From positions 310,001-374,000 of the forward strand of contig NZ_CADIJO010000001.1 in assembly GCF_902859705.1 (NCBI RefSeq): DNA of 64,000 nucleotides, in the 5' to 3' direction. The notes below the pieces were generated by a model. It did no database searches, was not told the origin of the DNA, and saw only the letters and a list, made by a program, of their open reading frames with translations. The position numbers were made by a program, and so were the translations under genes. Origin of the DNA: Achromobacter deleyi (GTDB lineage Bacteria; Pseudomonadota; Gammaproteobacteria; Burkholderiales; Burkholderiaceae_B). Below, piece after piece: positions 1 to 64,000 of the stretch (position 1 is the first letter of the stretch; each line of letters begins with the position of its first letter).

Positions 1-1
1 G

Positions 2-634
2 GCCGTCAACCTGGAACAACTCGCGCAGAACCTGGGTTTCGCCCGGGCGGACGACCTGTACGTCGCCGCCGCCAAGGAAGAATTCAGCCTGCGCCAGATC
101 GACGCCGTGTTCCAGGCGCCGGCGCCGGCCGTCGAGCCGCAGCCGGCCGCCCTGCGCCACGCCAGCGCGGGCAGCGCCGAGAAAAGCGGCAAGAGCGGCG
201 TGCTGGTGGTGGGCGTGGGCTCGCTGCTCACGCAGCTGGCGCGCTGCTGCCGCCCTGCGCCGCCCGATGCCATTGCCGGCTTCGTCACCCGCGGCCGCGG
301 CGTGTCGATCCACCGCAGCGATTGCCACAGCTACCTGGCGCTGGCCGCGCGCGAACCCGAACGGGTCATCGAAGTGGCCTGGGGCGAGACCCCGGCGGAT
401 ACCTACTATCCTGTCGACATCAGCGTGCGCGCGCACGACCGCTCGGGCCTCTTGCGGGACCTGTCCGAAGTCTTTGCGCGCTTGCGCCTGAACGTGGTGG
501 GCGTGAACACGCAAAGCCGGCAGTCGCTGGCCCACATGGTGTTCACGGTGGAAGTGCGCGGCGGCGAATCGCTGGCCCGTGCGCTCGATGCGCTGGCCGA
601 GGTGCCGGGCGTGTCGTCGGCGGTGCGCCGCTAG
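2..634 (+). CDS. relA: RelA (p)ppGpp synthetase, C-terminal part (5' end outside window)
   Basis: This is the regulatory C-terminus of a long RelA/SpoT protein that makes the stringent-response alarmone. About 210 residues are visible, in frame from base 2. They hold a Cys-rich zinc-finger segment (LARCCRPAPPDAIAGFVT), the following HRSDC stretch, and a terminal ACT domain (HDRSGLLRDLSEVFARL). These domains tie the enzyme to the ribosome and uncharged tRNA. The catalytic hydrolase/synthetase domains lie outside the window, so activity cannot be judged. RelA is preferred over SpoT because the Cys pair is followed by the HRxDC and WGE pattern I associate with RelA. The stop is TAG at 632-634. 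Confidence 0.88.
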   Translation, partial: AVNLEQLAQNLGFARADDLYVAAAKEEFSLRQIDAVFQAPAPAVEPQPAALRHASAGSAEKSGKSGVLVVGVGSLLTQLARCCRPAPPDAIAGFVTRGRGVSIHRSDCHSYLALAAREPERVIEVAWGETPADTYYPVDISVRAHDRSGLLRDLSEVFARLRLNVVGVNTQSRQSLAHMVFTVEVRGGESLARALDALAEVPGVSSAVRR

Positions 635-716
635 CGGGGCGGAACCGGCCAGGCCGGTCGCCCTGGCCGGTCGCAGCGCCCCGCAACCCGCAGGTTGCGA
701 AGCGCCCGCCGCCGTA

Positions 717-2030
717 TCAGTGGTCCAGCCGTTCGTGCGCGCGGTCGCGCATGTAGAACGACGCCACCAGGCCCAGCGCCACACCGAACATCACGTAGTA
801 GGCGGGGGCCATCGGCGAGCCGGTGGTCTTGATCAGCCAGGTCACGATGAACTGCGCGAAGCCGCCGAAGATCATCACGGCCACGTTATAGGCCAGCGAC
901 AGGCCCACCGAACGCACCCGCGCCGGAAACAGCTCGGCCATCACCGTGCTGAACACGCCGAAGAAGGCCGACACGAAGAAGCACACCACGATCTGCACCG
1001 TCAGCAGGCGGGCGATCGACGGGGCATCCGACAGCCAGTAGTACAGCGGATACAGCACTACCAGGTAGCCGATCAGCGAACCGATCACGATCGGTCGGCG
1101 GCCGACGCGGTCGGACCAGGCGCCCATGAACGGTGTCAGCAGCACCATCAACGCGGCGCCGGCCATCTGCACCAGGAAGGTCTGGTTCAGCGGCAGCTTC
1201 AGGATCTGGGTCGAATAGGTCACCAGGTACGTGAAGGTGATGTAGATCGACACCGTTGCCGTCACCACCAGCCCCACGCCGATCAGCGTTTCGCGGGTGT
1301 GCGTGCGCACCATGTCCACCAGGCTCAGGCGCTGCACCTCGCCGCGTGCGGCGGCCTGGCGCTCTTCTTCCTTCATCTGCTTGAAGGCGTCGGTTTCGTC
1401 GATGTTGCGGCGGATATAGATGGCGATCGGCACAATCACCAGGCCGAAGGCGAACGGCAGGCGCCAGGCCCACGCGGCGATCTGTTCCTGGGTGAAGAAC
1501 TCGGTGATCAGCGTGCCGCAGGCCGCGCCGATCAGCAGCGCCAGCATCTGGCCGGCCATCTGCCACGACCCATAGAAGCCGCGCTTGCCGTTGGGCGCCA
1601 TCTCGATCAGCAGGGCGGTCGAGGTGCCGAATTCACCGCCGGCCGAAAAGCCCTGCAGCAGCCGCGCGATCAGGATGAAGATCGGTGCCAGGATGCCCGC
1701 GGCGTGGTAGGTCGGTGCCACGGTGATCAGCGCAATGGACACCGCCATCAGCGAGGTCACCAGCACCATGGCCGCCTTGCGGCCCTTCTTGTCGCCGTAC
1801 ATGCCCAGGATGATGCCGCCGACCGGGCGCATGAAGAAGCCGACGCCGAAGATCGCCGTGGTCATCAGGATCGCGTTCAGCTCGCTGCCGGGCACGCTGG
1901 GATCCGTCGGGAAGAACAGCTTCGAGATGATCGGCGTCATGAACGCGAACACCAGGAAGTCATACCATTCGAGGGCGTTGCCGATGACTGCCGCCACGAT
2001 ATTGCGCGTGGGAACTGCTTTGTGCTGCAC
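717..2030 (-). CDS. MFS transporter, metabolite:H+ symporter (MHS) family
   Basis: A 437-residue inner-membrane permease with about 12 hydrophobic segments. It has the features of the MHS branch of the major facilitator superfamily (ProP/KgtP/ShiA relatives): GNALEWYDFLVFAF near the N-terminus, a GxxxDKKGRK loop after TM2, and LLQGFSAGGEFG in TM4. Substrates of this branch include dicarboxylates, shikimate and osmolytes; the actual substrate cannot be read from the sequence. A GTG start at 2028-2030 is chosen because AAGGAG lies five bases upstream. The frame stays open far beyond it, but that stretch is antisense to argE. It is divergent from argE across 123 bp. Confidence 0.85.
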   Translation of the reverse strand: MQHKAVPTRNIVAAVIGNALEWYDFLVFAFMTPIISKLFFPTDPSVPGSELNAILMTTAIFGVGFFMRPVGGIILGMYGDKKGRKAAMVLVTSLMAVSIALITVAPTYHAAGILAPIFILIARLLQGFSAGGEFGTSTALLIEMAPNGKRGFYGSWQMAGQMLALLIGAACGTLITEFFTQEQIAAWAWRLPFAFGLVIVPIAIYIRRNIDETDAFKQMKEEERQAAARGEVQRLSLVDMVRTHTRETLIGVGLVVTATVSIYITFTYLVTYSTQILKLPLNQTFLVQMAGAALMVLLTPFMGAWSDRVGRRPIVIGSLIGYLVVLYPLYYWLSDAPSIARLLTVQIVVCFFVSAFFGVFSTVMAELFPARVRSVGLSLAYNVAVMIFGGFAQFIVTWLIKTTGSPMAPAYYVMFGVALGLVASFYMRDRAHERLDH

Positions 2031-2153
2031 GGTTTCTCCTTGGGGGGGCTTTTGCCTGAAGGGCGACATTCTAGGCCCAGCCCCCGGGTCGAGGTCCGCG
2101 ACGCCGCGGCGTCCTGGCTTTACACTTCTCTTTTTCCCCAAGAGAGTTGCTAC

Positions 2154-3305
2154 ATGAACGCGCGCACCTGGCTGGAGACGCTGGTTGGTTTTGACACCAC
2201 CAGCCGCAATTCCAATCTTGCCCTCATCGAAACCGTCCGCGATTGGCTCAAGGGCCAGGGCGTCGATGCGTGGCTGGCGCACAATCCCGAGCGTACCAAG
2301 GCCAATCTGTTCGCCACCCTGCCGGCACAAGACGGCGGCCTGCAAGGCGGCATCGTCCTGTCGGGCCACACCGACGTGGTGCCCGTGGATGGCCAGGATT
2401 GGGCCACGGATCCCTTCAAGCTGGTCGAAAAAGACGGCCTGCTCTATGGCCGCGGCAGTTGCGACATGAAGGGCTTCATCGCCGGTTCGCTGGCCCTGGT
2501 GCCGGAATTCCTGGCCATGCCGCGCAAGAAGCCGATCCACCTGGCGTTCTCGTACGACGAAGAAGTCGGCTGCGCCGGCGCGCCCTACATGCTGGCCGAC
2601 CTGCACGAGCGCGGCATCCGCCCCGAAGGCTGCGTGGTGGGCGAACCCACCGGCATGCAGGTGGTGGTGGCGCACAAGGGCATCAACCTGTTCCGCTGCA
2701 AGGTGCACGGCAAGGCGGCGCACTCGTCGCTGACCCCGCGCGGCTGCAATGCCATCGAATACGCCGCCCGCCTGATCTGCCGCATCCGCGACCTGGCCGA
2801 CAGCTTCAAGGCCAACGGCCCGTACGACCAGTTCTACGACGTGCCGTTCTCCACCATGACGACCAACCAGATCCGTGGCGGCATTGCGGTCAACACCATT
2901 CCCGAGCTGTGCGAATTCACCTACGAATTCCGCAACCTGCCGGGCATGCAGCCAGACGAGATCCAGGCAGAAGTCGAAAAATACGTGCGCGATGAGCTCC
3001 TGCCGCGCATGAAGGCCGAATTTGACGGTGCCAGCATCGAGATCGAGACGGGCGCCGCCGCGCCCGCCCTGGAAGCCTCGGAAGAAGCCGCCATCACCCA
3101 GCTGGTGCGCGCCCTGACCGAAGACCGCGCCACCCGCAAGGTGGCCTATGGCACCGAAGCTGGCCTGTTCCAGGGCATCGGCATCCCCACGGTGGTCTGC
3201 GGCCCCGGCCACATCGAACAGGCCCACAAGCCCAACGAGTTCGTCGCGCTGGATCAGCTGGCGTCGTGCGAAACCTTCCTGCGCCGCCTGGGGCAGTCGC
3301 TCTGA
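2154..3305 (+). CDS. argE: Acetylornithine deacetylase (ArgE)
   Basis: A 383-residue M20-family metallohydrolase that releases acetate from N-acetyl-L-ornithine in arginine synthesis. It shows the family's metal-site signatures in order: SGHTDVVPVDG, then GRGSCDMKGF, then the catalytic Glu pair in SYDEEVGCAGA, and GEPTGM. A lid/dimerisation domain follows (AHSSLTPRGCNAIEYAARL), then the terminal metal histidine region (GPGHIEQAHKPNEFV). Length matches E. coli ArgE. The ATG is at 2154. A related M20 succinyl-diaminopimelate desuccinylase is the main alternative, but the acetylornithine deacetylase pattern fits better. Confidence 0.88.
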   Translation: MNARTWLETLVGFDTTSRNSNLALIETVRDWLKGQGVDAWLAHNPERTKANLFATLPAQDGGLQGGIVLSGHTDVVPVDGQDWATDPFKLVEKDGLLYGRGSCDMKGFIAGSLALVPEFLAMPRKKPIHLAFSYDEEVGCAGAPYMLADLHERGIRPEGCVVGEPTGMQVVVAHKGINLFRCKVHGKAAHSSLTPRGCNAIEYAARLICRIRDLADSFKANGPYDQFYDVPFSTMTTNQIRGGIAVNTIPELCEFTYEFRNLPGMQPDEIQAEVEKYVRDELLPRMKAEFDGASIEIETGAAAPALEASEEAAITQLVRALTEDRATRKVAYGTEAGLFQGIGIPTVVCGPGHIEQAHKPNEFVALDQLASCETFLRRLGQSL

Positions 3306-3421
3306 CGCGCCTGGGGGCGGTGGGGCGCACCCCCGCCGCCGCCCGCGTCAGGTAAAATGACGGGTTGCAAACCGGATTTGCGGCTGGCAGTGGTCTGCCG
3401 CGATACCGGGGGAGATGCTTG

Positions 3422-4621
3422 GTGAAACCTTACGACTTTCCGGATGCCCAGGGCCATTTCGGCCCTTATGGCGGTGTTTTCGTGGCGGAAACGCTGATGC
3501 ACGCGCTCGACGAGCTGCGCGCGGCCTATGACCATTACCGTGTCGATCCCGCCTTCCTGGAAGAGTTCAACTACGAACTCAAGCATTTCGTGGGCCGTCC
3601 CAGCCCCGTCTACCATGCCCGGCGTTGGTCGGACCTGGTCGGCGGCGCCCAGATCTGGTTCAAGCGCGAAGACCTGAACCACACCGGCGCGCACAAGGTC
3701 AACAACTGCATCGGCCAGGCCCTGCTGGCCAAGCGCATGGGCAAGCCCCGCGTCATCGCCGAAACCGGCGCCGGCCAGCACGGCGTGGCCTCGGCCACCG
3801 TGGCCGCCCGCTACGGCATGGAATGCGTGGTCTACATGGGCAGCGAAGACATCCGCCGCCAGGCCTCGAATGTTTACCGCATGAAGCTGTTGGGCGCCAA
3901 GGTCGTGCCGGTCACGTCCGGCTCGCGCACCCTGAAAGACGCGCTCAACGAAGCGATGCGCGACTGGGTCACCAACATCGAAAATACCTTCTACATCATC
4001 GGCACGGTGGCGGGTCCCGACCCCTATCCCCGCATGGTGCGAGACTTCCAGACCGTCATCGGCAACGAATGCCTGACGCAGATGCCCGAAGCCATCGGCC
4101 GCCAGCCCGACTACGTCGTGGCGGCGGTGGGCGGCGGATCCAACGCCATGGGCATCTTCCACCCCTACATTCCCTACGAAAACGTGCGCCTGATCGGCGT
4201 CGAAGCGGCGGGCGAGGGCATGGACAGCGGCAAGCACGCCGCGTCGTTGGCGGCCGGCCAGGTCGGCGTGCTGCACGGCAACCGTACCTACGTCATGCAG
4301 GATGCCGACGGCCAGGTCCAGGAAACCCACTCGGTCTCGGCCGGGCTGGATTACCCCGGCGTCGGCCCCGAGCACGCCTGGCTGAAGGATTCCGGCCGCG
4401 CCGAATACGTCGGCATCACCGACGACGAAGCCCTGCAGGCTTTCCACGACTGCTGCCGTATCGAAGGCATCATGCCGGCGCTGGAATCTTCCCATGCCAT
4501 CGCCCAGGCCGTGAAAATGGCCGCCACGCTGCCGCGCGACGCCGTCATCCTGGTCAACCTGTCGGGCCGTGGCGACAAAGACATGCATACCGTCGCCGAA
4601 CGTGCCGGTATCGAGCTCTAA
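3422..4621 (+). CDS. trpB: Tryptophan synthase beta subunit
   Basis: The 399-residue PLP subunit condenses indole and serine to tryptophan. The protein begins at [19 protein letters not shown], the usual TrpB N-terminus. The PLP lysine is K92 in [13 protein letters not shown], and the phosphate-binding loop is GGGSNAMG. The GTG start at 3422 is preceded by GGGGAG with seven bases between; reading further upstream adds residues unlike the family. It is followed two bases later by trpA, so the pair is an operon. trpF, often found just upstream in relatives, is absent here: argE occupies that place. Confidence 0.95.
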
Positions 4622-4622
4622 C

Positions 4623-5489
4623 ATGACGACAACTCGCTCTGATCGCATCGCCGCCGCCTTTGCGCGCACCGCCGAATCCGGCCGCGCCGCGGCGCTGATT
4701 CCCTACATCGCGGCAGGCGATCCGTCGCCGGCTGCTACCGTGCCGCTGATGCACGCGCTGGTCCAGGCCGGCGCCGACATCCTCGAATTGGGCGTGCCGT
4801 TCTCCGATCCCATGGCCGATGGCCCCGTGATCCAACGCGCCGCCGACCGCGCCATCGCCCACGGCGTAGGCCTGGGCCGCGTGCTCGAACTGGTTGCCGA
4901 TTTCCGCCGGCAGGATGCCGACACGCCCGTGGTGCTGATGGGCTATGCCAACCCCATCGAACGCATGGGCCAGGCCGAATTCGCGCGCCGCGCCGAAGCG
5001 GCCGGCGTCGACGGCGTCCTGGTGGTCGATTACCCGCCCGAGGAAATCGTCGAATTCGCCGAAACCCTCGGCCGCCACGGCATTGCTCCGATTTTCCTGC
5101 TGGCTCCCACCTCCACCGACAGCCGCATCCAGGCCGTCGCCAAGGTGGCCCGCGGCTACGTCTACTACGTCTCGCTCAAGGGCGTGACGGGCGCCGGCTC
5201 GCTCAATACCGATGACGTCGCCGAACGCGTGGCTGTCATCCGCCGCCACGTGCGCGACATTCCGGTGGGCGTGGGCTTCGGCATCCGCGATGCCGAAAGC
5301 GCGCAACGCGTGGCCGGCGTGGCCGACGCTGTCGTCATCGGCAGCAAACTGATTGAAACCATGGAGCAGGCGGTGGCGAACGTCCCCGCGGCCCAGCAAA
5401 CCGACGCCGCAGTCGCCGCCGCCGGCGGCTGGCTGCGCACCATCCGGCAAGCGCTGGATCAAGTAAAACGACAAAACGCGTCGGCCTGA
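4623..5489 (+). CDS. trpA: Tryptophan synthase alpha subunit
   Basis: The 288-residue TIM-barrel partner of TrpB cleaves indole-3-glycerol phosphate and channels indole to it. The catalytic acids are visible as E55 ([11 protein letters not shown]) and D66 (MADGP), and the phosphate loop as [10 protein letters not shown]. The ATG at 4623 is one base past the trpB stop, giving tight coupling. The C-terminus is somewhat longer than E. coli TrpA (268 residues). Confidence 0.95.
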
Positions 5490-5526
5490 GCGGCTTGGCG
5501 CGACCTCCTAACGGGATGAAAAATCA

Positions 5527-6405
5527 ATGAGCTGGATCGAAAAACTCCTGCCTCCTCGCATCAACAAGACCAGCGACAGCGGCGCCCGCCGCGTGCCGGA
5601 AGGCCTGTGGGTGAAATGCCCGTCGTGCGAAACGGTGCTGTACAGCGAAGACCTGGCGGCCAACCTGCACGTCTGCCCCAAGTGCGATCACCACATGCGC
5701 ATCGGGGCCCGTGCCCGCGTCGATTCGCTGCTCGATCTCGAAGGCCGGGTCGAAATCGGCCAGACCACGCGTTCGGTCGACACGCTGAAGTTCAAAGACA
5801 CCCGCAAGTACCCCGAGCGCCTGCAGGAAGCCGTCAAGCAAACCGGTGAAACCGATGCGCTGGTGGTCGTCAGCGGCTCCATCCGCGGCGTGCCGGCCAC
5901 GCTGGCCTGCTTTGAATTCGAATTCATGGGCGGGTCCATGGGCTCGGTGGTGGGCGAGCGTTTCGCGCGCGGCGCCCAGGCTGCGCTGGACAACAAGACG
6001 CCCTTCATCTGCGTGGCTGCCTCGGGTGGTGCGCGCATGCAGGAAAGCCTGCTGTCGCTGATGCAGATGGCCAAGACCAACGCCATGTTGACGCGCCTGT
6101 CGGCCGCCGGCCTGCCGTTCATCAGCGTGCTGACCGACCCGACCATGGGCGGCGTATCGGCCAGCTTCGCCTTCATGGGCGACGTGGTCATTGCTGAACC
6201 CAAGGCGCTGATCGGTTTTGCCGGCCCGCGCGTGATCGAACAGACCGTACGCGAAAAGCTGCCCGAAGGCTTCCAGCGCGCCGAGTTCCTGCTGCAGAAG
6301 GGCGCCATCGACATGGTGGTCGACCGTCGTCAGCTGCGTGAAGAAATTGCGCGCCTGCTGGCGCTTCTGACCAACCAGCCGGCCGACGTCGTCACTGCCG
6401 CCTGA
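5527..6405 (+). CDS. accD: Acetyl-CoA carboxylase carboxyltransferase beta subunit
   Basis: A 292-residue subunit of the carboxyltransferase that makes malonyl-CoA for fatty-acid synthesis. The N-terminal four-Cys zinc ribbon is complete (C31, C34, C50, C53). The crotonase-like core follows, with [14 protein letters not shown] and the oxyanion-forming [12 protein letters not shown] and [12 protein letters not shown] segments. It sits 37 bases after trpA on the same strand and probably shares its transcript, as trpBA-accD runs are common in proteobacteria. A strong hairpin with a short T tract follows at 6461. Confidence 0.95.
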
Positions 6406-6460
6406 TCGCCTGCGCACGCCGCGCCGGGCCCCTTGTTGTCCGGGGCTGCGCCGCAACCAG

Positions 6461-6495
6461 ACGCCGCTTGCGCCAACAGGTGCCAGCGGCGTTTT
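6461..6495 (+). terminator. Rho-independent terminator after accD
   Basis: A stem of about 13 pairs (5' arm 6461-6474, loop AACA, 3' arm 6479-6492, one internal mismatch and one G-T pair) is followed by four T. It lies 56 bases past the accD stop and would end the trpBA-accD transcript. Confidence 0.65.
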
Positions 6496-6685
6496 GCTGG
6501 GTCGCTGCATGATGTGTGACGCGTTGATTTCGCCGGCTTGGCGGAACAGTGTTTTCCATCGGAATTGTTGCCATATTGCGACACATTGCGAGCCTTCTGG
6601 CCCGGTTTTTGCTATGTTGTGGAGTACCGGAAATCTCGTGAATTCGACCGAGAGTCTTGTCCCAACAAATACGGAGTTGCTCCCA

Positions 6686-7234
6686 ATGCAGTCGACGAAG
6701 AAGAAAATGCTTACGCGCCTTGTCGGTTTGGCCCTGGCCAGTGTCGCTACCTTTGCTAGCGCGCAGTCGTCCGAGGGAACCCAGGGCGGGATAAGCGCCC
6801 ACTATGGCATTGGCGATCACTACCAGCGCTTCACCCTGAGCTACGAAACCCCGTCGATCTGGACGTACCAGTTCGGCGGCAACTGGGGCCGGCTGGATCT
6901 CACGCCCGAACTCGGCGCCTCGTACTGGTGGGCCAACAGCGGTCGTTCGCCCGGCCACGTCTGGCAACTGAATGCCATCCCGATGTTCCGCTGGTGGACG
7001 GGCGAGCGCTTCTACCTCGAAGCCGGTATCGGCGCCACGGTGTTCTCCAGCACCCGCTTCGCCAACGAAAACATCAGCACGGCCTTCCAGTTCGGCGACC
7101 ACGTGGGCATGGGTTTCCTCCTGACCCCGAACAACCGCATCGGCGTGCGTTACTCGCACTTCTCGAACGCCAGCATCAAGCGCCCGAACCCGGGCCTGGA
7201 TACGGTTCAGCTGACCTACACGTACCAATTCTGA
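6686..7234 (+). CDS. pagL: PagL-type lipid A 3-O-deacylase
   Basis: A 182-residue outer-membrane beta-barrel enzyme that removes the 3-linked acyl chain from lipid A, changing endotoxin structure. A signal peptide ends at about residue 26 (ATFASA, then QSSEG). Alternating amphipathic strands follow, ending in an aromatic strand (LTYTYQF). The active-site strand RYSHFSNASIKRPNPG carries H158 and S160, the His-x-Ser pair of PagL. The position I align with the family's third catalytic residue is D172 rather than Glu. The ATG at 6686 has GGAG nine bases upstream. It is a single-gene unit bounded by terminators. Confidence 0.86.
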   Translation: MQSTKKKMLTRLVGLALASVATFASAQSSEGTQGGISAHYGIGDHYQRFTLSYETPSIWTYQFGGNWGRLDLTPELGASYWWANSGRSPGHVWQLNAIPMFRWWTGERFYLEAGIGATVFSSTRFANENISTAFQFGDHVGMGFLLTPNNRIGVRYSHFSNASIKRPNPGLDTVQLTYTYQF

Positions 7235-7253
7235 TCCTTCCCGGATCAACATG

Positions 7254-7283
7254 AAAAAACCCTCGGCAACGAGGGTTTTTTTT
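7254..7283. terminator. Terminator after pagL
   Basis: An eight-pair stem (AACCCTCG / CGAGGGTT) with a GCAA tetraloop is followed by an eight-T run and preceded by an A run. It starts 20 bases past the pagL stop. The A run could also let it act for transcripts arriving from the other strand. Confidence 0.85.
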
Positions 7284-7319
7284 CGCCTGGCCGAATCGGC
7301 GCCTGAAGATTCGGCGCAT

Positions 7320-7353
7320 AAAAAAAAGCCCCCATCGAAAGATGGGGGCTTTT
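7320..7353 (-). terminator. Terminator after rne
   Basis: A perfect 13-pair stem (5' arm in 7324-7336, GAAA loop, 3' arm 7341-7353) with an eight-T tract on the minus strand lies 17 bases past the rne stop. Together with the pagL terminator it insulates the convergent genes. Confidence 0.85.
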
Positions 7354-7369
7354 GCTCGCGCGGGGCGGC

Positions 7370-10300
7370 TTAGTGGCGGGTTTCGACCTGAACCAGCGGT
7401 TCGTTCGATACCGCGGCCACCGGCTTGCGCTCGCGGCCCAGGCGGACCGGCGTGTGCGCGGCAGCGATGCGCACCTGCGTCTGAGCGTGACGCTCGGGGT
7501 CGGTTTCAACCCACTGCAGGCCAGCGGCGTTCACCACGTCATGCAGGGCCTGGGCCTTGGCAGACGGGGCGGTGGCCGGCACCACGATGGGCTGGGCGCT
7601 GACCGGGGCGGCCGATGCGGTGGCCACGGGGGCGGCAACCGGGGCTACGGGAGCAGGTGCTTGCACTGCCGGGGCCGGGGCGGCCTCGGGAGCAGCAGGC
7701 GCTGCGGTCACGACGGGGGCAGGGGCCACGACCGGCTCGACAGCGGGGGTTTCCACCGGCGCAGCGACGGGCGCTGCGGGCTCGGAAACCTGGCTGGCGG
7801 GTTCGACCGTCACGGGCGACGTCGCCACCGGAGCGGCGGTCTGCACGGGCTGCTGCGCCACGGGCTCGGCCACCGGAGCGGCCGGCGTTGCGGCTTGCTC
7901 GGCCTGGGCCGCCACCGCGGTTTCAGCCGGGCGGGCTTGAGCCGGTTGAGCGTCGGCCTGCGGGGCGTCGGCTTGCACGGCCTGCGTCTGCACCGGAGCC
8001 GATTGCGTTTCAGCCTGGGCGGCAACCGGCGCGGGGGCGGCGGTCACTTGCTCGGCCTGTTCGCCAGCGTCGTCATCCGAACCGTCGTCCAGTTGCTCGT
8101 CGCTGCCTGCCACGCCGGATTCTTCCTGGCTGCGGCGGCCACGACGGCTGCGGCGGCGGCGGCGCTTGCGTTCCGGATCGGCGCCGGCTTCGGCGCCTTC
8201 GGCGGAAACCGGCACGCCATCGGCGGACTGCTCGGCGGCCTCGGCCTGCTCGGCCGACACGTCGGCGGGCTGCTTGGTTTCAGGCAGGGCAGTGGCAACC
8301 GTCTGGGCCAGCGCGGCGACCATGCTTTCCTGTTCGCTCATCGGCGCATCGGACTGGCCTTCTTCGCGGCGGTTGCGGCCACGGCCACGGCGGCGGTTGC
8401 GGCCGGCACCGGTGTCATCGCCATTGGCGTCCACGGCGACGTCCGGGCGGTTCGACGCTTGCGCGGTCTGCACGGCCTGGTCGCGTTCGGCGCGATCGCC
8501 ACGCTCGTTGCGATTGTTGCGCTCGCCACGTTCCTGGCGCTCGCCGCGTTCGCCTTCGGGGCGGCGGTTGCCACGGATGTGGTGGCGGCCGCCTTCGCTG
8601 CCCTCGGCGCCTTCGGTGCGGGCTTCGCCGCGGCGGTTGCGGTTGCGGTCGGAACCATGGCGTTCGCCACGGCGCTCCTGGCCGTCGTGGCCGCTACGGC
8701 CCTTGCCGCCGCGCGACGACGAGGCGCGCTTGGCGCTCGTGTCTTCCTGGGCGGCGGGGGCGGTCTTGGCGGGTTCGGCGTTGCCGGTCAGCCAGCCGAC
8801 CAGGCGCTTGAACAGGCCGCCAAGGCCTGCCGGCTGGGCTTGGGCTGCCACGGGGGCGGGCGCCGGAGCGGGCGTCGACACGGGGGCGGGCTGCGAGGGC
8901 GTGATGCCCTTGACCAGCGCTTCGGGACGGGCCTTGACTTCGCTTTCGCGCGGCTGCCAGGGGGCGTCGGTGGCCGGGGCTTCGACCAGCTCGAAGCTGG
9001 TCTTCAGCTCTTCCAGGCGCGGATCGTCGTGGCGCAGGCGCTCGATGTGGTGGTGCGGGGTCTCGAGATGCTTGTTGGGGATCAGCATCAGGTTGACCTT
9101 CAGGCGGGCTTCCATCTTGGTGATGTCGGCACGCTTTTCGTTCAGCAGGTACGTCGCCACGTCGACCGGCACCTGGGCGTGGACCGCCGCGGTGTTTTCC
9201 TTCATGGCTTCTTCCTGCAGCAGGCGCAGGACGTGCAGCGCGCTGGACTCGGCGTCGCGGATCACGCCGGTGCCGTTGCAGCGCGGGCAGGTGATGTGCG
9301 AGCCTTCGTTCAGGGCCGGACGCAGGCGCTGACGCGACAGTTCCATCAGGCCGAAGCGCGAGATCTTGCCCATCTGGACGCGGGCGCGGTCGAAATGGAG
9401 GGCATCACGCAGGCGCTGTTCGACGGCGCGCTGGTTCTTGCTGTCTTCCATGTCGATGAAGTCGATGACGATCAGGCCGCCCAGGTCGCGCAAGCGCAGC
9501 TGGCGGGCCACTTCGTCGGCGGCTTCCGAGTTGGTCCGCAGGGCGGTTTCCTCGATGTCGGCGCCACGGGTCGAGCGGGCCGAGTTGACGTCCACGGAAA
9601 CCAGGGCTTCGGTGTGGTCGATGACGATGGCGCCGCCCGAGGGCAGCGTGACCGTGCGCGAGTAGGCCGTTTCGATCTGGTGTTCGATCTGGAAGCGCGA
9701 GAACAGCGGGATATCGTCGCGGTAGCGCTTCACGCGCTGGACGTTGTCCGGCATCACGACGCTCATGAACGCGGTCGCCTGGTCGGCGATTTCGTCCGTG
9801 TCGATCAGGATTTCGCCGATTTCAGGCGAGAAGTAGTCGCGGATGGCCCGGATGACCAGGCTGGATTCCAGGTAGATCAGGATGGGCGCGGAATTGTCGC
9901 GCGCGGCGCCGTCGATGGCCGTCCAGAGTTGCAACAGGTAGGACAAGTCCCACTGGAGCTCTTCGACGTTGCGGCCGATACCGGCGGTGCGGGCGATGAT
10001 GCTCATGCCCTGGGGCAGCTCGAGCTGCTCCATCGTGTCGCGCAGTTCCTGGCGGTCTTCGCCCTCGACGCGGCGCGAAACGCCACCGCCACGGGGGTTG
10101 TTGGGCATCAGGACCAGGTAGCGGCCGGCCAGCGAGATGAACGTGGTCAGGGCAGCGCCCTTGTTGCCGCGTTCTTCTTTTTCGACCTGGACGATCAGTT
10201 CCTGGCCTTCGCGCAGGGCGTCCTGGATGCGGGCGGTGCGGACGTCGACGCCTTCCTTGAAGAAGCTGCGGGCCACTTCCTTGAAAGGAAGAAAGCCGTG

Positions 10301-10492
10301 GCGGTCTTCGCCGTAGTTGACGAAGCACGCTTCAAGGCCGGGTTCGATCCGGGTGATGACACCTTTGTAGATGTTGCCTTTGCGTTGTTCGCGGCCGGCA
10401 GTCTCGATGTCGAGGTCGATGAGTTTTTGCCCATCGACGATAGCGACGCGTAATTCTTCCTGGTGCGTCGCATTGAACAGCATGCGCTTCAT
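7370..10492 (-). CDS. rne: Ribonuclease E
   Basis: A 1040-residue endoribonuclease that initiates mRNA decay and processes rRNA and tRNA. The N-terminal catalytic half starts MKRMLFNATHQEELRVAIVDG. It contains the S1 domain (NIYKGVITRIEPGLEACFV), the DNase I-like catalytic region (VSVDVNSARSTRG and GGLIVIDFIDM, each with a metal Asp) and the zinc link CPRCNGTG. The C-terminal half is disordered: an Arg/Gly-rich RNA-binding stretch rich in RGERQERGER-like repeats, a second basic cluster (RKRRRRRSRRGRR), then several hundred residues of Ala/Val/Pro/Gln repeats. The length matches full RNase E rather than RNase G. Confidence 0.95.
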   Translation of the reverse strand: MKRMLFNATHQEELRVAIVDGQKLIDLDIETAGREQRKGNIYKGVITRIEPGLEACFVNYGEDRHGFLPFKEVARSFFKEGVDVRTARIQDALREGQELIVQVEKEERGNKGAALTTFISLAGRYLVLMPNNPRGGGVSRRVEGEDRQELRDTMEQLELPQGMSIIARTAGIGRNVEELQWDLSYLLQLWTAIDGAARDNSAPILIYLESSLVIRAIRDYFSPEIGEILIDTDEIADQATAFMSVVMPDNVQRVKRYRDDIPLFSRFQIEHQIETAYSRTVTLPSGGAIVIDHTEALVSVDVNSARSTRGADIEETALRTNSEAADEVARQLRLRDLGGLIVIDFIDMEDSKNQRAVEQRLRDALHFDRARVQMGKISRFGLMELSRQRLRPALNEGSHITCPRCNGTGVIRDAESSALHVLRLLQEEAMKENTAAVHAQVPVDVATYLLNEKRADITKMEARLKVNLMLIPNKHLETPHHHIERLRHDDPRLEELKTSFELVEAPATDAPWQPRESEVKARPEALVKGITPSQPAPVSTPAPAPAPVAAQAQPAGLGGLFKRLVGWLTGNAEPAKTAPAAQEDTSAKRASSSRGGKGRSGHDGQERRGERHGSDRNRNRRGEARTEGAEGSEGGRHHIRGNRRPEGERGERQERGERNNRNERGDRAERDQAVQTAQASNRPDVAVDANGDDTGAGRNRRRGRGRNRREEGQSDAPMSEQESMVAALAQTVATALPETKQPADVSAEQAEAAEQSADGVPVSAEGAEAGADPERKRRRRRSRRGRRSQEESGVAGSDEQLDDGSDDDAGEQAEQVTAAPAPVAAQAETQSAPVQTQAVQADAPQADAQPAQARPAETAVAAQAEQAATPAAPVAEPVAQQPVQTAAPVATSPVTVEPASQVSEPAAPVAAPVETPAVEPVVAPAPVVTAAPAAPEAAPAPAVQAPAPVAPVAAPVATASAAPVSAQPIVVPATAPSAKAQALHDVVNAAGLQWVETDPERHAQTQVRIAAAHTPVRLGRERKPVAAVSNEPLVQVETRH

Positions 10493-10515
10493 GAGAGGGT
10501 TTCTCCGTTGTCATG

Positions 10516-10535
10516 ACGCGCCGATATCGGCGCGT
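10516..10535 (-). promoter_or_regulatory. Palindrome in the rne leader
   Basis: The sequence ACGCGCCGATATCGGCGCGT is a perfect 20-bp palindrome ending 24 bases before the rne ATG, immediately upstream of its CGGAGA ribosome site. In RNA it folds to an eight-pair stem with an AUAU loop. E. coli RNase E autoregulates through hairpins in its long leader, so a similar role is inferred here. Confidence 0.45.
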
Positions 10536-10757
10536 GACCTCGGGCCACTCGGGCTGCGGCTGAAGCGGGCAAGAAGATGCGGACCGTACCTGGGCGGCGC
10601 CCAGGCGTATCCGCCGCGGGTCAGGCGGGCACGTCGTGCCGTGGGGCACGGGGTTCTTTCAGCAGGAGGGTCAGCTTCACTGAATGTGGTTTGACGGAAA
10701 TGTGCTGTGAACGGCAGTTGCGGTCGGATTGGTTGCCTACACGCAGCTGGTGCTTTA

Positions 10758-10786
10758 AATATGCGACGATTCTTGCAGTGCTTCAA
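10758..10786 (-). promoter_or_regulatory. Candidate promoter for rne
   Basis: Reading the minus strand, TTGAAG (10781-10786) is separated by 17 bases from CATATT (10758-10763). The hexamers are moderate, and no start site is known. If real, the rne leader is about 260 nt. Confidence 0.35.
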
Positions 10787-11000
10787 GCCGCTTGCGGCAT
10801 GCAACGGACCTGCTGGGACAGCGGGCAAAATGAATGCCACACCACTATCCGGCAGGGCGCGGTTGCGCCGGCGACCAAATGACCCAGGGGTTGAATGAGC
10901 AGGCAGTACAATGGCGGCCCACGCGCTCGACGGAGTTGCGTACTTGAGTTGCATCTCTACGCCAGCGGCTGATTCAGCCCCTTAAGGCTGTCCCGATTAT

Positions 11001-11966
11001 ATGTCGCTTTCCGCAATGCGCAAAGAAACTTCCTCCCCTATGGCACCCCCTTCCGTCCGCATGGTGGAGGTCGGCGCCGAGCATGCCGGCCAGCGCCTGG
11101 ACAATTACCTGATGCGCCTGTGCAAGGGCGTCCCCAAAACCCATATCTACAAGGCCATCCGAGGCGGCGAGGTGCGGGTAAACAAGGGACGCATCTCGGC
11201 CGACTACCGCGTGGTGGAGGGCGACATGGTCCGCATTCCGCCGCTGCGGCTGCCGGACCCGGGCACGCCCAAGCCGGTGCCCGCCGCGGAATTCCCGGTC
11301 GTGTTCGAAGACGACGCAATGCTGGTGGTGGACAAGCCCGCCGGCGTGGCCGTCCATGGGGGCAGTGGCGTGTCGTTCGGCGTCATCGAGCAGTTGCGCG
11401 CCGCCCGCCCCGAGGCCAAGTTCCTGGAATTGGTGCACCGCCTTGACCGCGAGACGTCCGGCCTGCTCATGGTGGCCAAGAAGCGCAGCGCGCTGCTGGC
11501 CCTGCACGCCATGCTGCGCGAAGGGCGCAGCGACAAGCACTACTTTGCGCTGGTCGAGGGCGATTGGGTCAATGACCGCCAGCACATCAAGCTGGGGCTG
11601 TCCAAATGGACCACCCAGTCGGGCGAGCGCCGGGTCAAGGTCGACCCTGATGGCCAGACGGCGCACACCATCATCACCCTCAAACAGCGTTTTGGCCGTT
11701 ACAGCCTGGTCGACGCCGAGCTGCGTACCGGCCGTACCCACCAGATCCGGGTGCACCTGGCCGCCAGCGGCTTCCCCATCGTGGGTGATGACAAATACGG
11801 CCATGACGACGTGCGCGCCGAATTCTCGCGCATGGGCTTTGGCCGGATGTTCCTGCACGCCCACCAATTGACCCTGGCCCATCCCCTGACGGGCGAACCG
11901 ATGACGCTGACGGCCGAGCTGCCGCCCGCGTGCCGGAAAATACTGAAACAACTGGAGTCGGTCTGA
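11001..11966 (+). CDS. rluC: 23S rRNA pseudouridine synthase RluC
   Basis: A 321-residue RluA-family enzyme that makes pseudouridine in 23S rRNA. An S4 RNA-binding domain (about residues 25-90, GQRLDNYLMRLCKGVPKTHIY) precedes the synthase domain. The catalytic Asp is in HRLDRETSGLL, and the C-terminal family motif RTHQIRVHLA is present. RluC is the usual assignment for this architecture next to rne. The first ATG at 11001 lacks a clear ribosome site; internal ATGs at 11016 and 11040 are possible. It is followed one base later by a HAD phosphatase gene. Confidence 0.9.
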   Translation: MSLSAMRKETSSPMAPPSVRMVEVGAEHAGQRLDNYLMRLCKGVPKTHIYKAIRGGEVRVNKGRISADYRVVEGDMVRIPPLRLPDPGTPKPVPAAEFPVVFEDDAMLVVDKPAGVAVHGGSGVSFGVIEQLRAARPEAKFLELVHRLDRETSGLLMVAKKRSALLALHAMLREGRSDKHYFALVEGDWVNDRQHIKLGLSKWTTQSGERRVKVDPDGQTAHTIITLKQRFGRYSLVDAELRTGRTHQIRVHLAASGFPIVGDDKYGHDDVRAEFSRMGFGRMFLHAHQLTLAHPLTGEPMTLTAELPPACRKILKQLESV

Positions 11967-11967
11967 T

Positions 11968-12633
11968 ATGTCGTATTCGCTGGTCGTTTTTGACTGGGAC
12001 GGAACCCTGATGGATTCCACGCACAGCATCGTGGCCGCCATCCAGGGCGCCTGCCGCGACCTGGAGCTGCCCGTGCCGTCGGCATCGGATGCCAGCTGGG
12101 TCATTGGTCTGTCCCTGGAAAGCGCGCTGCGCCGCGCCGTGCCCGAGCTGACCCAGGCGATGCTGCCGCGCTTTCTCGAGCGCTACCGCACCCACTACCT
12201 GTTGCGCGACCCCGAACTGCGCCTGTTCGACGGCATCCCCGAGCTGCTGGCCGAATTGGCCGGGCAGAACGTGCGCCTGGCCGTGGCCACGGGCAAGAGC
12301 CGCGTCGGCCTGACCCGCGCCCTGGCTGCAACCGGCCTGGGCCCGATGTTCGATGCCACCCGTACCGCCGATGAAACCTTCAGCAAGCCGCATCCGGGCA
12401 TGCTGCATGAGCTGATGCAGGAGCTGGACGTCGATCCGGCCCGAGTCGTGATGGTGGGCGACACCTCGCACGACCTGCAGATGGCGATCAACGCCGGGGT
12501 GCACGGACTGGGGGTGACCTATGGCGCCCACACCCTGAAGGAACTTGAGGGTTGTTCGCCCCAGGCCGTGCTGGACAGCGTGCCCCGGGTACGCGAATGG
12601 CTGCTCAGCCGGACGCTGGCGGCGGCCGCCTGA
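11968..12633 (+). CDS. HAD-family phosphatase, phosphoglycolate phosphatase-like
   Basis: A 221-residue haloacid dehalogenase hydrolase. Motif I is VVFDWDGTLMD, motif II lies in AVATGKSR, the conserved Lys is in FSKPHPGML, and motif III is VMVGDTSHDLQMA. An alpha-helical cap sits between motifs I and II, as in the Gph/PGP class. It likely hydrolyses a small phosphate ester; phosphoglycolate is only a family guess. Its ATG follows the rluC stop by one base, so the two are cotranscribed, an arrangement common in beta- and gammaproteobacteria. Confidence 0.85.
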   Translation: MSYSLVVFDWDGTLMDSTHSIVAAIQGACRDLELPVPSASDASWVIGLSLESALRRAVPELTQAMLPRFLERYRTHYLLRDPELRLFDGIPELLAELAGQNVRLAVATGKSRVGLTRALAATGLGPMFDATRTADETFSKPHPGMLHELMQELDVDPARVVMVGDTSHDLQMAINAGVHGLGVTYGAHTLKELEGCSPQAVLDSVPRVREWLLSRTLAAAA

Positions 12634-12737
12634 CGCGGTATTGCCGCTGAGCCGCCCTCTGGCGGCATGCCCCAAGGGCAGGCGGATTGCCGGCTGCCCG
12701 GGAACGCCCGTGCCGGGTCGGGGTCTATCCGTGATGC

Positions 12738-12756
12738 CCGCCGGCAGCGCCGGCGG
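12738..12756 (+). other. GC-rich hairpin upstream of msrP
   Basis: CCGCCGGC and GCCGGCGG form a perfect eight-pair stem around a three-base loop. No T run follows, so it is not a standard terminator. It lies 77 bases before msrP; its role is unknown. Confidence 0.3.
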
Positions 12757-12833
12757 AATATCATGGGGCCGCGCAACGTCCATGGTTTGCGCACGGGACG
12801 GCAACGGTCCGTGCCGGCCCCCAGGAGACCCCG

Positions 12834-13796
12834 ATGCTGATACGCAAGCCCGATGACATCCTTCCGTCTGACATCACCCCCGAGACGGTGTGGCGCTCGC
12901 GCCGCGAGCTGATCCTGCGCGCAGGCGTGGCCGCGGCGGGGCTGGGCCTGCCTGGGTGGGCAACCCGCAGCGCGTTCGCGCAGGATGCCGGCGCGTTGCC
13001 CGGCCAGCCCAATGCCGCATTCAGCGTCATGGACAAGCAGACGTCGCTGGCGGATGTGACGTCGTACAACAACTACTACGAATTCGGCGTCGACAAGGGC
13101 GAGCCTGCCGCCAATGCGGGCAAGCTGCAGACCCGGCCCTGGACCGTCAGCGTCGAGGGAGAAGTCGGCAAGCCGCGCACCTTCGGCATCGAAGAACTGC
13201 TCAAGCTGGCGCCCATGGAAGAGCGTGTGTATCGCCTGCGCTGTGTCGAGGGCTGGTCCATGGTGATCCCCTGGGTCGGCTATTCGCTGTCGGCGCTGCT
13301 CAAGCAGGTCGAACCCACGGGCAACGCCAAGTACGTCGAATTCGTGACGGCCGTGCAGCGCGAGAACATGCCGGGCGTACGCGCCGCGATCCTGGATTGG
13401 CCCTATGTGGAAGGGCTGCGCATCGACGAGGCCATGAACCCGCTGGCGATGCTGGTGTTCGGCGTCTATGGCAAGTTGCTGCCCAACCAGAACGGCGCGC
13501 CCGTGCGTCTGGCGGTGCCCTGGAAATACGGCTTCAAGTCGGGCAAGTCCCTGGTCAAGATCCGCCTGGTGGAAAAGCAGCCGGTGTCGTCGTGGATCAA
13601 GGCTGCGCCGCAGGAATACGGCTTCTATGCCAACGTGAATCCGACCGTGCCGCATCCTCGCTGGAGCCAGGCGACCGAACGTCGCATCGGCGAAGACGGC
13701 CTGTTCTCGCCCAAGCGCAAGACCTTGATGTTCAACGGCTATGCCGAGCAGGTGGCCTCGCTCTACCAGGGCATGGACCTGAAGGCCAACTACTGA
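12834..13796 (+). CDS. msrP: Periplasmic methionine-sulfoxide reductase, molybdopterin subunit MsrP
   Basis: A 320-residue YedY-type enzyme that repairs oxidised methionines in periplasmic proteins. The N-terminus has a twin-arginine signal ([20 protein letters not shown]) ending near AFA/QDA, so the folded Mo-cofactor protein is exported by Tat. The Mo-ligating cysteine lies in [15 protein letters not shown], with later conserved [15 protein letters not shown] near the C-terminus. It is followed eight bases later by its membrane partner msrQ. Confidence 0.93.
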
Positions 13797-13804
13797 TCCC
13801 GCCC

Positions 13805-14446
13805 ATGACCGAAGCGAGCAGCGCGGCTGCCATGCGCAAGCCGCAGTGGTCGGCCCGGGCCGTCGGCCGGTTCAAGCCGTTTCTGTTCCTGTTGGGGCTG
13901 ACGCCGTTCGCCCGCTGGATCTGGCTGGGATTGAACAACGGCCTGACCGCCAATCCGGTGGAATTCCTGACCCGCTCGTCGGGCACCTGGACGCTGGTCT
14001 GCCTGCTTGTCACGCTGGCGATCACGCCCTTGCGCAGGTTGACCGGCCAGCCGGCCCTGGTGCGCCTGCGCCGCATGTGCGGACTGTTCGCGTTTTTCTA
14101 CGGAGCCATGCACTTCATGGCCTGGGTCTGGTGGGATCGCGGCTTCGATCCGGCCGCCATGCTGCAGGACATCGGCGAGCGGCCGTTCATCACCGTGGGT
14201 TTCGCCGCCTTCGTGCTGTTGACGGCGCTGGCGGCCACCTCGACCCAGTGGGCCATGCGGCGGCTGGGCAAGCGCTGGCAGCAACTGCACCGCGCCGTCT
14301 ATCTCATCGGCTGCCTGGCGGTGCTGCACTACTGGTGGCACAAGGCCGGCAAGAACGACCTGGCCCAGCCCGCGCTGTACGCCGGTGTGCTGGCGCTGCT
14401 GCTGGGTTGGCGGCTGGCGGCGTGGTGGCGCCGCCGCCGGGTCTAG
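13805..14446 (+). CDS. msrQ: Heme-binding membrane subunit MsrQ
   Basis: A 213-residue integral membrane protein of the ferric-reductase-like family that passes electrons to MsrP. It has about six hydrophobic segments, beginning at FKPFLFLLGLTPFARW. Histidines that could bind heme lie in GAMHFMAWVWWD and in RWQQLHRAVYLIGCLAVLHYWW. The ATG at 13805 follows the msrP stop, and the pair forms the conserved msrPQ operon. Confidence 0.92.
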   Translation: MTEASSAAAMRKPQWSARAVGRFKPFLFLLGLTPFARWIWLGLNNGLTANPVEFLTRSSGTWTLVCLLVTLAITPLRRLTGQPALVRLRRMCGLFAFFYGAMHFMAWVWWDRGFDPAAMLQDIGERPFITVGFAAFVLLTALAATSTQWAMRRLGKRWQQLHRAVYLIGCLAVLHYWWHKAGKNDLAQPALYAGVLALLLGWRLAAWWRRRRV

Positions 14447-14457
14447 GCCAGGCGGCG

Positions 14458-15243
14458 CTACAGCATCGCCAGCATGATCGCCGCGGTCTCGGCATCCGGC
14501 TGGCCGTCGTGCAAGGCAGGGCGGTAGTGCATCTGGAAAGCGGCCAGCACGTTGATCGTGGCGCGGTCCAGCGTGCCGTTCTGCGGGCAGGTGTAGCCCA
14601 ACCGTTGCAATTGCTGCTGGAACCAGGCGACGTCGGGCGTGCCTTGGGCCTGCAGCCGCGCCAGGTGCGATGCGGCGCCCGCTTCGTCGTACCAGCGCCC
14701 AATGCCGGCCGCGGCCAGTTGCTTCCAGGGGAACAGCGGGCCGGGGTCGACCTTGCGTTGCGGTGCGATGTCGCTATGGCCCACCACGTTCTGGGGCAGG
14801 ATGCCATTTCGCTGGATCACGTCGCGCAGCAGGAGGGTCAGGGCGCGGATCTGCTTGTCGCCGTACGCATGCCATTGCGGCTTGCCATCGTTGCCGTCGG
14901 TCCAGCCCGGGTTGACGATTTCGATGCCGACGGACGTGCTGTTCATGGCGTTCAGGCCATACCACGCGCTTTCGCCGGCATGCCAGGCCGCGCGGGTCTC
15001 GTCGACCAGCCGGTAGGTGCGCCCGGACGTGTTGATCAGGTAGTGGGCGCTGACCTGGCCTTGCGACAGCAGCCGCATGGACAGGGCGTCGTCGGCCGAG
15101 GTGTAGTGCAGCACCACGAAGCGCACCCGGCTGCTCTGGCTGACCGAGGTGACGGAGGTGTCCAGGTCCAGGCCGGCGGGGCCGCGATGGGCGCAGCCTG
15201 CCAGGGCCGCGGCGGCCAGGAAAACGGCAATGAAGCGGATCAT
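14458..15243 (-). CDS. N-acetylmuramoyl-L-alanine amidase lipoprotein, AmiD/AmpD-like
   Basis: A 261-residue Amidase_2 enzyme that cleaves the amide between N-acetylmuramate and the peptide, acting in wall recycling. A lipoprotein signal with lipobox LAGC ends at residue 17, placing it in the outer membrane. The Zn-binding pattern of the fold is visible: VVLHYTSAD near the start, SVGIEIVNPG in the middle, and VGHSDIAPQRKVDPG near the end. A C-terminal peptidoglycan-binding helix bundle (FQQQLQRLGYTCPQNGTLD) follows. This matches AmiD rather than cytosolic AmpD. Its ATG lies one base after the methylase stop. Confidence 0.87.
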   Translation of the reverse strand: MIRFIAVFLAAAALAGCAHRGPAGLDLDTSVTSVSQSSRVRFVVLHYTSADDALSMRLLSQGQVSAHYLINTSGRTYRLVDETRAAWHAGESAWYGLNAMNSTSVGIEIVNPGWTDGNDGKPQWHAYGDKQIRALTLLLRDVIQRNGILPQNVVGHSDIAPQRKVDPGPLFPWKQLAAAGIGRWYDEAGAASHLARLQAQGTPDVAWFQQQLQRLGYTCPQNGTLDRATINVLAAFQMHYRPALHDGQPDAETAAIMLAML

Positions 15244-15244
15244 G

Positions 15245-15955
15245 TCAGCGCGCCAGATACAGGAACAGGGTGGGCATCTTGTCCAGCTGCGGGGCGGGCT
15301 GCTTTTTCCAATCGGCGATCGTGTGGGTGGCAATCCATTCGTCGGCGGTGGTCAGTGCACGGGCGATGCACAGCTTGGTATCGCCCTTCAGGCTGGCCAG
15401 AAGCGTCGCGAACATGGCGGCGTTGCGGTAAGGCGTTTCGATCAGCAGCTGGGTCTGGTTGTGCTTGGCGGAATGCTGTTCCCAGGCCTTGAGCTGCTTG
15501 GCGCGCTCGGCGGCGTCCACCGGGGCGTAGCCATGGAACGCGAAGCGCTGGCCATCCAGTCCACTGGCCATCAGACCCAGCAGGATGGACGACGGGCCGA
15601 CCCAGGGCTTGACGGTCACGCCCAGCCGGTGAGCGGCATCGACCACCTTGGCGCCCGGGTCTGCCACGGCGGGGCAGCCGGCTTCGGACACGAGGCCGAT
15701 ATCGGCACCCTGGCGCACGGGTTCCAGCCAGGCCTTGATCTGGGCTGCGTCGGTCTTGTCCGTCAGGGTATGGATGGTGATTTCCTGCAGCGGCCGGGTG
15801 GTCCCGATCTGCTTGAGGAAAGCGCGCGCCGTCTTGGCGTTCTCGGCGATGTAGGTATCCAGCTGGCCCGCCAGGGCGCGCGCGTCGGCGGGCAGCCAGC
15901 TTTCAGGGGCAGCCTCGCCCAGGCCGACGGGGATCAGGTGCAGCGAACCGCTCAT
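15245..15955 (-). CDS. RsmI-like tetrapyrrole-methylase-fold SAM methyltransferase
   Basis: A 236-residue protein of the tetrapyrrole (corrin/porphyrin) methylase fold. SAM-binding features include ADIGLVSEAGCPAVADPGAKVV and VGPSSILLGLMASG; LLIETPYRN matches the RsmI branch. The N-terminus (GSLHLIPVGLGE) is a degenerate version of the RsmI start, so this is probably a paralogue and its target is uncertain. It overlaps yceF by four bases and abuts the amidase gene, forming a tight three-gene operon. Confidence 0.72.
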   Translation of the reverse strand: MSGSLHLIPVGLGEAAPESWLPADARALAGQLDTYIAENAKTARAFLKQIGTTRPLQEITIHTLTDKTDAAQIKAWLEPVRQGADIGLVSEAGCPAVADPGAKVVDAAHRLGVTVKPWVGPSSILLGLMASGLDGQRFAFHGYAPVDAAERAKQLKAWEQHSAKHNQTQLLIETPYRNAAMFATLLASLKGDTKLCIARALTTADEWIATHTIADWKKQPAPQLDKMPTLFLYLAR

Positions 15956-16554
15956 GCGGGCGCTCCGGGTGCGTCCAGCGGGTCCAGGCCGAACTGGGCC
16001 AGCATGCGGGTCAGGGCGATCAGGGGCAGGCCGATGATGGCGGTGGGGTCATCGCTCTGGATGCTTTCCATCAGGGCGATGCCCAGGCTTTCCGCCTTGG
16101 CGCTGCCTGCGGTATCGTAGGGTTCCTCGGCGCGCAGGTAGGCATCGATGGCGCGATCGGACAGCTGCCGGAAACGGCACCGCGTCACAATGTCGGCTTT
16201 TTCCACCCGCTGGCCGTCCGTGACGGCCAGGGCGCTGTGAAATTCCACGATTTGCCCCGAAAGTGCGCGTAATTGGGCCTGGGCGCGCGGAAAATCCCCC
16301 GGCTTGCCGATCGGCTGGCCGTCCACCGTGGCCACCTGATCCGACCCGATCACGATGCTGCCCGGATGCGTAGCCGCCACCGCCATGGCCTTGGCGACCG
16401 ACAGGCGCAGGGCCAGCGCCTCGGGCGTTTCGCCCGGGTGTGGCGTTTCGTCCACATCGGGCGAAATGGCGGTAAACGGCAGCCGCAGGCGGGTAAGCAG
16501 CTCTTTGCGATAGCGCGAGCTGGAAGCGAGGATCAGGCTAGGTTGTTGGGGCAT
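15952..16554 (-). CDS. yceF: Maf-family nucleotide pyrophosphatase, YceF type
   Basis: A 200-residue Maf protein that hydrolyses non-canonical nucleoside triphosphates. The start region LILASSSRYRKELLTRLRL carries the Maf SSSxxR signature, followed by DVDETPHPGETPE, the GSDQVA motif and GKPGDF. The YceF branch prefers methylated nucleotides such as m7GTP. Its position beside yceD-rpmF, in opposite orientation, is widely conserved. The stop overlaps the downstream methylase start by four bases. Confidence 0.88.
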   Translation of the reverse strand: MPQQPSLILASSSRYRKELLTRLRLPFTAISPDVDETPHPGETPEALALRLSVAKAMAVAATHPGSIVIGSDQVATVDGQPIGKPGDFPRAQAQLRALSGQIVEFHSALAVTDGQRVEKADIVTRCRFRQLSDRAIDAYLRAEEPYDTAGSAKAESLGIALMESIQSDDPTAIIGLPLIALTRMLAQFGLDPLDAPGAPA

Positions 16555-16561
16555 GCGGTAT

Positions 16562-16591
16562 TTGACGCTGATACGTAAGTCACAGTATTAT
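16562..16591 (+). promoter_or_regulatory. Promoter for yceD-rpmF-plsX-fab operon
   Basis: TTGACG (16562-16567) and TATTAT (16586-16591) are separated by 18 bases. This good sigma-70 match lies just outside the yceF start, reading away from it. Transcription from about 16598 gives a leader of roughly 130 nt before yceD. Confidence 0.6.
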
Positions 16592-16725
16592 CTAACGTTT
16601 TGCGGCATTTTTGCAGTGCAATAGCAGAGCTGAAAAGTACTGGATGGTGAAAAACCCTCGGGTGCTGAAAAGTACGCTTTGCCTGCGAGCATGCCCGCGA
16701 ATGCACAGGACACTGTGCGAAAGGA

Positions 16726-17328
16726 CTGATCATCAAGCCCATCGACGCATTCGCATTCGCCCACCAGGGCAGGGAAGCGCAAGGCACCATACCTCTTGTG
16801 CGGTTGACGCGCGCGGTTGACGGACTACCCGAACAACCGCTGGGCGATGCCGGGCTCGTGACGTGGTCCGCGCGCGGCGAGATGGGCAAGACGGGGCTGG
16901 TGTTAGGCCAGCCGCTCTTGCGCATCCGTGTGCAGGCGAATCCGGTCGTGGTGTGCCAGCGGTGCAATGCGCCGTTCGCCTACCCGGTCGACAGCGAAGT
17001 CCTGCTGCAGCTGGTCAAGTCTGAAGACGATCTCGACGACGGCATTGCCGGGGGCGATCACGCCGCCGGCCTCGACGACGAGGACGACGAAGACGATGAA
17101 GTGGAAGGTAAAGGTTTTGTGTCCAACCAGCCTGAAAAGGTGGTGGGTTCGCATCATTTCGATCTGCTGGCCCAGATCGAAGATGAGCTCATTCTGAGCG
17201 TTCCGTATGTGCCCAAGCATGATGTATGCCCGGGCGCGCAGGCCAAAGACAACGAAGCTTCCCAAGAGCCCGTTGTCAAGCGTCCGTCGCCGTTTGCGGT
17301 GCTGGAACAACTGAAGCACAAAGATTGA
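16726..17328 (+). CDS. yceD: YceD family protein (DUF177), ribosome-associated
   Basis: An acidic YceD-family protein, conserved immediately upstream of rpmF and linked to 23S rRNA and ribosome accumulation. The core has the two-Cys pattern [11 protein letters not shown], a long Asp/Glu run (around bases 17060-17105) and the C-terminal [14 protein letters not shown]. The first conventional start is GTG at 16798, but it has no ribosome site. Family-like sequence ([19 protein letters not shown]) continues upstream of it to an AAAGGA. No ATG, GTG or TTG exists in that stretch, so the true start is probably CTG (16726) or an ATC at 16729 or 16732. I give the CTG boundary; the start is uncertain. 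Confidence 0.8.
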
Positions 17329-17380
17329 GATCAACATCGGGCCGCATCGCGTACAATGCGCCCCGTTTCTAGGAGTCATC

Positions 17381-17563
17381 ATGGCTGTTCAACAAAACAA
17401 GAAGTCCCCGTCCAAGCGCGGTATGCACCGCTCGCACGATTTTCTGGTGAATCCGTCGACGGCTATCGAACCCAACACGGGCGAGACCCATCTGCGTCAC
17501 CACATCAGCCCCAACGGCTTCTACCGTGGCCGCAAGGTCCTGAAGACCAAGGCCGACGAATAA
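17381..17563 (+). CDS. rpmF: 50S ribosomal protein L32
   Basis: A 60-residue basic protein of the large ribosomal subunit. The N-terminus [20 protein letters not shown] is diagnostic. The zinc cysteines present in some L32 versions are absent, as expected for this lineage. It lies between yceD and plsX in the conserved order linking ribosome and lipid synthesis. AGGAG precedes the ATG. Confidence 0.96.
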
Positions 17564-17622
17564 GGCCCCCGGGCCGAACTCGTACTCGGACCATTTCGGC
17601 TGAGCGCTGATACCTGGCACCC

Positions 17623-18690
17623 GTGATACGCATCGCCATAGACTGTATGGGCGGAGACTTCGGTCTGCCCGTCACGATTCCGGCTGCGATCGAGTTCGCC
17701 CGGCAATTTCCGGATACCCGGCTATTGCTGGTCGGGCTTCCCGACGCTATCGAAGCGGCGCTCTCCGAGCACCGCGGCGTGGCGCGCGATCGCCTTGAAA
17801 TCGTGGCGGCTTCCGAAGTCGTCACCATGGACGACCCGGTCGAGGTCGCCCTGCGCCGCAAAAAAGACTCCTCCATGCGCCTGGCTGCCCAGTCCGTCAA
17901 GGACGGGCGGGCCGACGCCTGCGTTTCCGCGGGCAATACCGGCGCCTGGATGGCCATTTCACGCTACGTGCTCAAGACGCTGGACGGTATCGACCGCCCC
18001 GCGATCGCCACGTCCATTCCGAACCAGACGGGCCGCGCCACCACGGTGCTGGACCTGGGTGCGAATGTGGACTGCTCGGCCGAGCACCTTCTGCAATTCG
18101 CCATCATGGGCGCCGCGCTGTCGCAGGCGGTCGACCATCGCGAGAACCCCACCGTGGGCTTGCTCAACATCGGCGAAGAAGTCATCAAGGGCAACGAGGT
18201 CGTCAAGGAAGCCGCCGAGCTTCTGCGCGCCAGTCCCCTGAATTTCTACGGCAACGTGGAAGGCAATGACATTTTCAAGGGCACGGTCGACGTCGTCGTC
18301 TGCGACGGTTTCGTCGGCAACGTCGTGCTCAAGTCCGTCGAAGGCCTGGCCAAGATGTTGTCCAGCGTCATTCGCGAAGAGTTCAAACGCAATCTGATCA
18401 CGCTGCTGGTCGGCGCGCTGGCCAAGCCGGTGCTCAACCGCCTGCGCAACCGCGTCGACAACCGCCGCTACAACGGCGCGGCGCTGCTGGGCCTGCGCGG
18501 CGTGGTCATCAAGAGCCACGGTTCGGCCGACGCCTACGCTTTCGGCTTTGCGCTGCAACGGGCGCGCGAAGCCGTGGTGAGTAAACTGCTTGAGCGCACC
18601 GCTCAGACGGTCGCACAGATCAACCAGCGCGTGCAGTCGGGTTCGGGCGCTTCCGCGCTTGAGCCGGGCGTGGCTGGGGACACCGCTTGA
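17623..18690 (+). CDS. plsX: Phosphate acyltransferase PlsX
   Basis: A 355-residue enzyme converting acyl-ACP to acyl-phosphate, the first step of phospholipid synthesis in the PlsX/PlsY route. Family signatures are [11 protein letters not shown] at the N-terminus, [28 protein letters not shown], and [13 protein letters not shown]. The start is GTG at 17623, directly before the conserved [11 protein letters not shown]. The stop overlaps the fabH ATG by one base (TGATG), coupling the genes. Confidence 0.95.
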
Positions 18691-19676
18691 TGGATACCGC
18701 AATGAAATATTCCGTGATCGCGGGCACCGGCAGCTTCCTGCCGGAACGCGTGGTTTCGAATGACGCCCTGGCAGCGGAGCTGGCGACGCGTGACATCGCC
18801 ACGTCCGACGAGTGGATCGTCGAGCGTACGGGCATCCGCCAGCGCCATTTGGCCGAACGCGGCGTCACCACCAGCCAGCTGGCCACCGAGGCCTCGCGCC
18901 GCGCGCTGGCCGATGCTGGCGTCGATGCCTCTGAAGTCGACCTGATCGTGCTGGCCACGTCCACGCCCGATTTCGTATTCCCCAGCACGGCCTGCCTGGT
19001 GCAGGCCAACCTGGGCGCCAAGGGGTCCGCGGCCTTCGACGTACAGGCCGTGTGCAGCGGTTTCGTCTACGCCCTGACCACCGCCGACAGCTTCATCCGC
19101 GCCGGCCGTGCGCGTTGCGCGCTGGTGATCGGCGCCGAAGTGTTCTCGCGCATCCTTGACTGGAACGACCGCAGCACCTGCGTGCTGTTCGGCGATGGCG
19201 CGGGCGCTGTCGTGCTCAAGGCCTCCGACAAGCCCGGCATCCTGGCCGCGCAGTTGCATGCCGACGGCAGCCAGATGAAGATCCTCAGCGCCGCCGGCAA
19301 CGTCGCCTATGGCGATGTCACGGGCGACCCGTTCCTGCGCATGGATGGCCAGGCCGTGTTCAAGCAGGCCGTCACGGTGCTGGACCGTTCGGCCCGCGAC
19401 ACCTGCGCCGAAGCCGGTATCGAGGTGGCCGACGTCGATTGGCTGATCCCGCACCAGGCCAACGTCCGCATCCTGAATTTCCTGGCACGCAAGCTTGCGG
19501 TGCCGGTCGAAAAGGTTGTCATCACCGTCGACAGCCACGCCAATACCTCCGCGGCCAGCGTGCCGTTGGCCCTGGACGCCGCGCGCCGCGATGGCCGCGT
19601 CAAGCCGGGCCAGCTCATCCTGATGCAAGGCGTAGGCGGCGGATTCACCTGGGGTTCCGTACTGGCCCGCATGTAA
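18690..19676 (+). CDS. fabH: 3-oxoacyl-ACP synthase III (FabH)
   Basis: A 328-residue condensing enzyme that starts fatty-acid chains from acetyl-CoA and malonyl-ACP. The catalytic triad is visible: C122 in [14 protein letters not shown], His in [11 protein letters not shown] and Asn in [15 protein letters not shown]. The C-terminal [15 protein letters not shown] is typical. The ATG at 18690 overlaps the plsX stop; an ATG 12 bases further on ([10 protein letters not shown]) is an alternative. Confidence 0.95.
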
Positions 19677-19768
19677 GGGCGAGTCCGGTCCGGGCGCGGT
19701 CAGCCGCGCCCGCCTGGATGACGCGCCCGACATTCCCACAGACTCTGAATCAATCCATACGGTCGAAC

Positions 19769-20704
19769 ATGAAAATCGCTTTTGTCTTTCCTGGCCAGGG
19801 TTCCCAGTCGGTCGGCATGCTGGACGCCTGGTCCGATGTCGCCGCGGCGACCGACGTCGTGGCGCGCGCCTCGCAGGCGCTTGGCCAGGACCTGGGCGCG
19901 TTGATCGCGCAGGGCCCCGCTGAGCAGCTCAACCTGACCACCAATACCCAGCCGGCCATGCTGACGGCCAGCGTCGCGTTCTTCGCGGCCTGGCGCGCAG
20001 CGGGCGGCCGCATGCCCGACGTCGTGGCCGGCCACAGCCTGGGCGAATACGCCGCGCTGACGGCCGCCGGTTCGCTGGCCCTTGAAGATGCCGTGCGCCT
20101 GGTGCGCGTGCGCGCCGATGCGATGCAGGCCGCCGTGCCGGTCGGCACCGGCGCCATGGCTGCCATCCTGGGCCTGGACGACGATGCCGTGCGCGCCGCT
20201 TGTGCCTCCGCCGCGCAGGGCGAAGTGGTCGAAGCCGTCAATTTCAACGCCCCGGCGCAAGTCGTGATCGCGGGCCACAAGGCCGCCGTCGAACGCGCCT
20301 GCGAACTGGCCAAGGCAGCGGGCGCCAAGCGTGCGCTGCTCTTGCCGGTGTCCGCGCCGTTCCACTCCAGCCTGCTCAAGCCCGCCGCCGATGTGCTGGC
20401 CGGCGCATTGGCCGGCGTGGCGGTGTCTGCGCCCCAGGTGCCTGTCATCAATAACGTCGATGTCGCGTCGCCGGTCGAGCCCGGGGCAATCCGGGATGCG
20501 CTGGTACGCCAGGCATGGCATCCTGTGCGCTGGGTGGAAACGCTGCGCGCCATGAAGGCCCAGGGCGTGACCCACATCATCGAATGCGGTCCCGGCAAGG
20601 TGCTGGCCGGCCTGACCAAGCGCATCGATCCCGAGCTTACCGGTCTGGCCATCACGGATCCGGCTTCGCTGGAAGCCGCGTTGGCCGCGGTTAACGGAAA
20701 TTAA
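19769..20704 (+). CDS. fabD: Malonyl-CoA:ACP transacylase (FabD)
   Basis: A 311-residue acyltransferase that loads malonate onto ACP. The N-terminal FVFPGQGSQSVGM, the nucleophile-elbow serine in GHSLGEYAAL and the catalytic histidine in SAPFHSSLLKP are all present. The ATG at 19769 is chosen because the conserved KIAFVFPGQGSQ begins immediately after it; the frame upstream is antisense-like filler. It lies 92 bases after fabH and four bases before fabG. Confidence 0.95.
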   Translation: MKIAFVFPGQGSQSVGMLDAWSDVAAATDVVARASQALGQDLGALIAQGPAEQLNLTTNTQPAMLTASVAFFAAWRAAGGRMPDVVAGHSLGEYAALTAAGSLALEDAVRLVRVRADAMQAAVPVGTGAMAAILGLDDDAVRAACASAAQGEVVEAVNFNAPAQVVIAGHKAAVERACELAKAAGAKRALLLPVSAPFHSSLLKPAADVLAGALAGVAVSAPQVPVINNVDVASPVEPGAIRDALVRQAWHPVRWVETLRAMKAQGVTHIIECGPGKVLAGLTKRIDPELTGLAITDPASLEAALAAVNGN

Positions 20705-20708
20705 GAGC

Positions 20709-21461
20709 ATGGAAAACACCTCGATCGAACTGCAGGGCAAGATCGCCCTGGTCACGGGCGCGACGCGCGGCATTGGCCGCGCCATTGCCCAGGAGCTGGC
20801 TGCGCGCGGCGCAACCGTCGTCGGCACGGCCACGTCCGAGTCCGGCGCGGCCGCCATCACCGAAGCCCTGGCGCCGTTCGGCGGCCGTGGCGTGGTGCTG
20901 GACGTGACCAACGCCGAAGCGTGCGACGCCCTGATCGACGCCTTGGGCAAAGAGGGCGGTGGCCCCCACATCCTCGTCAATAATGCAGGCATCACCCGCG
21001 ATACGCTGGCAATGCGCATGAAAGACGACGACTGGTCGGCCGTCATCGATACCAATCTGGCCTCGGTGTTCCGCCTGTCGCGCGCCGTGCTGCGCAACAT
21101 GATGAAGGCCCGTTGGGGACGCATCATCAACGTCACGTCGGTGGTGGGCTCCAGCGGCAACCCCGGCCAGGCCAACTACGCGGCCGCCAAGGCCGGCGTC
21201 GCCGGCATGTCGCGCGCCCTGGCGCGCGAACTGGGCAGCCGCAACATCACCGTCAATTGCGTGGCCCCCGGCTTCATCGATACCGACATGACGCGCGCCC
21301 TGGGCGAAAGCCAGACCGCCGCGCTGCTGCAGCAGATTCCGCTGGGCCGTCTGGGGTCGCCCACGGACATCGCCCATGCGGTGGCCTTTTTGTCCGGGCC
21401 GCAGGCGGGTTACATTACCGGCACCACCCTGCACGTCAACGGCGGGATGTACATGCAATAA
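20709..21461 (+). CDS. fabG: 3-oxoacyl-ACP reductase (FabG)
   Basis: A 250-residue short-chain dehydrogenase that reduces 3-oxoacyl-ACP with NADPH. The cofactor motif TGATRGIGRAIA, the NNAGITRD strand, the catalytic Ser in VTSVVGSSGNPGQ and the YAAAKAG Tyr/Lys pair are intact. The protein ends HVNGGMYMQ, typical of FabG. The ATG is four bases after the fabD stop. Confidence 0.96.
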   Translation: MENTSIELQGKIALVTGATRGIGRAIAQELAARGATVVGTATSESGAAAITEALAPFGGRGVVLDVTNAEACDALIDALGKEGGGPHILVNNAGITRDTLAMRMKDDDWSAVIDTNLASVFRLSRAVLRNMMKARWGRIINVTSVVGSSGNPGQANYAAAKAGVAGMSRALARELGSRNITVNCVAPGFIDTDMTRALGESQTAALLQQIPLGRLGSPTDIAHAVAFLSGPQAGYITGTTLHVNGGMYMQ

Positions 21462-21617
21462 GTCACGAAGCGCGCGGGCGGCCCAGGCCGCCGCGCCATC
21501 GTCGGGCAACTGGCGGGGCAACGCGCGGTTCAACCGGAAACGCCGCACACCGGTATTGCTGCGCCCTCGGGGCGACAGTTCGAAGTGCGCGGTGTTATTT
21601 TTGTCACGGCCTGGCGT

Positions 21618-21644
21618 TTGCAGTACTCTGCGCTTGGCTATAAT
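21618..21644 (+). promoter_or_regulatory. Promoter for acpP
   Basis: A perfect TATAAT (21639-21644) follows TTGCAG (21618-21623) by 15 bases; shifting the upstream hexamer by one base gives a 16-base gap. It lies 30 bases before the acpP ATG and would give this highly expressed gene its own short-leader transcript. Confidence 0.65.
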
Positions 21645-21674
21645 TCGCGGGATTTTTCCCATTTGGAGATCTGC

Positions 21675-21914
21675 ATGGAAAGCATCGAACAGCGCGTCAA
21701 GAAGATCGTCGCTGAACAACTTGGCGTGAACGAAGCCGAGATCAAGAACGAATCCTCCTTCCTTGACGACCTCGGTGCCGATTCGCTCGACATGGTCGAA
21801 CTGGTCATGGCGCTCGAAGACGAATTCGAGACCGAGATCCCCGACGAAGAGGCCGAAAAGATCACGACCGTGCAACAAGCGATTGATTACATCAATTCGA
21901 ACGGTAAGCAGTAA
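21675..21914 (+). CDS. acpP: Acyl carrier protein
   Basis: A 79-residue acidic carrier that holds growing acyl chains on phosphopantetheine. The modified serine is S37 in [18 protein letters not shown]. The ATG at 21675 has GGAG with six bases of spacing, and the family N-terminus is [17 protein letters not shown]. Upstream in-frame codons are excluded because the promoter lies there. Confidence 0.97.
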
Positions 21915-21933
21915 GCTCAGCCTATATCCTTCT

Positions 21934-21964
21934 GGTTGCCCGAAATCCGATTTCGGGGCCAACC
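21934..21964 (+). other. Hairpin between acpP and fabF
   Basis: The arms GGTTG-CCCGAAAT and ATTTCGGG-CAACC form an interrupted stem just after acpP. No T run follows, so it may be an mRNA-stability or processing element rather than a terminator. It could help keep acpP mRNA levels above fabF. Confidence 0.4.
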
Positions 21965-22103
21965 GGGAATCGGGGCGGTTTCAGGAATTTGCCGTGTGGT
22001 CCACGCGCGGGACGGGGGTTAAAGCCCGACCCGCTTTTGCGTGTTCCGCACGTGCAGCGCATCCCGAAAACCGCCTTTCTTTTGTCTGTTTGAGGAGTCA
22101 TCC

Positions 22104-23333
22104 GTGAAGCGACGAGTCGTCATCACTGGCCTTGGTATCGTTTCGCCCGTTGGCAACGACCTGACCACCGCTTGGGACAATATCGTCAACGGACGTTCTG
22201 GCATCAGCCGCATCACCCGTTTCGATCCCTCGGCCATCACCACGCACATCGCTGGCGAAGTCAAAGACTTCGACATCAGCACCTATATCTCGGCCAAAGA
22301 AGCCCGCCAGATGGATACCTTCATCCATTACGGCCTGGCTGCCGGGATGCAGGCGTGGCGCGACAGCGGCCTGGAAGTCACCGAAGCCAATGCCGAGCGC
22401 ATCGGCGTGATCGTCGGTTCGGGCATCGGCGGCCTGCCGCGCATCGAAGAAACCCAGGTCGAGTACATGGCCAAGGGTCCGCGGCGCATTTCGCCGTTCT
22501 TCGTGCCGGGTTCGCTGATCAACCTGATCTCCGGTCACCTGTCCATTGCCTATGGCATGAAGGGCCCCAGCTACGCCGTCGTGTCGGCCTGCACCACGGG
22601 CCTGCATTGCATCGGCGATGCGGCCCGACTGATCGAGTACGGCGATGCCGACGTCATGGTGGCAGGCGGCGCCGAGTCGACCGTGTCGCCGCTGGGTATC
22701 GGCGGTTTTGCCGCCATGCGCGCGCTGTCGACCCGCAACGATGACCCTCAAACGGCTTCGCGTCCCTGGGACCGCGACCGCGACGGCTTCGTGCTGGGCG
22801 AAGGCGCCGGCGTGCTGGTGCTGGAAGAATACGAACACGCCAAGAAGCGCGGCGCGCGCATCTATGGTGAGTTCGCCGGCTACGGCATGAGCTCCGACGC
22901 CCACCACATCACGGCCCCCGACAAGGACGGCCCGCGTCGCGGCGTCATCAACGCGCTGCGCAACGGCGGCCTGAACGTGGACGACATCCAGTACGTCAAC
23001 GCGCACGGCACGTCCACGCCCCTGGGCGACAAGAACGAGACCGACGCGCTGAAGCTTGCTTTCGGCGATCACGCCAAGAAGCTGGTGGTGAACTCGACCA
23101 AGTCCATGACTGGCCACCTGCTGGGCGCGGCCGGCGGCATCGAGGCTGTGTTCACGACCCTGGCGGTCTACAACCAGGTCTCGCCCCCGACGATCAACAT
23201 CTTCAATCAAGATCCGGAATGCGATCTGGATTACTGCGCCAACGAGGCGCGGCAGATGAAGATCGACGTGGGTCTGTCCAACTCGTTCGGCTTCGGCGGC
23301 ACCAACGGCTCGATGGCCGTTCGCCGGGTCTGA
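22104..23333 (+). CDS. fabF: 3-oxoacyl-ACP synthase II (FabF)
   Basis: A 409-residue elongating condensing enzyme. It starts [18 protein letters not shown]. The catalytic Cys is in [15 protein letters not shown], and the two active-site His are in [14 protein letters not shown] and [15 protein letters not shown]. The protein ends [14 protein letters not shown]. The start is GTG at 22104 with AGGAG six bases upstream. Confidence 0.96.
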
Positions 23334-23334
23334 T

Positions 23335-23829
23335 TTGGAAGACCCGGGCCAGGGGCGCTGGACGTTTCGCGTGCCTGTCTTGCGGCCGCGCGGCGTTGCG
23401 GCGCTTTTGGCCTTGGGGCTGGCCGCTGCCGCGGCCAGCCTCCTGACTGCCGGCGCCTGGCTTGGCCCCGCCTGGCTGGCTGTCGCCGCCCTGGTGACAC
23501 TGGGGCTGGCGGCGGGGCTGTTACACTCGGACGGTAGTGGCCTGTCCCCGGTATCGGCGTTGCGTACGGCGGCCGGATCCGGCCGTTGGCAGGTGCGCCT
23601 GCCGGGCGGCTGGCAGGACGCGGCGCTGGTGCACCAGCATCGCGGGCCGGCATGGCTTACGCTCACCCTGCAGCCCTTGCCCTCCGGGAGTATGGCCTTT
23701 AACAACAACAATGTAACTTTCACCGTCTGGCAGCAGACGTTGCGACCCCAGGCCTGGCGGCGTTTGTGCCTCCTGGCGGGTGCGGCGCGGCGCTTGTCCC
23801 CGGCGGTCCGCCTGCGGGAGGCCTCATGA
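23335..23829 (+). CDS. Small membrane protein, possibly YgfX-like
   Basis: A protein of up to 164 residues with two adjacent hydrophobic helices near the N-terminus (roughly residues 20-60), followed by a soluble part containing GRWQVRLPGGWQDAALVHQ and a basic, hydrophobic tail. That layout resembles YgfX/CptA, but I cannot confirm it. The nominal start is TTG, one base past the fabF stop, with no strong ribosome site; a GTG about 12 codons later is an alternative. Its stop overlaps the rpoE ATG by four bases, which supports a real coupled gene. Confidence 0.6.
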   Translation: MEDPGQGRWTFRVPVLRPRGVAALLALGLAAAAASLLTAGAWLGPAWLAVAALVTLGLAAGLLHSDGSGLSPVSALRTAAGSGRWQVRLPGGWQDAALVHQHRGPAWLTLTLQPLPSGSMAFNNNNVTFTVWQQTLRPQAWRRLCLLAGAARRLSPAVRLREAS

Positions 23830-24425
23830 GCGAGCGCGAAGTCGACGCCGAGCTTGTCGCCCGCGTCCAGCGGGGCGACAAGAAGGCCTTCGATCTGCTG
23901 GTGCTGAAGTACCAGCGCAAGATTCTTCGCCTGCTGGCCCGGATGATCCGGGACCCGTCCGAAATCGAGGACGTGGCCCAGGAAGCGTTCATCAAGGCCT
24001 ATCGGGCCCTGCCTCAGTTTCGGGGCGAGAGCGCGTTCTACACCTGGTTGTATCGCATTGCCATCAATACGGCCCGCAATTGGCTCGCCTCGCAGGGCCG
24101 GCGGCCGAGCGCGCCCAATGCGATAGAAACGGAAGACGGTGAAACTTTTAACGAAACCGACAACCTAACCGATATAAGCACGCCGGAATCCATGGTGGCC
24201 AGCCGCGAGATCGCCGAGACGGTGAACGCGGCCATCGAGGAATTGCCCGAGGAATTGCGCACCGCGATCGTCCTGCGTGAAATCGAAGGTATGAGTTACG
24301 AAGACATCGCCCAGAGCATGGACTGCCCCATTGGTACGGTGCGTTCCCGCATTTTTCGTGCGCGTGAAGCCATCGCGACCAAGTTGCGCCCATTGCTTGG
24401 CACCGATGCCGAGCGTCGCTGGTAA
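23826..24425 (+). CDS. rpoE: RNA polymerase sigma factor RpoE (sigma-E/AlgU)
   Basis: A 199-residue ECF sigma factor directing the envelope-stress response. Region 2 is VARVQRGDKKAFDLLVLKY through IEDVAQEAFIKAYRALPQFRG and FYTWLYRIAINTARN. Region 4 is ELRTAIVLREIEGMSYEDIA followed by DCPIGTVRSRIFRARE. Its order with rseA, rseB and mucD is the standard sigma-E operon. The ATG overlaps the preceding gene's stop (ATGA). Confidence 0.95.
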   Translation: MSEREVDAELVARVQRGDKKAFDLLVLKYQRKILRLLARMIRDPSEIEDVAQEAFIKAYRALPQFRGESAFYTWLYRIAINTARNWLASQGRRPSAPNAIETEDGETFNETDNLTDISTPESMVASREIAETVNAAIEELPEELRTAIVLREIEGMSYEDIAQSMDCPIGTVRSRIFRAREAIATKLRPLLGTDAERRW

Positions 24426-24437
24426 GGAGTGGCAGTC

Positions 24438-24944
24438 ATGCAGACAACAGCAGCCAAGTCCGTCGTTTCTTCCGAGGCCGCCTGGGAGGAATCACTTTCC
24501 GCCTGGATGGACGGAGAGGAAACCGACGATATTCTCCCCGGCCTGCTGACCCGTGAAGGGCGGCAGACCTGGGACACCTATCATCTTATTGGTGATGCCC
24601 TGCGCAACACCGACCTGGCGCTGACGCCCAGCGCGGGCTTTCACGCCCGCCTGTCGCGCGCGCTGGACGCCGAGCTGCCGATCGTGGCGGCGCCCCGGCG
24701 CCGTTCGCCGCTGCGCATGGGCCTGTCCGGCCTGGCCGTGGCGGCTGCGGTCGCGACCGTCGCCTGGGTGGCCCAGCCGTACCTGGCGGGCGGCTCCCCC
24801 GGCACCGAGACGCGCGTGCTGGCCGACGCCAGCCTGAGCGGCACCGACACTTCGGGCCTGAGCGACTACCTGGAGGCCCATCGCCAAATGGCCGGCCCCA
24901 GCGCGGTCCGCCAGGTGTCGTTCGATGTCGGAGCGGGACGCTGA
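24438..24944 (+). CDS. rseA: Anti-sigma-E factor RseA (MucA)
   Basis: A 168-residue single-pass inner-membrane protein that holds RpoE inactive. The cytoplasmic N-terminus has the sigma-binding pattern LSAWMDGEETDDILPGLL and WDTYHLIGDALRN. One transmembrane segment (about residues 94-115, MGLSGLAVAAAVATVAWVA) leads to a short periplasmic tail. The ATG at 24438 is preferred to a GTG nine bases earlier because AGGAG ends eight bases before it. The stop overlaps rseB by one base. Confidence 0.88.
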   Translation: MQTTAAKSVVSSEAAWEESLSAWMDGEETDDILPGLLTREGRQTWDTYHLIGDALRNTDLALTPSAGFHARLSRALDAELPIVAAPRRRSPLRMGLSGLAVAAAVATVAWVAQPYLAGGSPGTETRVLADASLSGTDTSGLSDYLEAHRQMAGPSAVRQVSFDVGAGR

Positions 24945-26020
24945 TGGCCTTGGTGCTTCCGAATCGCTGGCCGGTGCTGGGCCGGGCCGCCTCGTGGCAG
25001 GCCCACCGCGCCGGCTGGTTTGCCGCTACGCTCCTGACCGCATTCCTGGCCGCGCACGAACCGGCGCGCGCCGCCGATACCGCGCCCGCCCAGCAGGGCG
25101 ATGACGTGGTCCAACTGCTGTCGCGCATCCAGCAGGCGGCGCGCAAGCAGGACTACGCGGGCGTGTTCATGTATCAGCAGGGCGAGATGATCCAGTCGTC
25201 GCGCCTGGTGCACGTGCTGGACGGTACTGGCGAACGCGAACGGCTCGAGATCCTGGACGGCCAGCCGCGCGAGTACCTGCGTCACAACGAAGATGTGCAG
25301 TGCCTGATCCCCGAGCGCAAGACGGTCCTGATCGAGCGTCGCCGCGGCGACCGCTTTCCCGGCCTGCTGCTGGGCGATCCGGCCAACCTGACCGAGCACT
25401 ACAAGATCCGCACCGAATCGGCCCTGCACCGGGTCGCCGGGCGCGAATGCCGTCTGATCACTATCGAACCGCTGGACAAGTTGCGCTATGGCTATCGCCT
25501 GTGCGCCGACGTCGAGACCAACCTGCTGCTGAAGGCCCAGACGCTCAACGCCGCCCGCGGCGTGGTCGAGCAGGTGTCGTTCACGTCGCTGCGTCTGGGC
25601 GCCGAGGTCGATCCGCAGTCGCTGACGTCGCGCTGGAACACGCGCGACTGGAAGGTGCTGGAACCCGCCATGAAACCGGTCGACCTGGGCGCGCTGGGAT
25701 GGCGCATTCCGGCACCCAAGGGGTTCAGCGTGGTGATGCAGGTGTCGCGCTCGATGGGGCGCGGGGCCACGGTCAACCAGATGGTGCTGTCCGATGGCTT
25801 GGCGGCGATCTCGGTGTTCATCGAACCCTATGACAGCCAGCGCGGGCATCATCCGCCCCCTGGCGCGGCCCAACGTGGTTCGATTACCGTATACGGCACC
25901 CGTATCGCCGATTACTGGCTCACCGCCGTGGGCGAGGTGCCCGTGGCGACGCTGGAACAGCTGGCGGAAGCGACTGAATACGTACCCGTGGCGAACGCTC
26001 CGGCGGCTGGCTCCAAGTGA
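24944..26020 (+). CDS. rseB: Sigma-E regulatory protein RseB (MucB)
   Basis: A 358-residue periplasmic protein that protects RseA from cleavage and senses mislocalised lipoproteins and LPS. A signal segment (residues about 20-45, ending ARAADT) is followed by the MucB/RseB N-domain with QDYAGVFMYQQGEMIQSSRL and the C-domain containing WKVLEPAMKPVDLGALGW. The ATG overlaps the rseA stop. Stress-induced release of RpoE would induce this same operon. Confidence 0.9.
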   Translation: MALVLPNRWPVLGRAASWQAHRAGWFAATLLTAFLAAHEPARAADTAPAQQGDDVVQLLSRIQQAARKQDYAGVFMYQQGEMIQSSRLVHVLDGTGERERLEILDGQPREYLRHNEDVQCLIPERKTVLIERRRGDRFPGLLLGDPANLTEHYKIRTESALHRVAGRECRLITIEPLDKLRYGYRLCADVETNLLLKAQTLNAARGVVEQVSFTSLRLGAEVDPQSLTSRWNTRDWKVLEPAMKPVDLGALGWRIPAPKGFSVVMQVSRSMGRGATVNQMVLSDGLAAISVFIEPYDSQRGHHPPPGAAQRGSITVYGTRIADYWLTAVGEVPVATLEQLAEATEYVPVANAPAAGSK

Positions 26021-26057
26021 GCAGCCTCTGCGGCAAGAAGTAAATTCGGAGCAATCT

Positions 26058-27551
26058 ATGAAAGCATTGATGGTGTCGAACCCCAGCCTGCGGCGCTTTC
26101 TGGCGGCCGCGACGGCGGGGCTCATGATGTCGGCCGCTTTTGCGCCCGTCTCGCAGGCGCAGACCCCCGCGGCCGATACGCCCACCCCGACGGTGGTACT
26201 GCCTGACTTCACCAGCATCATCGAAAAGGCCGACCCGGCGGTCGTGAACATCCGCACCACCGCCACCGTGCCGATCCGCGGCGTGGGCCCCGGCGGCAAC
26301 GATCCGGCCGAACTGTTCCGCTGGTTCTTCGGCCCCGACTTCCAGCCGCCGGGCCAGCAGGCCCCCGGTCAGCGTCAGCGTCCGCAGCAGCCTCAGCCGG
26401 AAGAACGCACTGTGCCGCGCGGCGTGGGTTCGGGCTTCTTCATTTCCGATGACGGCTACATCATGACCAACAATCACGTGGTCAGCGATGCAACCGACAT
26501 CTACGTCACCCTGACCGACGGCCGCGAGTTCAAGGCCAAGGTCATCGGCACCGACGAGCGCACCGACGTCGCGCTGATCAAGATCGAAGCCAAGGACATG
26601 ACCCCGCTGGTCATCGGCGACCCCAAGAAGCTCAAGAAGGGCCAATGGGTGCTGGCCATCGGTTCGCCGTTCGGTCTGGATTCCACGGTCACGTCGGGCA
26701 TCGTCAGCGCCATCGGCCGCGACACCGGCGAATACCTGCCGTTCATCCAGACGGACGTGGCGGTGAACCCCGGCAACTCGGGCGGTCCGCTGATCAACCT
26801 GGCGGGCGAGGTCGTGGGCATCAATTCCCAGATCATTTCGCGCAGCGGCGGCTTCATGGGCATTTCGCTGGCCATTCCCATCGACGAAGCGATGCGCGTG
26901 GTGGATCAGTTGCGCGCGACCGGCAAGGTCACGCGCGGCCGCGTGGGCGTGCAGATCGGCGAAGTCGGCAAGGACGTGGCCGAGGCCATCGGCCTGCCCA
27001 AGGCCGAAGGCGCCCTGGTCAGCAGCGTCGAGGTCGACGGTCCGGCCGAACAGGCGGGCGTGCAGCCGGGCGACGTGATCCTGTCGTTCAACAAGGAACC
27101 GATCAAGCGTTGGTCCGATCTGCCCCGCATCGTCGGCGAAACCAAGCCCGGCACGCGCGCCGACATGGAAGTGTGGCGCAAGGGCAAGAAGATGACGCTG
27201 TCGGTCAAGGTGGGCGAGATTCCCGCCGAGAAGGCCGCTGCGGGCAAGAAGCCCGCGACGCCTGCGCCTGAAATCACCAACGCGCTGGGCCTGGGCGTGG
27301 TGGACGTGCCCGCCGACGTGCAGAAAAAGCTGCGCATCAAGGGCGGCGTGCAGGTCAAGGTCGCCGAAGGCGCTGCCGCCAAGGCGGGCCTGCAGGAAGG
27401 CGACATTGTGTTGGCTCTGAACGACACCGACGTCACCGGCGCCAAGCAGTTCGCCGAGCTGGTGGGCAAGCTGGACAAGGGCCGCGCGGCGGGCTTGCTG
27501 GTGCGTCGCGGCGAGCAGACACAGTGGGTGGCGGTACCCGCAAGCAAATAA
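26058..27551 (+). CDS. mucD: Periplasmic serine protease MucD (DegP/HtrA family)
   Basis: A 497-residue periplasmic quality-control protease/chaperone. A signal peptide ends at about residue 34 (APVSQA). The trypsin-like domain has the full triad: H140 in TNNHVV, D170 in RTDVALI and S241 in NPGNSGGPL. Two PDZ domains follow (roughly 280-375 and 400-490), separated by an Ala/Lys/Pro linker. GGAG lies six bases before the ATG. It closes the sigma-E operon and is followed by a strong terminator. Confidence 0.94.
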   Translation: MKALMVSNPSLRRFLAAATAGLMMSAAFAPVSQAQTPAADTPTPTVVLPDFTSIIEKADPAVVNIRTTATVPIRGVGPGGNDPAELFRWFFGPDFQPPGQQAPGQRQRPQQPQPEERTVPRGVGSGFFISDDGYIMTNNHVVSDATDIYVTLTDGREFKAKVIGTDERTDVALIKIEAKDMTPLVIGDPKKLKKGQWVLAIGSPFGLDSTVTSGIVSAIGRDTGEYLPFIQTDVAVNPGNSGGPLINLAGEVVGINSQIISRSGGFMGISLAIPIDEAMRVVDQLRATGKVTRGRVGVQIGEVGKDVAEAIGLPKAEGALVSSVEVDGPAEQAGVQPGDVILSFNKEPIKRWSDLPRIVGETKPGTRADMEVWRKGKKMTLSVKVGEIPAEKAAAGKKPATPAPEITNALGLGVVDVPADVQKKLRIKGGVQVKVAEGAAAKAGLQEGDIVLALNDTDVTGAKQFAELVGKLDKGRAAGLLVRRGEQTQWVAVPASK

Positions 27552-27586
27552 GGCCCAAGACCGGCTAAAATGGCTGGTTGCCGCAA

Positions 27587-27615
27587 GAGGGGGCGCCTGG
27601 CGCCCCCTCGTTTTT
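27587..27615 (+). terminator. Terminator of the rpoE-mucD operon
   Basis: A nine-pair stem (GAGGGGGCG / CGCCCCCTC) with a five-base loop is followed by GTTTTT. It lies 36 bases after the mucD stop and separates the sigma-E operon from lepA. Confidence 0.85.
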
Positions 27616-27762
27616 GCCCGGAAACGCCGCGGATCGCGGCCCGGCAGGGCGGCCGGGCCTGGTGCCCGAGGCGTTTGCCTATAACCCCCGTCAGCCGTGC
27701 CTACCCTGGTGGCGGCGTCTTCCGGCAGTTTGCCGAGTGTTCCGTCCCTTTTAAATTCAAGC

Positions 27763-29556
27763 ATGCAGCATATTCGCAACTTCTCCATCATTGCCCACAT
27801 CGATCACGGCAAATCGACCCTGGCCGATCGCCTGATCCAGCGCTGCGGCGGATTGGCGGATCGCGAAATGTCGGCGCAGGTGCTCGACTCCATGGAGATC
27901 GAGCGTGAGCGCGGCATTACCATCAAGGCCCAGACCGCGGCCCTGCACTACAAGGCGCAGGACGGCAAGATCTACAACCTGAACCTGATCGACACCCCGG
28001 GGCACGTCGACTTCTCGTATGAAGTCAGCCGCTCGCTGTCGGCCTGCGAAGGTGCGCTGCTGGTGGTGGATGCCTCGCAGGGCGTCGAGGCCCAGACCGT
28101 GGCCAACTGCTACACCGCCATCGAGCTGGGCGTGGAAGTGCTGCCGGTCCTGAACAAGATGGACCTGCCGCAGGCCGACCCCGAAGGCGCCCGCCAGGAA
28201 GTCGAGGACGTGATCGGCATCGACGCCTCGCAAGCCGTGCTGGCCAGCGCCAAGACCGGCATGGGTATCGACGAAATCCTGGAAACCATCGTGGCGCGCG
28301 TGCCGCAGCCCAAGGGTGACCCCGAAGCGCCGTTGCAGGCCCTGATCATCGACTCGTGGTTCGACAACTACGTGGGTGTGGTGATGCTGGTTCGCATCGT
28401 CAACGGCGTGCTCAAGCCCAAGGACAAGATCCTGCTGATGGCCTCGGGTGCCACCCACCTGTGCGAGCAGACCGGCGTGTTCACGCCGAAGTCGCAGCAA
28501 CGCCCGCATCTGTCGGCGGGCGAGGTGGGCTTCATCATCGCCGGCATCAAGCAGCTCGAAGACGCCAAGGTCGGCGATACCGTCACGCTGGCCAACAAGC
28601 CGGCTGCCGCGGCCTTGCCCGGTTTCAAGGAAGTGAAGCCGCAGGTGTTCGCCGGCCTGTACCCGGTTGAAAGCTCCGAATACGACCAACTGCGCGATTC
28701 GCTCGACAAGCTCAAGCTGAACGATGCCGCGCTGATGTTCGAACCCGAAGTGTCGCAGGCGCTGGGCTTCGGCTTTCGCTGCGGCTTCCTGGGCCTTCTG
28801 CACATGGAAATCGTGCAGGAACGCCTGGAGCGTGAATTCGACATGGACATCATCACCACCGCGCCGTCGGTGGTGTACGAAGTCGAGCAGCGCGATGGCA
28901 CCGTGATCACGGTCGAAAGCCCGTCGCGCATGCCGGAAGTGGGCAAGATCCAGGACATTCGCGAACCGATCGTGAAGGTCACGCTGTTCATGCCGCAGGA
29001 CTACGTCGGCCCGGTCATGACGTTGTGCAACAACAAGCGCGGCTCACAGATCAACATGAGCTACCACGGGCGTCAAGTGCACCTGGTGTACGAGATCCCG
29101 CTGGCCGAAATCGTGCTGGACTTCTTTGACAAGCTCAAGTCGGTGTCGCGCGGCTATGCCTCGATGGACTACGAGTTCCTGGAATATCGCTCGGCCGACG
29201 TGGTGCGCGTGGACCTGCTGATCAACAACGACCGCGTCGACGCGCTGGCCGTGATCGTTCACCGCAGCAACGCCCGCCATCGCGCCCGCGATGTCGTGAC
29301 GCGCATGCGCGGCTTGATTCCGCGCCAGATGTTCGACGTCGTGATCCAGGCCGCCATCGGCGCCGAAATCATTGCCCGCGAAAACGTCAAGGCGCTGCGC
29401 AAGAACGTGCTGGCCAAGTGCTACGGCGGCGACATCTCGCGCAAGAAGAAACTGCTGGAAAAGCAGAAGGCCGGCAAGAAGCGCATGAAGCAGGTCGGCA
29501 CGGTGGAAATTCCCCAGGAAGCATTCCTGGCCATCTTGCAAGTGGACGACAAATAA
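27763..29556 (+). CDS. lepA: Elongation factor 4 (LepA)
   Basis: A 597-residue ribosome-associated translational GTPase. It has the G1 motif [14 protein letters not shown], the switch region [13 protein letters not shown]3 [13 protein letters not shown]4 NKMDLPQA, and the LepA-specific C-terminal region ending [18 protein letters not shown]. The ATG at 27763 begins the conserved [18 protein letters not shown]. It heads the lepA-lepB-rnc-era-recO run. Confidence 0.97.
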
Positions 29557-29579
29557 GAACCCAAGAAGGCGGTTAGCTG

Positions 29580-30467
29580 ATGAGTTGGAACTTTGCCCTG
29601 ATCCTGTTTGTTCTGCTGGTGCTGACCGGCATCATCTGGGGACTCGATCTGGCCGTATTGCGGCGCGGCCGCGAACGCCGGGCCCAGGAAGCCATGGCGC
29701 AGTACGATGCGGCCCTGGCCGGCGGCGACGCACAGGAGGCCGAACGCCAGCGGCGCGAGGCCGGCGACAAGGCCCGCCGCGTGCCGTGGTGGATCGAATA
29801 CGCGGTCAGCTTTTTCCCGGTGATCCTGTTCGTGTTCGTGCTGCGTTCGTTCGTGGTCGAGCCGTTCCGCATTCCGTCGGGTTCGATGCTGCCCACGCTG
29901 CAATCGGGCGACCTGATCCTGGTGAACAAGTTCAGCTATGGCCTGCGCCTGCCCGTCATCGACAAGAAGGTCGTCGATATTGGCAAGCCGCAGCGCGGCG
30001 ACGTGTTCGTGTTCCGCTACCCCGTGGATCCGGACGTCGACTACATCAAGCGCGTGGTCGGCCTGCCGGGCGACGAAGTGGCCTACCTGGACAAAAAGCT
30101 GTACGTGAACGGCCAATTGGTGACGCATGTGCGCGACGGCGACTACTTCGAACCCGATCGTGTCTCGTATATTGCGCAATATAAAGAGAAATTGGGCGAA
30201 GTTAGTCACAATATCCTGCTCGATGAGAACAGGCCGCAGGAATATCGTCCACAGTACCAATTTCCGTCCCTGGGGAACTGCCAATATTCCCGCGATGGGG
30301 TACGCTGCAAAGTACCCGAGGGGCAATACTTCGCCATGGGCGATAATCGGGATAACAGCGCCGACAGTCGATACTGGGGTTTCGTACCTGAAGCCAATAT
30401 CGTCGGGAAGGCCTTCTTCATCTGGATGAATTTCAGCGATCTCAGCCGGATCGGCCGGTTCAACTGA
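29580..30467 (+). CDS. lepB: Signal peptidase I (LepB)
   Basis: A 295-residue inner-membrane protease that removes signal peptides from Sec and Tat substrates. Two transmembrane segments (about 5-25 and 75-92) flank a charged cytoplasmic loop. The catalytic Ser is S102 ([10 protein letters not shown]) and the general-base Lys is K157 ([12 protein letters not shown]). The later box [14 protein letters not shown] is present. The section after base 30150 is richer in A and T than its surroundings. Confidence 0.96.
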
Positions 30468-30469
30468 TT

Positions 30470-31231
30470 ATGTCGCTAGCCACGCTAGAAAACCGGCTGG
30501 ATCACCACTTCGGTGATCCAGCATTGCTTGAACAGGCACTGACGCATCGTAGCCACGGTGCGCGCCACAACGAGCGGCTGGAATTCCTTGGGGATTCCGT
30601 GCTGAACTTCGTCGTCGCGGCGATGCTGTTCGAGCGTTATTCGAAAATCGACGAGGGCGACCTGTCGCGCCTGCGGGCCAACCTGGTCAAGCAGGCCTCG
30701 CTGGCCGATATCGCCCAGCGCCTGGAACTGTCGCAATACCTGCGCCTGGGCGAAGGTGAATTGAAAAGCGGCGGTTTCCGCCGTCCGTCGATCCTGGCGG
30801 ACACGGTCGAGGCGCTGTTCGGCGCCGTGTTCCTGGATGCCGGCTTTGACGCCGCCCGCCGCGTGATCGTGCGCCAGTACCAGCCGGTGCTGGCCTCGGT
30901 CGACCCCAAGACCCTGGGCAAGGACGCCAAGACCTTGCTGCAGGAATTTCTGCAGGGCCGCAAGCTGGCCCTGCCCGTGTATACCGTGGTGGCCACGCAT
31001 GGCGCGGCCCACAGCCAGCAGTTTGAAGTCGAGTGCGCCATTCCGGCGCTCGAAATCAAAGTGACGGCGCCTGGCGCCAGCCGCCGCGCCGCCGAGCAAT
31101 CGGCGGCCAAGCTGGCCCTGGAAGCCGCGCTGGCCGTCAGCCCGGCGACCAAGGCTGCCCGCAAGTCGGGCAAGGCGCGCAAAACCGCGCAATTGTCGCT
31201 GCCCGTGGCAGTGTCCCAAGAGACTAAATGA
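30470..31231 (+). CDS. rnc: Ribonuclease III
   Basis: A 253-residue double-strand-specific endonuclease for rRNA and mRNA processing. The catalytic signature is [17 protein letters not shown], with the second acidic pair in [17 protein letters not shown]-terminal double-stranded-RNA-binding domain (about residues 155-225) ends [20 protein letters not shown], followed by a basic tail. The ATG is two bases past lepB, and the stop overlaps era by four bases. Confidence 0.96.
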
Positions 31232-32118
31232 GCGATACCCCTTTTCGTACCGGCTTCGTGGCCATCGTCGGCCGCCCCAATGTGGGCAAGTCCACGCTGA
31301 CGAATGCCCTGATCGGTTCCAAGATTTCCATCGTGTCGCGCAAGGCGCAGACGACGCGTCACCGCATTCATGGCGTGCTGACGCGCGAGCACGAGCAGTT
31401 CGTGTTCGTCGATACGCCGGGGTTCCAGACGCGCCATGGCGGCGCGATGAACCGCATGATGAACCGCGTCGTGACGCAGGCCCTGGCCGACGTCGATGTG
31501 GTGGTGCACGTGGTCGAGGCCGGTAAATGGTCCGAGGGCGACGCCAAGCTGCTGCCGCTGTTGCCGTCGCCCGAGCGCACCATCCTGGTCGTCAGCAAGA
31601 TCGACGCCCTGAAGAACCGCGACGAGCTGTTCGCCTTTGTCTCCAAGATCATGGCGCTGCACCCGTTCGGCGCCGTGGTGCCGGTCAGCGCTACCAAGAA
31701 CCAGCAGCTGGATCAGCTGCTGCAGGAAATCGCGGCGCGCCTGCCGGAAGGCGAGGCGATGTTCGAAGAAGACACCCTGACCGACCGCCCGATGCGCTTC
31801 ATCGCGGCCGAGCTGGTGCGCGAGAAGATCTTCCGCCTGGTGGGCGACGAACTGCCCTATGGCTGTACGGTCGTCATCGAGCAATGGGAAGAAACCGACA
31901 AGGGCGCGCGCATTGCCGCCTGCGTCGTCGTGGAGCGTGACAGCCACAAGCCCATTCTGCTGGGCACCGGCGGCATGCACATGAAACGCATCGCTTCCGA
32001 GGCGCGGCAGGACATCGCCAAGCTGCTGGACAAGCCGGTGCACCTTGAGATCTACATCAAGGTGCGCAAGGGCTGGTCCGACCGCGAGAGTGCGCTGCGC
32101 GATCTGGGCTATGAGTAA
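31228..32118 (+). CDS. era: GTPase Era
   Basis: A 296-residue GTPase that assists 30S assembly by binding the 16S rRNA 3' end. The G1 motif is [11 protein letters not shown]2 the [11 protein letters not shown] segment, G3 DTPGFQT and G4 SKID. A C-terminal KH domain contains [21 protein letters not shown]. The start overlaps the rnc stop, and the last eight bases overlap recO. Confidence 0.97.
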
Positions 32119-32698
32119 ACGGGCGCCACGCGTCCAGGATCGCCCGGGATACATGCTGCACGCCACTGCGTGGCGTGAGACTTCCCTCATTGTTCAGACC
32201 TTCTCGCGCGACCACGGCTGTGTGGCCATGGTCGCCAAGGGCGCCAAGCGCCCGTATTCCGTCCTGCGCCCCGTGTTGTCGGCCTTTCAGCCCTTGCTGC
32301 TGTCCTGGACCGGCAACGGCGAAGTCAAGACGCTGACGCGCGCCGAAATCATGGGCGTGCGCGCCCTGAGCGGTACCGCGCTGATGTCGGCCTGGTACAT
32401 GAACGAGCTGCTGCTGCGGCTGTTGCCTCGCGAAGACGCCCATCCCTTGCTGTTCGATGCCTACGATATGGCATTGCAGCAGCTCTCTGGCGGCACCCGC
32501 GCCGCCGGCGCCTTGCGCCGCTTCGAATGGACGCTGCTGCGCGAAACCGGCTATGGCGTGGACGAAGCCGAGCCCGATTTCGACGACCCGGTCATCGAGC
32601 CGGCCTTGCGCCGCGACCTGCGCGAGCGCCTGGCCGAGAACCTGGCCGGCCGGCCCCTGGCCACGCGCCGGGTGCTGATGGACCTGCAGCGCATCTGA
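32111..32698 (+). CDS. recO: DNA repair protein RecO (short form)
   Basis: A recombination mediator that helps load RecA via RecR. The N-terminal OB fold is clear: GYMLHATAWRETSLIVQTFSR, then VAKGAKRPYS and GNGEVKTLTRAEI. The helical domain shows MNELLLRLLPREDAHPLLF and ALRRFEWTLLRETGYGVD. The product is only 195 residues, against about 240 for E. coli RecO. The missing part lies between GYGVD and the C-terminal AGRPLATRRVL helix, the place of the central insert. The reading frame is intact and overlaps era by eight bases. Confidence 0.88.
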   Translation: MSKRAPRVQDRPGYMLHATAWRETSLIVQTFSRDHGCVAMVAKGAKRPYSVLRPVLSAFQPLLLSWTGNGEVKTLTRAEIMGVRALSGTALMSAWYMNELLLRLLPREDAHPLLFDAYDMALQQLSGGTRAAGALRRFEWTLLRETGYGVDEAEPDFDDPVIEPALRRDLRERLAENLAGRPLATRRVLMDLQRI

Positions 32699-32717
32699 GC
32701 CTGCGGCGCGTCCGGCC

Positions 32718-33635
32718 ATGACCTTCACGCTCAAACAGGTCGAGACCTTTCGTACGGTATACGAAACCGAAAGCGTGACCGCCGCCGCCCGGCGCCTGGA
32801 TGTATCGCCCGCCACCGTCAGCGCCACCCTGGCCGCCCTGGAAGCCAGCATCGAACTGCGCCTGTTCGAGCGCGTGCGCCAGCGCATGCTGCGCACCCCG
32901 GAAGCCACGTTGCTGTACGAGGAAATCCGGCGCCTGAATGTCGGTCTGGAAAGCCTGGGCAGGAAGATTCGCGCCATTCGCGGAGCGGCCCAGCCGCGGC
33001 TGCGCATCGGCTGCATCCATGCCTACAGCGGCGCGGTGGTCAGCGATGCCATCACGCGTTTTCGCCAGCGCTATCCCGATACGCCGCTGTACTTGCAGAT
33101 CCGCGATTCGAATACGCTGCGCGACATGGTCGTGTCCGGCGAACTGGATCTGGCGACGGTGGCCGACGAGTCGGAACTGGAAGGCCTGCGCGGTCACCGG
33201 CTGGCCAGCTTGCGGGCCGTGGTGGTGTTTCCTGAAACCCATTCGCTGGCGCGTCTCGCGCAGGTCGGGTTTGCCCAGTTGGCCGACGTCGACATCATTG
33301 CTTTGAACACCGAGGATGCTTCGCGCCAGCGGCTGGATGCGCTGGTGCTGCAGGCCGGCGCGAGCCTGAAGATCGCCATCGAGACGCCGTATTCCGCGAC
33401 CGTCTGCCAGTTGGCCCTGGATGGGCATGGCGTCGGCATTGCCAACCCCGCCACGGCGGTGAGCCTGGAAGCGGCGGGGTTGCGCCACCGGCCGCTGGCC
33501 GCGCCGGTGCATTTCGAATGCCACATGATCGTCCACGGCAGTCGGCCGCTGTCCGAAGCCGGCAAATTCTGGGCGACCTGTTTGCGGGCCGCCCTGGCGC
33601 CGCTGGTGGAACGCTATGGGGTCGCCCGCGGCTAG
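32718..33635 (+). CDS. LysR-family transcriptional regulator
   Basis: A 305-residue LTTR. The N-terminal winged helix-turn-helix spans about residues 1-65 (QVETFRTVYETESVTAAARRLDVSPATVSATLAALE), and the periplasmic-binding-like effector domain runs from about residue 95 (LRIGCIHAYSGAVV). The ATG is 20 bases after recO but the gene is unrelated in function. It converges on the PLP enzyme, deacylase and Bug-receptor genes and is the likely regulator of that set. Confidence 0.85.
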   Translation: MTFTLKQVETFRTVYETESVTAAARRLDVSPATVSATLAALEASIELRLFERVRQRMLRTPEATLLYEEIRRLNVGLESLGRKIRAIRGAAQPRLRIGCIHAYSGAVVSDAITRFRQRYPDTPLYLQIRDSNTLRDMVVSGELDLATVADESELEGLRGHRLASLRAVVVFPETHSLARLAQVGFAQLADVDIIALNTEDASRQRLDALVLQAGASLKIAIETPYSATVCQLALDGHGVGIANPATAVSLEAAGLRHRPLAAPVHFECHMIVHGSRPLSEAGKFWATCLRAALAPLVERYGVARG

Positions 33636-33672
33636 GTGCCGAACGCACCGGGCGTTGCGCCCGCTATCCGCA

Positions 33673-34773
33673 TCAACCCCGGCGTCCGTCCGACGTCAGG
33701 ATCAATACCACCGACGATTCCGCATCCAGTTGGCCCGCGCGCCGCAGCCGCGTCACCGCCGCCAGCGCCGCGGCCGACGACAATTCAGTGGCCAGGCCCA
33801 GGCGTTCCAGCCGTTGTTGGGCCTGCGCGGCCGCGGCATCCGAGACCTCGACCGGCGAGCCGCCCGAGCGCGACAGGGCTTGCAGCGATTGCAGGGTGGT
33901 GGTGCCGCCCGCGATCGAGTACTGGTCCGTGGCGCCTTCCCACAGGCTGCGGGCATCGCCCGTGGCCCGCGCCCGCGATAGCCGAGCGTAGGGTTCCACG
34001 GCGTGCAGCCGTGGCAATTGCGCGATCAGGCCGGCGTGCAGCAAGTGCTGCCAGCCCAGCAGGATGCCCCACAGCAGGTCGCCCCGGGCGGTCGGCACGA
34101 TGATGTCCGTCGGCAGGCCGCAGGCATCGAAGATCTCGCGGGCGATGGGCTTGTAGCCTTCGACCCCATAAGCGTGGGTGCCGACGGGCGGATTGAGGTA
34201 GTTGGTGCCGGCGAAGGCGCCTTGATTGCGGCACAGGTCCGCCACAAACGGCCATCGCCCCAGGCTGTCGTCGAACGCCGTCAGGCGTGCGCCGAAGCGC
34301 TGCATGGCGTCGCGTTGCAAGGGCGGACAGTTGCGGGTGATGGCGATGTCCGCTTGCAGCCCGGCGGCCGCGCAGTAGGCCGCCAGCGAGACGCCGGCGT
34401 TGCCGCTGGAGGCGGCGGCCACGCGGGACGCCCCCGCCAGGCGGGCGCGCGACACGAGCTGGGCGGCCATGCGGTCCTTGTGGCTGCCGGTGGGGTTGGC
34501 GCTTTCGCATTTGAGCCACAATCGGCCGACGCCTTCGGCTTGCGCCAGGTGCGGGGCGTCCAGACACGGCGTGGCGCCTTCGCCCAACGTCACGGGATTG
34601 AGCACCGGCAAGGCCATTGCCTCATCGCCCGCCCCGGCGTCGTAGCGGCATTCCAGCGAGGCGGGGTGGCCGGCCTGCAGACAATGGGGGCAGCCTTCCG
34701 GGTAATCGGCGGGCGGCAGCAGGCTTTCGCAGCGAATGCAGCGCAGGCCGGACAAGCGGGGGTTCATCTGCAT
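33673..34773 (-). CDS. PLP-dependent threonine synthase-like lyase
   Basis: A 366-residue fold-type-II PLP enzyme. The N-terminus has a zinc-ribbon-like pattern (CIRCESLLPPADYPEGCPHC). The PLP lysine is in ANPTGSHKDRMAA, and the substrate/phosphate loop is AASSGNAGVSLAAYCAAAG. Threonine synthases, diaminopropionate lyases and related amine lyases share this fold. With a deacylase and an uptake receptor alongside, a catabolic beta-elimination is more likely than threonine synthesis. The ATG at 34773 is four bases after the deacylase stop; an ATG six bases on is an alternative. Confidence 0.72.
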   Translation of the reverse strand: MQMNPRLSGLRCIRCESLLPPADYPEGCPHCLQAGHPASLECRYDAGAGDEAMALPVLNPVTLGEGATPCLDAPHLAQAEGVGRLWLKCESANPTGSHKDRMAAQLVSRARLAGASRVAAASSGNAGVSLAAYCAAAGLQADIAITRNCPPLQRDAMQRFGARLTAFDDSLGRWPFVADLCRNQGAFAGTNYLNPPVGTHAYGVEGYKPIAREIFDACGLPTDIIVPTARGDLLWGILLGWQHLLHAGLIAQLPRLHAVEPYARLSRARATGDARSLWEGATDQYSIAGGTTTLQSLQALSRSGGSPVEVSDAAAAQAQQRLERLGLATELSSAAALAAVTRLRRAGQLDAESSVVLILTSDGRRG

Positions 34774-34777
34774 GGGG

Positions 34778-35755
34778 TCAGTACAGCGAGGCAAGGGAAT
34801 CCAGGGGAAGGGCAGGCGCGACTTGCAGCAGGCAGTCGCCGTCGTCGCTGCGGGCGATGGCGCGCAGGCAGACGACGGTGCCTGCCTGCGGGCTGGGCAG
34901 GTTGCGCGACGCGAGGTCGGGCCGGGCCGGTTCGATGAGCTGGCCGATGGTCTGGCCGGCCGTCACGGTCTGGCCGAGGGCGACGCCGGGCACGAAGACG
35001 CCGCTGTCACGCGTACGCAAGGTGGCGGCCGGTGTATCCAGGTCGTAGAGCGACGGGGCGGGGTGGCGCGGCGCCGCGCTGGCCAGGAGGCCCAGCTCGG
35101 CCAGGCAGCCCAACAAGCCGTCGCGGCAATCTTCGACCAGTGTGCGGGTGGTTTCACGGCCGCCGCCGATTTCCGCGCTGAGCCGCAGCACGCCCAGGCG
35201 GCTGGCGGCCGCGGGCAGGGAGCCGGCTTCGGTGCCGCGAAAGAATACGCAATGGGGCAGGCCGAAGGCGCGCGCCAGCGCCGGCAGGCGTTCGTCGAAT
35301 GCATCGTTGCCGTAGCGAGTGATGACCGATGAGGGCAGGTAACGCAGCGATGCGCCGCCGCTATGCACGTCGACCAGCGCCTGGATGTGAGGCAACAGCC
35401 GGGTTTCCAATGCGGCGGCCACGCTTTCCGTGTAGCCGCGCGCCGGTGCGCCCAGGAAGGCGCGATTGAGGTTGCCGCCGTCCGAGGGCGACAGACGGGT
35501 GCCGGCCAGCGACGCTTCGGCATTGGCGGCGGGCAGCAGATACACCGTGCCGCGTTGCAGGACGCCCGGCAGCAGATGCCACAGTTGCAGGATGGCGGCC
35601 TGGCCTTCCCATTCGTCGCCATGCACGCCGGCCATCAGGGCCACGGCGGGGCCGGGCCCCGCCTCGATCTTCAGCACGGGCAAGGTGATGCGCCGGTACG
35701 CCGACGTGTTGGTGGCGGCGGCGCAGGTGAAGTCTTCCCGGCTTACCTTGGCCAT
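34778..35755 (-). CDS. Succinylglutamate desuccinylase/aspartoacylase-family zinc deacylase
   Basis: A 325-residue M14-like metallo-deacylase. The zinc ligands are in GVHGDEWEGQAAI (His and Glu) and LVDVHSGGASLRYLP (His). The substrate arginine is likely in DGGNLNRAF. The C-terminal beta domain contains GQTVTAGQTIGQLI. This family includes aspartoacylase and the ectoine enzyme DoeB, which deacetylates N-acetyl-diaminobutyrate. The specific substrate here is unknown. It is coupled to the PLP-enzyme gene (four-base gap), suggesting that the freed amino acid is the PLP enzyme's substrate. Confidence 0.75.
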   Translation of the reverse strand: MAKVSREDFTCAAATNTSAYRRITLPVLKIEAGPGPAVALMAGVHGDEWEGQAAILQLWHLLPGVLQRGTVYLLPAANAEASLAGTRLSPSDGGNLNRAFLGAPARGYTESVAAALETRLLPHIQALVDVHSGGASLRYLPSSVITRYGNDAFDERLPALARAFGLPHCVFFRGTEAGSLPAAASRLGVLRLSAEIGGGRETTRTLVEDCRDGLLGCLAELGLLASAAPRHPAPSLYDLDTPAATLRTRDSGVFVPGVALGQTVTAGQTIGQLIEPARPDLASRNLPSPQAGTVVCLRAIARSDDGDCLLQVAPALPLDSLASLY

Positions 35756-35786
35756 GGCGAGGCTCCCGTCGGCAGCGCGCGAGGCG

Positions 35787-36749
35787 TCAATCCAGCGTGG
35801 TGCCGGCGGCCTTGATGATGCTTTCCCATTTGGGCAGTTCCTTCTGAATCTGGATCTTCACGTCTTCGGGCGAGCCGCCCAGCGGTTCTTGTGATCGGCT
35901 GCGCAGTTCCTTGCTGACCGCGTCCGAACGCAGGGCGGTGTTCATCGCCGCGTTCAGTTTGGCAATCACCGCGGGGGGCGTGCCGGCGGGCGCTACCAGG
36001 GCGCTCCAGGCGGATTGCTCATAGTCGGGGTAGCCCTGTTCGGCCACCGTCGGTACGTCCGGATTGGAGGCGGCACGGCCCTTGGTGGTGACGGCCAGCG
36101 CGCGCAGGCGGCCGTCCTTCAGGTTGCCGATCAAGGGCGGCAGGTTCTCCATCATCGAATCCACATGCCTGCCCAGCAGGTCCGACAACTGGGCGGCGGT
36201 GGCCTTGTACGGAATCTGGCGCACGGCCGCACCGGTCTGGGCGATGAAGAGTTTGACGCCGACTTCGCTGGTGGTGCCGGGGTCGGCCGAGGTCATGGTC
36301 AGGCGGTCGGGCTGGGCGCGGCTGGCGGCGATGAAGCTTTTCAGGTCGCGGTACGGCGAGGCGGCGTTGACGACGATGACGTTGGGCGTTTCGGCGACCA
36401 GTCCGATGGGCGCAATGTCGCGGTCCAGGTCATAGAGCTGCTGCTTGAACAGATAGCGGTGCAGCACCAGCGTGCCCACGTGCGCATAGCCGATGGTGTA
36501 GCCGTCGGGCGCGGCGCGCACCAAGGCCTGGGTGCCGATGCGGCCTCCCGCGCCCACGCGGTTTTCCACCACCACCGGCTGCCCCAGTGTGCGGCTCATT
36601 TCCTGGCCGACCAGGCGGGCGGTGATGTCGGCGTTGCCGCCGGCTGCGGCGGGCACGATCAGGGTGATCGGGCGGGTGGGGTAATCGGCCAGCGCGGGCG
36701 GCGCGGTCAGGCAAAGCAACAGGGCGGCAAGGCTGGCGGTGCGTGTCAT
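35787..36749 (-). CDS. Bug/TctC-family periplasmic substrate-binding protein
   Basis: A 320-residue solute receptor of the large Bordetella 'Bug' family. A signal peptide (MTRTASLAALLLCLTAPPALA) is followed by the family opening YPTRPITLIVPAAAGGNADITARLVG. Typical segments VVENRVGAGGRIGTQALV and LTMTSADPGTTSEVG form the binding pocket. Such receptors serve tripartite transporters but are mostly orphan, as here. It is the last upstream member of the minus-strand set with the deacylase and PLP enzyme, probably capturing the N-acyl substrate. Confidence 0.88.
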   Translation of the reverse strand: MTRTASLAALLLCLTAPPALADYPTRPITLIVPAAAGGNADITARLVGQEMSRTLGQPVVVENRVGAGGRIGTQALVRAAPDGYTIGYAHVGTLVLHRYLFKQQLYDLDRDIAPIGLVAETPNVIVVNAASPYRDLKSFIAASRAQPDRLTMTSADPGTTSEVGVKLFIAQTGAAVRQIPYKATAAQLSDLLGRHVDSMMENLPPLIGNLKDGRLRALAVTTKGRAASNPDVPTVAEQGYPDYEQSAWSALVAPAGTPPAVIAKLNAAMNTALRSDAVSKELRSRSQEPLGGSPEDVKIQIQKELPKWESIIKAAGTTLD

Positions 36750-36840
36750 GACGATTCCCGGGACGTTAGGGGCATGCGCGATCGGAGGGTGCGATCAGGC
36801 TGCGCCATTGTGCGGCGGCCGCGCCGGGAACTCGTTCGGT

Positions 36841-38151
36841 TTATTGAGATGGATGTTTGGCTGAATCTAACGGTTGGGTGGGCCGGTCGGCGCGGCGCCC
36901 CAGCCCATAACCGAGCGCCGCAGCGGCCAACGCGCAGGCGGCGCCCAACAGGGCGATCAACGCCACGCCGTGGCCCAGGGCATCCACGCCGGCCTTGACC
37001 CAGCCGCTGGCGGCATCGCCCGCCCGGTACACGACGGTATCGATGACGTTCTTGGTCTTGTACTTGTCTTCAGGCGAGACCGCGGTGAACAGCATTTCCC
37101 GCCCTGGGCGGATCAAGGCATATTCGCCCACGCGGCGCAGGATCATGGCGCCCGCCAACACGGCGAACACGGGGTAGGCCGCCAGGGCCAGAAACGCCAG
37201 CACCATGGCCAACGGGACGGCGGTCATCAGGAACCGCACGCCCAGCCGGGCGGCCACCCGGCCAGTGATGAACAGCTGCGACAGCAGCGCCAGCGCCTGC
37301 ACCGTGAAGTCCAGGGCCGAGAACACGCGGATGCGCTGGGCGGTGTCGGTGAACGCGCCAGCCACCAGCCGGGCCTGCTCCATGTAGAGAAAGGTATTGA
37401 GGGTGGCCAGCAGTACGACCAGCCCGGCGATGCCCAGCAGGTAGCGCGACTGGAACACGCGCGACAGGCCGGCGAGCACCGCGCCCGGGATGGGGCGCGC
37501 CATCTCGGCCGTGTCGGCGTCGGAATGTGTGGCGGCGCGCCAGCGCAGCAGCCAGCGCTTGAGCGGCAGCGTCGCGGCCAACAACAGGGCCGACAGCAGC
37601 AACAGGCCCGCCGGACCCAGCGCGCCGGCCAGCAGCCCGCCCAGCAGCGGGCCGCACAGTCCCCCCGCGCTGGCGCCTGCGGCGATCAGCGCGAACAGGC
37701 GCTTGGCCGAGTCCATGCGGAACACGTCGGCCATCAGGCTCCAGGCCAGCGACACCACGAACAGGTTGAAGACCGACAGCCAGACGTAGAAGCTGCGCGC
37801 CGCCCAGACGCTGTCGGGGCGCCAGTGGAACAGGGCGGCGTAGCCCGCCATCGTGGCGGCGAAGGCGGCATAGACCCAGGTCACCAGCGTGGCCCGCGGC
37901 ACCCGGGCCGACAACCAGCCGAACAGCGGCACCACCGCCAGCATGGCAAGAAAGGTCGCGGTGAACAGCCATTGCAGCTGGTCCACGCCCGCCTGGATCC
38001 CCAGGGTTTCGCGGATCGGCCGCAGCATGAAATAGCCGCAGAAAAGAAAAAAGAAGAACGCGAAACCGCAGGCGGCCGCGGCCAGTTCGTCGGCGCGGAT
38101 GCCGAGCGCTTGCGCTGCCCGATGGCGCCAGGGGCCGGGAAGGGCGGGCAT
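36841..38151 (-). CDS. MFS-like transporter related to ADP/ATP carriers
   Basis: A 436-residue protein with about 12 membrane segments. The N-terminal region FCGYFMLRPIRETLGIQAG and the later MILRRVGEYALIRPGREMLFT with KYKTKNVIDTVVYRAGDAAS resemble the nucleotide-transporter (TLC/NTT-type) and related MFS families found in free-living bacteria. The substrate is unknown; free-living members need not carry ATP. The ATG at 38151 follows the aldo/keto reductase stop by four bases, so these two genes are cotranscribed. Confidence 0.68.
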   Translation of the reverse strand: MPALPGPWRHRAAQALGIRADELAAAACGFAFFFFLFCGYFMLRPIRETLGIQAGVDQLQWLFTATFLAMLAVVPLFGWLSARVPRATLVTWVYAAFAATMAGYAALFHWRPDSVWAARSFYVWLSVFNLFVVSLAWSLMADVFRMDSAKRLFALIAAGASAGGLCGPLLGGLLAGALGPAGLLLLSALLLAATLPLKRWLLRWRAATHSDADTAEMARPIPGAVLAGLSRVFQSRYLLGIAGLVVLLATLNTFLYMEQARLVAGAFTDTAQRIRVFSALDFTVQALALLSQLFITGRVAARLGVRFLMTAVPLAMVLAFLALAAYPVFAVLAGAMILRRVGEYALIRPGREMLFTAVSPEDKYKTKNVIDTVVYRAGDAASGWVKAGVDALGHGVALIALLGAACALAAAALGYGLGRRADRPTQPLDSAKHPSQ

Positions 38152-38155
38152 GGCG

Positions 38156-39073
38156 TCAGGCCAGCAGGGCGGCGATGCGTTCGCGTTGAGCGTCGTTCGC
38201 CAGCGGCCCAAAGCCGGCCAGCACGTTGTCGGCCATATTGGCCGGCTTGGAGGTGGCGGGGATGACGGCGGTGACGGCGGGGTGGCTGATGACGAACTTC
38301 AGGAACAACTGGGCCCAGGAGCCGCAACCGATTTCCGCGGCCCATTCAGGCAAGGGCCGGCCCTTGACCTGGCGAAACAGGGCGCCGTCCTGGAACGGGC
38401 GGTTGATCAGCACGGCCACGCCGTTCGCCAGGCAGGCCGGCAGCAGGCGCTTTTCGGCGTGGCGCGCGCCGATCGACAGGTTGATCTGCAGGAAGTCGGG
38501 CTTTTCTCGCTCGACCAGGTTGGTGAGTTCGTCGTGGGCGTAGTCGGTGTAATGGGTGATGCCGAGGTAGCGCGTCACGCCCTGTTGTTTCAGGTCACGC
38601 AGCAACGCGAGCTGGTTGCGGGTGTCGATCAGGTTGTGCACCTGGATCAGGTCCAGCTTGTCGGTCTTGAGGGCGCGCTGCGAATGCTCGATCTGGCGCC
38701 TGGCCGCCTCATGCCCCTGGGTGCTGATCTTGGTGGCCAGGAAGACCTGGCGGCGCATGTCCGGCTTGCGCGTCACCAGCTCGCCGGTGACGGCCTCGGC
38801 CTGGCCGTAGCTGGGAGCGGTGTCGATCAGCCTGCCGCCCGCCTCGAGCAGCGTGTCCAGCACCTGGGCCAACGGCGCCATGGCGGCCGCATCCGACGGT
38901 GGCACATTGAAGGTATCGGCCGTGCCCAGACCTATGGCCGGCAGCATTTCGCCGGACGACCAGATCTCGCGAACCCGCATGGGGCGCTTGGTGCTCAGGG
39001 CGTGGGCCGCCCACGGCTGGGCCATCAAGGGAGCGCAGGCGGCAGCCTGCAGGAAGCGGCGGCGGTCGGACAT
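38156..39073 (-). CDS. Aldo/keto reductase with Tat signal
   Basis: A 305-residue AKR-fold oxidoreductase. The N-terminus MSDRRRFLQAAACAPLMAQP has a twin-arginine motif and hydrophobic stretch ending near AHA, so export by Tat is likely. Catalytic Asp and Tyr are in LIDTAPSYGQAE, Lys in FLATKIST and His in IQVHNLID; the C-terminal cofactor segment VIPATSKPANMADN is typical. The ATG at 39073 has GGAG six bases before it. It is coupled to the ADP/ATP-carrier-like gene. Most AKRs are cytosolic, so a periplasmic one is unusual. Confidence 0.82.
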   Translation of the reverse strand: MSDRRRFLQAAACAPLMAQPWAAHALSTKRPMRVREIWSSGEMLPAIGLGTADTFNVPPSDAAAMAPLAQVLDTLLEAGGRLIDTAPSYGQAEAVTGELVTRKPDMRRQVFLATKISTQGHEAARRQIEHSQRALKTDKLDLIQVHNLIDTRNQLALLRDLKQQGVTRYLGITHYTDYAHDELTNLVEREKPDFLQINLSIGARHAEKRLLPACLANGVAVLINRPFQDGALFRQVKGRPLPEWAAEIGCGSWAQLFLKFVISHPAVTAVIPATSKPANMADNVLAGFGPLANDAQRERIAALLA

Positions 39074-39087
39074 GGCAAGCTCCAATG

Positions 39088-39119
39088 AAAAAGGGCCTGC
39101 ACGTTTCATGCAGGCCCTT
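39088..39119 (-). terminator. Terminator of the YccA-like gene
   Basis: A perfect 11-pair stem (AAGGGCCTGCA / TGCAGGCCCTT, seven-base loop) ends in five T on the minus strand. It lies 24 bases past the YccA-like stop and about 15 bases before the aldo/keto reductase ATG, so that gene needs its own promoter or read-through. Confidence 0.8.
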
Positions 39120-39142
39120 GTTTGCCGACAGGCGGTACGCGA

Positions 39143-39853
39143 TTACTCGCGGTTGCCGCCGAAGATGCCGAGCAGCATCAGCAGGTTCGAGAAGACGTTG
39201 TAGACGTCCAGGTAGATGGCCAGCGTGGCGGAAACGTAGTTCGTTTCGCCGCCGTTCACGACGCGTTGCAGGTCAACCAGCATGAACGCCGAGAAGATGA
39301 CGATGGCCAGCACCGAGATGGTCAGCATCAGGGCAGGCAGCTGCAGGAAGATGTTGGCCAGGGCGGCAACCAGGATGACGACCGCGCCGATGAACAGGAA
39401 TTTCTGCAGGCCGGACAGATCGCGCTTGATGGTGGTGGCCAGGGTGGCCATGGTGCCGAACACGATCGCGGTGCCGCCGAAGGCCGTCATGACCAGCTGC
39501 GAGCCGTTGCTGAAGCCCATCACGAAGCCGAGCAGGCGCGACAGCATCACGCCCATGAAGAACGTGAAGGCCAGCAGCAGGACCACGCCCAGCGAGTTGT
39601 TCTTGTTTTTCTCGATGGCGAACATCATGCCGAACGCGCCCACCAGGAACACGATGGCGGACAGGCCGGGGCTGGCGCCCATGACCCGGTTGATGCCCGT
39701 GTACAGGCCGACGGCCGCGCCGAGCACGGTCGGGATCAGCGACAGCGCCAGGAGCCAATAGGTGTTGCGCAGCACCTGGTTGCGCGCGACCTCGCCCGGC
39801 GCGCCGGCGATGGTGCCGGAACGGTTAAAAGGGGACGGACGATATTCGTTCAT
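39143..39853 (-). CDS. Bax inhibitor-1/YccA-family membrane protein
   Basis: A 236-residue protein with seven predicted transmembrane helices. It matches the BI-1 (UPF0005) family: NQVLRNTYWLLALSLIPT at the start, FTFFMGVMLSRLLGF in the middle, and LDVYNVFSNLLMLLGIFGG at the C-terminus with the conserved acidic channel residue. In E. coli, YccA modulates FtsH proteolysis; that role is only inferred here. The ATG at 39853 has AGGAG with six bases of spacing. Confidence 0.88.
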   Translation of the reverse strand: MNEYRPSPFNRSGTIAGAPGEVARNQVLRNTYWLLALSLIPTVLGAAVGLYTGINRVMGASPGLSAIVFLVGAFGMMFAIEKNKNNSLGVVLLLAFTFFMGVMLSRLLGFVMGFSNGSQLVMTAFGGTAIVFGTMATLATTIKRDLSGLQKFLFIGAVVILVAALANIFLQLPALMLTISVLAIVIFSAFMLVDLQRVVNGGETNYVSATLAIYLDVYNVFSNLLMLLGIFGGNRE

Positions 39854-40002
39854 GGAGGACTCCTGTGTACGGCAGAAATTGATTTGCCTAGAAGGCTTAG
39901 ATGCCAAGGATACCTTACAGTTCCCTGAAGAATCCAGTTTTTGGAGGAATTAGGACAGGTGGAGGGCAGTGTAGACCCGTAATGGGGGCGGAAGGCCAAA
40001 TT

Positions 40003-40512
40003 TCAACCGGGGCGTACGTCTTGCAGGACCCGGGCCACGATGCGAGGCAGTTCTTCGTCCATGCGCGCCTGGATCTGTTCGATGGCGTCGGCCAGGGCCA
40101 GGCGCATGGCCTGTTCGACTTCCGCCTGCAGGCGGGCGGCCAGCACGGCGGCCTGCGGCGGCACGGTGGCCTCGGACGCGGCTGCGGATGCCTCTGCGGG
40201 CTGGCTTGCCGCCTGCATGACGGGGGCGGCATCCGGCGCCGCAGGCAGGTCGGCTGCTTCGGTCAGCAGCGGGAAATCGTCTGATTCGGCGGTGTCGGTC
40301 AATACCGGGAAGTCGTCCGCGGGCCAGTCGTGCAAGCCGGAGGACTCGGCCACGTCGGTCAACATCGGAAACGCATCGTCAGCATAAGCCCGTGCGCCGC
40401 CGTGCGCCACCTCGGTCAATACGGGGGCGTCGGGGGCGCCAGCAGATGGCGACAGGGTGGGTTCGGCCCGCTGGGTCAGGGTAGGAATGCCGGGGTCGGT
40501 GGGGTGGGGCAT
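40003..40512 (-). CDS. DUF2486-like protein with repeated P-x-L-T-E/D motif
   Basis: A 169-residue acidic protein of unknown function. The first 90 residues carry five copies of a nine-residue motif: PTLTQRAEP, PVLTEVAHG, PMLTDVAES, PVLTDTAES, PLLTEAADL (residues about 10, 30, 49, 69, 81). A flexible Ala/Pro stretch follows, then a C-terminal amphipathic helix (about 120-165). No signal peptide or membrane segment is seen. Position next to holC-pepA and the opening resemble DUF2486 proteins of Burkholderia. It could be a cytosolic scaffold; this is speculative. Confidence 0.68.
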   Translation of the reverse strand: MPHPTDPGIPTLTQRAEPTLSPSAGAPDAPVLTEVAHGGARAYADDAFPMLTDVAESSGLHDWPADDFPVLTDTAESDDFPLLTEAADLPAAPDAAPVMQAASQPAEASAAASEATVPPQAAVLAARLQAEVEQAMRLALADAIEQIQARMDEELPRIVARVLQDVRPG

Positions 40513-40567
40513 GGGGGCTCCCGAGGGAGAAGCGCCGCCGGGCAGGGCGGCGCGGGTGTACGGACGG

Positions 40568-41026
40568 TCAGTTGCCGGCCTGTTGCCGGCTCAGGTCGTG
40601 GCTTTGCGGCGTGTGGCCCGCCCCGACGTAGGTGCGCCAGCGCTGGCGGGCGGCTTGCTTGTCGTCGGGGTCGTCCGAGACGATTTCAAGCAAGCGCTCG
40701 AAAGCGTCAAAGCCGGGCGGGCAGTCGTCGTCCAGGTTCAGCAGCCAGGGCGGGGCCTGGCCTTCAGCCGAGGGCTGCATGGCCTGGCCTGGATCGCCGG
40801 CGGTCAGCACGACCGGCGTTTCGGCCGCCAGGGGATCGTTGGCCAGCACGTGCGGCACGAATGACGTGTCGTCGAACGCCCACAGCATGCGGTCGAAGGC
40901 GGTCAGCCGCGAGCCTTCCTTACAGTACACCACCAGCCGCTGGCCTGCCAGGTAGCGCTTGCGCACGACCTGGCAGGCCATGCGCAAGCGGTCGGGCGCG
41001 CCGAAGGCGAAGTCGATGCGCGTCAT
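40568..41026 (-). CDS. holC: DNA polymerase III subunit chi
   Basis: A 152-residue clamp-loader accessory protein that contacts SSB. The family start TRIDFAFGAPDRLRMACQVVRKRY, the core VVYCKEGSRLTAFDRMLWAFDDTSFVPH and the LLNLDDDCPPGFDAFERLLEIV section are clear. It lies between pepA and the DUF2486-like gene on the same strand; pepA-holC is a conserved pair. The tail beyond about residue 135 is longer than in E. coli. Confidence 0.92.
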   Translation of the reverse strand: MTRIDFAFGAPDRLRMACQVVRKRYLAGQRLVVYCKEGSRLTAFDRMLWAFDDTSFVPHVLANDPLAAETPVVLTAGDPGQAMQPSAEGQAPPWLLNLDDDCPPGFDAFERLLEIVSDDPDDKQAARQRWRTYVGAGHTPQSHDLSRQQAGN

Positions 41027-41048
41027 GCCGGGTTCCGTCGCAGGCCGA

Positions 41049-42557
41049 TCAAGCCTGGTCCAGCAGGAACTGCATCAGGAGCGGCACGGGACGGCCCGTG
41101 GCGCCCTTGTCCTTGCCGCTTTTCCAGGCGGTGCCGGCGATGTCCAGGTGGGCCCAGCGGTACGACTTGGTGAAGCGCGACAGGAAGCAGGCGGCCGTGA
41201 CGGCGCCGGCCGGGGGGCCGCCGATGTTGGCCAGGTCGGCGAAGTTGGACTTCAGCTGTTCCTGGTAGGCGTCGTCCATGGGCATGCGCCATGCGGTGTC
41301 CAGCGACTGGCGGCCGGCGGCCGTCAGGGCGTCGGACAGGGCGTCGTCCTTGGTGAACAGGCCCGTGTTGACGTGGCCCAGGGCCACGACGCAGGCGCCG
41401 GTGAGGGTGGCGATGTCGATGACGGTGGACGGCTTGAAGCGTTCGGCGTAGGTCAGGGCATCGCACAGCACCAGGCGGCCTTCGGCGTCGGTGTTCAGGA
41501 TTTCGATGGTCAGGCCAGCCATGCTGGTGACCACGTCGCCCGGCTTGTTGGCCGTGCCGCTGGGCAGGTTTTCGCAGGCCGGGATCAGGCCGACCACGTC
41601 CAGCGGCAATTCCAGTTCGGCCAGGGCGCGGAACGAACCGAGCACGCTGGCGGCGCCGCACATGTCGTACTTCATTTCGTCCATCGTGGCGGCGGGCTTG
41701 AGCGAGATACCGCCGGCATCGAAGGTGATGCCCTTGCCGACCAGCACGATCGGGCCTTGCGCGGCCTTGGCGCCCTTCTTGGCGGCCGGCTTGCCGGCAT
41801 GGCGCAGGACGATGAAGCGCAGGGCTTCTTCGGAACCGCGGGCCACCGACAGGAACGAACCCATGCCCAGGGCCTCGACCTGCTTCTTGTCCAGCACTTC
41901 GACCTTGATGGACTTGAACTCGCGGGCCAGCTTCTTGGCGGTTTCGCCCAGGTAGGTGGGGGTGCAGATGTTGCCGGGCAGGTTACCCAGCGTGCGGGTC
42001 AGTTCCATGCCGTTGGCGATGGCGGCGCCTTCGCGCAGGCCCTTCTGGGCCTGGCTGGCGTCGGCGCGTTCGACGATCTGGACGATCTTCTTGAGCTTGG
42101 GGCGGGCGTCGCGGTCGGGTTTGCCGAAGCTGGCGTCGTAGTGATAGGTGGCGCTGCCGGCCGCGATGGCGGCGCTGCGGGCGCGGGCGATGACGGCCAC
42201 GTCCGGGATCGGGTTGGCGGCCAGGGTCGAGACGCCCTCGGTCAGTTGGGCGGACACGCAGGCGGCGGCAAAGGCCTGTTCGGCCGATGCGTGGGCGCGG
42301 GCCGAATATTCGTCCTGCTTGCCCAGGCCCACCAGGACCACGCGCTGGGCGGTCACGCCCGGCAGCGAGCGCAGCACCAGGGTGGAGCCGGCGCGGCCGC
42401 GGAATTCGGTTTTGGCGACGGCGCGCACGGCGCCGTTGGAGGCCCGGTCGATCAGGTCGGCGGCGGGGCTCAACACGCCGTCGGCAAAGACCCCGACCGC
42501 CAGCGCGGCGGTTTTGATCTGGTGCAGGGAAGCGGTGGTCTGTGTGCTAAATTCCAT
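41049..42557 (-). CDS. pepA: Leucyl aminopeptidase (PepA)
   Basis: A 502-residue M17 metallo-aminopeptidase that trims N-terminal residues from peptides. The two-metal site is seen in GKGITFDAGGISLKP, MKYDMCGAASVLG and the hallmark NTDAEGRLVLCDALTY. The N-terminal macro-like domain covers roughly residues 1-165. PepA in some bacteria also binds DNA. It is divergent from lptF with only 55 bases between starts. Confidence 0.95.
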   Translation of the reverse strand: MEFSTQTTASLHQIKTAALAVGVFADGVLSPAADLIDRASNGAVRAVAKTEFRGRAGSTLVLRSLPGVTAQRVVLVGLGKQDEYSARAHASAEQAFAAACVSAQLTEGVSTLAANPIPDVAVIARARSAAIAAGSATYHYDASFGKPDRDARPKLKKIVQIVERADASQAQKGLREGAAIANGMELTRTLGNLPGNICTPTYLGETAKKLAREFKSIKVEVLDKKQVEALGMGSFLSVARGSEEALRFIVLRHAGKPAAKKGAKAAQGPIVLVGKGITFDAGGISLKPAATMDEMKYDMCGAASVLGSFRALAELELPLDVVGLIPACENLPSGTANKPGDVVTSMAGLTIEILNTDAEGRLVLCDALTYAERFKPSTVIDIATLTGACVVALGHVNTGLFTKDDALSDALTAAGRQSLDTAWRMPMDDAYQEQLKSNFADLANIGGPPAGAVTAACFLSRFTKSYRWAHLDIAGTAWKSGKDKGATGRPVPLLMQFLLDQA

Positions 42558-42612
42558 GAGGGTTTCCCGTGTGCGTCTGTATGATGCGGTCGATTATCCC
42601 GCATATTCTCCC

Positions 42613-43716
42613 ATGTCTCTATTCAAACGCTCTGTCGTCAGCGAGATCACCAGTCACGCTGGCGTTGTCTTTTCCACGTTGCTCATCGTGTGGCTCAGCG
42701 TGTTGCTCGTGCGCCTGCTCGGTGAAGCGGCGGGCGGCAACATCGGGGCGGACGTCGTGCTCGTGCTGGCCGCGCTGTCCACCATCACGGCGCTGCCGAC
42801 CATCCTGGCGGTGTCGATCTTCATCGCCGTGCTCACCACCGTCACGCGCAACTATCGCGAATCCGAAATGGTCGTCTGGTTCGCCAGCGGCCTGTCACTG
42901 GCCGACTGGCTCAAGCCGGTGCTGCGGGTCGCCGTGCCGGTGGCCATTGCCGTGGCGGGCCTGACCCTGGTGGCCGCGCCCTGGGCCTACCGCCAGATCG
43001 GCGAATACCACGAACGCTTCGAACAGCGCTCGGACCTGTCCAAGGTCACGGCGGGCCAGTTCGCGGAATCGGCTGGCGGCAACCGCGTGTTCTTCGCCGA
43101 AGACCCGGCCAAGCCCACCGACGAGCTGGGCAACGTGTTCGCCCGCGAAAACGGCCCCGAGTGGCTGAGCGTGCTGACCGCCGCCAGCGCCCACAGCGAA
43201 ACCCTGCCCAACGGCGACCGCTTCCTGGTGCTGGGCGAAGGCCATCGCTACGACCTGAAGCCGGGCACGCCCGAGATTCGCCTGGTGCACTTCGACAAAT
43301 ACGGGCTGCGCCTGGAAAGCAAGGGCGGCGACGATCCGGTCGCCTCGGCCCGCGCCGCCGCCGAGCGCTCGTCCAAGGCCCGCACCACGCCGCAACTGAT
43401 GGCCGACAACACCACCAGCAGCTGGTCGCAGGTGATGTGGCGCATCTCGCTGCCGCTGGCCGCGCTGAACCTGGCGCTGCTGGCCATTCCGCTGGGCGCG
43501 GTGAACCCGCGCCTGGGCCGTTCGGGCGACCTGCTCATCGCGGGCCTGGTCGGCCTGCTGTACATGAACCTGATCAACCTGTCGCGCGCCTGGATTTCCA
43601 ACGGCAAGCTCAGCTTCGGCGTGGGCACCGTGGCGATCCACGTCGTCGTGGCCATGTTGACCGCGTTCCTGCTGATGCGCCGCCTGCGGGTCAAGGCGCC
43701 CAAGACAACCAGCTAA
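42613..43716 (+). CDS. lptF: LPS export permease LptF
   Basis: A 367-residue inner-membrane subunit of the LptB2FG transporter that extracts LPS from the membrane. It has paired N-terminal helices (VVFSTLLIVWLSVLLVRLLG), a large periplasmic beta-jellyroll (about residues 135-270), and C-terminal helices (MWRISLPLAALNLALLAIPLGAVNP). The ATG at 42613 begins MSLFKRSVVSEI. The partner lptG usually follows directly but is not present here; a minus-strand LysR gene comes next. Confidence 0.9.
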   Translation: MSLFKRSVVSEITSHAGVVFSTLLIVWLSVLLVRLLGEAAGGNIGADVVLVLAALSTITALPTILAVSIFIAVLTTVTRNYRESEMVVWFASGLSLADWLKPVLRVAVPVAIAVAGLTLVAAPWAYRQIGEYHERFEQRSDLSKVTAGQFAESAGGNRVFFAEDPAKPTDELGNVFARENGPEWLSVLTAASAHSETLPNGDRFLVLGEGHRYDLKPGTPEIRLVHFDKYGLRLESKGGDDPVASARAAAERSSKARTTPQLMADNTTSSWSQVMWRISLPLAALNLALLAIPLGAVNPRLGRSGDLLIAGLVGLLYMNLINLSRAWISNGKLSFGVGTVAIHVVVAMLTAFLLMRRLRVKAPKTTS

Positions 43717-43735
43717 GGCTGGCGCCTTGCTGCCC

Positions 43736-43757
43736 GCTGCCCGCGCCCGCGGGCAGC
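43736..43757 (+). terminator. Hairpin after lptF
   Basis: A nine-pair GC stem (GCTGCCCGC / GCGGGCAGC, four-base loop) lies 19 bases past the lptF stop. It is followed only by CTTGATT, so the T tract is poor and termination may be partial. Confidence 0.4.
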
Positions 43758-43790
43758 CTTGATTCGTGATGCGGCCGTTGCCGGCCCGCG

Positions 43791-44711
43791 TCACGGCAGA
43801 TACTTCATCGTGCCGCGCTTGCCGGCCAGCAGGTCGGCGTTCTTGAGCACCGACTTGCGGATGAATTCCCACAGCACCGTCACGCGCTTGAGCTTGCGCA
43901 GGTCTTCGTGGCAATACATCCAGAACGACCGCGTGATCTCCACTTCCTTTTCCAGCACGGGCTTGAGCCGCGGGTCCTGCGCGGCGATGAAGCACGGCAG
44001 GATGGCCAGCGACTGCCCCTGCAATGCGGCGTGGTATTGCGCCACCACGCTGGTGCTGCGCAGCACCACCCGGCTGGCGGGCAGCAGGTCTTCCAGGTAG
44101 CGCAGGCGTTCGCTGAACAGCAGTTCGTCGACATAGCCGATGAAGCTGTGGCCGGCCAGGTCGGCGCGGCTCTGGATGGGCGGGTGGCGCGCCAGGTAAC
44201 CCGGCGTGCCATACAGGCGCAGGGTGTAGTCGCACAGCTTGCTGCAGACGTACGGGCCGCGCTGGGGGCGTTCGATGGTGATGGCCAGGTCCGCCTCGCG
44301 CTTGGACAGGCTGACAAAGCGCGGCACCGGCAGGATGTCCAGGGTGATGTGCGGATAGCGCCGCTGGAAGTCGGCGGCCAGCGGCGTCAGCACATAGCTG
44401 CCGAAGCCCTCGGTGGCGCCGATGCGCAGATGGCCCGACAGGGCCTGGCCGATGCCGGACAGGTTCTCACGGGCGGTGTGCACCGTGCTTTCCATCTGCT
44501 CGGCATGGACGAACAGGCGCTGGCCGTCTTCGGTCAGCACGAAGCCGGCGCTGCGTGACTTCTCGAACAGCAGGGTGTCCAGCTCGGTTTCCAGCGCACG
44601 GATGCGCCGTGACACCGTGGTGTGTTCGACCCCCAGTTTGCGCGCGGCGGCGCTGACCCGCTGGGTGCGCGCCACTTCCAGGAAATACCGCAAGCTGTCC
44701 CAATCAAGCAC
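43791..44711 (-). CDS. LysR-family transcriptional regulator
   Basis: A 306-residue LTTR. The winged helix region is WDSLRYFLEVARTQRVSAAARKLGVEHTTVSRRIRALE, and the effector domain starts near GHLRIGATEGFGSYVL. GTG at 44711 is chosen because it is preceded by AAGGG and gives the usual short lead into the helix-turn-helix. A further GTG at 44747 lies inside a perfect palindrome (44732-44749) and lacks a ribosome site. It is divergent from the binding protein and mmsA and probably controls them. Confidence 0.85.
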   Translation of the reverse strand: MLDWDSLRYFLEVARTQRVSAAARKLGVEHTTVSRRIRALETELDTLLFEKSRSAGFVLTEDGQRLFVHAEQMESTVHTARENLSGIGQALSGHLRIGATEGFGSYVLTPLAADFQRRYPHITLDILPVPRFVSLSKREADLAITIERPQRGPYVCSKLCDYTLRLYGTPGYLARHPPIQSRADLAGHSFIGYVDELLFSERLRYLEDLLPASRVVLRSTSVVAQYHAALQGQSLAILPCFIAAQDPRLKPVLEKEVEITRSFWMYCHEDLRKLKRVTVLWEFIRKSVLKNADLLAGKRGTMKYLP

Positions 44712-44731
44712 GTTTTCAGCCCTTGTCGTCG

Positions 44732-44749
44732 TTGTGCATTGATGCACAA
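44732..44749. promoter_or_regulatory. Palindromic operator of the LysR/binding-protein pair
   Basis: TTGTGCAT-TG-ATGCACAA is a perfect inverted repeat with eight-base arms, and a further half site (TGTGCAT) follows at 44754-44760. It fits the T-N11-A layout of LysR-type sites and lies in the divergent control region. Confidence 0.5.
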
Positions 44750-44882
44750 GGAATGTGCATTTCTAGTGTTGCTTGTTGATTTTCACACATCTACACTGGG
44801 TCGGCAGGCCCTAGGGCAAGCTCCTGGGGACCGCAGGCCGCAAAGACGGCGCCATAACGCATAAAACTCAGGAGACAAATCC

Positions 44883-46100
44883 ATGGAATTGCACGTACGC
44901 GGGCTGGCCGCAGGCTTGTGTCTGGGCGCTGCGCTGGTAGGTCAGGCGCAGGCGGCGGACAAGCCGCCGGTGAAGATCGGCATTCTGACGGACATGTCCG
45001 GCACCTATGCCGGCATGGGCGGGGCAGGTTCGGTGGCGGCGGCGCAATTGGCCATCGACGATTGCCTGGCCGCCGAGTGCAAGGGCATGAAGATCGAACT
45101 GGTCTCGGCCGACAACCAGAACAAGGCGGACGTGGGCGCGGCCAAGGCGCGCGAATGGTTCGACCGCGATGGCGTCACGGCCATCGCCGACCTGACCAAT
45201 TCCGCGGTGGCACTGGCCGTGCAGGGCATCGCGCGAGAAAAGAACAAGGTCGTGATGTTCTCCGGCCCGGCCACCACGGCGCTGACCAACAAGGAATGCT
45301 CGCCGGTTGGCTTTCACTGGATGTTCGACACCTATTCGCAGTCCGCCGGGGGCGCCAAGGCCACCGTCAAGGCGGGCGGCAAGTCCTGGTATTTCATTAC
45401 GGTCGACTACGCCTTTGGCCACTCGCTGGAAGCCGACACGGCCAAGGCGGTCAAGGCGCTGGGCGGCACGGTCGCCGGCAGCGTGCGCCATCCGCTGAAC
45501 GCGCCCGACTTCGCCTCGTATCTGCTGCAGGCGCAAAGCTCGAAGGCGCAGGTCGTGGCGTTGGCCAATGGCGGCCAGGATACGGTCAACGCGGTCAAGC
45601 AGGCCCGCGAGTTCGGCATCGTGGCGGGCGGCCAGCGGCTGGTGTCGCTGCTGATCTTCCTGTCTGACCTGCGCGCGCTGGGGCTGGAAAGCGCCCAGGG
45701 GCTGTCGTACGTGGACGGCTTCTATTGGGATTACGACGATGCCTCGCGCCAGTGGGCCACGCGCTTCGAGAAGGCCTTCCGCGGCCTCAAGCCCACCATG
45801 ACGCAGGCCGGCGTGTATTCCAGCGTGCTGCACTACCTGCGGTCGGTGGCCGCCTCGGGCAGCACCGACGGCAAGGTGGTGGCCGACAAGATGCGCGAGC
45901 TGCCGATCAAGGACCCGATCATGCGCAACGCGTCGATCCGCCCTGATGGCCGTGTGATCCACGACATGTATCTGTACGAAGTGAAAAAGCCGTCCGAGTC
46001 CAAGGGCGGTTGGGATTATTCCAAGCTGGTCGCTACCATTCCGGCCGCCGAGGCCTTCCAGCCGCTGGCCGATTCGACCTGCCCGCTGGTGCAGAAGTAG
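44883..46100 (+). CDS. Branched-chain amino acid-type ABC substrate-binding protein
   Basis: A 405-residue periplasmic receptor of the LivJ-like (Peripla_BP_6) class. A signal peptide ends at AQA (about residue 24), then the typical KIGILTDMSGTYAGMGGAGS. Other family parts are WYFITVDYAFGHSLEADTAK and VVALANGGQDTVNAVKQA. No permease or ATPase genes are adjacent, so it must use a transporter encoded elsewhere. AGGAG precedes the ATG at 44883. It lies upstream of mmsA on the same strand, suggesting uptake of a compound whose breakdown uses MmsA. Confidence 0.87.
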   Translation: MELHVRGLAAGLCLGAALVGQAQAADKPPVKIGILTDMSGTYAGMGGAGSVAAAQLAIDDCLAAECKGMKIELVSADNQNKADVGAAKAREWFDRDGVTAIADLTNSAVALAVQGIAREKNKVVMFSGPATTALTNKECSPVGFHWMFDTYSQSAGGAKATVKAGGKSWYFITVDYAFGHSLEADTAKAVKALGGTVAGSVRHPLNAPDFASYLLQAQSSKAQVVALANGGQDTVNAVKQAREFGIVAGGQRLVSLLIFLSDLRALGLESAQGLSYVDGFYWDYDDASRQWATRFEKAFRGLKPTMTQAGVYSSVLHYLRSVAASGSTDGKVVADKMRELPIKDPIMRNASIRPDGRVIHDMYLYEVKKPSESKGGWDYSKLVATIPAAEAFQPLADSTCPLVQK

Positions 46101-46208
46101 AAGTGAAAGCCGGGCTTGGCGGCGCCGGCCGGGTGCTGGCTCGCCGCCCGCAATGAACCCTGAACGCGGATTCCATCCGCATCGATAAAGCAGTGTGAGG
46201 AGCATCAA

Positions 46209-47702
<1,494 letters not shown>

Positions 47703-47707
47703 AAGAG

Positions 47708-47771
47708 GGACGCCTTGCGCCTAAGCTTATATTAATAAGTCATATAACAAGGCGTCCTTATTACTTATAAT
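47708..47771 (+). promoter_or_regulatory. AT-rich cysB control region with inverted repeat
   Basis: A ten-base inverted repeat (GGACGCCTTG at 47708-47717, CAAGGCGTCC at 47748-47757) encloses a 30-base AT-rich segment containing CTTAT-ATTA-ATAAG. A perfect TATAAT follows at 47766-47771, 25 bases before cysB. The repeat could act as a terminator for mmsA or as a binding region for CysB itself; CysB is known to bind AT-rich sites at its own promoter. Confidence 0.5.
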
Positions 47772-47796
47772 TGGTCCGTCTATCAGGGGCCAATTC

Positions 47797-48741
47797 ATGA
47801 ACCTGCAGCAATTTCGTTTTGTGCGCGAAACCATCCGGCGCGACTTCAACCTGACCGAAGCCGCCCGGATGCTCTATACCTCCCAACCGGGCGTGTCCAA
47901 GGCGATCATCGAGTTCGAGGACGAACTCGGCATCAAGATCTTCGAACGCCATGGCAAGCGCATCAAAGGGCTGACCAAGCCCGGCCTGGCGGTTTCGCAG
48001 GTGATCGACCGCATCATGCGCGAAGTCGACAATCTCAAGAAAGTCAGCGACGAATTCGCCCGCCGTGATGAAGGCGGCCTGGTGATCGCTTGCACGCACA
48101 CCCAGGCCCGCTATCTGCTGCCGCGCGTGATCCCGGCGTTTCGCAAGCAGTTCCCCAAGGTGCACCTGTCGCTGGCAGAAGGCAGCCCGGCGCAACTGGC
48201 CGAAATGGTGCTGCACGAGCAGGCCGACCTGGCGCTGGCGACCGAGTCCCTGGCGCTGACCCCGGGCCTGGCGACGCTGCCCGTCTACGCCTGGGAGCAC
48301 ACCGTGGTGGTGCGCCCCGACCATCCCCTGGCCGAGCTGACCTCCAGCGCCGCCAAGCGACTGTCACTGGCGCAACTGGCCGAATTCCCCATCGTGACCT
48401 ACGACCGCGCCTTTACCGGCCGCAGCACGATCGACGAAGTCTTCGCCAACCAGGGCATCCATCCGGACATCGTGCTGGAAGCCATCGACGCCGACGTGAT
48501 CAAGACCTACGTGGACGTGGGCCTGGGCATCGGCATCATTGCCGGCGTGGCCTACGACCCGCGGCGCGATTCGAACCTGGTGGGCCTGCCCGTGGGCCAC
48601 CTGTTTGGTACGCACACCACCCGGGTGGGCGTGAAGGCCGGCGTGTTCCTGCGTGACTACGTCTACACCTTCCTGGAAATGCTGGCGCCGTCATTGACCC
48701 GCGCGGTCGTGACCGAGGCCGTGCAGGGCACGCCCAAGTAG
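47797..48741 (+). CDS. cysB: LysR-family regulator CysB
   Basis: A 314-residue LTTR that activates sulfate assimilation genes in response to O- or N-acetylserine. The N-terminus MNLQQFRFVRETIRRDFNLT with AARMLYTSQPGVSKAIIEFE is the CysB/Cbl signature. Effector-domain features are CTHTQARYLLPRVI and the late GLGIGIIAGVAYDPRRD. CysB is preferred to Cbl on overall match and the single-copy context. Confidence 0.92.
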   Translation: MNLQQFRFVRETIRRDFNLTEAARMLYTSQPGVSKAIIEFEDELGIKIFERHGKRIKGLTKPGLAVSQVIDRIMREVDNLKKVSDEFARRDEGGLVIACTHTQARYLLPRVIPAFRKQFPKVHLSLAEGSPAQLAEMVLHEQADLALATESLALTPGLATLPVYAWEHTVVVRPDHPLAELTSSAAKRLSLAQLAEFPIVTYDRAFTGRSTIDEVFANQGIHPDIVLEAIDADVIKTYVDVGLGIGIIAGVAYDPRRDSNLVGLPVGHLFGTHTTRVGVKAGVFLRDYVYTFLEMLAPSLTRAVVTEAVQGTPK

Positions 48742-48771
48742 GCGTGGCCGGCATGGATGCCCAGCGACAAG

Positions 48772-48803
48772 ACGCGGCCCCTGGCGGGAGCCGCGTTTTT
48801 TTT
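48772..48803 (+). terminator. Terminator after cysB
   Basis: The arms ACGCGG (48772-48777) and CCGCGT (48791-48796), with further pairing inside the loop, are followed by a run of eight T. It starts 31 bases past the cysB stop. Confidence 0.75.
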
Positions 48804-48889
48804 GGGGCAGAGGGAACGGGGACGGGTCTCTCACTATGCGTTCCCATAAGCTCATAAAAATAATTAAATAAGAACCGATCTCATTTAAG

Positions 48890-48917
48890 TTGACTAAAAA
48901 ATAGGAATCATTATCAT
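48890..48917 (+). promoter_or_regulatory. Promoter of the DUF2325 gene
   Basis: TTGACT (48890-48895) and TATCAT (48912-48917) are separated by 16 bases, a good sigma-70 match in an AT-rich stretch. The -10 element lies within the Fur-like box. Confidence 0.6.
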
Positions 48918-48921
48918 TACA
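48903..48921 (+). promoter_or_regulatory. Fur-like iron box
   Basis: AGGAATCATTATCATTACA matches, on the opposite strand, about 13 of 19 positions of the classic Fur consensus, including the whole core AATGATAATGATT apart from one base. It covers the -10 element, so iron-loaded Fur would block transcription. Confidence 0.6.
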
Positions 48922-48951
48922 TCCAGTCTCAACGACCCAGTGAGGTTCAAC

Positions 48952-49272
48952 ATGACGGCAGGATTGAGTGCAGTGGTAGTGGGCGCCGACAGGCTCGGCA
49001 ACATTCCGGATCTGCTTAAAGGACACAATATTTCGATCACGCACCACATCAGTGGCCGTGACCCCTCGCATCAGAAGAAGACGTTGCAGCTGCCCTCGGG
49101 CACCCAGCTGGTCATCTTGCTGACCGACTTCCTGGGCCACAACGTCATGAAGACGTTCCGCAATGCCGCGCAGCGTGGCGGCATCCGTGTCGTGGCTTGT
49201 CGCCGTTCGGTGTGCAGCATGCAGCAGGCGCTGCAGCAATGCGGCCTGTGCTCGGGAGCCGCGGTCCACTGA
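48952..49272 (+). CDS. DUF2325 domain protein, predicted iron-repressed
   Basis: A 106-residue cytosolic protein of the DUF2325 family. It begins with a Rossmann-like VVVGADRLGNIPDLL, continues with HHISGRD and LVILLTDFLGHNVMK, and ends with three cysteines (VACRRSVCSMQQALQQCGLC; four counting the last). The function is unknown; the Cys cluster hints at metal or Fe-S binding. The ATG at 48952 has TGAGG six bases upstream; a GTG twelve bases earlier overlaps that site. The promoter carries a Fur-like box. Confidence 0.75.
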   Translation: MTAGLSAVVVGADRLGNIPDLLKGHNISITHHISGRDPSHQKKTLQLPSGTQLVILLTDFLGHNVMKTFRNAAQRGGIRVVACRRSVCSMQQALQQCGLCSGAAVH

Positions 49273-49352
49273 CGGCTTGCCGCGCTGCCGCGGATACAGA
49301 AAAACTGGGGAGGCCGAAACGGCCTGCGGCCCCAAGGCCGCGAAGAGAAATG

Positions 49353-49389
49353 AAAAACGCCGCCGGACTGGAAAGTCCGGCGGCGTTTT
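49353..49389. terminator. Bidirectional terminator
   Basis: A perfect 16-pair stem (AAAACGCCGCCGGACT and its complement, GGAA loop) with A and T runs on its two sides lies between the convergent DUF2325 and NlpC/P60 genes and can serve both. Confidence 0.85.
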
Positions 49390-49444
49390 GCCGTTTGGGG
49401 GATGGCGCGGGGCAGGGCGTCGTGCGACGCTGCCCCAAAGCGTA

Positions 49445-50107
49445 TCAGTTGGCCGCGCGGGCCGAGGCCATCAGGCTGTTGTCCAGGCGGCGGGCGCCGT
49501 TGTAGCGCTTGGTCCAGTAGGCCATGGTCATGTTTTCGACACGCACCACGCCGCCGGCGCTGGGCGAGTGCACGAAGCGGTCGTCGCCCAGGTAGATGCC
49601 CACGTGGGAATAGCGGCGGCCCATGGTATTGAAGAAGACCAGGTCGCCGGCCTTGAGCTCGTTCTTGCTGACGGAGGTGCCTTGCTGGGCGATTTCGGCG
49701 GCGTTGCGGGGCAGCTTCAGGCCCAGCGAACGTTCGGCGGAATACGCGACCAAGCCGCTGCAATCGAAACCGGTATCGGGGGAGCTGCCGCCGAAGCGGT
49801 AGCGGATGCCCAGGTAGTTCAGGGCTTCGCTGACCATGGCGTTGTCGCTGCTGACTCCCGACGATTGGGTGCGCTGGCGGTCACGCTTGAACTTCTGCAC
49901 CACCAGCATGCCGATGGGGTCATCGGCGGTGGCGACCCATTCCGTTTCGTACGGATCGATCTCGGACGAATAGGCGGTGGATTTTTGATTGGTGCCTGCA
50001 CAACCCGCCAGACCCGCGACGCACGCCACCAGCGCCAGCAAACGCAGACCGCGGTGTGCTTGGCCAGAGGATGAATTCAGTCGCGCGCTTTTGGAGTGTC
50101 GATGCAT
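49445..50107 (-). CDS. NlpC/P60 (C40) peptidoglycan endopeptidase lipoprotein
   Basis: A 220-residue cell-wall hydrolase. The N-terminus has a lipoprotein signal with lipobox LAGC (LLALVACVAGLAGCAG). The NlpC/P60 domain spans about residues 90-215: catalytic Cys in DTGFDCSGLVAYSAE, His in RYSHVGIYLGDDRFVHSPS and the third polar residue in that same strand. It probably cleaves peptide crosslinks in the wall, like Spr/MepS. The ATG at 50107 is chosen; a GTG seven codons earlier is possible, and neither has a clear ribosome site. Confidence 0.85.
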   Translation of the reverse strand: MHRHSKSARLNSSSGQAHRGLRLLALVACVAGLAGCAGTNQKSTAYSSEIDPYETEWVATADDPIGMLVVQKFKRDRQRTQSSGVSSDNAMVSEALNYLGIRYRFGGSSPDTGFDCSGLVAYSAERSLGLKLPRNAAEIAQQGTSVSKNELKAGDLVFFNTMGRRYSHVGIYLGDDRFVHSPSAGGVVRVENMTMAYWTKRYNGARRLDNSLMASARAAN

Positions 50108-50419
50108 TCGGCTGGGGATGGCAGCCACTTTTTTCGCAGATCAGAAGCAATAAAGCGTCAAAAACGCTAAAAAACACCTGAATAGCTGGAATAAAGCAGC
50201 GAACCAACAGATATGTTGTCACAACTTCGCGGGGATTCTACCAAACTTTTAAGACTGGTTCGTTACTGTAACCAGCCTGGCGCCCGTGAGGCGTAGACGC
50301 GTGGCAGAATTTTTTGACCTGGGGCAAGCCTGGTGCAAGGTTTGCCCACCAAAATGACTGAAGGATTCAAAAAGAAAGCAATCAGCCTTAAGGCGTATGC
50401 ACAATAACAGGAGACAAAA
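50108..50419. other. Control region between the C40 lipoprotein and prpE genes
   Basis: These 312 bases hold no gene. The left half is AT-rich and should contain the minus-strand promoter; TTGGTT and TATTCA 17 bases apart are candidates near 50176-50204. The right half holds a sigma-54-like element overlapping an inverted repeat (50322-50347), then the prpE ribosome site. Confidence 0.5.
50331..50346 (+). promoter_or_regulatory. Possible sigma-54 promoter of prpE
   Basis: TGGTGCAAGGTTTGCC has the GG and GC pairs ten bases apart, matching most of the TGGCAC-N5-TTGC consensus. It overlaps an imperfect palindrome with arms GGGCAA and TTGCCC. Propionate genes in enterobacteria use sigma-54 with PrpR, which makes the match plausible. 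Confidence 0.35.
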
Positions 50420-52309
50420 ATGCAAAAAACCAGGGATTTCCATTACCGGTCGGTGCACGACCGCGATGCCTTCTGGCGCGAAGAGGCGACCCGGGTGCAC
50501 TGGGAGACGCCATTCGAGTCGGTCCTGGACTTTTCCCGGCCGCCGTTCGCCAAGTGGTTCGTGGGCGGCAAGACCAATCTTTGCTACAACGCGGTGGACC
50601 GCTGGCTGCCCACCCAGGCCGACCAGCCTGCCCTGATCTGGGTGTCGACCGAAGTCGACCGCGAACGCGTCTATACGCGCCAGGACGTCTATGACGAGGT
50701 CAACGCCGCCGCCGCCATGCTGCGGGACCTGGGCGTGGGCCGGGGCGACCGGGTGCTGCTGTACATGCCGATGGTGCCCGAAGCCGTGTTCACCATGCTG
50801 GCCTGCGCCCGCATCGGCGCGGTGCATTCGGTGGTGTTCGGGGGCTTTGCTTCGGTCAACCTGGCCCAGCGCATCGATGACGCCGCGCCCAAGGTGGTGG
50901 TGTGCACCGACGGTGGCTCGCGCGGCGGCAAGGTGGTGCCCTACAAGCCGCTGCTGGATCGGGCGCTGGCCCTGTGCAAGACGCCGCCGGCGTCCGTGGT
51001 GGTGTTCGACCGGGGCCTGGCGCCGTTCGAGCCCGTGGCGGGCCGCGACCTGGACTACGCGACCTTGCGCGCGGCCCAGCATGGGGTGCAGGTGCCGGTG
51101 ACCTGGCTGGAATCGTCCGAGCCCAGCTATATCCTGTACACGTCCGGCACCACCGGCAAGCCCAAGGGCGTGCAGCGCGACACCGGCGGCTATGCCGTGG
51201 CGCTGGCCTCGTCGATGGAATACCTGTTCAATGGCCGCGCGGGCGATACGTTCTTCTGCACCAGCGATATCGGCTGGGTGGTGGGGCACTCCTATATTGT
51301 GTATGGGCCGCTGATCGGCGGGCAGGCGACCGTGCTGTACGAGGGCACGCCGGTGCGTCCGGATGGCGCCATCCTGTGGAAGCTGGTCGAGCAGTTCGGC
51401 GTCAACACGCTGTTTTCGGCGCCCACGGCGGTGCGGGTGCTCAAGCGCCAGGACCCGGCGCTGCTCAGGAAACACGACCTGTCCAGCCTGCGGGCGGTGT
51501 ACCTGGCGGGCGAACCGCTGGACGAGCCGACGGCGCAATGGATCTCGGAAGGCCTGGGCAAGCCCATCATCGACAACTACTGGCAGACCGAATCCGGCTG
51601 GCCGATCCTGTCGGCGCAGCCGGGCGTGGAAAAGGTGGCGACCCGCTACGGCAGTCCGTCGTTCCCGGTATACGGCTTCGATGCGCGCATCGTCAGCGAG
51701 GCGAATGGCGAAGACCTGGGCGCCAACCAGAAGGGCGTGGTGGCGATCGTGCCGCCGCTGCCGCCGGGCGCCATGTCCACCATCTGGGGCGACGACGAGC
51801 GCTTCGTCCAGACCTATTTCACGTCGATTCCCGGCCGCCAGGTCTATTCCACCTTCGACTGGGGCCTGGTCGACCCGGACGGCTATTGGTTCATCCTGGG
51901 CCGCACCGACGATGTGATCAACGTGGCGGGCCACCGGCTGGGCACGCGCGAGATCGAGGAATCGGTCAACAGCCACAGCGGCATCGCCGAATGCGCGGTG
52001 GTGGGCGTGGCCGATGCGCTCAAGGGCCAGGTGGCGATGGCCTTCGCCGTGCTGAAGAATCCGGCGATGGCGGACGCATCCGAGGGTGCAAAGCAGCTGG
52101 AAGCGGATATCATGCGGCTGGTGGAAGATCAGCTGGGCGCGGTGGCGCGACCTGCCCGGATCCGGTTCGTGGGCGCCTTGCCCAAGACCCGCTCCGGCAA
52201 GGTGCTGCGCCGCGCGATCGTCGCCGTCTGCGAAGGCCGCGACCCCGGAGACCTCACCACCATCGAAGACCCCACCGCCCTGGAACAGATCAAGGAGTCG
52301 CTGCAATGA
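50420..52309 (+). CDS. prpE: Propionyl-CoA synthetase (PrpE)
   Basis: A 629-residue ANL-superfamily ligase that activates propionate through an acyl-adenylate. The N-terminal ACAS domain RDAFWREEATRVHWETPFE is typical. The AMP-binding motif is [18 protein letters not shown], then DNYWQTESGWPI, GRTDDVINVAGHRLGTREIE, and the catalytic Lys in PKTRSGKVLRRAI. AGGAG precedes the ATG. The stop overlaps a GlcG-family gene by four bases. No prpB, prpC or prpD is adjacent. Confidence 0.92.
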   Translation: MQKTRDFHYRSVHDRDAFWREEATRVHWETPFESVLDFSRPPFAKWFVGGKTNLCYNAVDRWLPTQADQPALIWVSTEVDRERVYTRQDVYDEVNAAAAMLRDLGVGRGDRVLLYMPMVPEAVFTMLACARIGAVHSVVFGGFASVNLAQRIDDAAPKVVVCTDGGSRGGKVVPYKPLLDRALALCKTPPASVVVFDRGLAPFEPVAGRDLDYATLRAAQHGVQVPVTWLESSEPSYILYTSGTTGKPKGVQRDTGGYAVALASSMEYLFNGRAGDTFFCTSDIGWVVGHSYIVYGPLIGGQATVLYEGTPVRPDGAILWKLVEQFGVNTLFSAPTAVRVLKRQDPALLRKHDLSSLRAVYLAGEPLDEPTAQWISEGLGKPIIDNYWQTESGWPILSAQPGVEKVATRYGSPSFPVYGFDARIVSEANGEDLGANQKGVVAIVPPLPPGAMSTIWGDDERFVQTYFTSIPGRQVYSTFDWGLVDPDGYWFILGRTDDVINVAGHRLGTREIEESVNSHSGIAECAVVGVADALKGQVAMAFAVLKNPAMADASEGAKQLEADIMRLVEDQLGAVARPARIRFVGALPKTRSGKVLRRAIVAVCEGRDPGDLTTIEDPTALEQIKESLQ

Positions 52310-52713
52310 ATACCAAACCCGTGCTGACCGCCGAAGACGTCAAGAAAATCCTGGCCGCGGCCGAAGCACACGCCCTGCAGAACAAGTGGGCGGTCACCAT
52401 CGCCGTGTCGGACGATGGCGGCCATCTGCTGGGCATGCTGCGGCTGGACGACGCCGCCCCCATCTCTTCGCACATTGCGCCGGCCAAGGCCAAGACCGCG
52501 GCCCTGGGCCGCCGCGAATCGCGCGTCTACGAAGAGATCATCAACAACGGCCGCTACTCCTTCCTGTCGGCGCCGCTGATCGAAGGCATGCTGGAAGGCG
52601 GCGTGCCCGTGATCGCCAACGGCCAGGTGGTCGGCGCAGTCGGCGTGTCGGGCGTGAAGTCCACCGAAGACGCCCAGATCGCCCAGGCTGGCATCGCCGC
52701 GCTGGGCCTGTGA
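52306..52713 (+). CDS. GlcG/HbpS-family protein
   Basis: A 135-residue single-domain protein of the GlcG/HbpS (DUF336) family. It has the opening LTAEDVKKILAAAEAHALQN, the strand AVTIAVSDDGGHLLGMLRLD and the ending GVSGVKSTEDAQIAQAGIAAL. Relatives bind heme or cobalamin-like ligands or act as accessory proteins in catabolic operons. No signal peptide is seen. It overlaps prpE upstream by four bases and the transporter downstream by four bases, so all three are translationally coupled. Confidence 0.8.
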   Translation: MNTKPVLTAEDVKKILAAAEAHALQNKWAVTIAVSDDGGHLLGMLRLDDAAPISSHIAPAKAKTAALGRRESRVYEEIINNGRYSFLSAPLIEGMLEGGVPVIANGQVVGAVGVSGVKSTEDAQIAQAGIAALGL

Positions 52714-54065
52714 GCCAGGAAGAATCGCGGCAGCCGTCGGCGGGCCAGGCGCCCGCCGGCCTTGCCGCGCCGGCCGGCGGGGCAGCGGACACCGGTCCGC
52801 TGAACCCCGGCGTGGCCAAGCGCGAAGTCTGGGCCTGGGCCATGTACGACTTCGCCAATTCCGGCTACACCACCGTGATTCTCACGGCGGTGTTCAGCAC
52901 CTATTTCGTTGGCGTGGTGGCCGGCCGTGCGCCGTGGGCCACGCTGGCCTGGACGGCGGCGCTGTCGCTGTCCTATCTGCTCATCATGCTGACCATGCCC
53001 ACGCTGGGGGCGCGGGCCGATGCCCGCGCCGCCAAGCGGCGCCTGCTCTACACCAGCACCACCGGCTGCGTGGCGGCCACGCTGCTGCTGACCCAGGCGG
53101 GGCCGGGCGACGTCTGGCTGGCCCTGGCGGCCATCGTCGTGTCCAACTACTGCTATTGCATCGGTGAATCCGTGGTGGCGGCTTTTCTGCCCGAACTGGC
53201 CAAGCCGTCGGCGCTGGGCCGGGTGTCGGGCTGGGGCTGGAGCTTCGGCTATTGCGGCGGCATGCTCACGCTGGGCCTGTCGCTGTGGGTGGTGACGCTG
53301 TCCGAAGCCAACGGCCTGGACGCCCAGCATTTCGTGCCGCGCGTCATCCTGGTGACCTGCGCCGTGTTTGCGCTGGCGGCGCTGCCGTCGTTCTTCATGC
53401 TGCGCGAACGCGCCCGGCCGCAGGCTGAACCCAAAGAGGCGCTGGACGTCTTCAAGCGCCTGGCGTTTGCATGGCGCGAAACCGGCCAGCATTTTCCCGA
53501 ATTCCGTCGCCTGCTGATGTGCATCGCGTGCTATCAGGCCGGCATCTCGGTGGTCATCACCCTGGCCGCGGTGTATGCGTCCGAGGTCATGGGCTTCACG
53601 ACGCCGCAGATCATGCTGCTGGTGTTCACCGTCAACATCGGGGCAGCCGCGGGTGCGTTCTCGTTCGGCTACGTGCAGGACCGCATCGGCCACAAGCCGG
53701 CGCTGGCCATCACCTTGTGCGGCTGGATCGTGATGGTGCTGGTGGCCTATGCCGCTGTCACGGCGCCGGTGTTCTGGGTGGCCGCCACGCTTGCGGGCCT
53801 GTGCATGGGCACGACGCAAAGCGCGGGCCGCGCCATGACCGGCGCGCTGGCCCCGGCCGGCCGCCTGGCCGAATTCTTCTCGCTCTGGACCTTCGCGGTG
53901 CAACTGGCCGCCGTCATCGGCCCGCTGACCTACGGCCTGGTCACCTGGCTCACGCACGGCAACCATCGCCTGGCCATCCTGGTGACCGGGCTGTTCTTCG
54001 TGGGTGGCCTCATCCTGCTGTCGCGCGTGGACATGGCGCGCGGCCTGGCGCGGCGCGCCGCCTAG
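52710..54065 (+). CDS. MFS transporter, UMF1/Atg22-like
   Basis: A 451-residue permease with about 12 hydrophobic helices. The diagnostic opening REVWAWAMYDFANSGYTTVILTAVF and later GRVSGWGWSFGYCGGMLTL place it in the UMF1 group related to Atg22 effluxers. About 40 Pro/Ala/Gly-rich residues precede the first helix. The start is GTG at 52710, overlapping the GlcG-family stop. The substrate is unknown; coupling to prpE suggests a short-chain acid or an amino acid. Confidence 0.8.
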   Translation: MSQEESRQPSAGQAPAGLAAPAGGAADTGPLNPGVAKREVWAWAMYDFANSGYTTVILTAVFSTYFVGVVAGRAPWATLAWTAALSLSYLLIMLTMPTLGARADARAAKRRLLYTSTTGCVAATLLLTQAGPGDVWLALAAIVVSNYCYCIGESVVAAFLPELAKPSALGRVSGWGWSFGYCGGMLTLGLSLWVVTLSEANGLDAQHFVPRVILVTCAVFALAALPSFFMLRERARPQAEPKEALDVFKRLAFAWRETGQHFPEFRRLLMCIACYQAGISVVITLAAVYASEVMGFTTPQIMLLVFTVNIGAAAGAFSFGYVQDRIGHKPALAITLCGWIVMVLVAYAAVTAPVFWVAATLAGLCMGTTQSAGRAMTGALAPAGRLAEFFSLWTFAVQLAAVIGPLTYGLVTWLTHGNHRLAILVTGLFFVGGLILLSRVDMARGLARRAA

Positions 54066-54335
54066 CGCCGCAGCCGTTCGCCGCAACTGATATTCTTATG
54101 AAGTCCCGGACGTTGCCCCGCGCGCTTTGCGGCACGCGGCGTCCGGTGGGTTTGCGTTTGCGCAGTCAGGTTGTCGATGCCGTTGCCGCCATGGCCGGCG
54201 GTTGCACGCTTGCGGTGATGCGGGCTCTGGCCCGCATTTTGCGTAAGGTGCCCGTAAGAGCGTGGCGATACGGTTGCGAGTGGGCAATAAAAGAAAACGG
54301 CATCAACAACAGAATCACAGATTGGAGACAAGATC

Positions 54336-56315
54336 ATGTCGAATGCTATTGAGTCCGTACTGGTAGAAACCCGGGTCTTTCCGCCGCCCGAGCGCGCGGC
54401 CCAAGGCGCCGCGATTCCCAGCATGGACGCCTACAACGCGCTGTGTGCGCAGGTCGAAAAGGACTTCGACGGCTTCTGGGCCGGCCAGGCCCGTGACAAC
54501 CTGCAATGGACCAAGCCGTTCACCGAAGTGCTGGACGAATCGAACGCGCCGTTCTACCGCTGGTTCGGCGACGGCGAACTGAACGTCTCGGCCAACTGCC
54601 TGGACGTGCACCTGACCAACGGCAATGCCGACAAGACCGCCATCATCTTCGAAACCGACGATGGCAAGGTCAACAAGGTCAGCTACCGCGAACTGCTGGC
54701 CCGCGTGTGCCGCTTCGCCAACGGCATTGCCGCGCTGGGCTACAAGAAGGGCGATCGCGCCATCATCTACATGCCAATGTCGATCGAAGCCGTGGTGGCC
54801 ATGCAGGCCTGCGCGCGCCTGGGCGTGACGCACTCGGTGGTGTTCGGCGGCTTTTCGGCCAAGAGCCTGCAAGAGCGCATCGTCGACGTCGGCGCATCGC
54901 TGGTCATCACCGCCGACGAGCAGGTGCGCGGCGGCAAGACCATTCCGCTCAAGCCGGCGGTGGAAGAAGCCATCGCCATGGGCGGCTGCGACGCCGTGCG
55001 CAAGGTGGTCGTCTACCGCCGCACCGGCGGCAAGGTGCAATGGAACGACAGCCGCGACCTCTGGATGCACGACGTCGAAGCCGGCCAGCCCGACACCTGC
55101 GAACCGGTGCCGGTCAATGCCGAGCATCCGCTGTTCATCCTGTATACGTCCGGTTCCACCGGCAAGCCCAAGGGCGTGCAGCATTCGTCGGCAGGTTACC
55201 TGCTGTGGGCGCTGCTGACGGTCAAATGGACCTTCGATGCCCGCAAGGACGACGTCTATTGGTGCACGGCCGACGTGGGCTGGGTCACCGGCCACACCTA
55301 CATCACCTACGGCCCGCTGGCTGCCGGCCTGACGCAGGTGGTGTTCGAAGGCGTGCCCACGTTCCCCAACGCCGGCCGTTTCTGGGACATGATCGCGCGC
55401 CACAAGGTCACCACGTTCTACACCGCGCCCACCGCGATCCGTTCGCTGATCAAGGCGGCCGAGGCGGCGCCCGACACCCATCCGTCCAAGTACGACCTCG
55501 ACAGCCTGCGCATCATCGGCACGGTGGGCGAACCCATCAACCCCGAAGCCTGGATCTGGTATCACAAGAACATCGGCCGCGAACGCTGCCCGATCGTCGA
55601 TACCTGGTGGCAGACTGAAACCGGCGGCCACATGATCACCCCGCTGCCGGGCGCTACGCCCACCAAGCCGGGTTCGTGCACGCTGCCGCTGCCGGGCATC
55701 GCCGCGGCCATCGTGGACGAGACCGGCGGCGACGTCGACCAGGGCAATGGCGGCTTTCTCGTCATCAAGCGTCCGTGGCCGGCCATGATCCGCAACATCT
55801 GGGGCGACCCCGAACGCTTCAAGAAGAGCTACTTCCCGCCCGAACTGCGCGGTTATTACCTGGCCGGCGACGGCGCGCAGCGTGATGCGGACGGCTACTT
55901 CTGGATCATGGGCCGCATCGACGACGTGCTGAACGTGTCGGGCCACCGCCTGGGCACCATGGAAGTCGAATCGGCGCTGGTGGCGCACGAGCTGGTGGCC
56001 GAAGCCGCCGTGGTCGGCCGTCCCGACGACACGACGGGCGAGGCCGTGGTGGCCTTCGTGGTGCTCAAGGGCACCCGCCCCGAAGGCGCCGATGCACAAG
56101 CCATCGCCAAGACGCTGCGCGACTGGGTGGCCAAGGAAATCGGCCCGATCGCCAAGCCCAAGGACATCCGCTTCGGCGACAACCTGCCCAAGACCCGCTC
56201 GGGCAAGATCATGCGCCGCCTGCTGCGCGTGGTCGCCAAGGGCGAGGAAGTGACCCAGGACGTGTCGACGCTGGAAAACCCGGCCATCCTGGAACAGCTG
56301 TCCAAGCCGCTGTAA
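54336..56315 (+). CDS. acsA: Acetyl-CoA synthetase
   Basis: A 659-residue AMP-forming acetate:CoA ligase. It has the ACAS N-terminal domain ([20 protein letters not shown]), the AMP motif [19 protein letters not shown], the Trp-bearing acetate pocket [39 protein letters not shown], and the acetylatable Lys in [14 protein letters not shown]. Length and motifs distinguish it from PrpE upstream. TTGGAGA precedes the ATG. The 270 bases before it contain no gene. A strong terminator follows. Confidence 0.95.
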
Positions 56316-56382
56316 ATGGCGCGCGCCCGTCCGCATCGCGGACGGCGCGGCCCGATCCCCGCGCGGCGGGAGCATAATGCGA

Positions 56383-56424
56383 GATGCCCATACCGGTTTG
56401 CCGGTATGGGCATCGTCGTTTTTT
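56383..56424 (+). terminator. Terminator after acsA
   Basis: A perfect 14-pair stem (arms 56383-56396 and 56401-56414, TTTG loop) is followed after four bases by six T. Confidence 0.85.
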
Positions 56425-56455
56425 CCCCAATAAATCATTTACCGGAGACGCCGCC

Positions 56456-57343
56456 GTGAGCCGCAGCAGTTTCGATCGCGCAGGGCTTGCCCTGATGTTC
56501 AGCACCATCCTCGTATGGGCAGGCAGCTGGATCGCGATGAAACTGATCGTGCCGTACATCGGCCCCTTCGACTTCGTGGCGCTGCGCTACGTGGTGGGCG
56601 CCCTGGTGCTGTTTGCGCTGGTGATCGCCACGCGCCGGCCGCTGGCCATGCCGCCCTGGAAGCTGACGCTCTTGATCGGCCTGACCCAGACCGCCGGGTT
56701 CCAGGGCTTCGTGCAGACCGCGCTGGTGTCGGGCGGCGTAGGCAAGGTCTCGCTGATGGCCTACACGATGCCGTTCTGGGTGGTGCTGTTTGCCTGGGGC
56801 TTGCTGGGCGAGCGGCCATCGGCGCGGCACGGCGCGGGCATTGGTCTTGCCGCGATCGGCCTGGTGCTGTTCATCGAACCGTGGCATGGCCTGGGCGACA
56901 TGAAGCCGGTGCTGCTGGGGCTGGGCAGCGGGCTGTGCTGGGGCGTGGGCACGGTGCTGTCCAAGCGCATGTTCGACCGCCACGCGCCGGACGTGATGAC
57001 GTTCACGGCATGGCAGATGCTGTTCGGCGGGCTGGTGGTGACGCCGGTGGCGTTGCTGGTGCCGCAGATTCCCGCGCAGTGGGGCTGGCAGCTGTGGACC
57101 GGCATGACCTATATCGTGCTGATCGCCACGGCGGCGGGCTGGCTGCTGTGGCTGCAGGTGGTGCGGCGCGTGCCGGCCTCGATTGCCGGCCTGTCCAGCC
57201 TGGGCGTACCCGTGGTGGCGATGCTGATGGCGTGGGCGGTACTGTCCGAACGCCCGTCGCTGGCCGAACTGGGCGGCATGGCCTTGATTCTTGCCGGCAT
57301 TTTCGTGGTGAGCCGCGCGGCGCCGGCCGCGCGCACCCGTTGA
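56456..57343 (+). CDS. EamA/DMT-family transporter
   Basis: A 295-residue membrane protein with ten helices in two EamA repeats (about residues 12-140 and 150-290). It starts FDRAGLALMFSTILVWAGSWIAMK. The second repeat opens GLGSGLCWGVGTVLSKRMFD, and the end is MALILAGIFVVSRA. Members export amino acids and other metabolites. The GTG at 56456 has GGAG eight bases before it. It is followed 46 bases later by a threonine aldolase gene, hinting at amino-acid homeostasis. Confidence 0.82.
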   Translation: MSRSSFDRAGLALMFSTILVWAGSWIAMKLIVPYIGPFDFVALRYVVGALVLFALVIATRRPLAMPPWKLTLLIGLTQTAGFQGFVQTALVSGGVGKVSLMAYTMPFWVVLFAWGLLGERPSARHGAGIGLAAIGLVLFIEPWHGLGDMKPVLLGLGSGLCWGVGTVLSKRMFDRHAPDVMTFTAWQMLFGGLVVTPVALLVPQIPAQWGWQLWTGMTYIVLIATAAGWLLWLQVVRRVPASIAGLSSLGVPVVAMLMAWAVLSERPSLAELGGMALILAGIFVVSRAAPAARTR

Positions 57344-57389
57344 ACCGGCCCGTCTTCTACGAATTCCGTTTCCTGTCCGAGGATTCCTC

Positions 57390-58400
57390 ATGATCGATTT
57401 GCGCAGCGATACCGTTACCCGGCCGACCCCGGCCATGTTGCAAGCCATGACCAGCGCGCCGCTGGGCGATGACGTGATGGGCGACGACCCCACCGTGAAC
57501 CGCCTGCAGCAGGCCGTGGCCGAGCGCGCCGGCAAGGCGGCCGGCTTGTTCTTCCCGTCCGGCACCCAGAGCAACCTGGCCGGGCTGATGGCGCATTGCG
57601 AGCGTGGCGACGAATACCTGGTGGGCCAGCTGGCGCACACCTACAAGTACGAAGGCGGCGGCGCCGCCGTGCTGGCCAGCATCCAGCCCCAACCCATCGA
57701 ACACGCCGAAGACGGCTCGCTGCCGCTGGAAAAACTGGCGGCGGCCTTGAAGCCGGAAGGCGATCCGCACTTTGCCCGCACCCGTCTGCTGGCGCTGGAG
57801 AACACCTTCCACGGCAAGCTGATTCCGGCCGATTACATCCGCGCGGCCACCGATTGGGCGCGCAGCCACGGCCTGGGCACGCACCTGGATGGCGCGCGCG
57901 TCTTCAACGCCGCGGTCGCCAGCGGCAAGCCGCTGGCTGATATGTGCGAGTCGTTCGACTCGGTCTCGATCTGCTTTTCGAAGGGACTGGGCGCGCCGGT
58001 CGGGTCCGTGCTGGTGGGCAGCGCCGAGTTGATCGCCCGCGCGCGCCGCTGGCGCAAGATGCTGGGCGGCGGCCTGCGCCAGTCCGGCGTGCTGGCCGCG
58101 GCCTGCCTGTACGCGCTGGAGCACAACGTCGACCGCCTGGCCGACGACCACGACAACGCGCGCCAACTGGCCGAGGGCCTGCGCGGCATCGCGGGGGTGC
58201 GGGTGCTGAGCCAGGACACCAACATGGTGTTTGCGCAATTCGAACCGGCGCGCTGCGAGGCGCTGACTGCGGCGCTGGCCGCCGACGGCATTCTGATGCG
58301 TGCCGTCTACGGCGGCCCGACGCGGCTGGTGACCCACCTGGACGTGTCCGCGGCGGACGTGCGCCGCGTGGTCGAGGCCGTGGCGCGCCACCTGGGCTGA
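57390..58400 (+). CDS. ltaE: Low-specificity L-threonine aldolase
   Basis: A 336-residue fold-type-I PLP enzyme that cleaves L-threonine or L-allo-threonine to glycine and acetaldehyde. Family signatures are MIDLRSDTVTRPTPAM, GDDVMGDDPTVNRL, LENTFHGKLIP, HLDGARVFNAAVA and the PLP lysine in ICFSKGLGAPVGSVL. GAGGA precedes the ATG. It is likely cotranscribed with the EamA gene. Confidence 0.9.
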   Translation: MIDLRSDTVTRPTPAMLQAMTSAPLGDDVMGDDPTVNRLQQAVAERAGKAAGLFFPSGTQSNLAGLMAHCERGDEYLVGQLAHTYKYEGGGAAVLASIQPQPIEHAEDGSLPLEKLAAALKPEGDPHFARTRLLALENTFHGKLIPADYIRAATDWARSHGLGTHLDGARVFNAAVASGKPLADMCESFDSVSICFSKGLGAPVGSVLVGSAELIARARRWRKMLGGGLRQSGVLAAACLYALEHNVDRLADDHDNARQLAEGLRGIAGVRVLSQDTNMVFAQFEPARCEALTAALAADGILMRAVYGGPTRLVTHLDVSAADVRRVVEAVARHLG

Positions 58401-58410
58401 GCCGCTGCAA

Positions 58411-59745
58411 TCACGCCGCTGCGCGCAGCACGTCCGACAGCACTGAGAACAATTCGTCGATCTGCGCCCGTTCGATGATGAGCGGCGGCGACAGCAGCAT
58501 GGTGTCGCCGGCCGATCGGATCAGGCAGCCGCGTTCCAGGCAGGCCTGGTGCACCGCGAAGCCGCGTTGCCCGGGCTTGCCGTCCTGCGGCGCCAGTTCG
58601 ATGGCGGCCAACAGGCCGATGTTGCGGATGTCCACCACGTGGGGCAGGCCTTTCAGGCTGTGCGCGGCGTCTTCCCAATAGCGCCACAATTCGCGGCTGC
58701 GCTGGAACAGGCCTTCGCGCCGGCAGATGTCCAGCGTGGCCAGCCCTGCGGCGCAGGCTACCGGGTGGCCCGAATAGGTGTAGCCGTGCGCCAGCTCGAT
58801 GGCGCTGTCCGGGCCTTGCATGAAGGCGTCGTAGACATGCTGGCGCACCAGCGTGGCGCCCATCGGGATCGCCCCGTTGGTCAGCCCCTTGGCGCTGGTG
58901 ATGATGTCGGGCGTGACGCCGAAATGGGCGGATGCGAAGGCGCCGTCGATGCGGCCGAACGCACAGATCACTTCGTCGAAGATCAGCAGGATGCCGTGCG
59001 CATCGCAGATCTGCCGCAGCTTTTGCAGGTAGCCCTTGGGCGGCACCAGCAGGCCGGTGGAACCGGCCACCGGCTCGACGATCACCGCGGCGATGGTGGA
59101 CGCGTCGTGCAGCGCCACGATGCGCTCGAGCGTGTCGGCCAGGTGCGCGCCCCAATCGGGCTGGCCGCGGGTGTAGGCCATGTGTTCGCGGTCGTACGTA
59201 TGCGGCAGGTGGTCGACGTAGGGCAGCAGGTTGCCGAAGGGCTTGCGATGGCCGCCGATGCCTGACACCGACAGGCCGCCGAACCCCACGCCGTGATACC
59301 CGCGTTCGCGGCCGATCAGGCGGACGCGCTGGCCCTGGCCGCGGGCGCGGTGATAGCCCAGCGCGATCTTCAGCGCGGTATCGACGGCTTCGGAGCCGGA
59401 ATTCGAAAAGAACACATTGGAAAAGCCGGCCGGGGCTTCCTGGCACAGGTTTTCGGCCAGCTCGAACGCCAGCGGATGACTCATCTGGAACGACGGCGCG
59501 TAATCCAGTTCATAGGCGGTGCGTGCGATGGCCTCGACGATTTCGGGGCGGCGGTGGCCGGCGTTCACGCACCACAGGCCCGCGATGCCGTCCAGCACCC
59601 GGCGTCCGTCCGGACGGATGTAGTGCATGCCTTCGGCGGCGCTGAACAGCACCGGATCGCGCTTGTACCGCCGGTTGGCGGTGAAGGGCATCCAATAGGC
59701 TTCGGCGTTCAGGGCGGTGGGGGAGTGGGGAGCGGGCGACGACAT
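58411..59745 (-). CDS. Class III aminotransferase, beta-alanine:pyruvate type
   Basis: A 444-residue omega-amino-acid transaminase. It opens YWMPFTANRRYKRDPVLF, close to known beta-alanine:pyruvate transaminases. Other parts are FFSNSGSEAVDTALKIAL, the Asp of FDEVICAFGRIDGAF, and the PLP lysine in ITSAKGLTNGAIPMG. The product from beta-alanine would be malonate semialdehyde, a substrate of MmsA encoded at 46-47 kb. It is preceded by a GntR gene on the same strand, with a palindromic operator between. Confidence 0.86.
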   Translation of the reverse strand: MSSPAPHSPTALNAEAYWMPFTANRRYKRDPVLFSAAEGMHYIRPDGRRVLDGIAGLWCVNAGHRRPEIVEAIARTAYELDYAPSFQMSHPLAFELAENLCQEAPAGFSNVFFSNSGSEAVDTALKIALGYHRARGQGQRVRLIGRERGYHGVGFGGLSVSGIGGHRKPFGNLLPYVDHLPHTYDREHMAYTRGQPDWGAHLADTLERIVALHDASTIAAVIVEPVAGSTGLLVPPKGYLQKLRQICDAHGILLIFDEVICAFGRIDGAFASAHFGVTPDIITSAKGLTNGAIPMGATLVRQHVYDAFMQGPDSAIELAHGYTYSGHPVACAAGLATLDICRREGLFQRSRELWRYWEDAAHSLKGLPHVVDIRNIGLLAAIELAPQDGKPGQRGFAVHQACLERGCLIRSAGDTMLLSPPLIIERAQIDELFSVLSDVLRAAA

Positions 59746-59783
59746 GGGGATCCTGTTTTCGGGAAGTTCAGGGTCCGGCTATT

Positions 59784-59809
59784 TTGTATTAATACAATGA
59801 AAAATACAA
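59784..59809 (-). promoter_or_regulatory. Palindromic operator upstream of the aminotransferase
   Basis: TTGTATTAATACAA (59784-59797) is a perfect 14-bp palindrome, and another half site ATACAA lies at 59804-59809. The spacing and AT core resemble operators of FCD-type GntR regulators. They lie where the aminotransferase promoter should be, so the adjacent GntR protein probably represses it. Confidence 0.55.
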
Positions 59810-59834
59810 TTCAGGGCCGACCCTGGCCCCCTTG

Positions 59835-60716
59835 TCAGGATGCCTGCAACGAAGCCTGCAGATGGCGCCGCATCAACCGCGCCGCTAGTTCCTGGTCGCC
59901 CGTTTGCAGGGCGTCGATGATCTGCAGATGCTCCTGCGTGGACCCGACGTAGCGGGCGTCGCGATGGAATGCGGCGTGCTCTTCCAGCCGGCGCAGCTGG
60001 TTCTGCTGCTGCACGGCCTGCAGGATGTACCGATTGCCCGAGAAGCGCGCCAGCATTTCATGGAACGACGCGTTCAGCGCGAAGAATTCGGTGGCGGAAA
60101 TGTCGGCGTCCTGGCGCTGCGCCAGGGCTTCGTGGGCAGCGCGCATGCGGGCCAGCGCGTCGCGGTCCAGCTTGAAGGTCGGTTCCAGCAGGCCGGCGCA
60201 TTCGATCGCCATGCGGAAGCGGTAGCTTTCATCCAGGGCTGCGCGGCCTTCCAGCGACGGCGCGAATTGCCAGCCGTGGCCTTTGCGCTTTTCGATCAGG
60301 CCATCTGCCGACAATTGCAGCAGGGCCTTCACCAGCACGCTGCGCGGCGCGGGATAGCGCTGCAAAAGGTCGCTCTCGGTGAACTGATCGGGCAGCGCGC
60401 GGGTGGCGCGATCGTCGATCAGCCGGCGGTACAGCTCTTGTTGGGTCGGGCCGGCGCCGGTGATGGCCGGCGGGGGCAGCGCGGCCGTGTCGGCCACGGT
60501 GTAGCCGCTGTTGGGCCGATGCGTGATCAGGCCTTGCGTGGCCAGCAGCTTGAGCGCACCCCGCACCGGAGTCCGCGACACCTCATAGCCGGCGGCCAGC
60601 GCTTCTTCGGACAGGTGGGTGCCGGGCGTGTAGCGCCGGGCCAGGATGTCCTGGGCGATCAGGCGGGCCAGATCGACTTGCAGCGGGGTGGGGCGGGCAG
60701 GGGCGGCGGTGGACAT
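59835..60716 (-). CDS. GntR-family regulator with two winged-helix domains and FCD domain
   Basis: A 293-residue regulator. The first GntR winged helix is at about residues 12-75 (TPGTHLSEEALAAGYEVSRT, then GALKLLATQGLITHRPNSGY). A second winged-helix-like unit follows at about 90-153 (LYRRLIDDRATRALPDQF, then VLVKALLQLSADGLIEKRKG). The ligand-binding FCD helical bundle runs from about 160 to 290, with FFALNASFHEMLARFSGN. Usual FadR/FCD proteins of 220-250 residues have one DNA-binding head. It lies upstream of the aminotransferase and probably controls it. Confidence 0.85.
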   Translation of the reverse strand: MSTAAPARPTPLQVDLARLIAQDILARRYTPGTHLSEEALAAGYEVSRTPVRGALKLLATQGLITHRPNSGYTVADTAALPPPAITGAGPTQQELYRRLIDDRATRALPDQFTESDLLQRYPAPRSVLVKALLQLSADGLIEKRKGHGWQFAPSLEGRAALDESYRFRMAIECAGLLEPTFKLDRDALARMRAAHEALAQRQDADISATEFFALNASFHEMLARFSGNRYILQAVQQQNQLRRLEEHAAFHRDARYVGSTQEHLQIIDALQTGDQELAARLMRRHLQASLQAS

Positions 60717-60764
60717 GGACGAACGCAGGGGCGGCGGTGGGGCAATGGTAACGGACGGGCGCAG

Positions 60765-60801
60765 AAAAAAAAGGGCGTACCCCCTTGCGTGGGTACGCCC
60801 T
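60765..60801 (-). terminator. Terminator of the autotransporter gene
   Basis: A perfect 11-pair stem (AGGGCGTACCC / GGGTACGCCCT, eight-base loop) ends in an eight-T run on the minus strand, 73 bases past the stop. Confidence 0.85.
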
Positions 60802-60873
60802 AAGAGACCCGGTGGCCCACCAGGCCTCTCCAGCGATATCCGCGCTTGCGCGCGGATATCCAGCGAACTTGCG

Positions 60874-63300
60874 TTAGAAGCGCCAGCTGACGTTCACGGT
60901 GCCCGTGTTCTGCTGGTTGCCGTTGCCGAACTGGCCGGAGTAGGCCAGGCCCAGCGTGGCGTTCTTGCTCATGGCCATGTCCACGCCCAGCGCCACCACG
61001 GCCGCGTCACGCGACAGCGGCGTGCCGGCCACAGTGAAGGGCTGGCTGCCGTCGAACGACATCGTGGTTTCCGGATTGACGTCGCCGTAGGCATGGCGCC
61101 AGCCCAGCGTGCCGCGCAGGCGGGCGGCGTTCTGGCCCATGTCGAACGTGGTCTGCGCATGCAGGCCCAGCGTGGTGGTGGCCACCTTGTTGCTGTTGCC
61201 GCGGCCGCTGAGTGCAGCGTCTCCGCCTGATTCCGAGAAGCCGCGGGTGCGCAGGTCGCTGAAATCGGCGCCGACGAACGGTTCGAGCGTGACGCGGTCG
61301 TTCAGGGGGATGGCGTAGCCCACCTCGGTGAAGACCTGGCCGGTGCTGGCGCTGTAGTCCGACTTCAGGGCTTGCAACTGGCCTGCCGCGTTGATGTTGC
61401 GCTTGCTGCTGACGTCGTGCCAGGTGTAGGCCACGCCGCCGCTGACGTTGAGCTTGCCTGCGCCGGCTTCGAAGGCCTTGCCGCCGTAGATGATGGCGCT
61501 GTAGCTGTCGACGTCGGTCTTGGCCGAGCGGTCGCTCACGGTGATGCGGCTGCTGGTGTAGCCCAGCGCGCCGCCCAGGCGCCAGCCGTTGCCGATGCCA
61601 TGGTCGCCGCCGACGAACAGGCCGGCGTCGGTTTCGCGGGCCTTGGCCGCGTTGCCGTTGCCGTCCATGGTGCGCCAGTTGCCGAACACCTGGGCCCACA
61701 TGGGTTGCGCCGCCGAGCGCGGCAGCGCGGACGCCTCGCCACGGCCGACCTGGGCCGTGGCCGGACCAGGCACCCAGCCGGCGTTCATGTTGGCATGCAG
61801 GTGGGCCAGCGGCAGGTTCACCACGTTGTTGGTCACGTTCTGCATCGCCGAAACGGTGCTGACGTGCGATTCGCCCGCCAGGTCGGCAAACACGCCGGCC
61901 GGTGCGCCTTCCGGCAGGTTCAGCACGCGGCTGTACAGGGCATTGGTGGTCGGCAGGCTTTGCAGGGCGCGGGCGGTCGAGCGTTGGTTGCCGGTCACGG
62001 CCAGGTCGGCGAACTCGATGGGGCGCGTGGCGCCGCCCGAATTGCCGGGCGTGGCGGGCGGCGTGGCGGTGTCGACCGGCGGCGTGACGGGATCGACAGG
62101 GGGCGTGCCCGGATCGACCGGCACGGTCTTCAGATCGACTTTCAGCACGACGTCGTTGCCGCTATAGGCAAGCTTGGGGTCCAGGAACGCCAGGTTGCTG
62201 GAGACGCCGGTGAACTTGCTGCCATTCAGGCCGCCGTCCGCCGTCAGGATGGTGTAGGCGGTGGAGGCGGCGTAAGTACCGCCGGACCCCACGTGCAGCA
62301 CGGAACCGGCCAGGTTGGCCACGCCCAGCGCATGGACTTTGTCGCTTCTGCCGTCGGCGGTGGCGTCGACGCGGTAGGTCGAATTTGCGTCGAAGGTCAG
62401 GTCGCCGTTGATCTGCAGGGTGCCGACCGGGGCGCTGGCGGTGCCGGGCGACAGGGTCGCGCCGGCCAACAGCGTGGTGGGGCCGACTTCGCCCGAGCCG
62501 GCCAGCGTGCCGGCGACCGACAGCAGGCCCTTCACTTCGAAGCTGGCCATTGTCAGGGTGGCGTAGCTGGCCACGGTGACGTCGCGGCCGCGGATGATGG
62601 CCAGCGGGGTGTAGTTGGTGTTGATGTTGACAGTGCCGGCGCTGCCCTCGACGGCGCCCGTGATGCTGCCGCCGTTGATGTCCAGCGTTCCCGAGCCCAG
62701 CCGCACGATGCCGTTGATCGTGCCCGTGTTGGCGATACTGATGGGCGTGCTGGCGCCGGATACATCCACCGCGACGCCATCGATCTTGCTGTTGATGGTG
62801 CCGGTGTTGGTGATGCCGCGTCGAACTGTCGCGCCCGACACCACGATACCCGCGTCGATGGTGCCGCTGTTGCCGATGCGTCCGCTGATCGTGCTACCGC
62901 CGGTCACCTCGATGCCTACGCCCGTGCCGAAGCTGCCGGAGATGCGGCCAATGTTGATGAGGTCACCGGTGATCGAACTGGCATTTCGAATGCTGATGGC
63001 GGAATCGCCGGTCACCTGCCGGGTGTCTTCATTGCGGATCGAGCCTTCCACGGTCGACGCGTCGACCTTGATGCCCGAGCCGCCGGTGGCCGAGTTCCAC
63101 ACGGTGCCATTGTTGATGACGTTGCCCCGCAGGGTGGCGCCGTTGATGATGTTGATGGAGACGTCGGTGCCGGTATTCGTGAGGTTGCCGCTTTGCGTCG
63201 TGCCGTTGAGGTCAACCGCGAAAGCAGACGTCGTCGCCAGGGGCGAGAAGCTGACGGCCAGGACGAGCGCCAGGGGGGTGAGTTGGAAGCGGGGATGCAT
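60874..63300 (-). CDS. Autotransporter (type Va) with beta-helix passenger
   Basis: An 808-residue outer-membrane protein. The signal peptide ends near SAFA (about residue 28). The passenger (about 29-400) is built of beta-helix turns with repeated NTGTIN and NSGTI motifs, and ends in an autochaperone-like region (LNGSKFTGVSSNLAFLDPKL). A Pro-rich linker follows (around bases 62045-62125, PVDPGTPP repeats). The C-terminal barrel domain (about 530-808) ends in VSWRF, the terminal Phe required by the BAM machinery. No protease triad is evident, so an adhesin-like role is likely. Confidence 0.9.
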   Translation of the reverse strand: MHPRFQLTPLALVLAVSFSPLATTSAFAVDLNGTTQSGNLTNTGTDVSINIINGATLRGNVINNGTVWNSATGGSGIKVDASTVEGSIRNEDTRQVTGDSAISIRNASSITGDLINIGRISGSFGTGVGIEVTGGSTISGRIGNSGTIDAGIVVSGATVRRGITNTGTINSKIDGVAVDVSGASTPISIANTGTINGIVRLGSGTLDINGGSITGAVEGSAGTVNINTNYTPLAIIRGRDVTVASYATLTMASFEVKGLLSVAGTLAGSGEVGPTTLLAGATLSPGTASAPVGTLQINGDLTFDANSTYRVDATADGRSDKVHALGVANLAGSVLHVGSGGTYAASTAYTILTADGGLNGSKFTGVSSNLAFLDPKLAYSGNDVVLKVDLKTVPVDPGTPPVDPVTPPVDTATPPATPGNSGGATRPIEFADLAVTGNQRSTARALQSLPTTNALYSRVLNLPEGAPAGVFADLAGESHVSTVSAMQNVTNNVVNLPLAHLHANMNAGWVPGPATAQVGRGEASALPRSAAQPMWAQVFGNWRTMDGNGNAAKARETDAGLFVGGDHGIGNGWRLGGALGYTSSRITVSDRSAKTDVDSYSAIIYGGKAFEAGAGKLNVSGGVAYTWHDVSSKRNINAAGQLQALKSDYSASTGQVFTEVGYAIPLNDRVTLEPFVGADFSDLRTRGFSESGGDAALSGRGNSNKVATTTLGLHAQTTFDMGQNAARLRGTLGWRHAYGDVNPETTMSFDGSQPFTVAGTPLSRDAAVVALGVDMAMSKNATLGLAYSGQFGNGNQQNTGTVNVSWRF

Positions 63301-63352
63301 GAGAAGTGACCATGTAAATTTCGTGTCTGAAATATACCGATCATTGCATCGT

Positions 63353-63372
63353 CAAATCTGAGCAAATCTGAG
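63353..63372 (-). promoter_or_regulatory. Tandem 10-bp repeats upstream of the autotransporter
   Basis: CAAATCTGAG occurs twice in direct succession. On the coding strand the pair runs straight into TTGACG, a -35-like hexamer; TATATT follows after 13 bases, shorter than normal. Direct repeats at one-helical-turn spacing are typical response-regulator sites. Confidence 0.5.
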
Positions 63373-63542
63373 CGCTTTGTAAGGCGGCTGATTAAACGAG
63401 AAAATAAAGGGTAAATGACTATTAAATGGACGACAAAGGCTGAAATTGATCTTTTCTGAAAATGCCAGCAAAGATACAAATAGATGCTTTCGCGCAACAT
63501 ATTGTCGACAGCCGACATCGGCGGGGTAGCCAAAGCGGTGAC

Positions 63543-64000
63543 TCACCCCGCGGCGTGATACGGCAGGCTTAGCCGAAAGCACACCGGTTCGTCGCCGCCG
63601 GCGCCCGACAGCACCACCGTGCCGCCCAGCCGTTCGGCAATCGCCTTGACCAGATACAGCCCCAGTCCGGCGCCCGGATGGCGCAACGCGTTCTGGCCTC
63701 GATAGTATTTCTGGAACAGGCGTTCCTGGTCTTCGGCGAGGATGCGTTGGCCGGGGTTGGCGACCTCGATGTGCAGCCTGTCGTCCCGGGCGCGTACCGA
63801 GACGGTCACCCTGCCCCCTTCAGCACAGTGTCGGTCGGCATTCGCCAGCAAGTTGCGCAGGGCGATGTGCAGCATGCTGGCATCGCAATCCAGCACATGG
63901 TCGCCTTCGCCATACTCGTTCTGGATGCGGCCGGGGGCGAAGTCCCGTTCCAGGTCGGCCAGCATGGCTGGCACGTCGCAGCGGGCCAGGCGCAGGTCGG
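63543..64000 (-). CDS. Sensor histidine kinase, C-terminal ATP-binding part (5' end outside window)
   Basis: The last 152 residues of a two-component kinase. The N box is MLHIALRNLLANADRHC, followed by a G1-like stretch (IEVANPG), the F box RLFQKYYRG and the G2 box GAGLGLYLVKAIAERLGG. The frame continues past the window edge, so the sensor and His-phosphorylation domains are not visible. The gene points the same way as the autotransporter, with an AT-rich 242-bp gap between. Its partner regulator may act on the tandem repeats in that gap. Confidence 0.87.
   Translation of the reverse strand, partial: DLRLARCDVPAMLADLERDFAPGRIQNEYGEGDHVLDCDASMLHIALRNLLANADRHCAEGGRVTVSVRARDDRLHIEVANPGQRILAEDQERLFQKYYRGQNALRHPGAGLGLYLVKAIAERLGGTVVLSGAGGDEPVCFRLSLPYHAAG

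Follow-up and report, generated by a model that had tools for sequence, protein, structure and literature searches.

The DUF2325 gene analysed here lies in a 6.8 Mb genome of Achromobacter deleyi, in the stretch of 64,000 nucleotides that is called the window throughout. It occupies positions 48952-49272 of the forward strand (stop codon included), begins with the ATG at 48952 and encodes 106 amino acids; GAGG at 48942-48945 on the same strand reads as a likely ribosome-binding site. The protein matched PF10087 with an E value of 5.6e-14 and 52.5 bits, against a curated cut-off of 33.6, and the match covered positions 1-94 of the 94 in the profile. Its closest named relatives are found in Bordetella and Achromobacter. 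The gene is flanked by a cysB-type LysR gene upstream and by a convergent NlpC/P60 gene downstream. RNA folding placed an intrinsic terminator of the cysB-type gene at 48769-48803 on the forward strand, where the stem (48769-48799) and the following U tract had a free energy of -21.9 kcal/mol (z -4.22). A terminator hairpin 3' of the DUF2325 gene, common to the convergent NlpC/P60 gene and not assigned to one strand, was found at 49354-49389 and folded with -32 kcal/mol (z -5.31). Of the two flanking hairpins, the terminator scan reported only the downstream one, on the minus strand. Since two stable hairpins bound the gene, we regard it as a single-gene unit. A sequence-only reading of this DNA had proposed a 106-residue DUF2325 protein encoded by a single-gene unit between terminators, and the profile match above the cut-off and the stable folds on both sides bear out both claims.

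The surroundings of the gene are conserved as well. The gene neighbourhood of the window at 47797-50128 recurs across the family, though neither flanking gene is iron-related. Each of the 40 longer family loci compared had an NlpC-type match, and 32 of them also had one of the cysB type. The lack of an iron gene next to DUF2325 in the window was counted against the reading as a Fur-controlled gene for iron handling.

The promoter scan detected a -35 hexamer TTGACT at 48890-48895 and a -10 hexamer TATCAT at 48912-48917, both on the forward strand and separated by 16 bases, which together hold 10 of the 12 consensus bases. The -10 hexamer overlaps a predicted Fur box, TAGGAATCATTATCA, at 48902-48916 on the forward strand, which has the 7-1-7 form and agrees with the consensus at 11 of 14 positions. 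The same early reading had described a promoter with its -10 inside a Fur-like box, and this arrangement is indeed present at the DUF2325 gene. A scan for TGATAATNATTATCA that allowed up to 3 mismatches found TAGGAATCATTATCA and nothing else in the 64-kb window. In shuffled windows a mean of 0.15 matches to TGATAATNATTATCA was obtained, and 14 of 100 shuffles gave at least one, so the chance occurrence of the proximal box, taken alone, is only mildly unlikely. The box is convincing because it is conserved upstream of the orthologues, not because it is rare in the window.

Directly upstream of the -35 hexamer, the pattern scan revealed a second Fur-box-like palindrome, AAATAAGAACCGATCTCATTT, at 48866-48886 on the forward strand, which was absent from the sequence-only reading. 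In form it equals AAATAGGAATCATTATCATTA, which spans 48899-48919, and the spacing between the two is exactly 33 bp. With up to 2 mismatches, AAATRRGAANNNNTCTCATTT matched the window three times at two places, namely the distal element on both strands and the proximal box, and the mean in shuffled windows was 0.01; AAATRRGAANNNNTCTCATTT was derived from the distal element itself, and its scan is therefore no independent test. Some other genera have cleaner distal palindromes at a similar distance, for example AAATGAGAATTCATCTCATTT. The best distal score reached at least 11/14 in 10 of 40 family loci and was 10 or lower in the remainder, which indicates that a second operator is not general.

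Of the 151 family genomes, counting the own genome, 131 have an orthologue of the DUF2325 gene. A Fur-motif scan upstream of the orthologues had been suggested as a check, with absence of the box as a refuting outcome, and the box was found there: a match of at least 10/14 within 300 bp occurred in all 70 family rows, which represent 62 distinct genes, 8 of them appearing twice. For a control within each locus, we asked where the best 7-1-7 match falls in 6-10 kb, and whether it lies in the 200 bp that precede the DUF2325 start. The set comprised 40 loci of 39 genera; these 200 bp held the best or tied-best match in 38 of them and the single best match of the locus in 31. The upstream match reached at least 11/14 in 34 of the 40 loci, and in 24 TTGAC precedes the box by at most 22 bases. 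The start codons in the loci read are nearest-ATG guesses. From the boxes at the orthologues, the DUF2325 gene is very probably under the control of Fur.

The boxes of Fur-family regulators resemble one another, and the own genome encodes three Fur-family proteins (PF01475 matches above the cut-off). A Zur-, Mur- or PerR-like regulator might thus bind the boxes instead of Fur; we consider this very improbable, since genes for sigma factors, an AraC-type regulator and a TonB receptor carry this core in the own genome, and iron importers are among the neighbours of DUF2325 genes in other genomes. A scan of the own genome for the core GAATNATTATCATT, allowing up to 1 mismatch, gave 7 places, and a control with the reversed pattern gave 0. 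Five of the six further sites lie at iron-type genes: three at sigma-70 genes, which are ECF-type in size, one at the gene of an AraC-type regulator and one at that of a TonB-dependent receptor with a plug domain. Pfam assigned sigma-70 regions 2 and 4 to the former and HTH_18 to the AraC-type regulator. Judging from such arrangements, we take the sigma factors to be FecI-like and the AraC-type regulator to be of the siderophore type. At one sigma gene (L190) the site falls inside the open reading frame as called from the first GTG, and the true start is probably further in. The sixth further site lies on a small contig at an open reading frame with no visible link to iron and was counted against the Fur reading. 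This site (L189, 1172-1393) is an exact match to the Fur core and lies over the start of a 73-aa open reading frame; the surrounding frames resemble toxin/immunity genes by eye, and a relation to iron is improbable.

Single-gene units regulated by Fur with the box over the -10 are a common arrangement. The DUF2325 gene is like them in being a single gene with its putative operator over the -10 and with a core that it shares with iron-type genes of the genome, and differs from the known cases in that the encoded protein has no known activity.

Homologues outside the family were then considered. PF10087 was matched in 51 of 150 genomes of the order (49 above the cut-off), by short and long forms, and four of the 51 genomes belong to the window's own family. 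A search with the A1 profile found 5 of 274 genomes in the class and 3 of 398 in the phylum, the own genome being counted both times; its first pass scored at most 17 (class) and 11 (phylum) candidates per genome, and these numbers are possibly undercounts. Short-form loci, 40 in all, were read in 26 genomes of the order, in four further ones of the class and in a few additional genomes. In this order-level set the upstream match was the single best in 22 of 40 loci and the best or tied-best in 26. Among the 34 close homologues outside the family, 30 from the order and 4 from other orders of the class, the box reached at least 12/14 in 25 and remained below 11/14 in 9. Six relatives were left out of the 34-locus counts for their low profile scores (L210, L211, L214, L219, L220 and L237), and none of them had an upstream match of 10/14 or better.

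The neighbours of the 34 loci were surveyed with two open reading frames on each side, giving 135 mechanically chosen frames; the figures are raw counts without control neighbourhoods and come from 25 listed of the 126 families matched. The families listed included extracellular solute-binding proteins (9), binding-protein-dependent permeases (6), FTR1 (5), TonB receptors (4) and ferritin-like proteins (4), which count in favour of a role in iron handling. On the other side, they included NlpC/P60 and cytochrome c (4 each) as well as transhydrogenase subunits and phosphoribosyltransferases (3 each). One neighbouring frame, at L207, had been entered in the wrong frame, and tblastn served to check the solute-binding gene there. 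Head-to-head pairs of DUF2325 and an FbpA-type solute-binding gene were found in at least 8 of 30 genomes, with the matched ranges 380-483 bp apart. One of these FbpA-type proteins matches solved ferric-binding proteins with an E value of 1.7e-120; the identity of the other seven to this protein ranges from 44 to 91%. In 6 of the 8 head-to-head genomes, the 200 bp that precede the DUF2325 start contain a box of at least 12/14. An FTR1 gene lies within 4 kb of DUF2325 in 5 of 30 genomes, at a distance of 0.3-3.5 kb; FTR1 is encoded in 20 of the 30 genomes compared.

An iron-type cluster was observed on a Nitratiruptor plasmid (NZ_AP023062.1; L242, 3073-7173). There, a DUF2325 gene is divergent from a Fur-family gene, and genes for a porin, a ferritin and an imelysin adjoin. 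Like the window gene, it encodes a PF10087 protein (E 3.1e-14) and has a Fur-like box upstream, TGATAATTATTCTCA; its neighbours are of the iron type. The two proteins are about 31% identical over 62% of the query (E 0.1), and the plasmid protein, unlike that of the window, lacks counterparts of C83 and H40 in the alignment. Two Bacillota homologues were also read: that of Anoxybacillus had no iron gene among its annotated neighbours, and the Acetoanaerobium record is unannotated at the locus.

A Fur-regulated DUF2325 protein is already published for Campylobacter. The DUF2325 gene cj1384c of C. jejuni is reported to be iron-repressed (PMC3815106); its expression rises in a fur mutant, and a Fur repression motif is listed for it (PMC4491227). 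With this precedent for the regulation, our finding is only moderately surprising. Cj1384 (104 aa) is, like the window protein, a small stand-alone DUF2325 protein rich in cysteines, and the iron repression and Fur regulation are reported for Cj1384 (PMC4491227, PMC3815106 and PMC9426514). There are also differences: cj1384c lies beside katA, is reported to be under PerR too and has a product with 7 cysteines, whereas the gene in the window is a unit by itself, flanked by cysB- and nlpC-type genes. The literature on Burkholderiales, in which subscription journals were poorly covered, yielded no Fur-regulated DUF2325 gene, and a search of the Bordetella Fur literature without the locus tag found no paper tied to the window gene. 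DUF2325 has also been named as a possible secondary encapsulin cargo (PMC6934571).

The Campylobacter gene also speaks for a different function, in which the protein would chiefly protect against oxidative stress, such as peroxide or photo-oxidation, and the control by iron would reflect the usual coupling of these responses. We regard this as possible though doubtful. PMC9426514 reports that cj1384c lies beside katA and is regulated by PerR and by Fur, that it was up 352-fold under killing violet-blue light and that a mutant was more light-sensitive; this phenotype, however, was seen at the highest dose only, and purification of the Cj1384 protein did not succeed. AhpC-TSA accounted for 2 of the 135 neighbours, among the families listed, but the commonest company found in other Burkholderiales is that of iron-import genes, and the Alcaligenaceae promoter bears Fur-type boxes.

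The cysteines of the protein were then inspected. The motifs VACRRSVC and QQCGLC, noticed in the sequence-only reading, are present, and that reading had suggested, as a possibility, a metal- or Fe-S-handling factor. C83 is the sole invariant residue among the four cysteines (40/40 in the family and 34/34 outside). C88 is kept in 36/40 and 18/34 and C100 in 36/40 and 26/34, respectively; C97 is kept in 30/40 family members, and outside the family cysteine is not among the four commonest residues at this position. The C-terminal CxxC occurs in 36/40 and 27/34 sequences and is missing in 4/40 and 7/34. Since there is no invariant ligand set beyond C83, an Fe-S protein by way of the cysteine cluster was rejected as the leading idea. 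Thus, of the original iron and Fur interpretation, the control by Fur is supported by the boxes of the orthologues, whereas the Fe-S suggestion is weakened.

Invariance was counted at 25 positions. The residues G11, A12, D13, L15, G16, H32, R36, Q41, T58, D59, F60, H63, N64, C83, R85 and S86 were identical in all 40 family and all 34 outside sequences, and H40 was kept in 40/40 and 28/34. In an alignment of short and long PF10087 members with 34 rows, one of which (L087) is gapped across the whole domain, G11 was found in 33, H32 in 31, H63 in 33 and R or K at position 70 in 33 rows; the window protein carries all four. The structure model, which is of moderate confidence (mean pLDDT 74.6, pTM 0.64), shows a four-stranded alpha/beta domain. 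By the strand positions of this model, most invariant residues fall just after strands 1 to 4, and the ends of the strands are the usual ligand side of Rossmann-like folds. We infer that G11, D13, H32, R36, D59, H63, C83 and R85 may form a conserved pocket on a Rossmann-like domain. Their conservation suggests a ligand or metal pocket centred on the two histidines rather than an Fe-S site.

Comparisons of the model and of the sequence with known proteins gave no function. Foldseek against the PDB found nothing at 0.001 or better (the best hit had 1.3e-3), and VIA-align gave a Z of 9.6 to a part of 2gfq and of 8.0-8.5 to several receivers, likenesses that may reflect just a common alpha/beta arrangement. 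A sequence search for solved relatives found none and returned one match, to a designed protein, at E 2.4; at E 0.001 NCBIfam gave no family. An assignment of function from fold or sequence was rejected, with no decisive match from Foldseek, VIA-align, PDB sequences or NCBIfam. The resemblance of the model to receiver and Rossmann domains leaves some room for a role as regulator or adaptor, in which a lone receiver-like domain would sense a signal (metal or nucleotide) or relay it to another protein. Response_reg was matched by 3 of the 135 neighbours, among the families listed, and the DUF2325 domain occurs also behind a long N-terminal part. Nevertheless, the Z values are within the range of common alpha/beta arrangements, and Pfam at E 0.001 recognised DUF2325 alone in the window protein, with no match to Response_reg, and we judge a regulator to be unlikely.

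A mobile origin of the gene was also considered. A DUF2325 open reading frame is named in a filamentous phage in PMC10534721. The window protein had no match at E 0.001 among 50,697 phage records, no relatives in viral contigs were confirmed and the matching plasmid records numbered 2 at 1e-5 and 4 at E 1. With no phage match, no confirmed viral relative and few plasmid records, a mobile origin was rejected.

Fur boxes across dozens of genera, together with the iron-uptake neighbours in distant relatives, argue for a role in iron shortage, and the DUF2325 protein probably helps the cells to cope with it. It is likely, although well short of certain, that the gene is a single-gene member of the Fur regulon whose protein handles iron during starvation; for a direct role of the protein in iron handling, taken by itself, the chances are about even. 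When iron is plentiful, Fe-Fur would bind the box over the -10 and block RNA polymerase, and it would probably also bind the second box, 33 bp away and upstream of the -35. When iron is short, the promoter would open and the small cytosolic protein would be made. The protein could then take up or pass on metal from FbpABC- or FTR1-type importers. Alternatively, it might guard against the oxidative cost of iron import.

A more specific version is that the small DUF2325 proteins are an unrecognised cytosolic acceptor, whose His/Asp/Cys pocket takes the iron delivered by FbpABC or FTR1 and hands it to ferritin or enzymes. We think this quite unlikely; if true, it would account for the arrangement head-to-head with FbpA-type genes as well as for the Fur boxes. 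To our knowledge, few bacterial iron chaperones are known. The Fur-type promoter, which is conserved, and the iron-import genes near DUF2325 in other genomes make it a candidate for intracellular iron handling, and a domain of unknown function gains a clear physiological context.

The own genome holds a second DUF2325 gene (L002, 1444-2187 on contig C14), which encodes 247 amino acids with a long N-terminal part. The long PF10087 proteins, including this one, share the domain with the window protein and mostly keep G11, H32 and H63. They differ in carrying HHDGG and C-x3-C-x2-H, whereas the short forms have GRxxxHQ and TDFLxHN instead. Among 17 long-form loci (L073-L089), for which the starts were guessed, four (L074, L075, L076 and L081) had an upstream match of 12 or 13/14.
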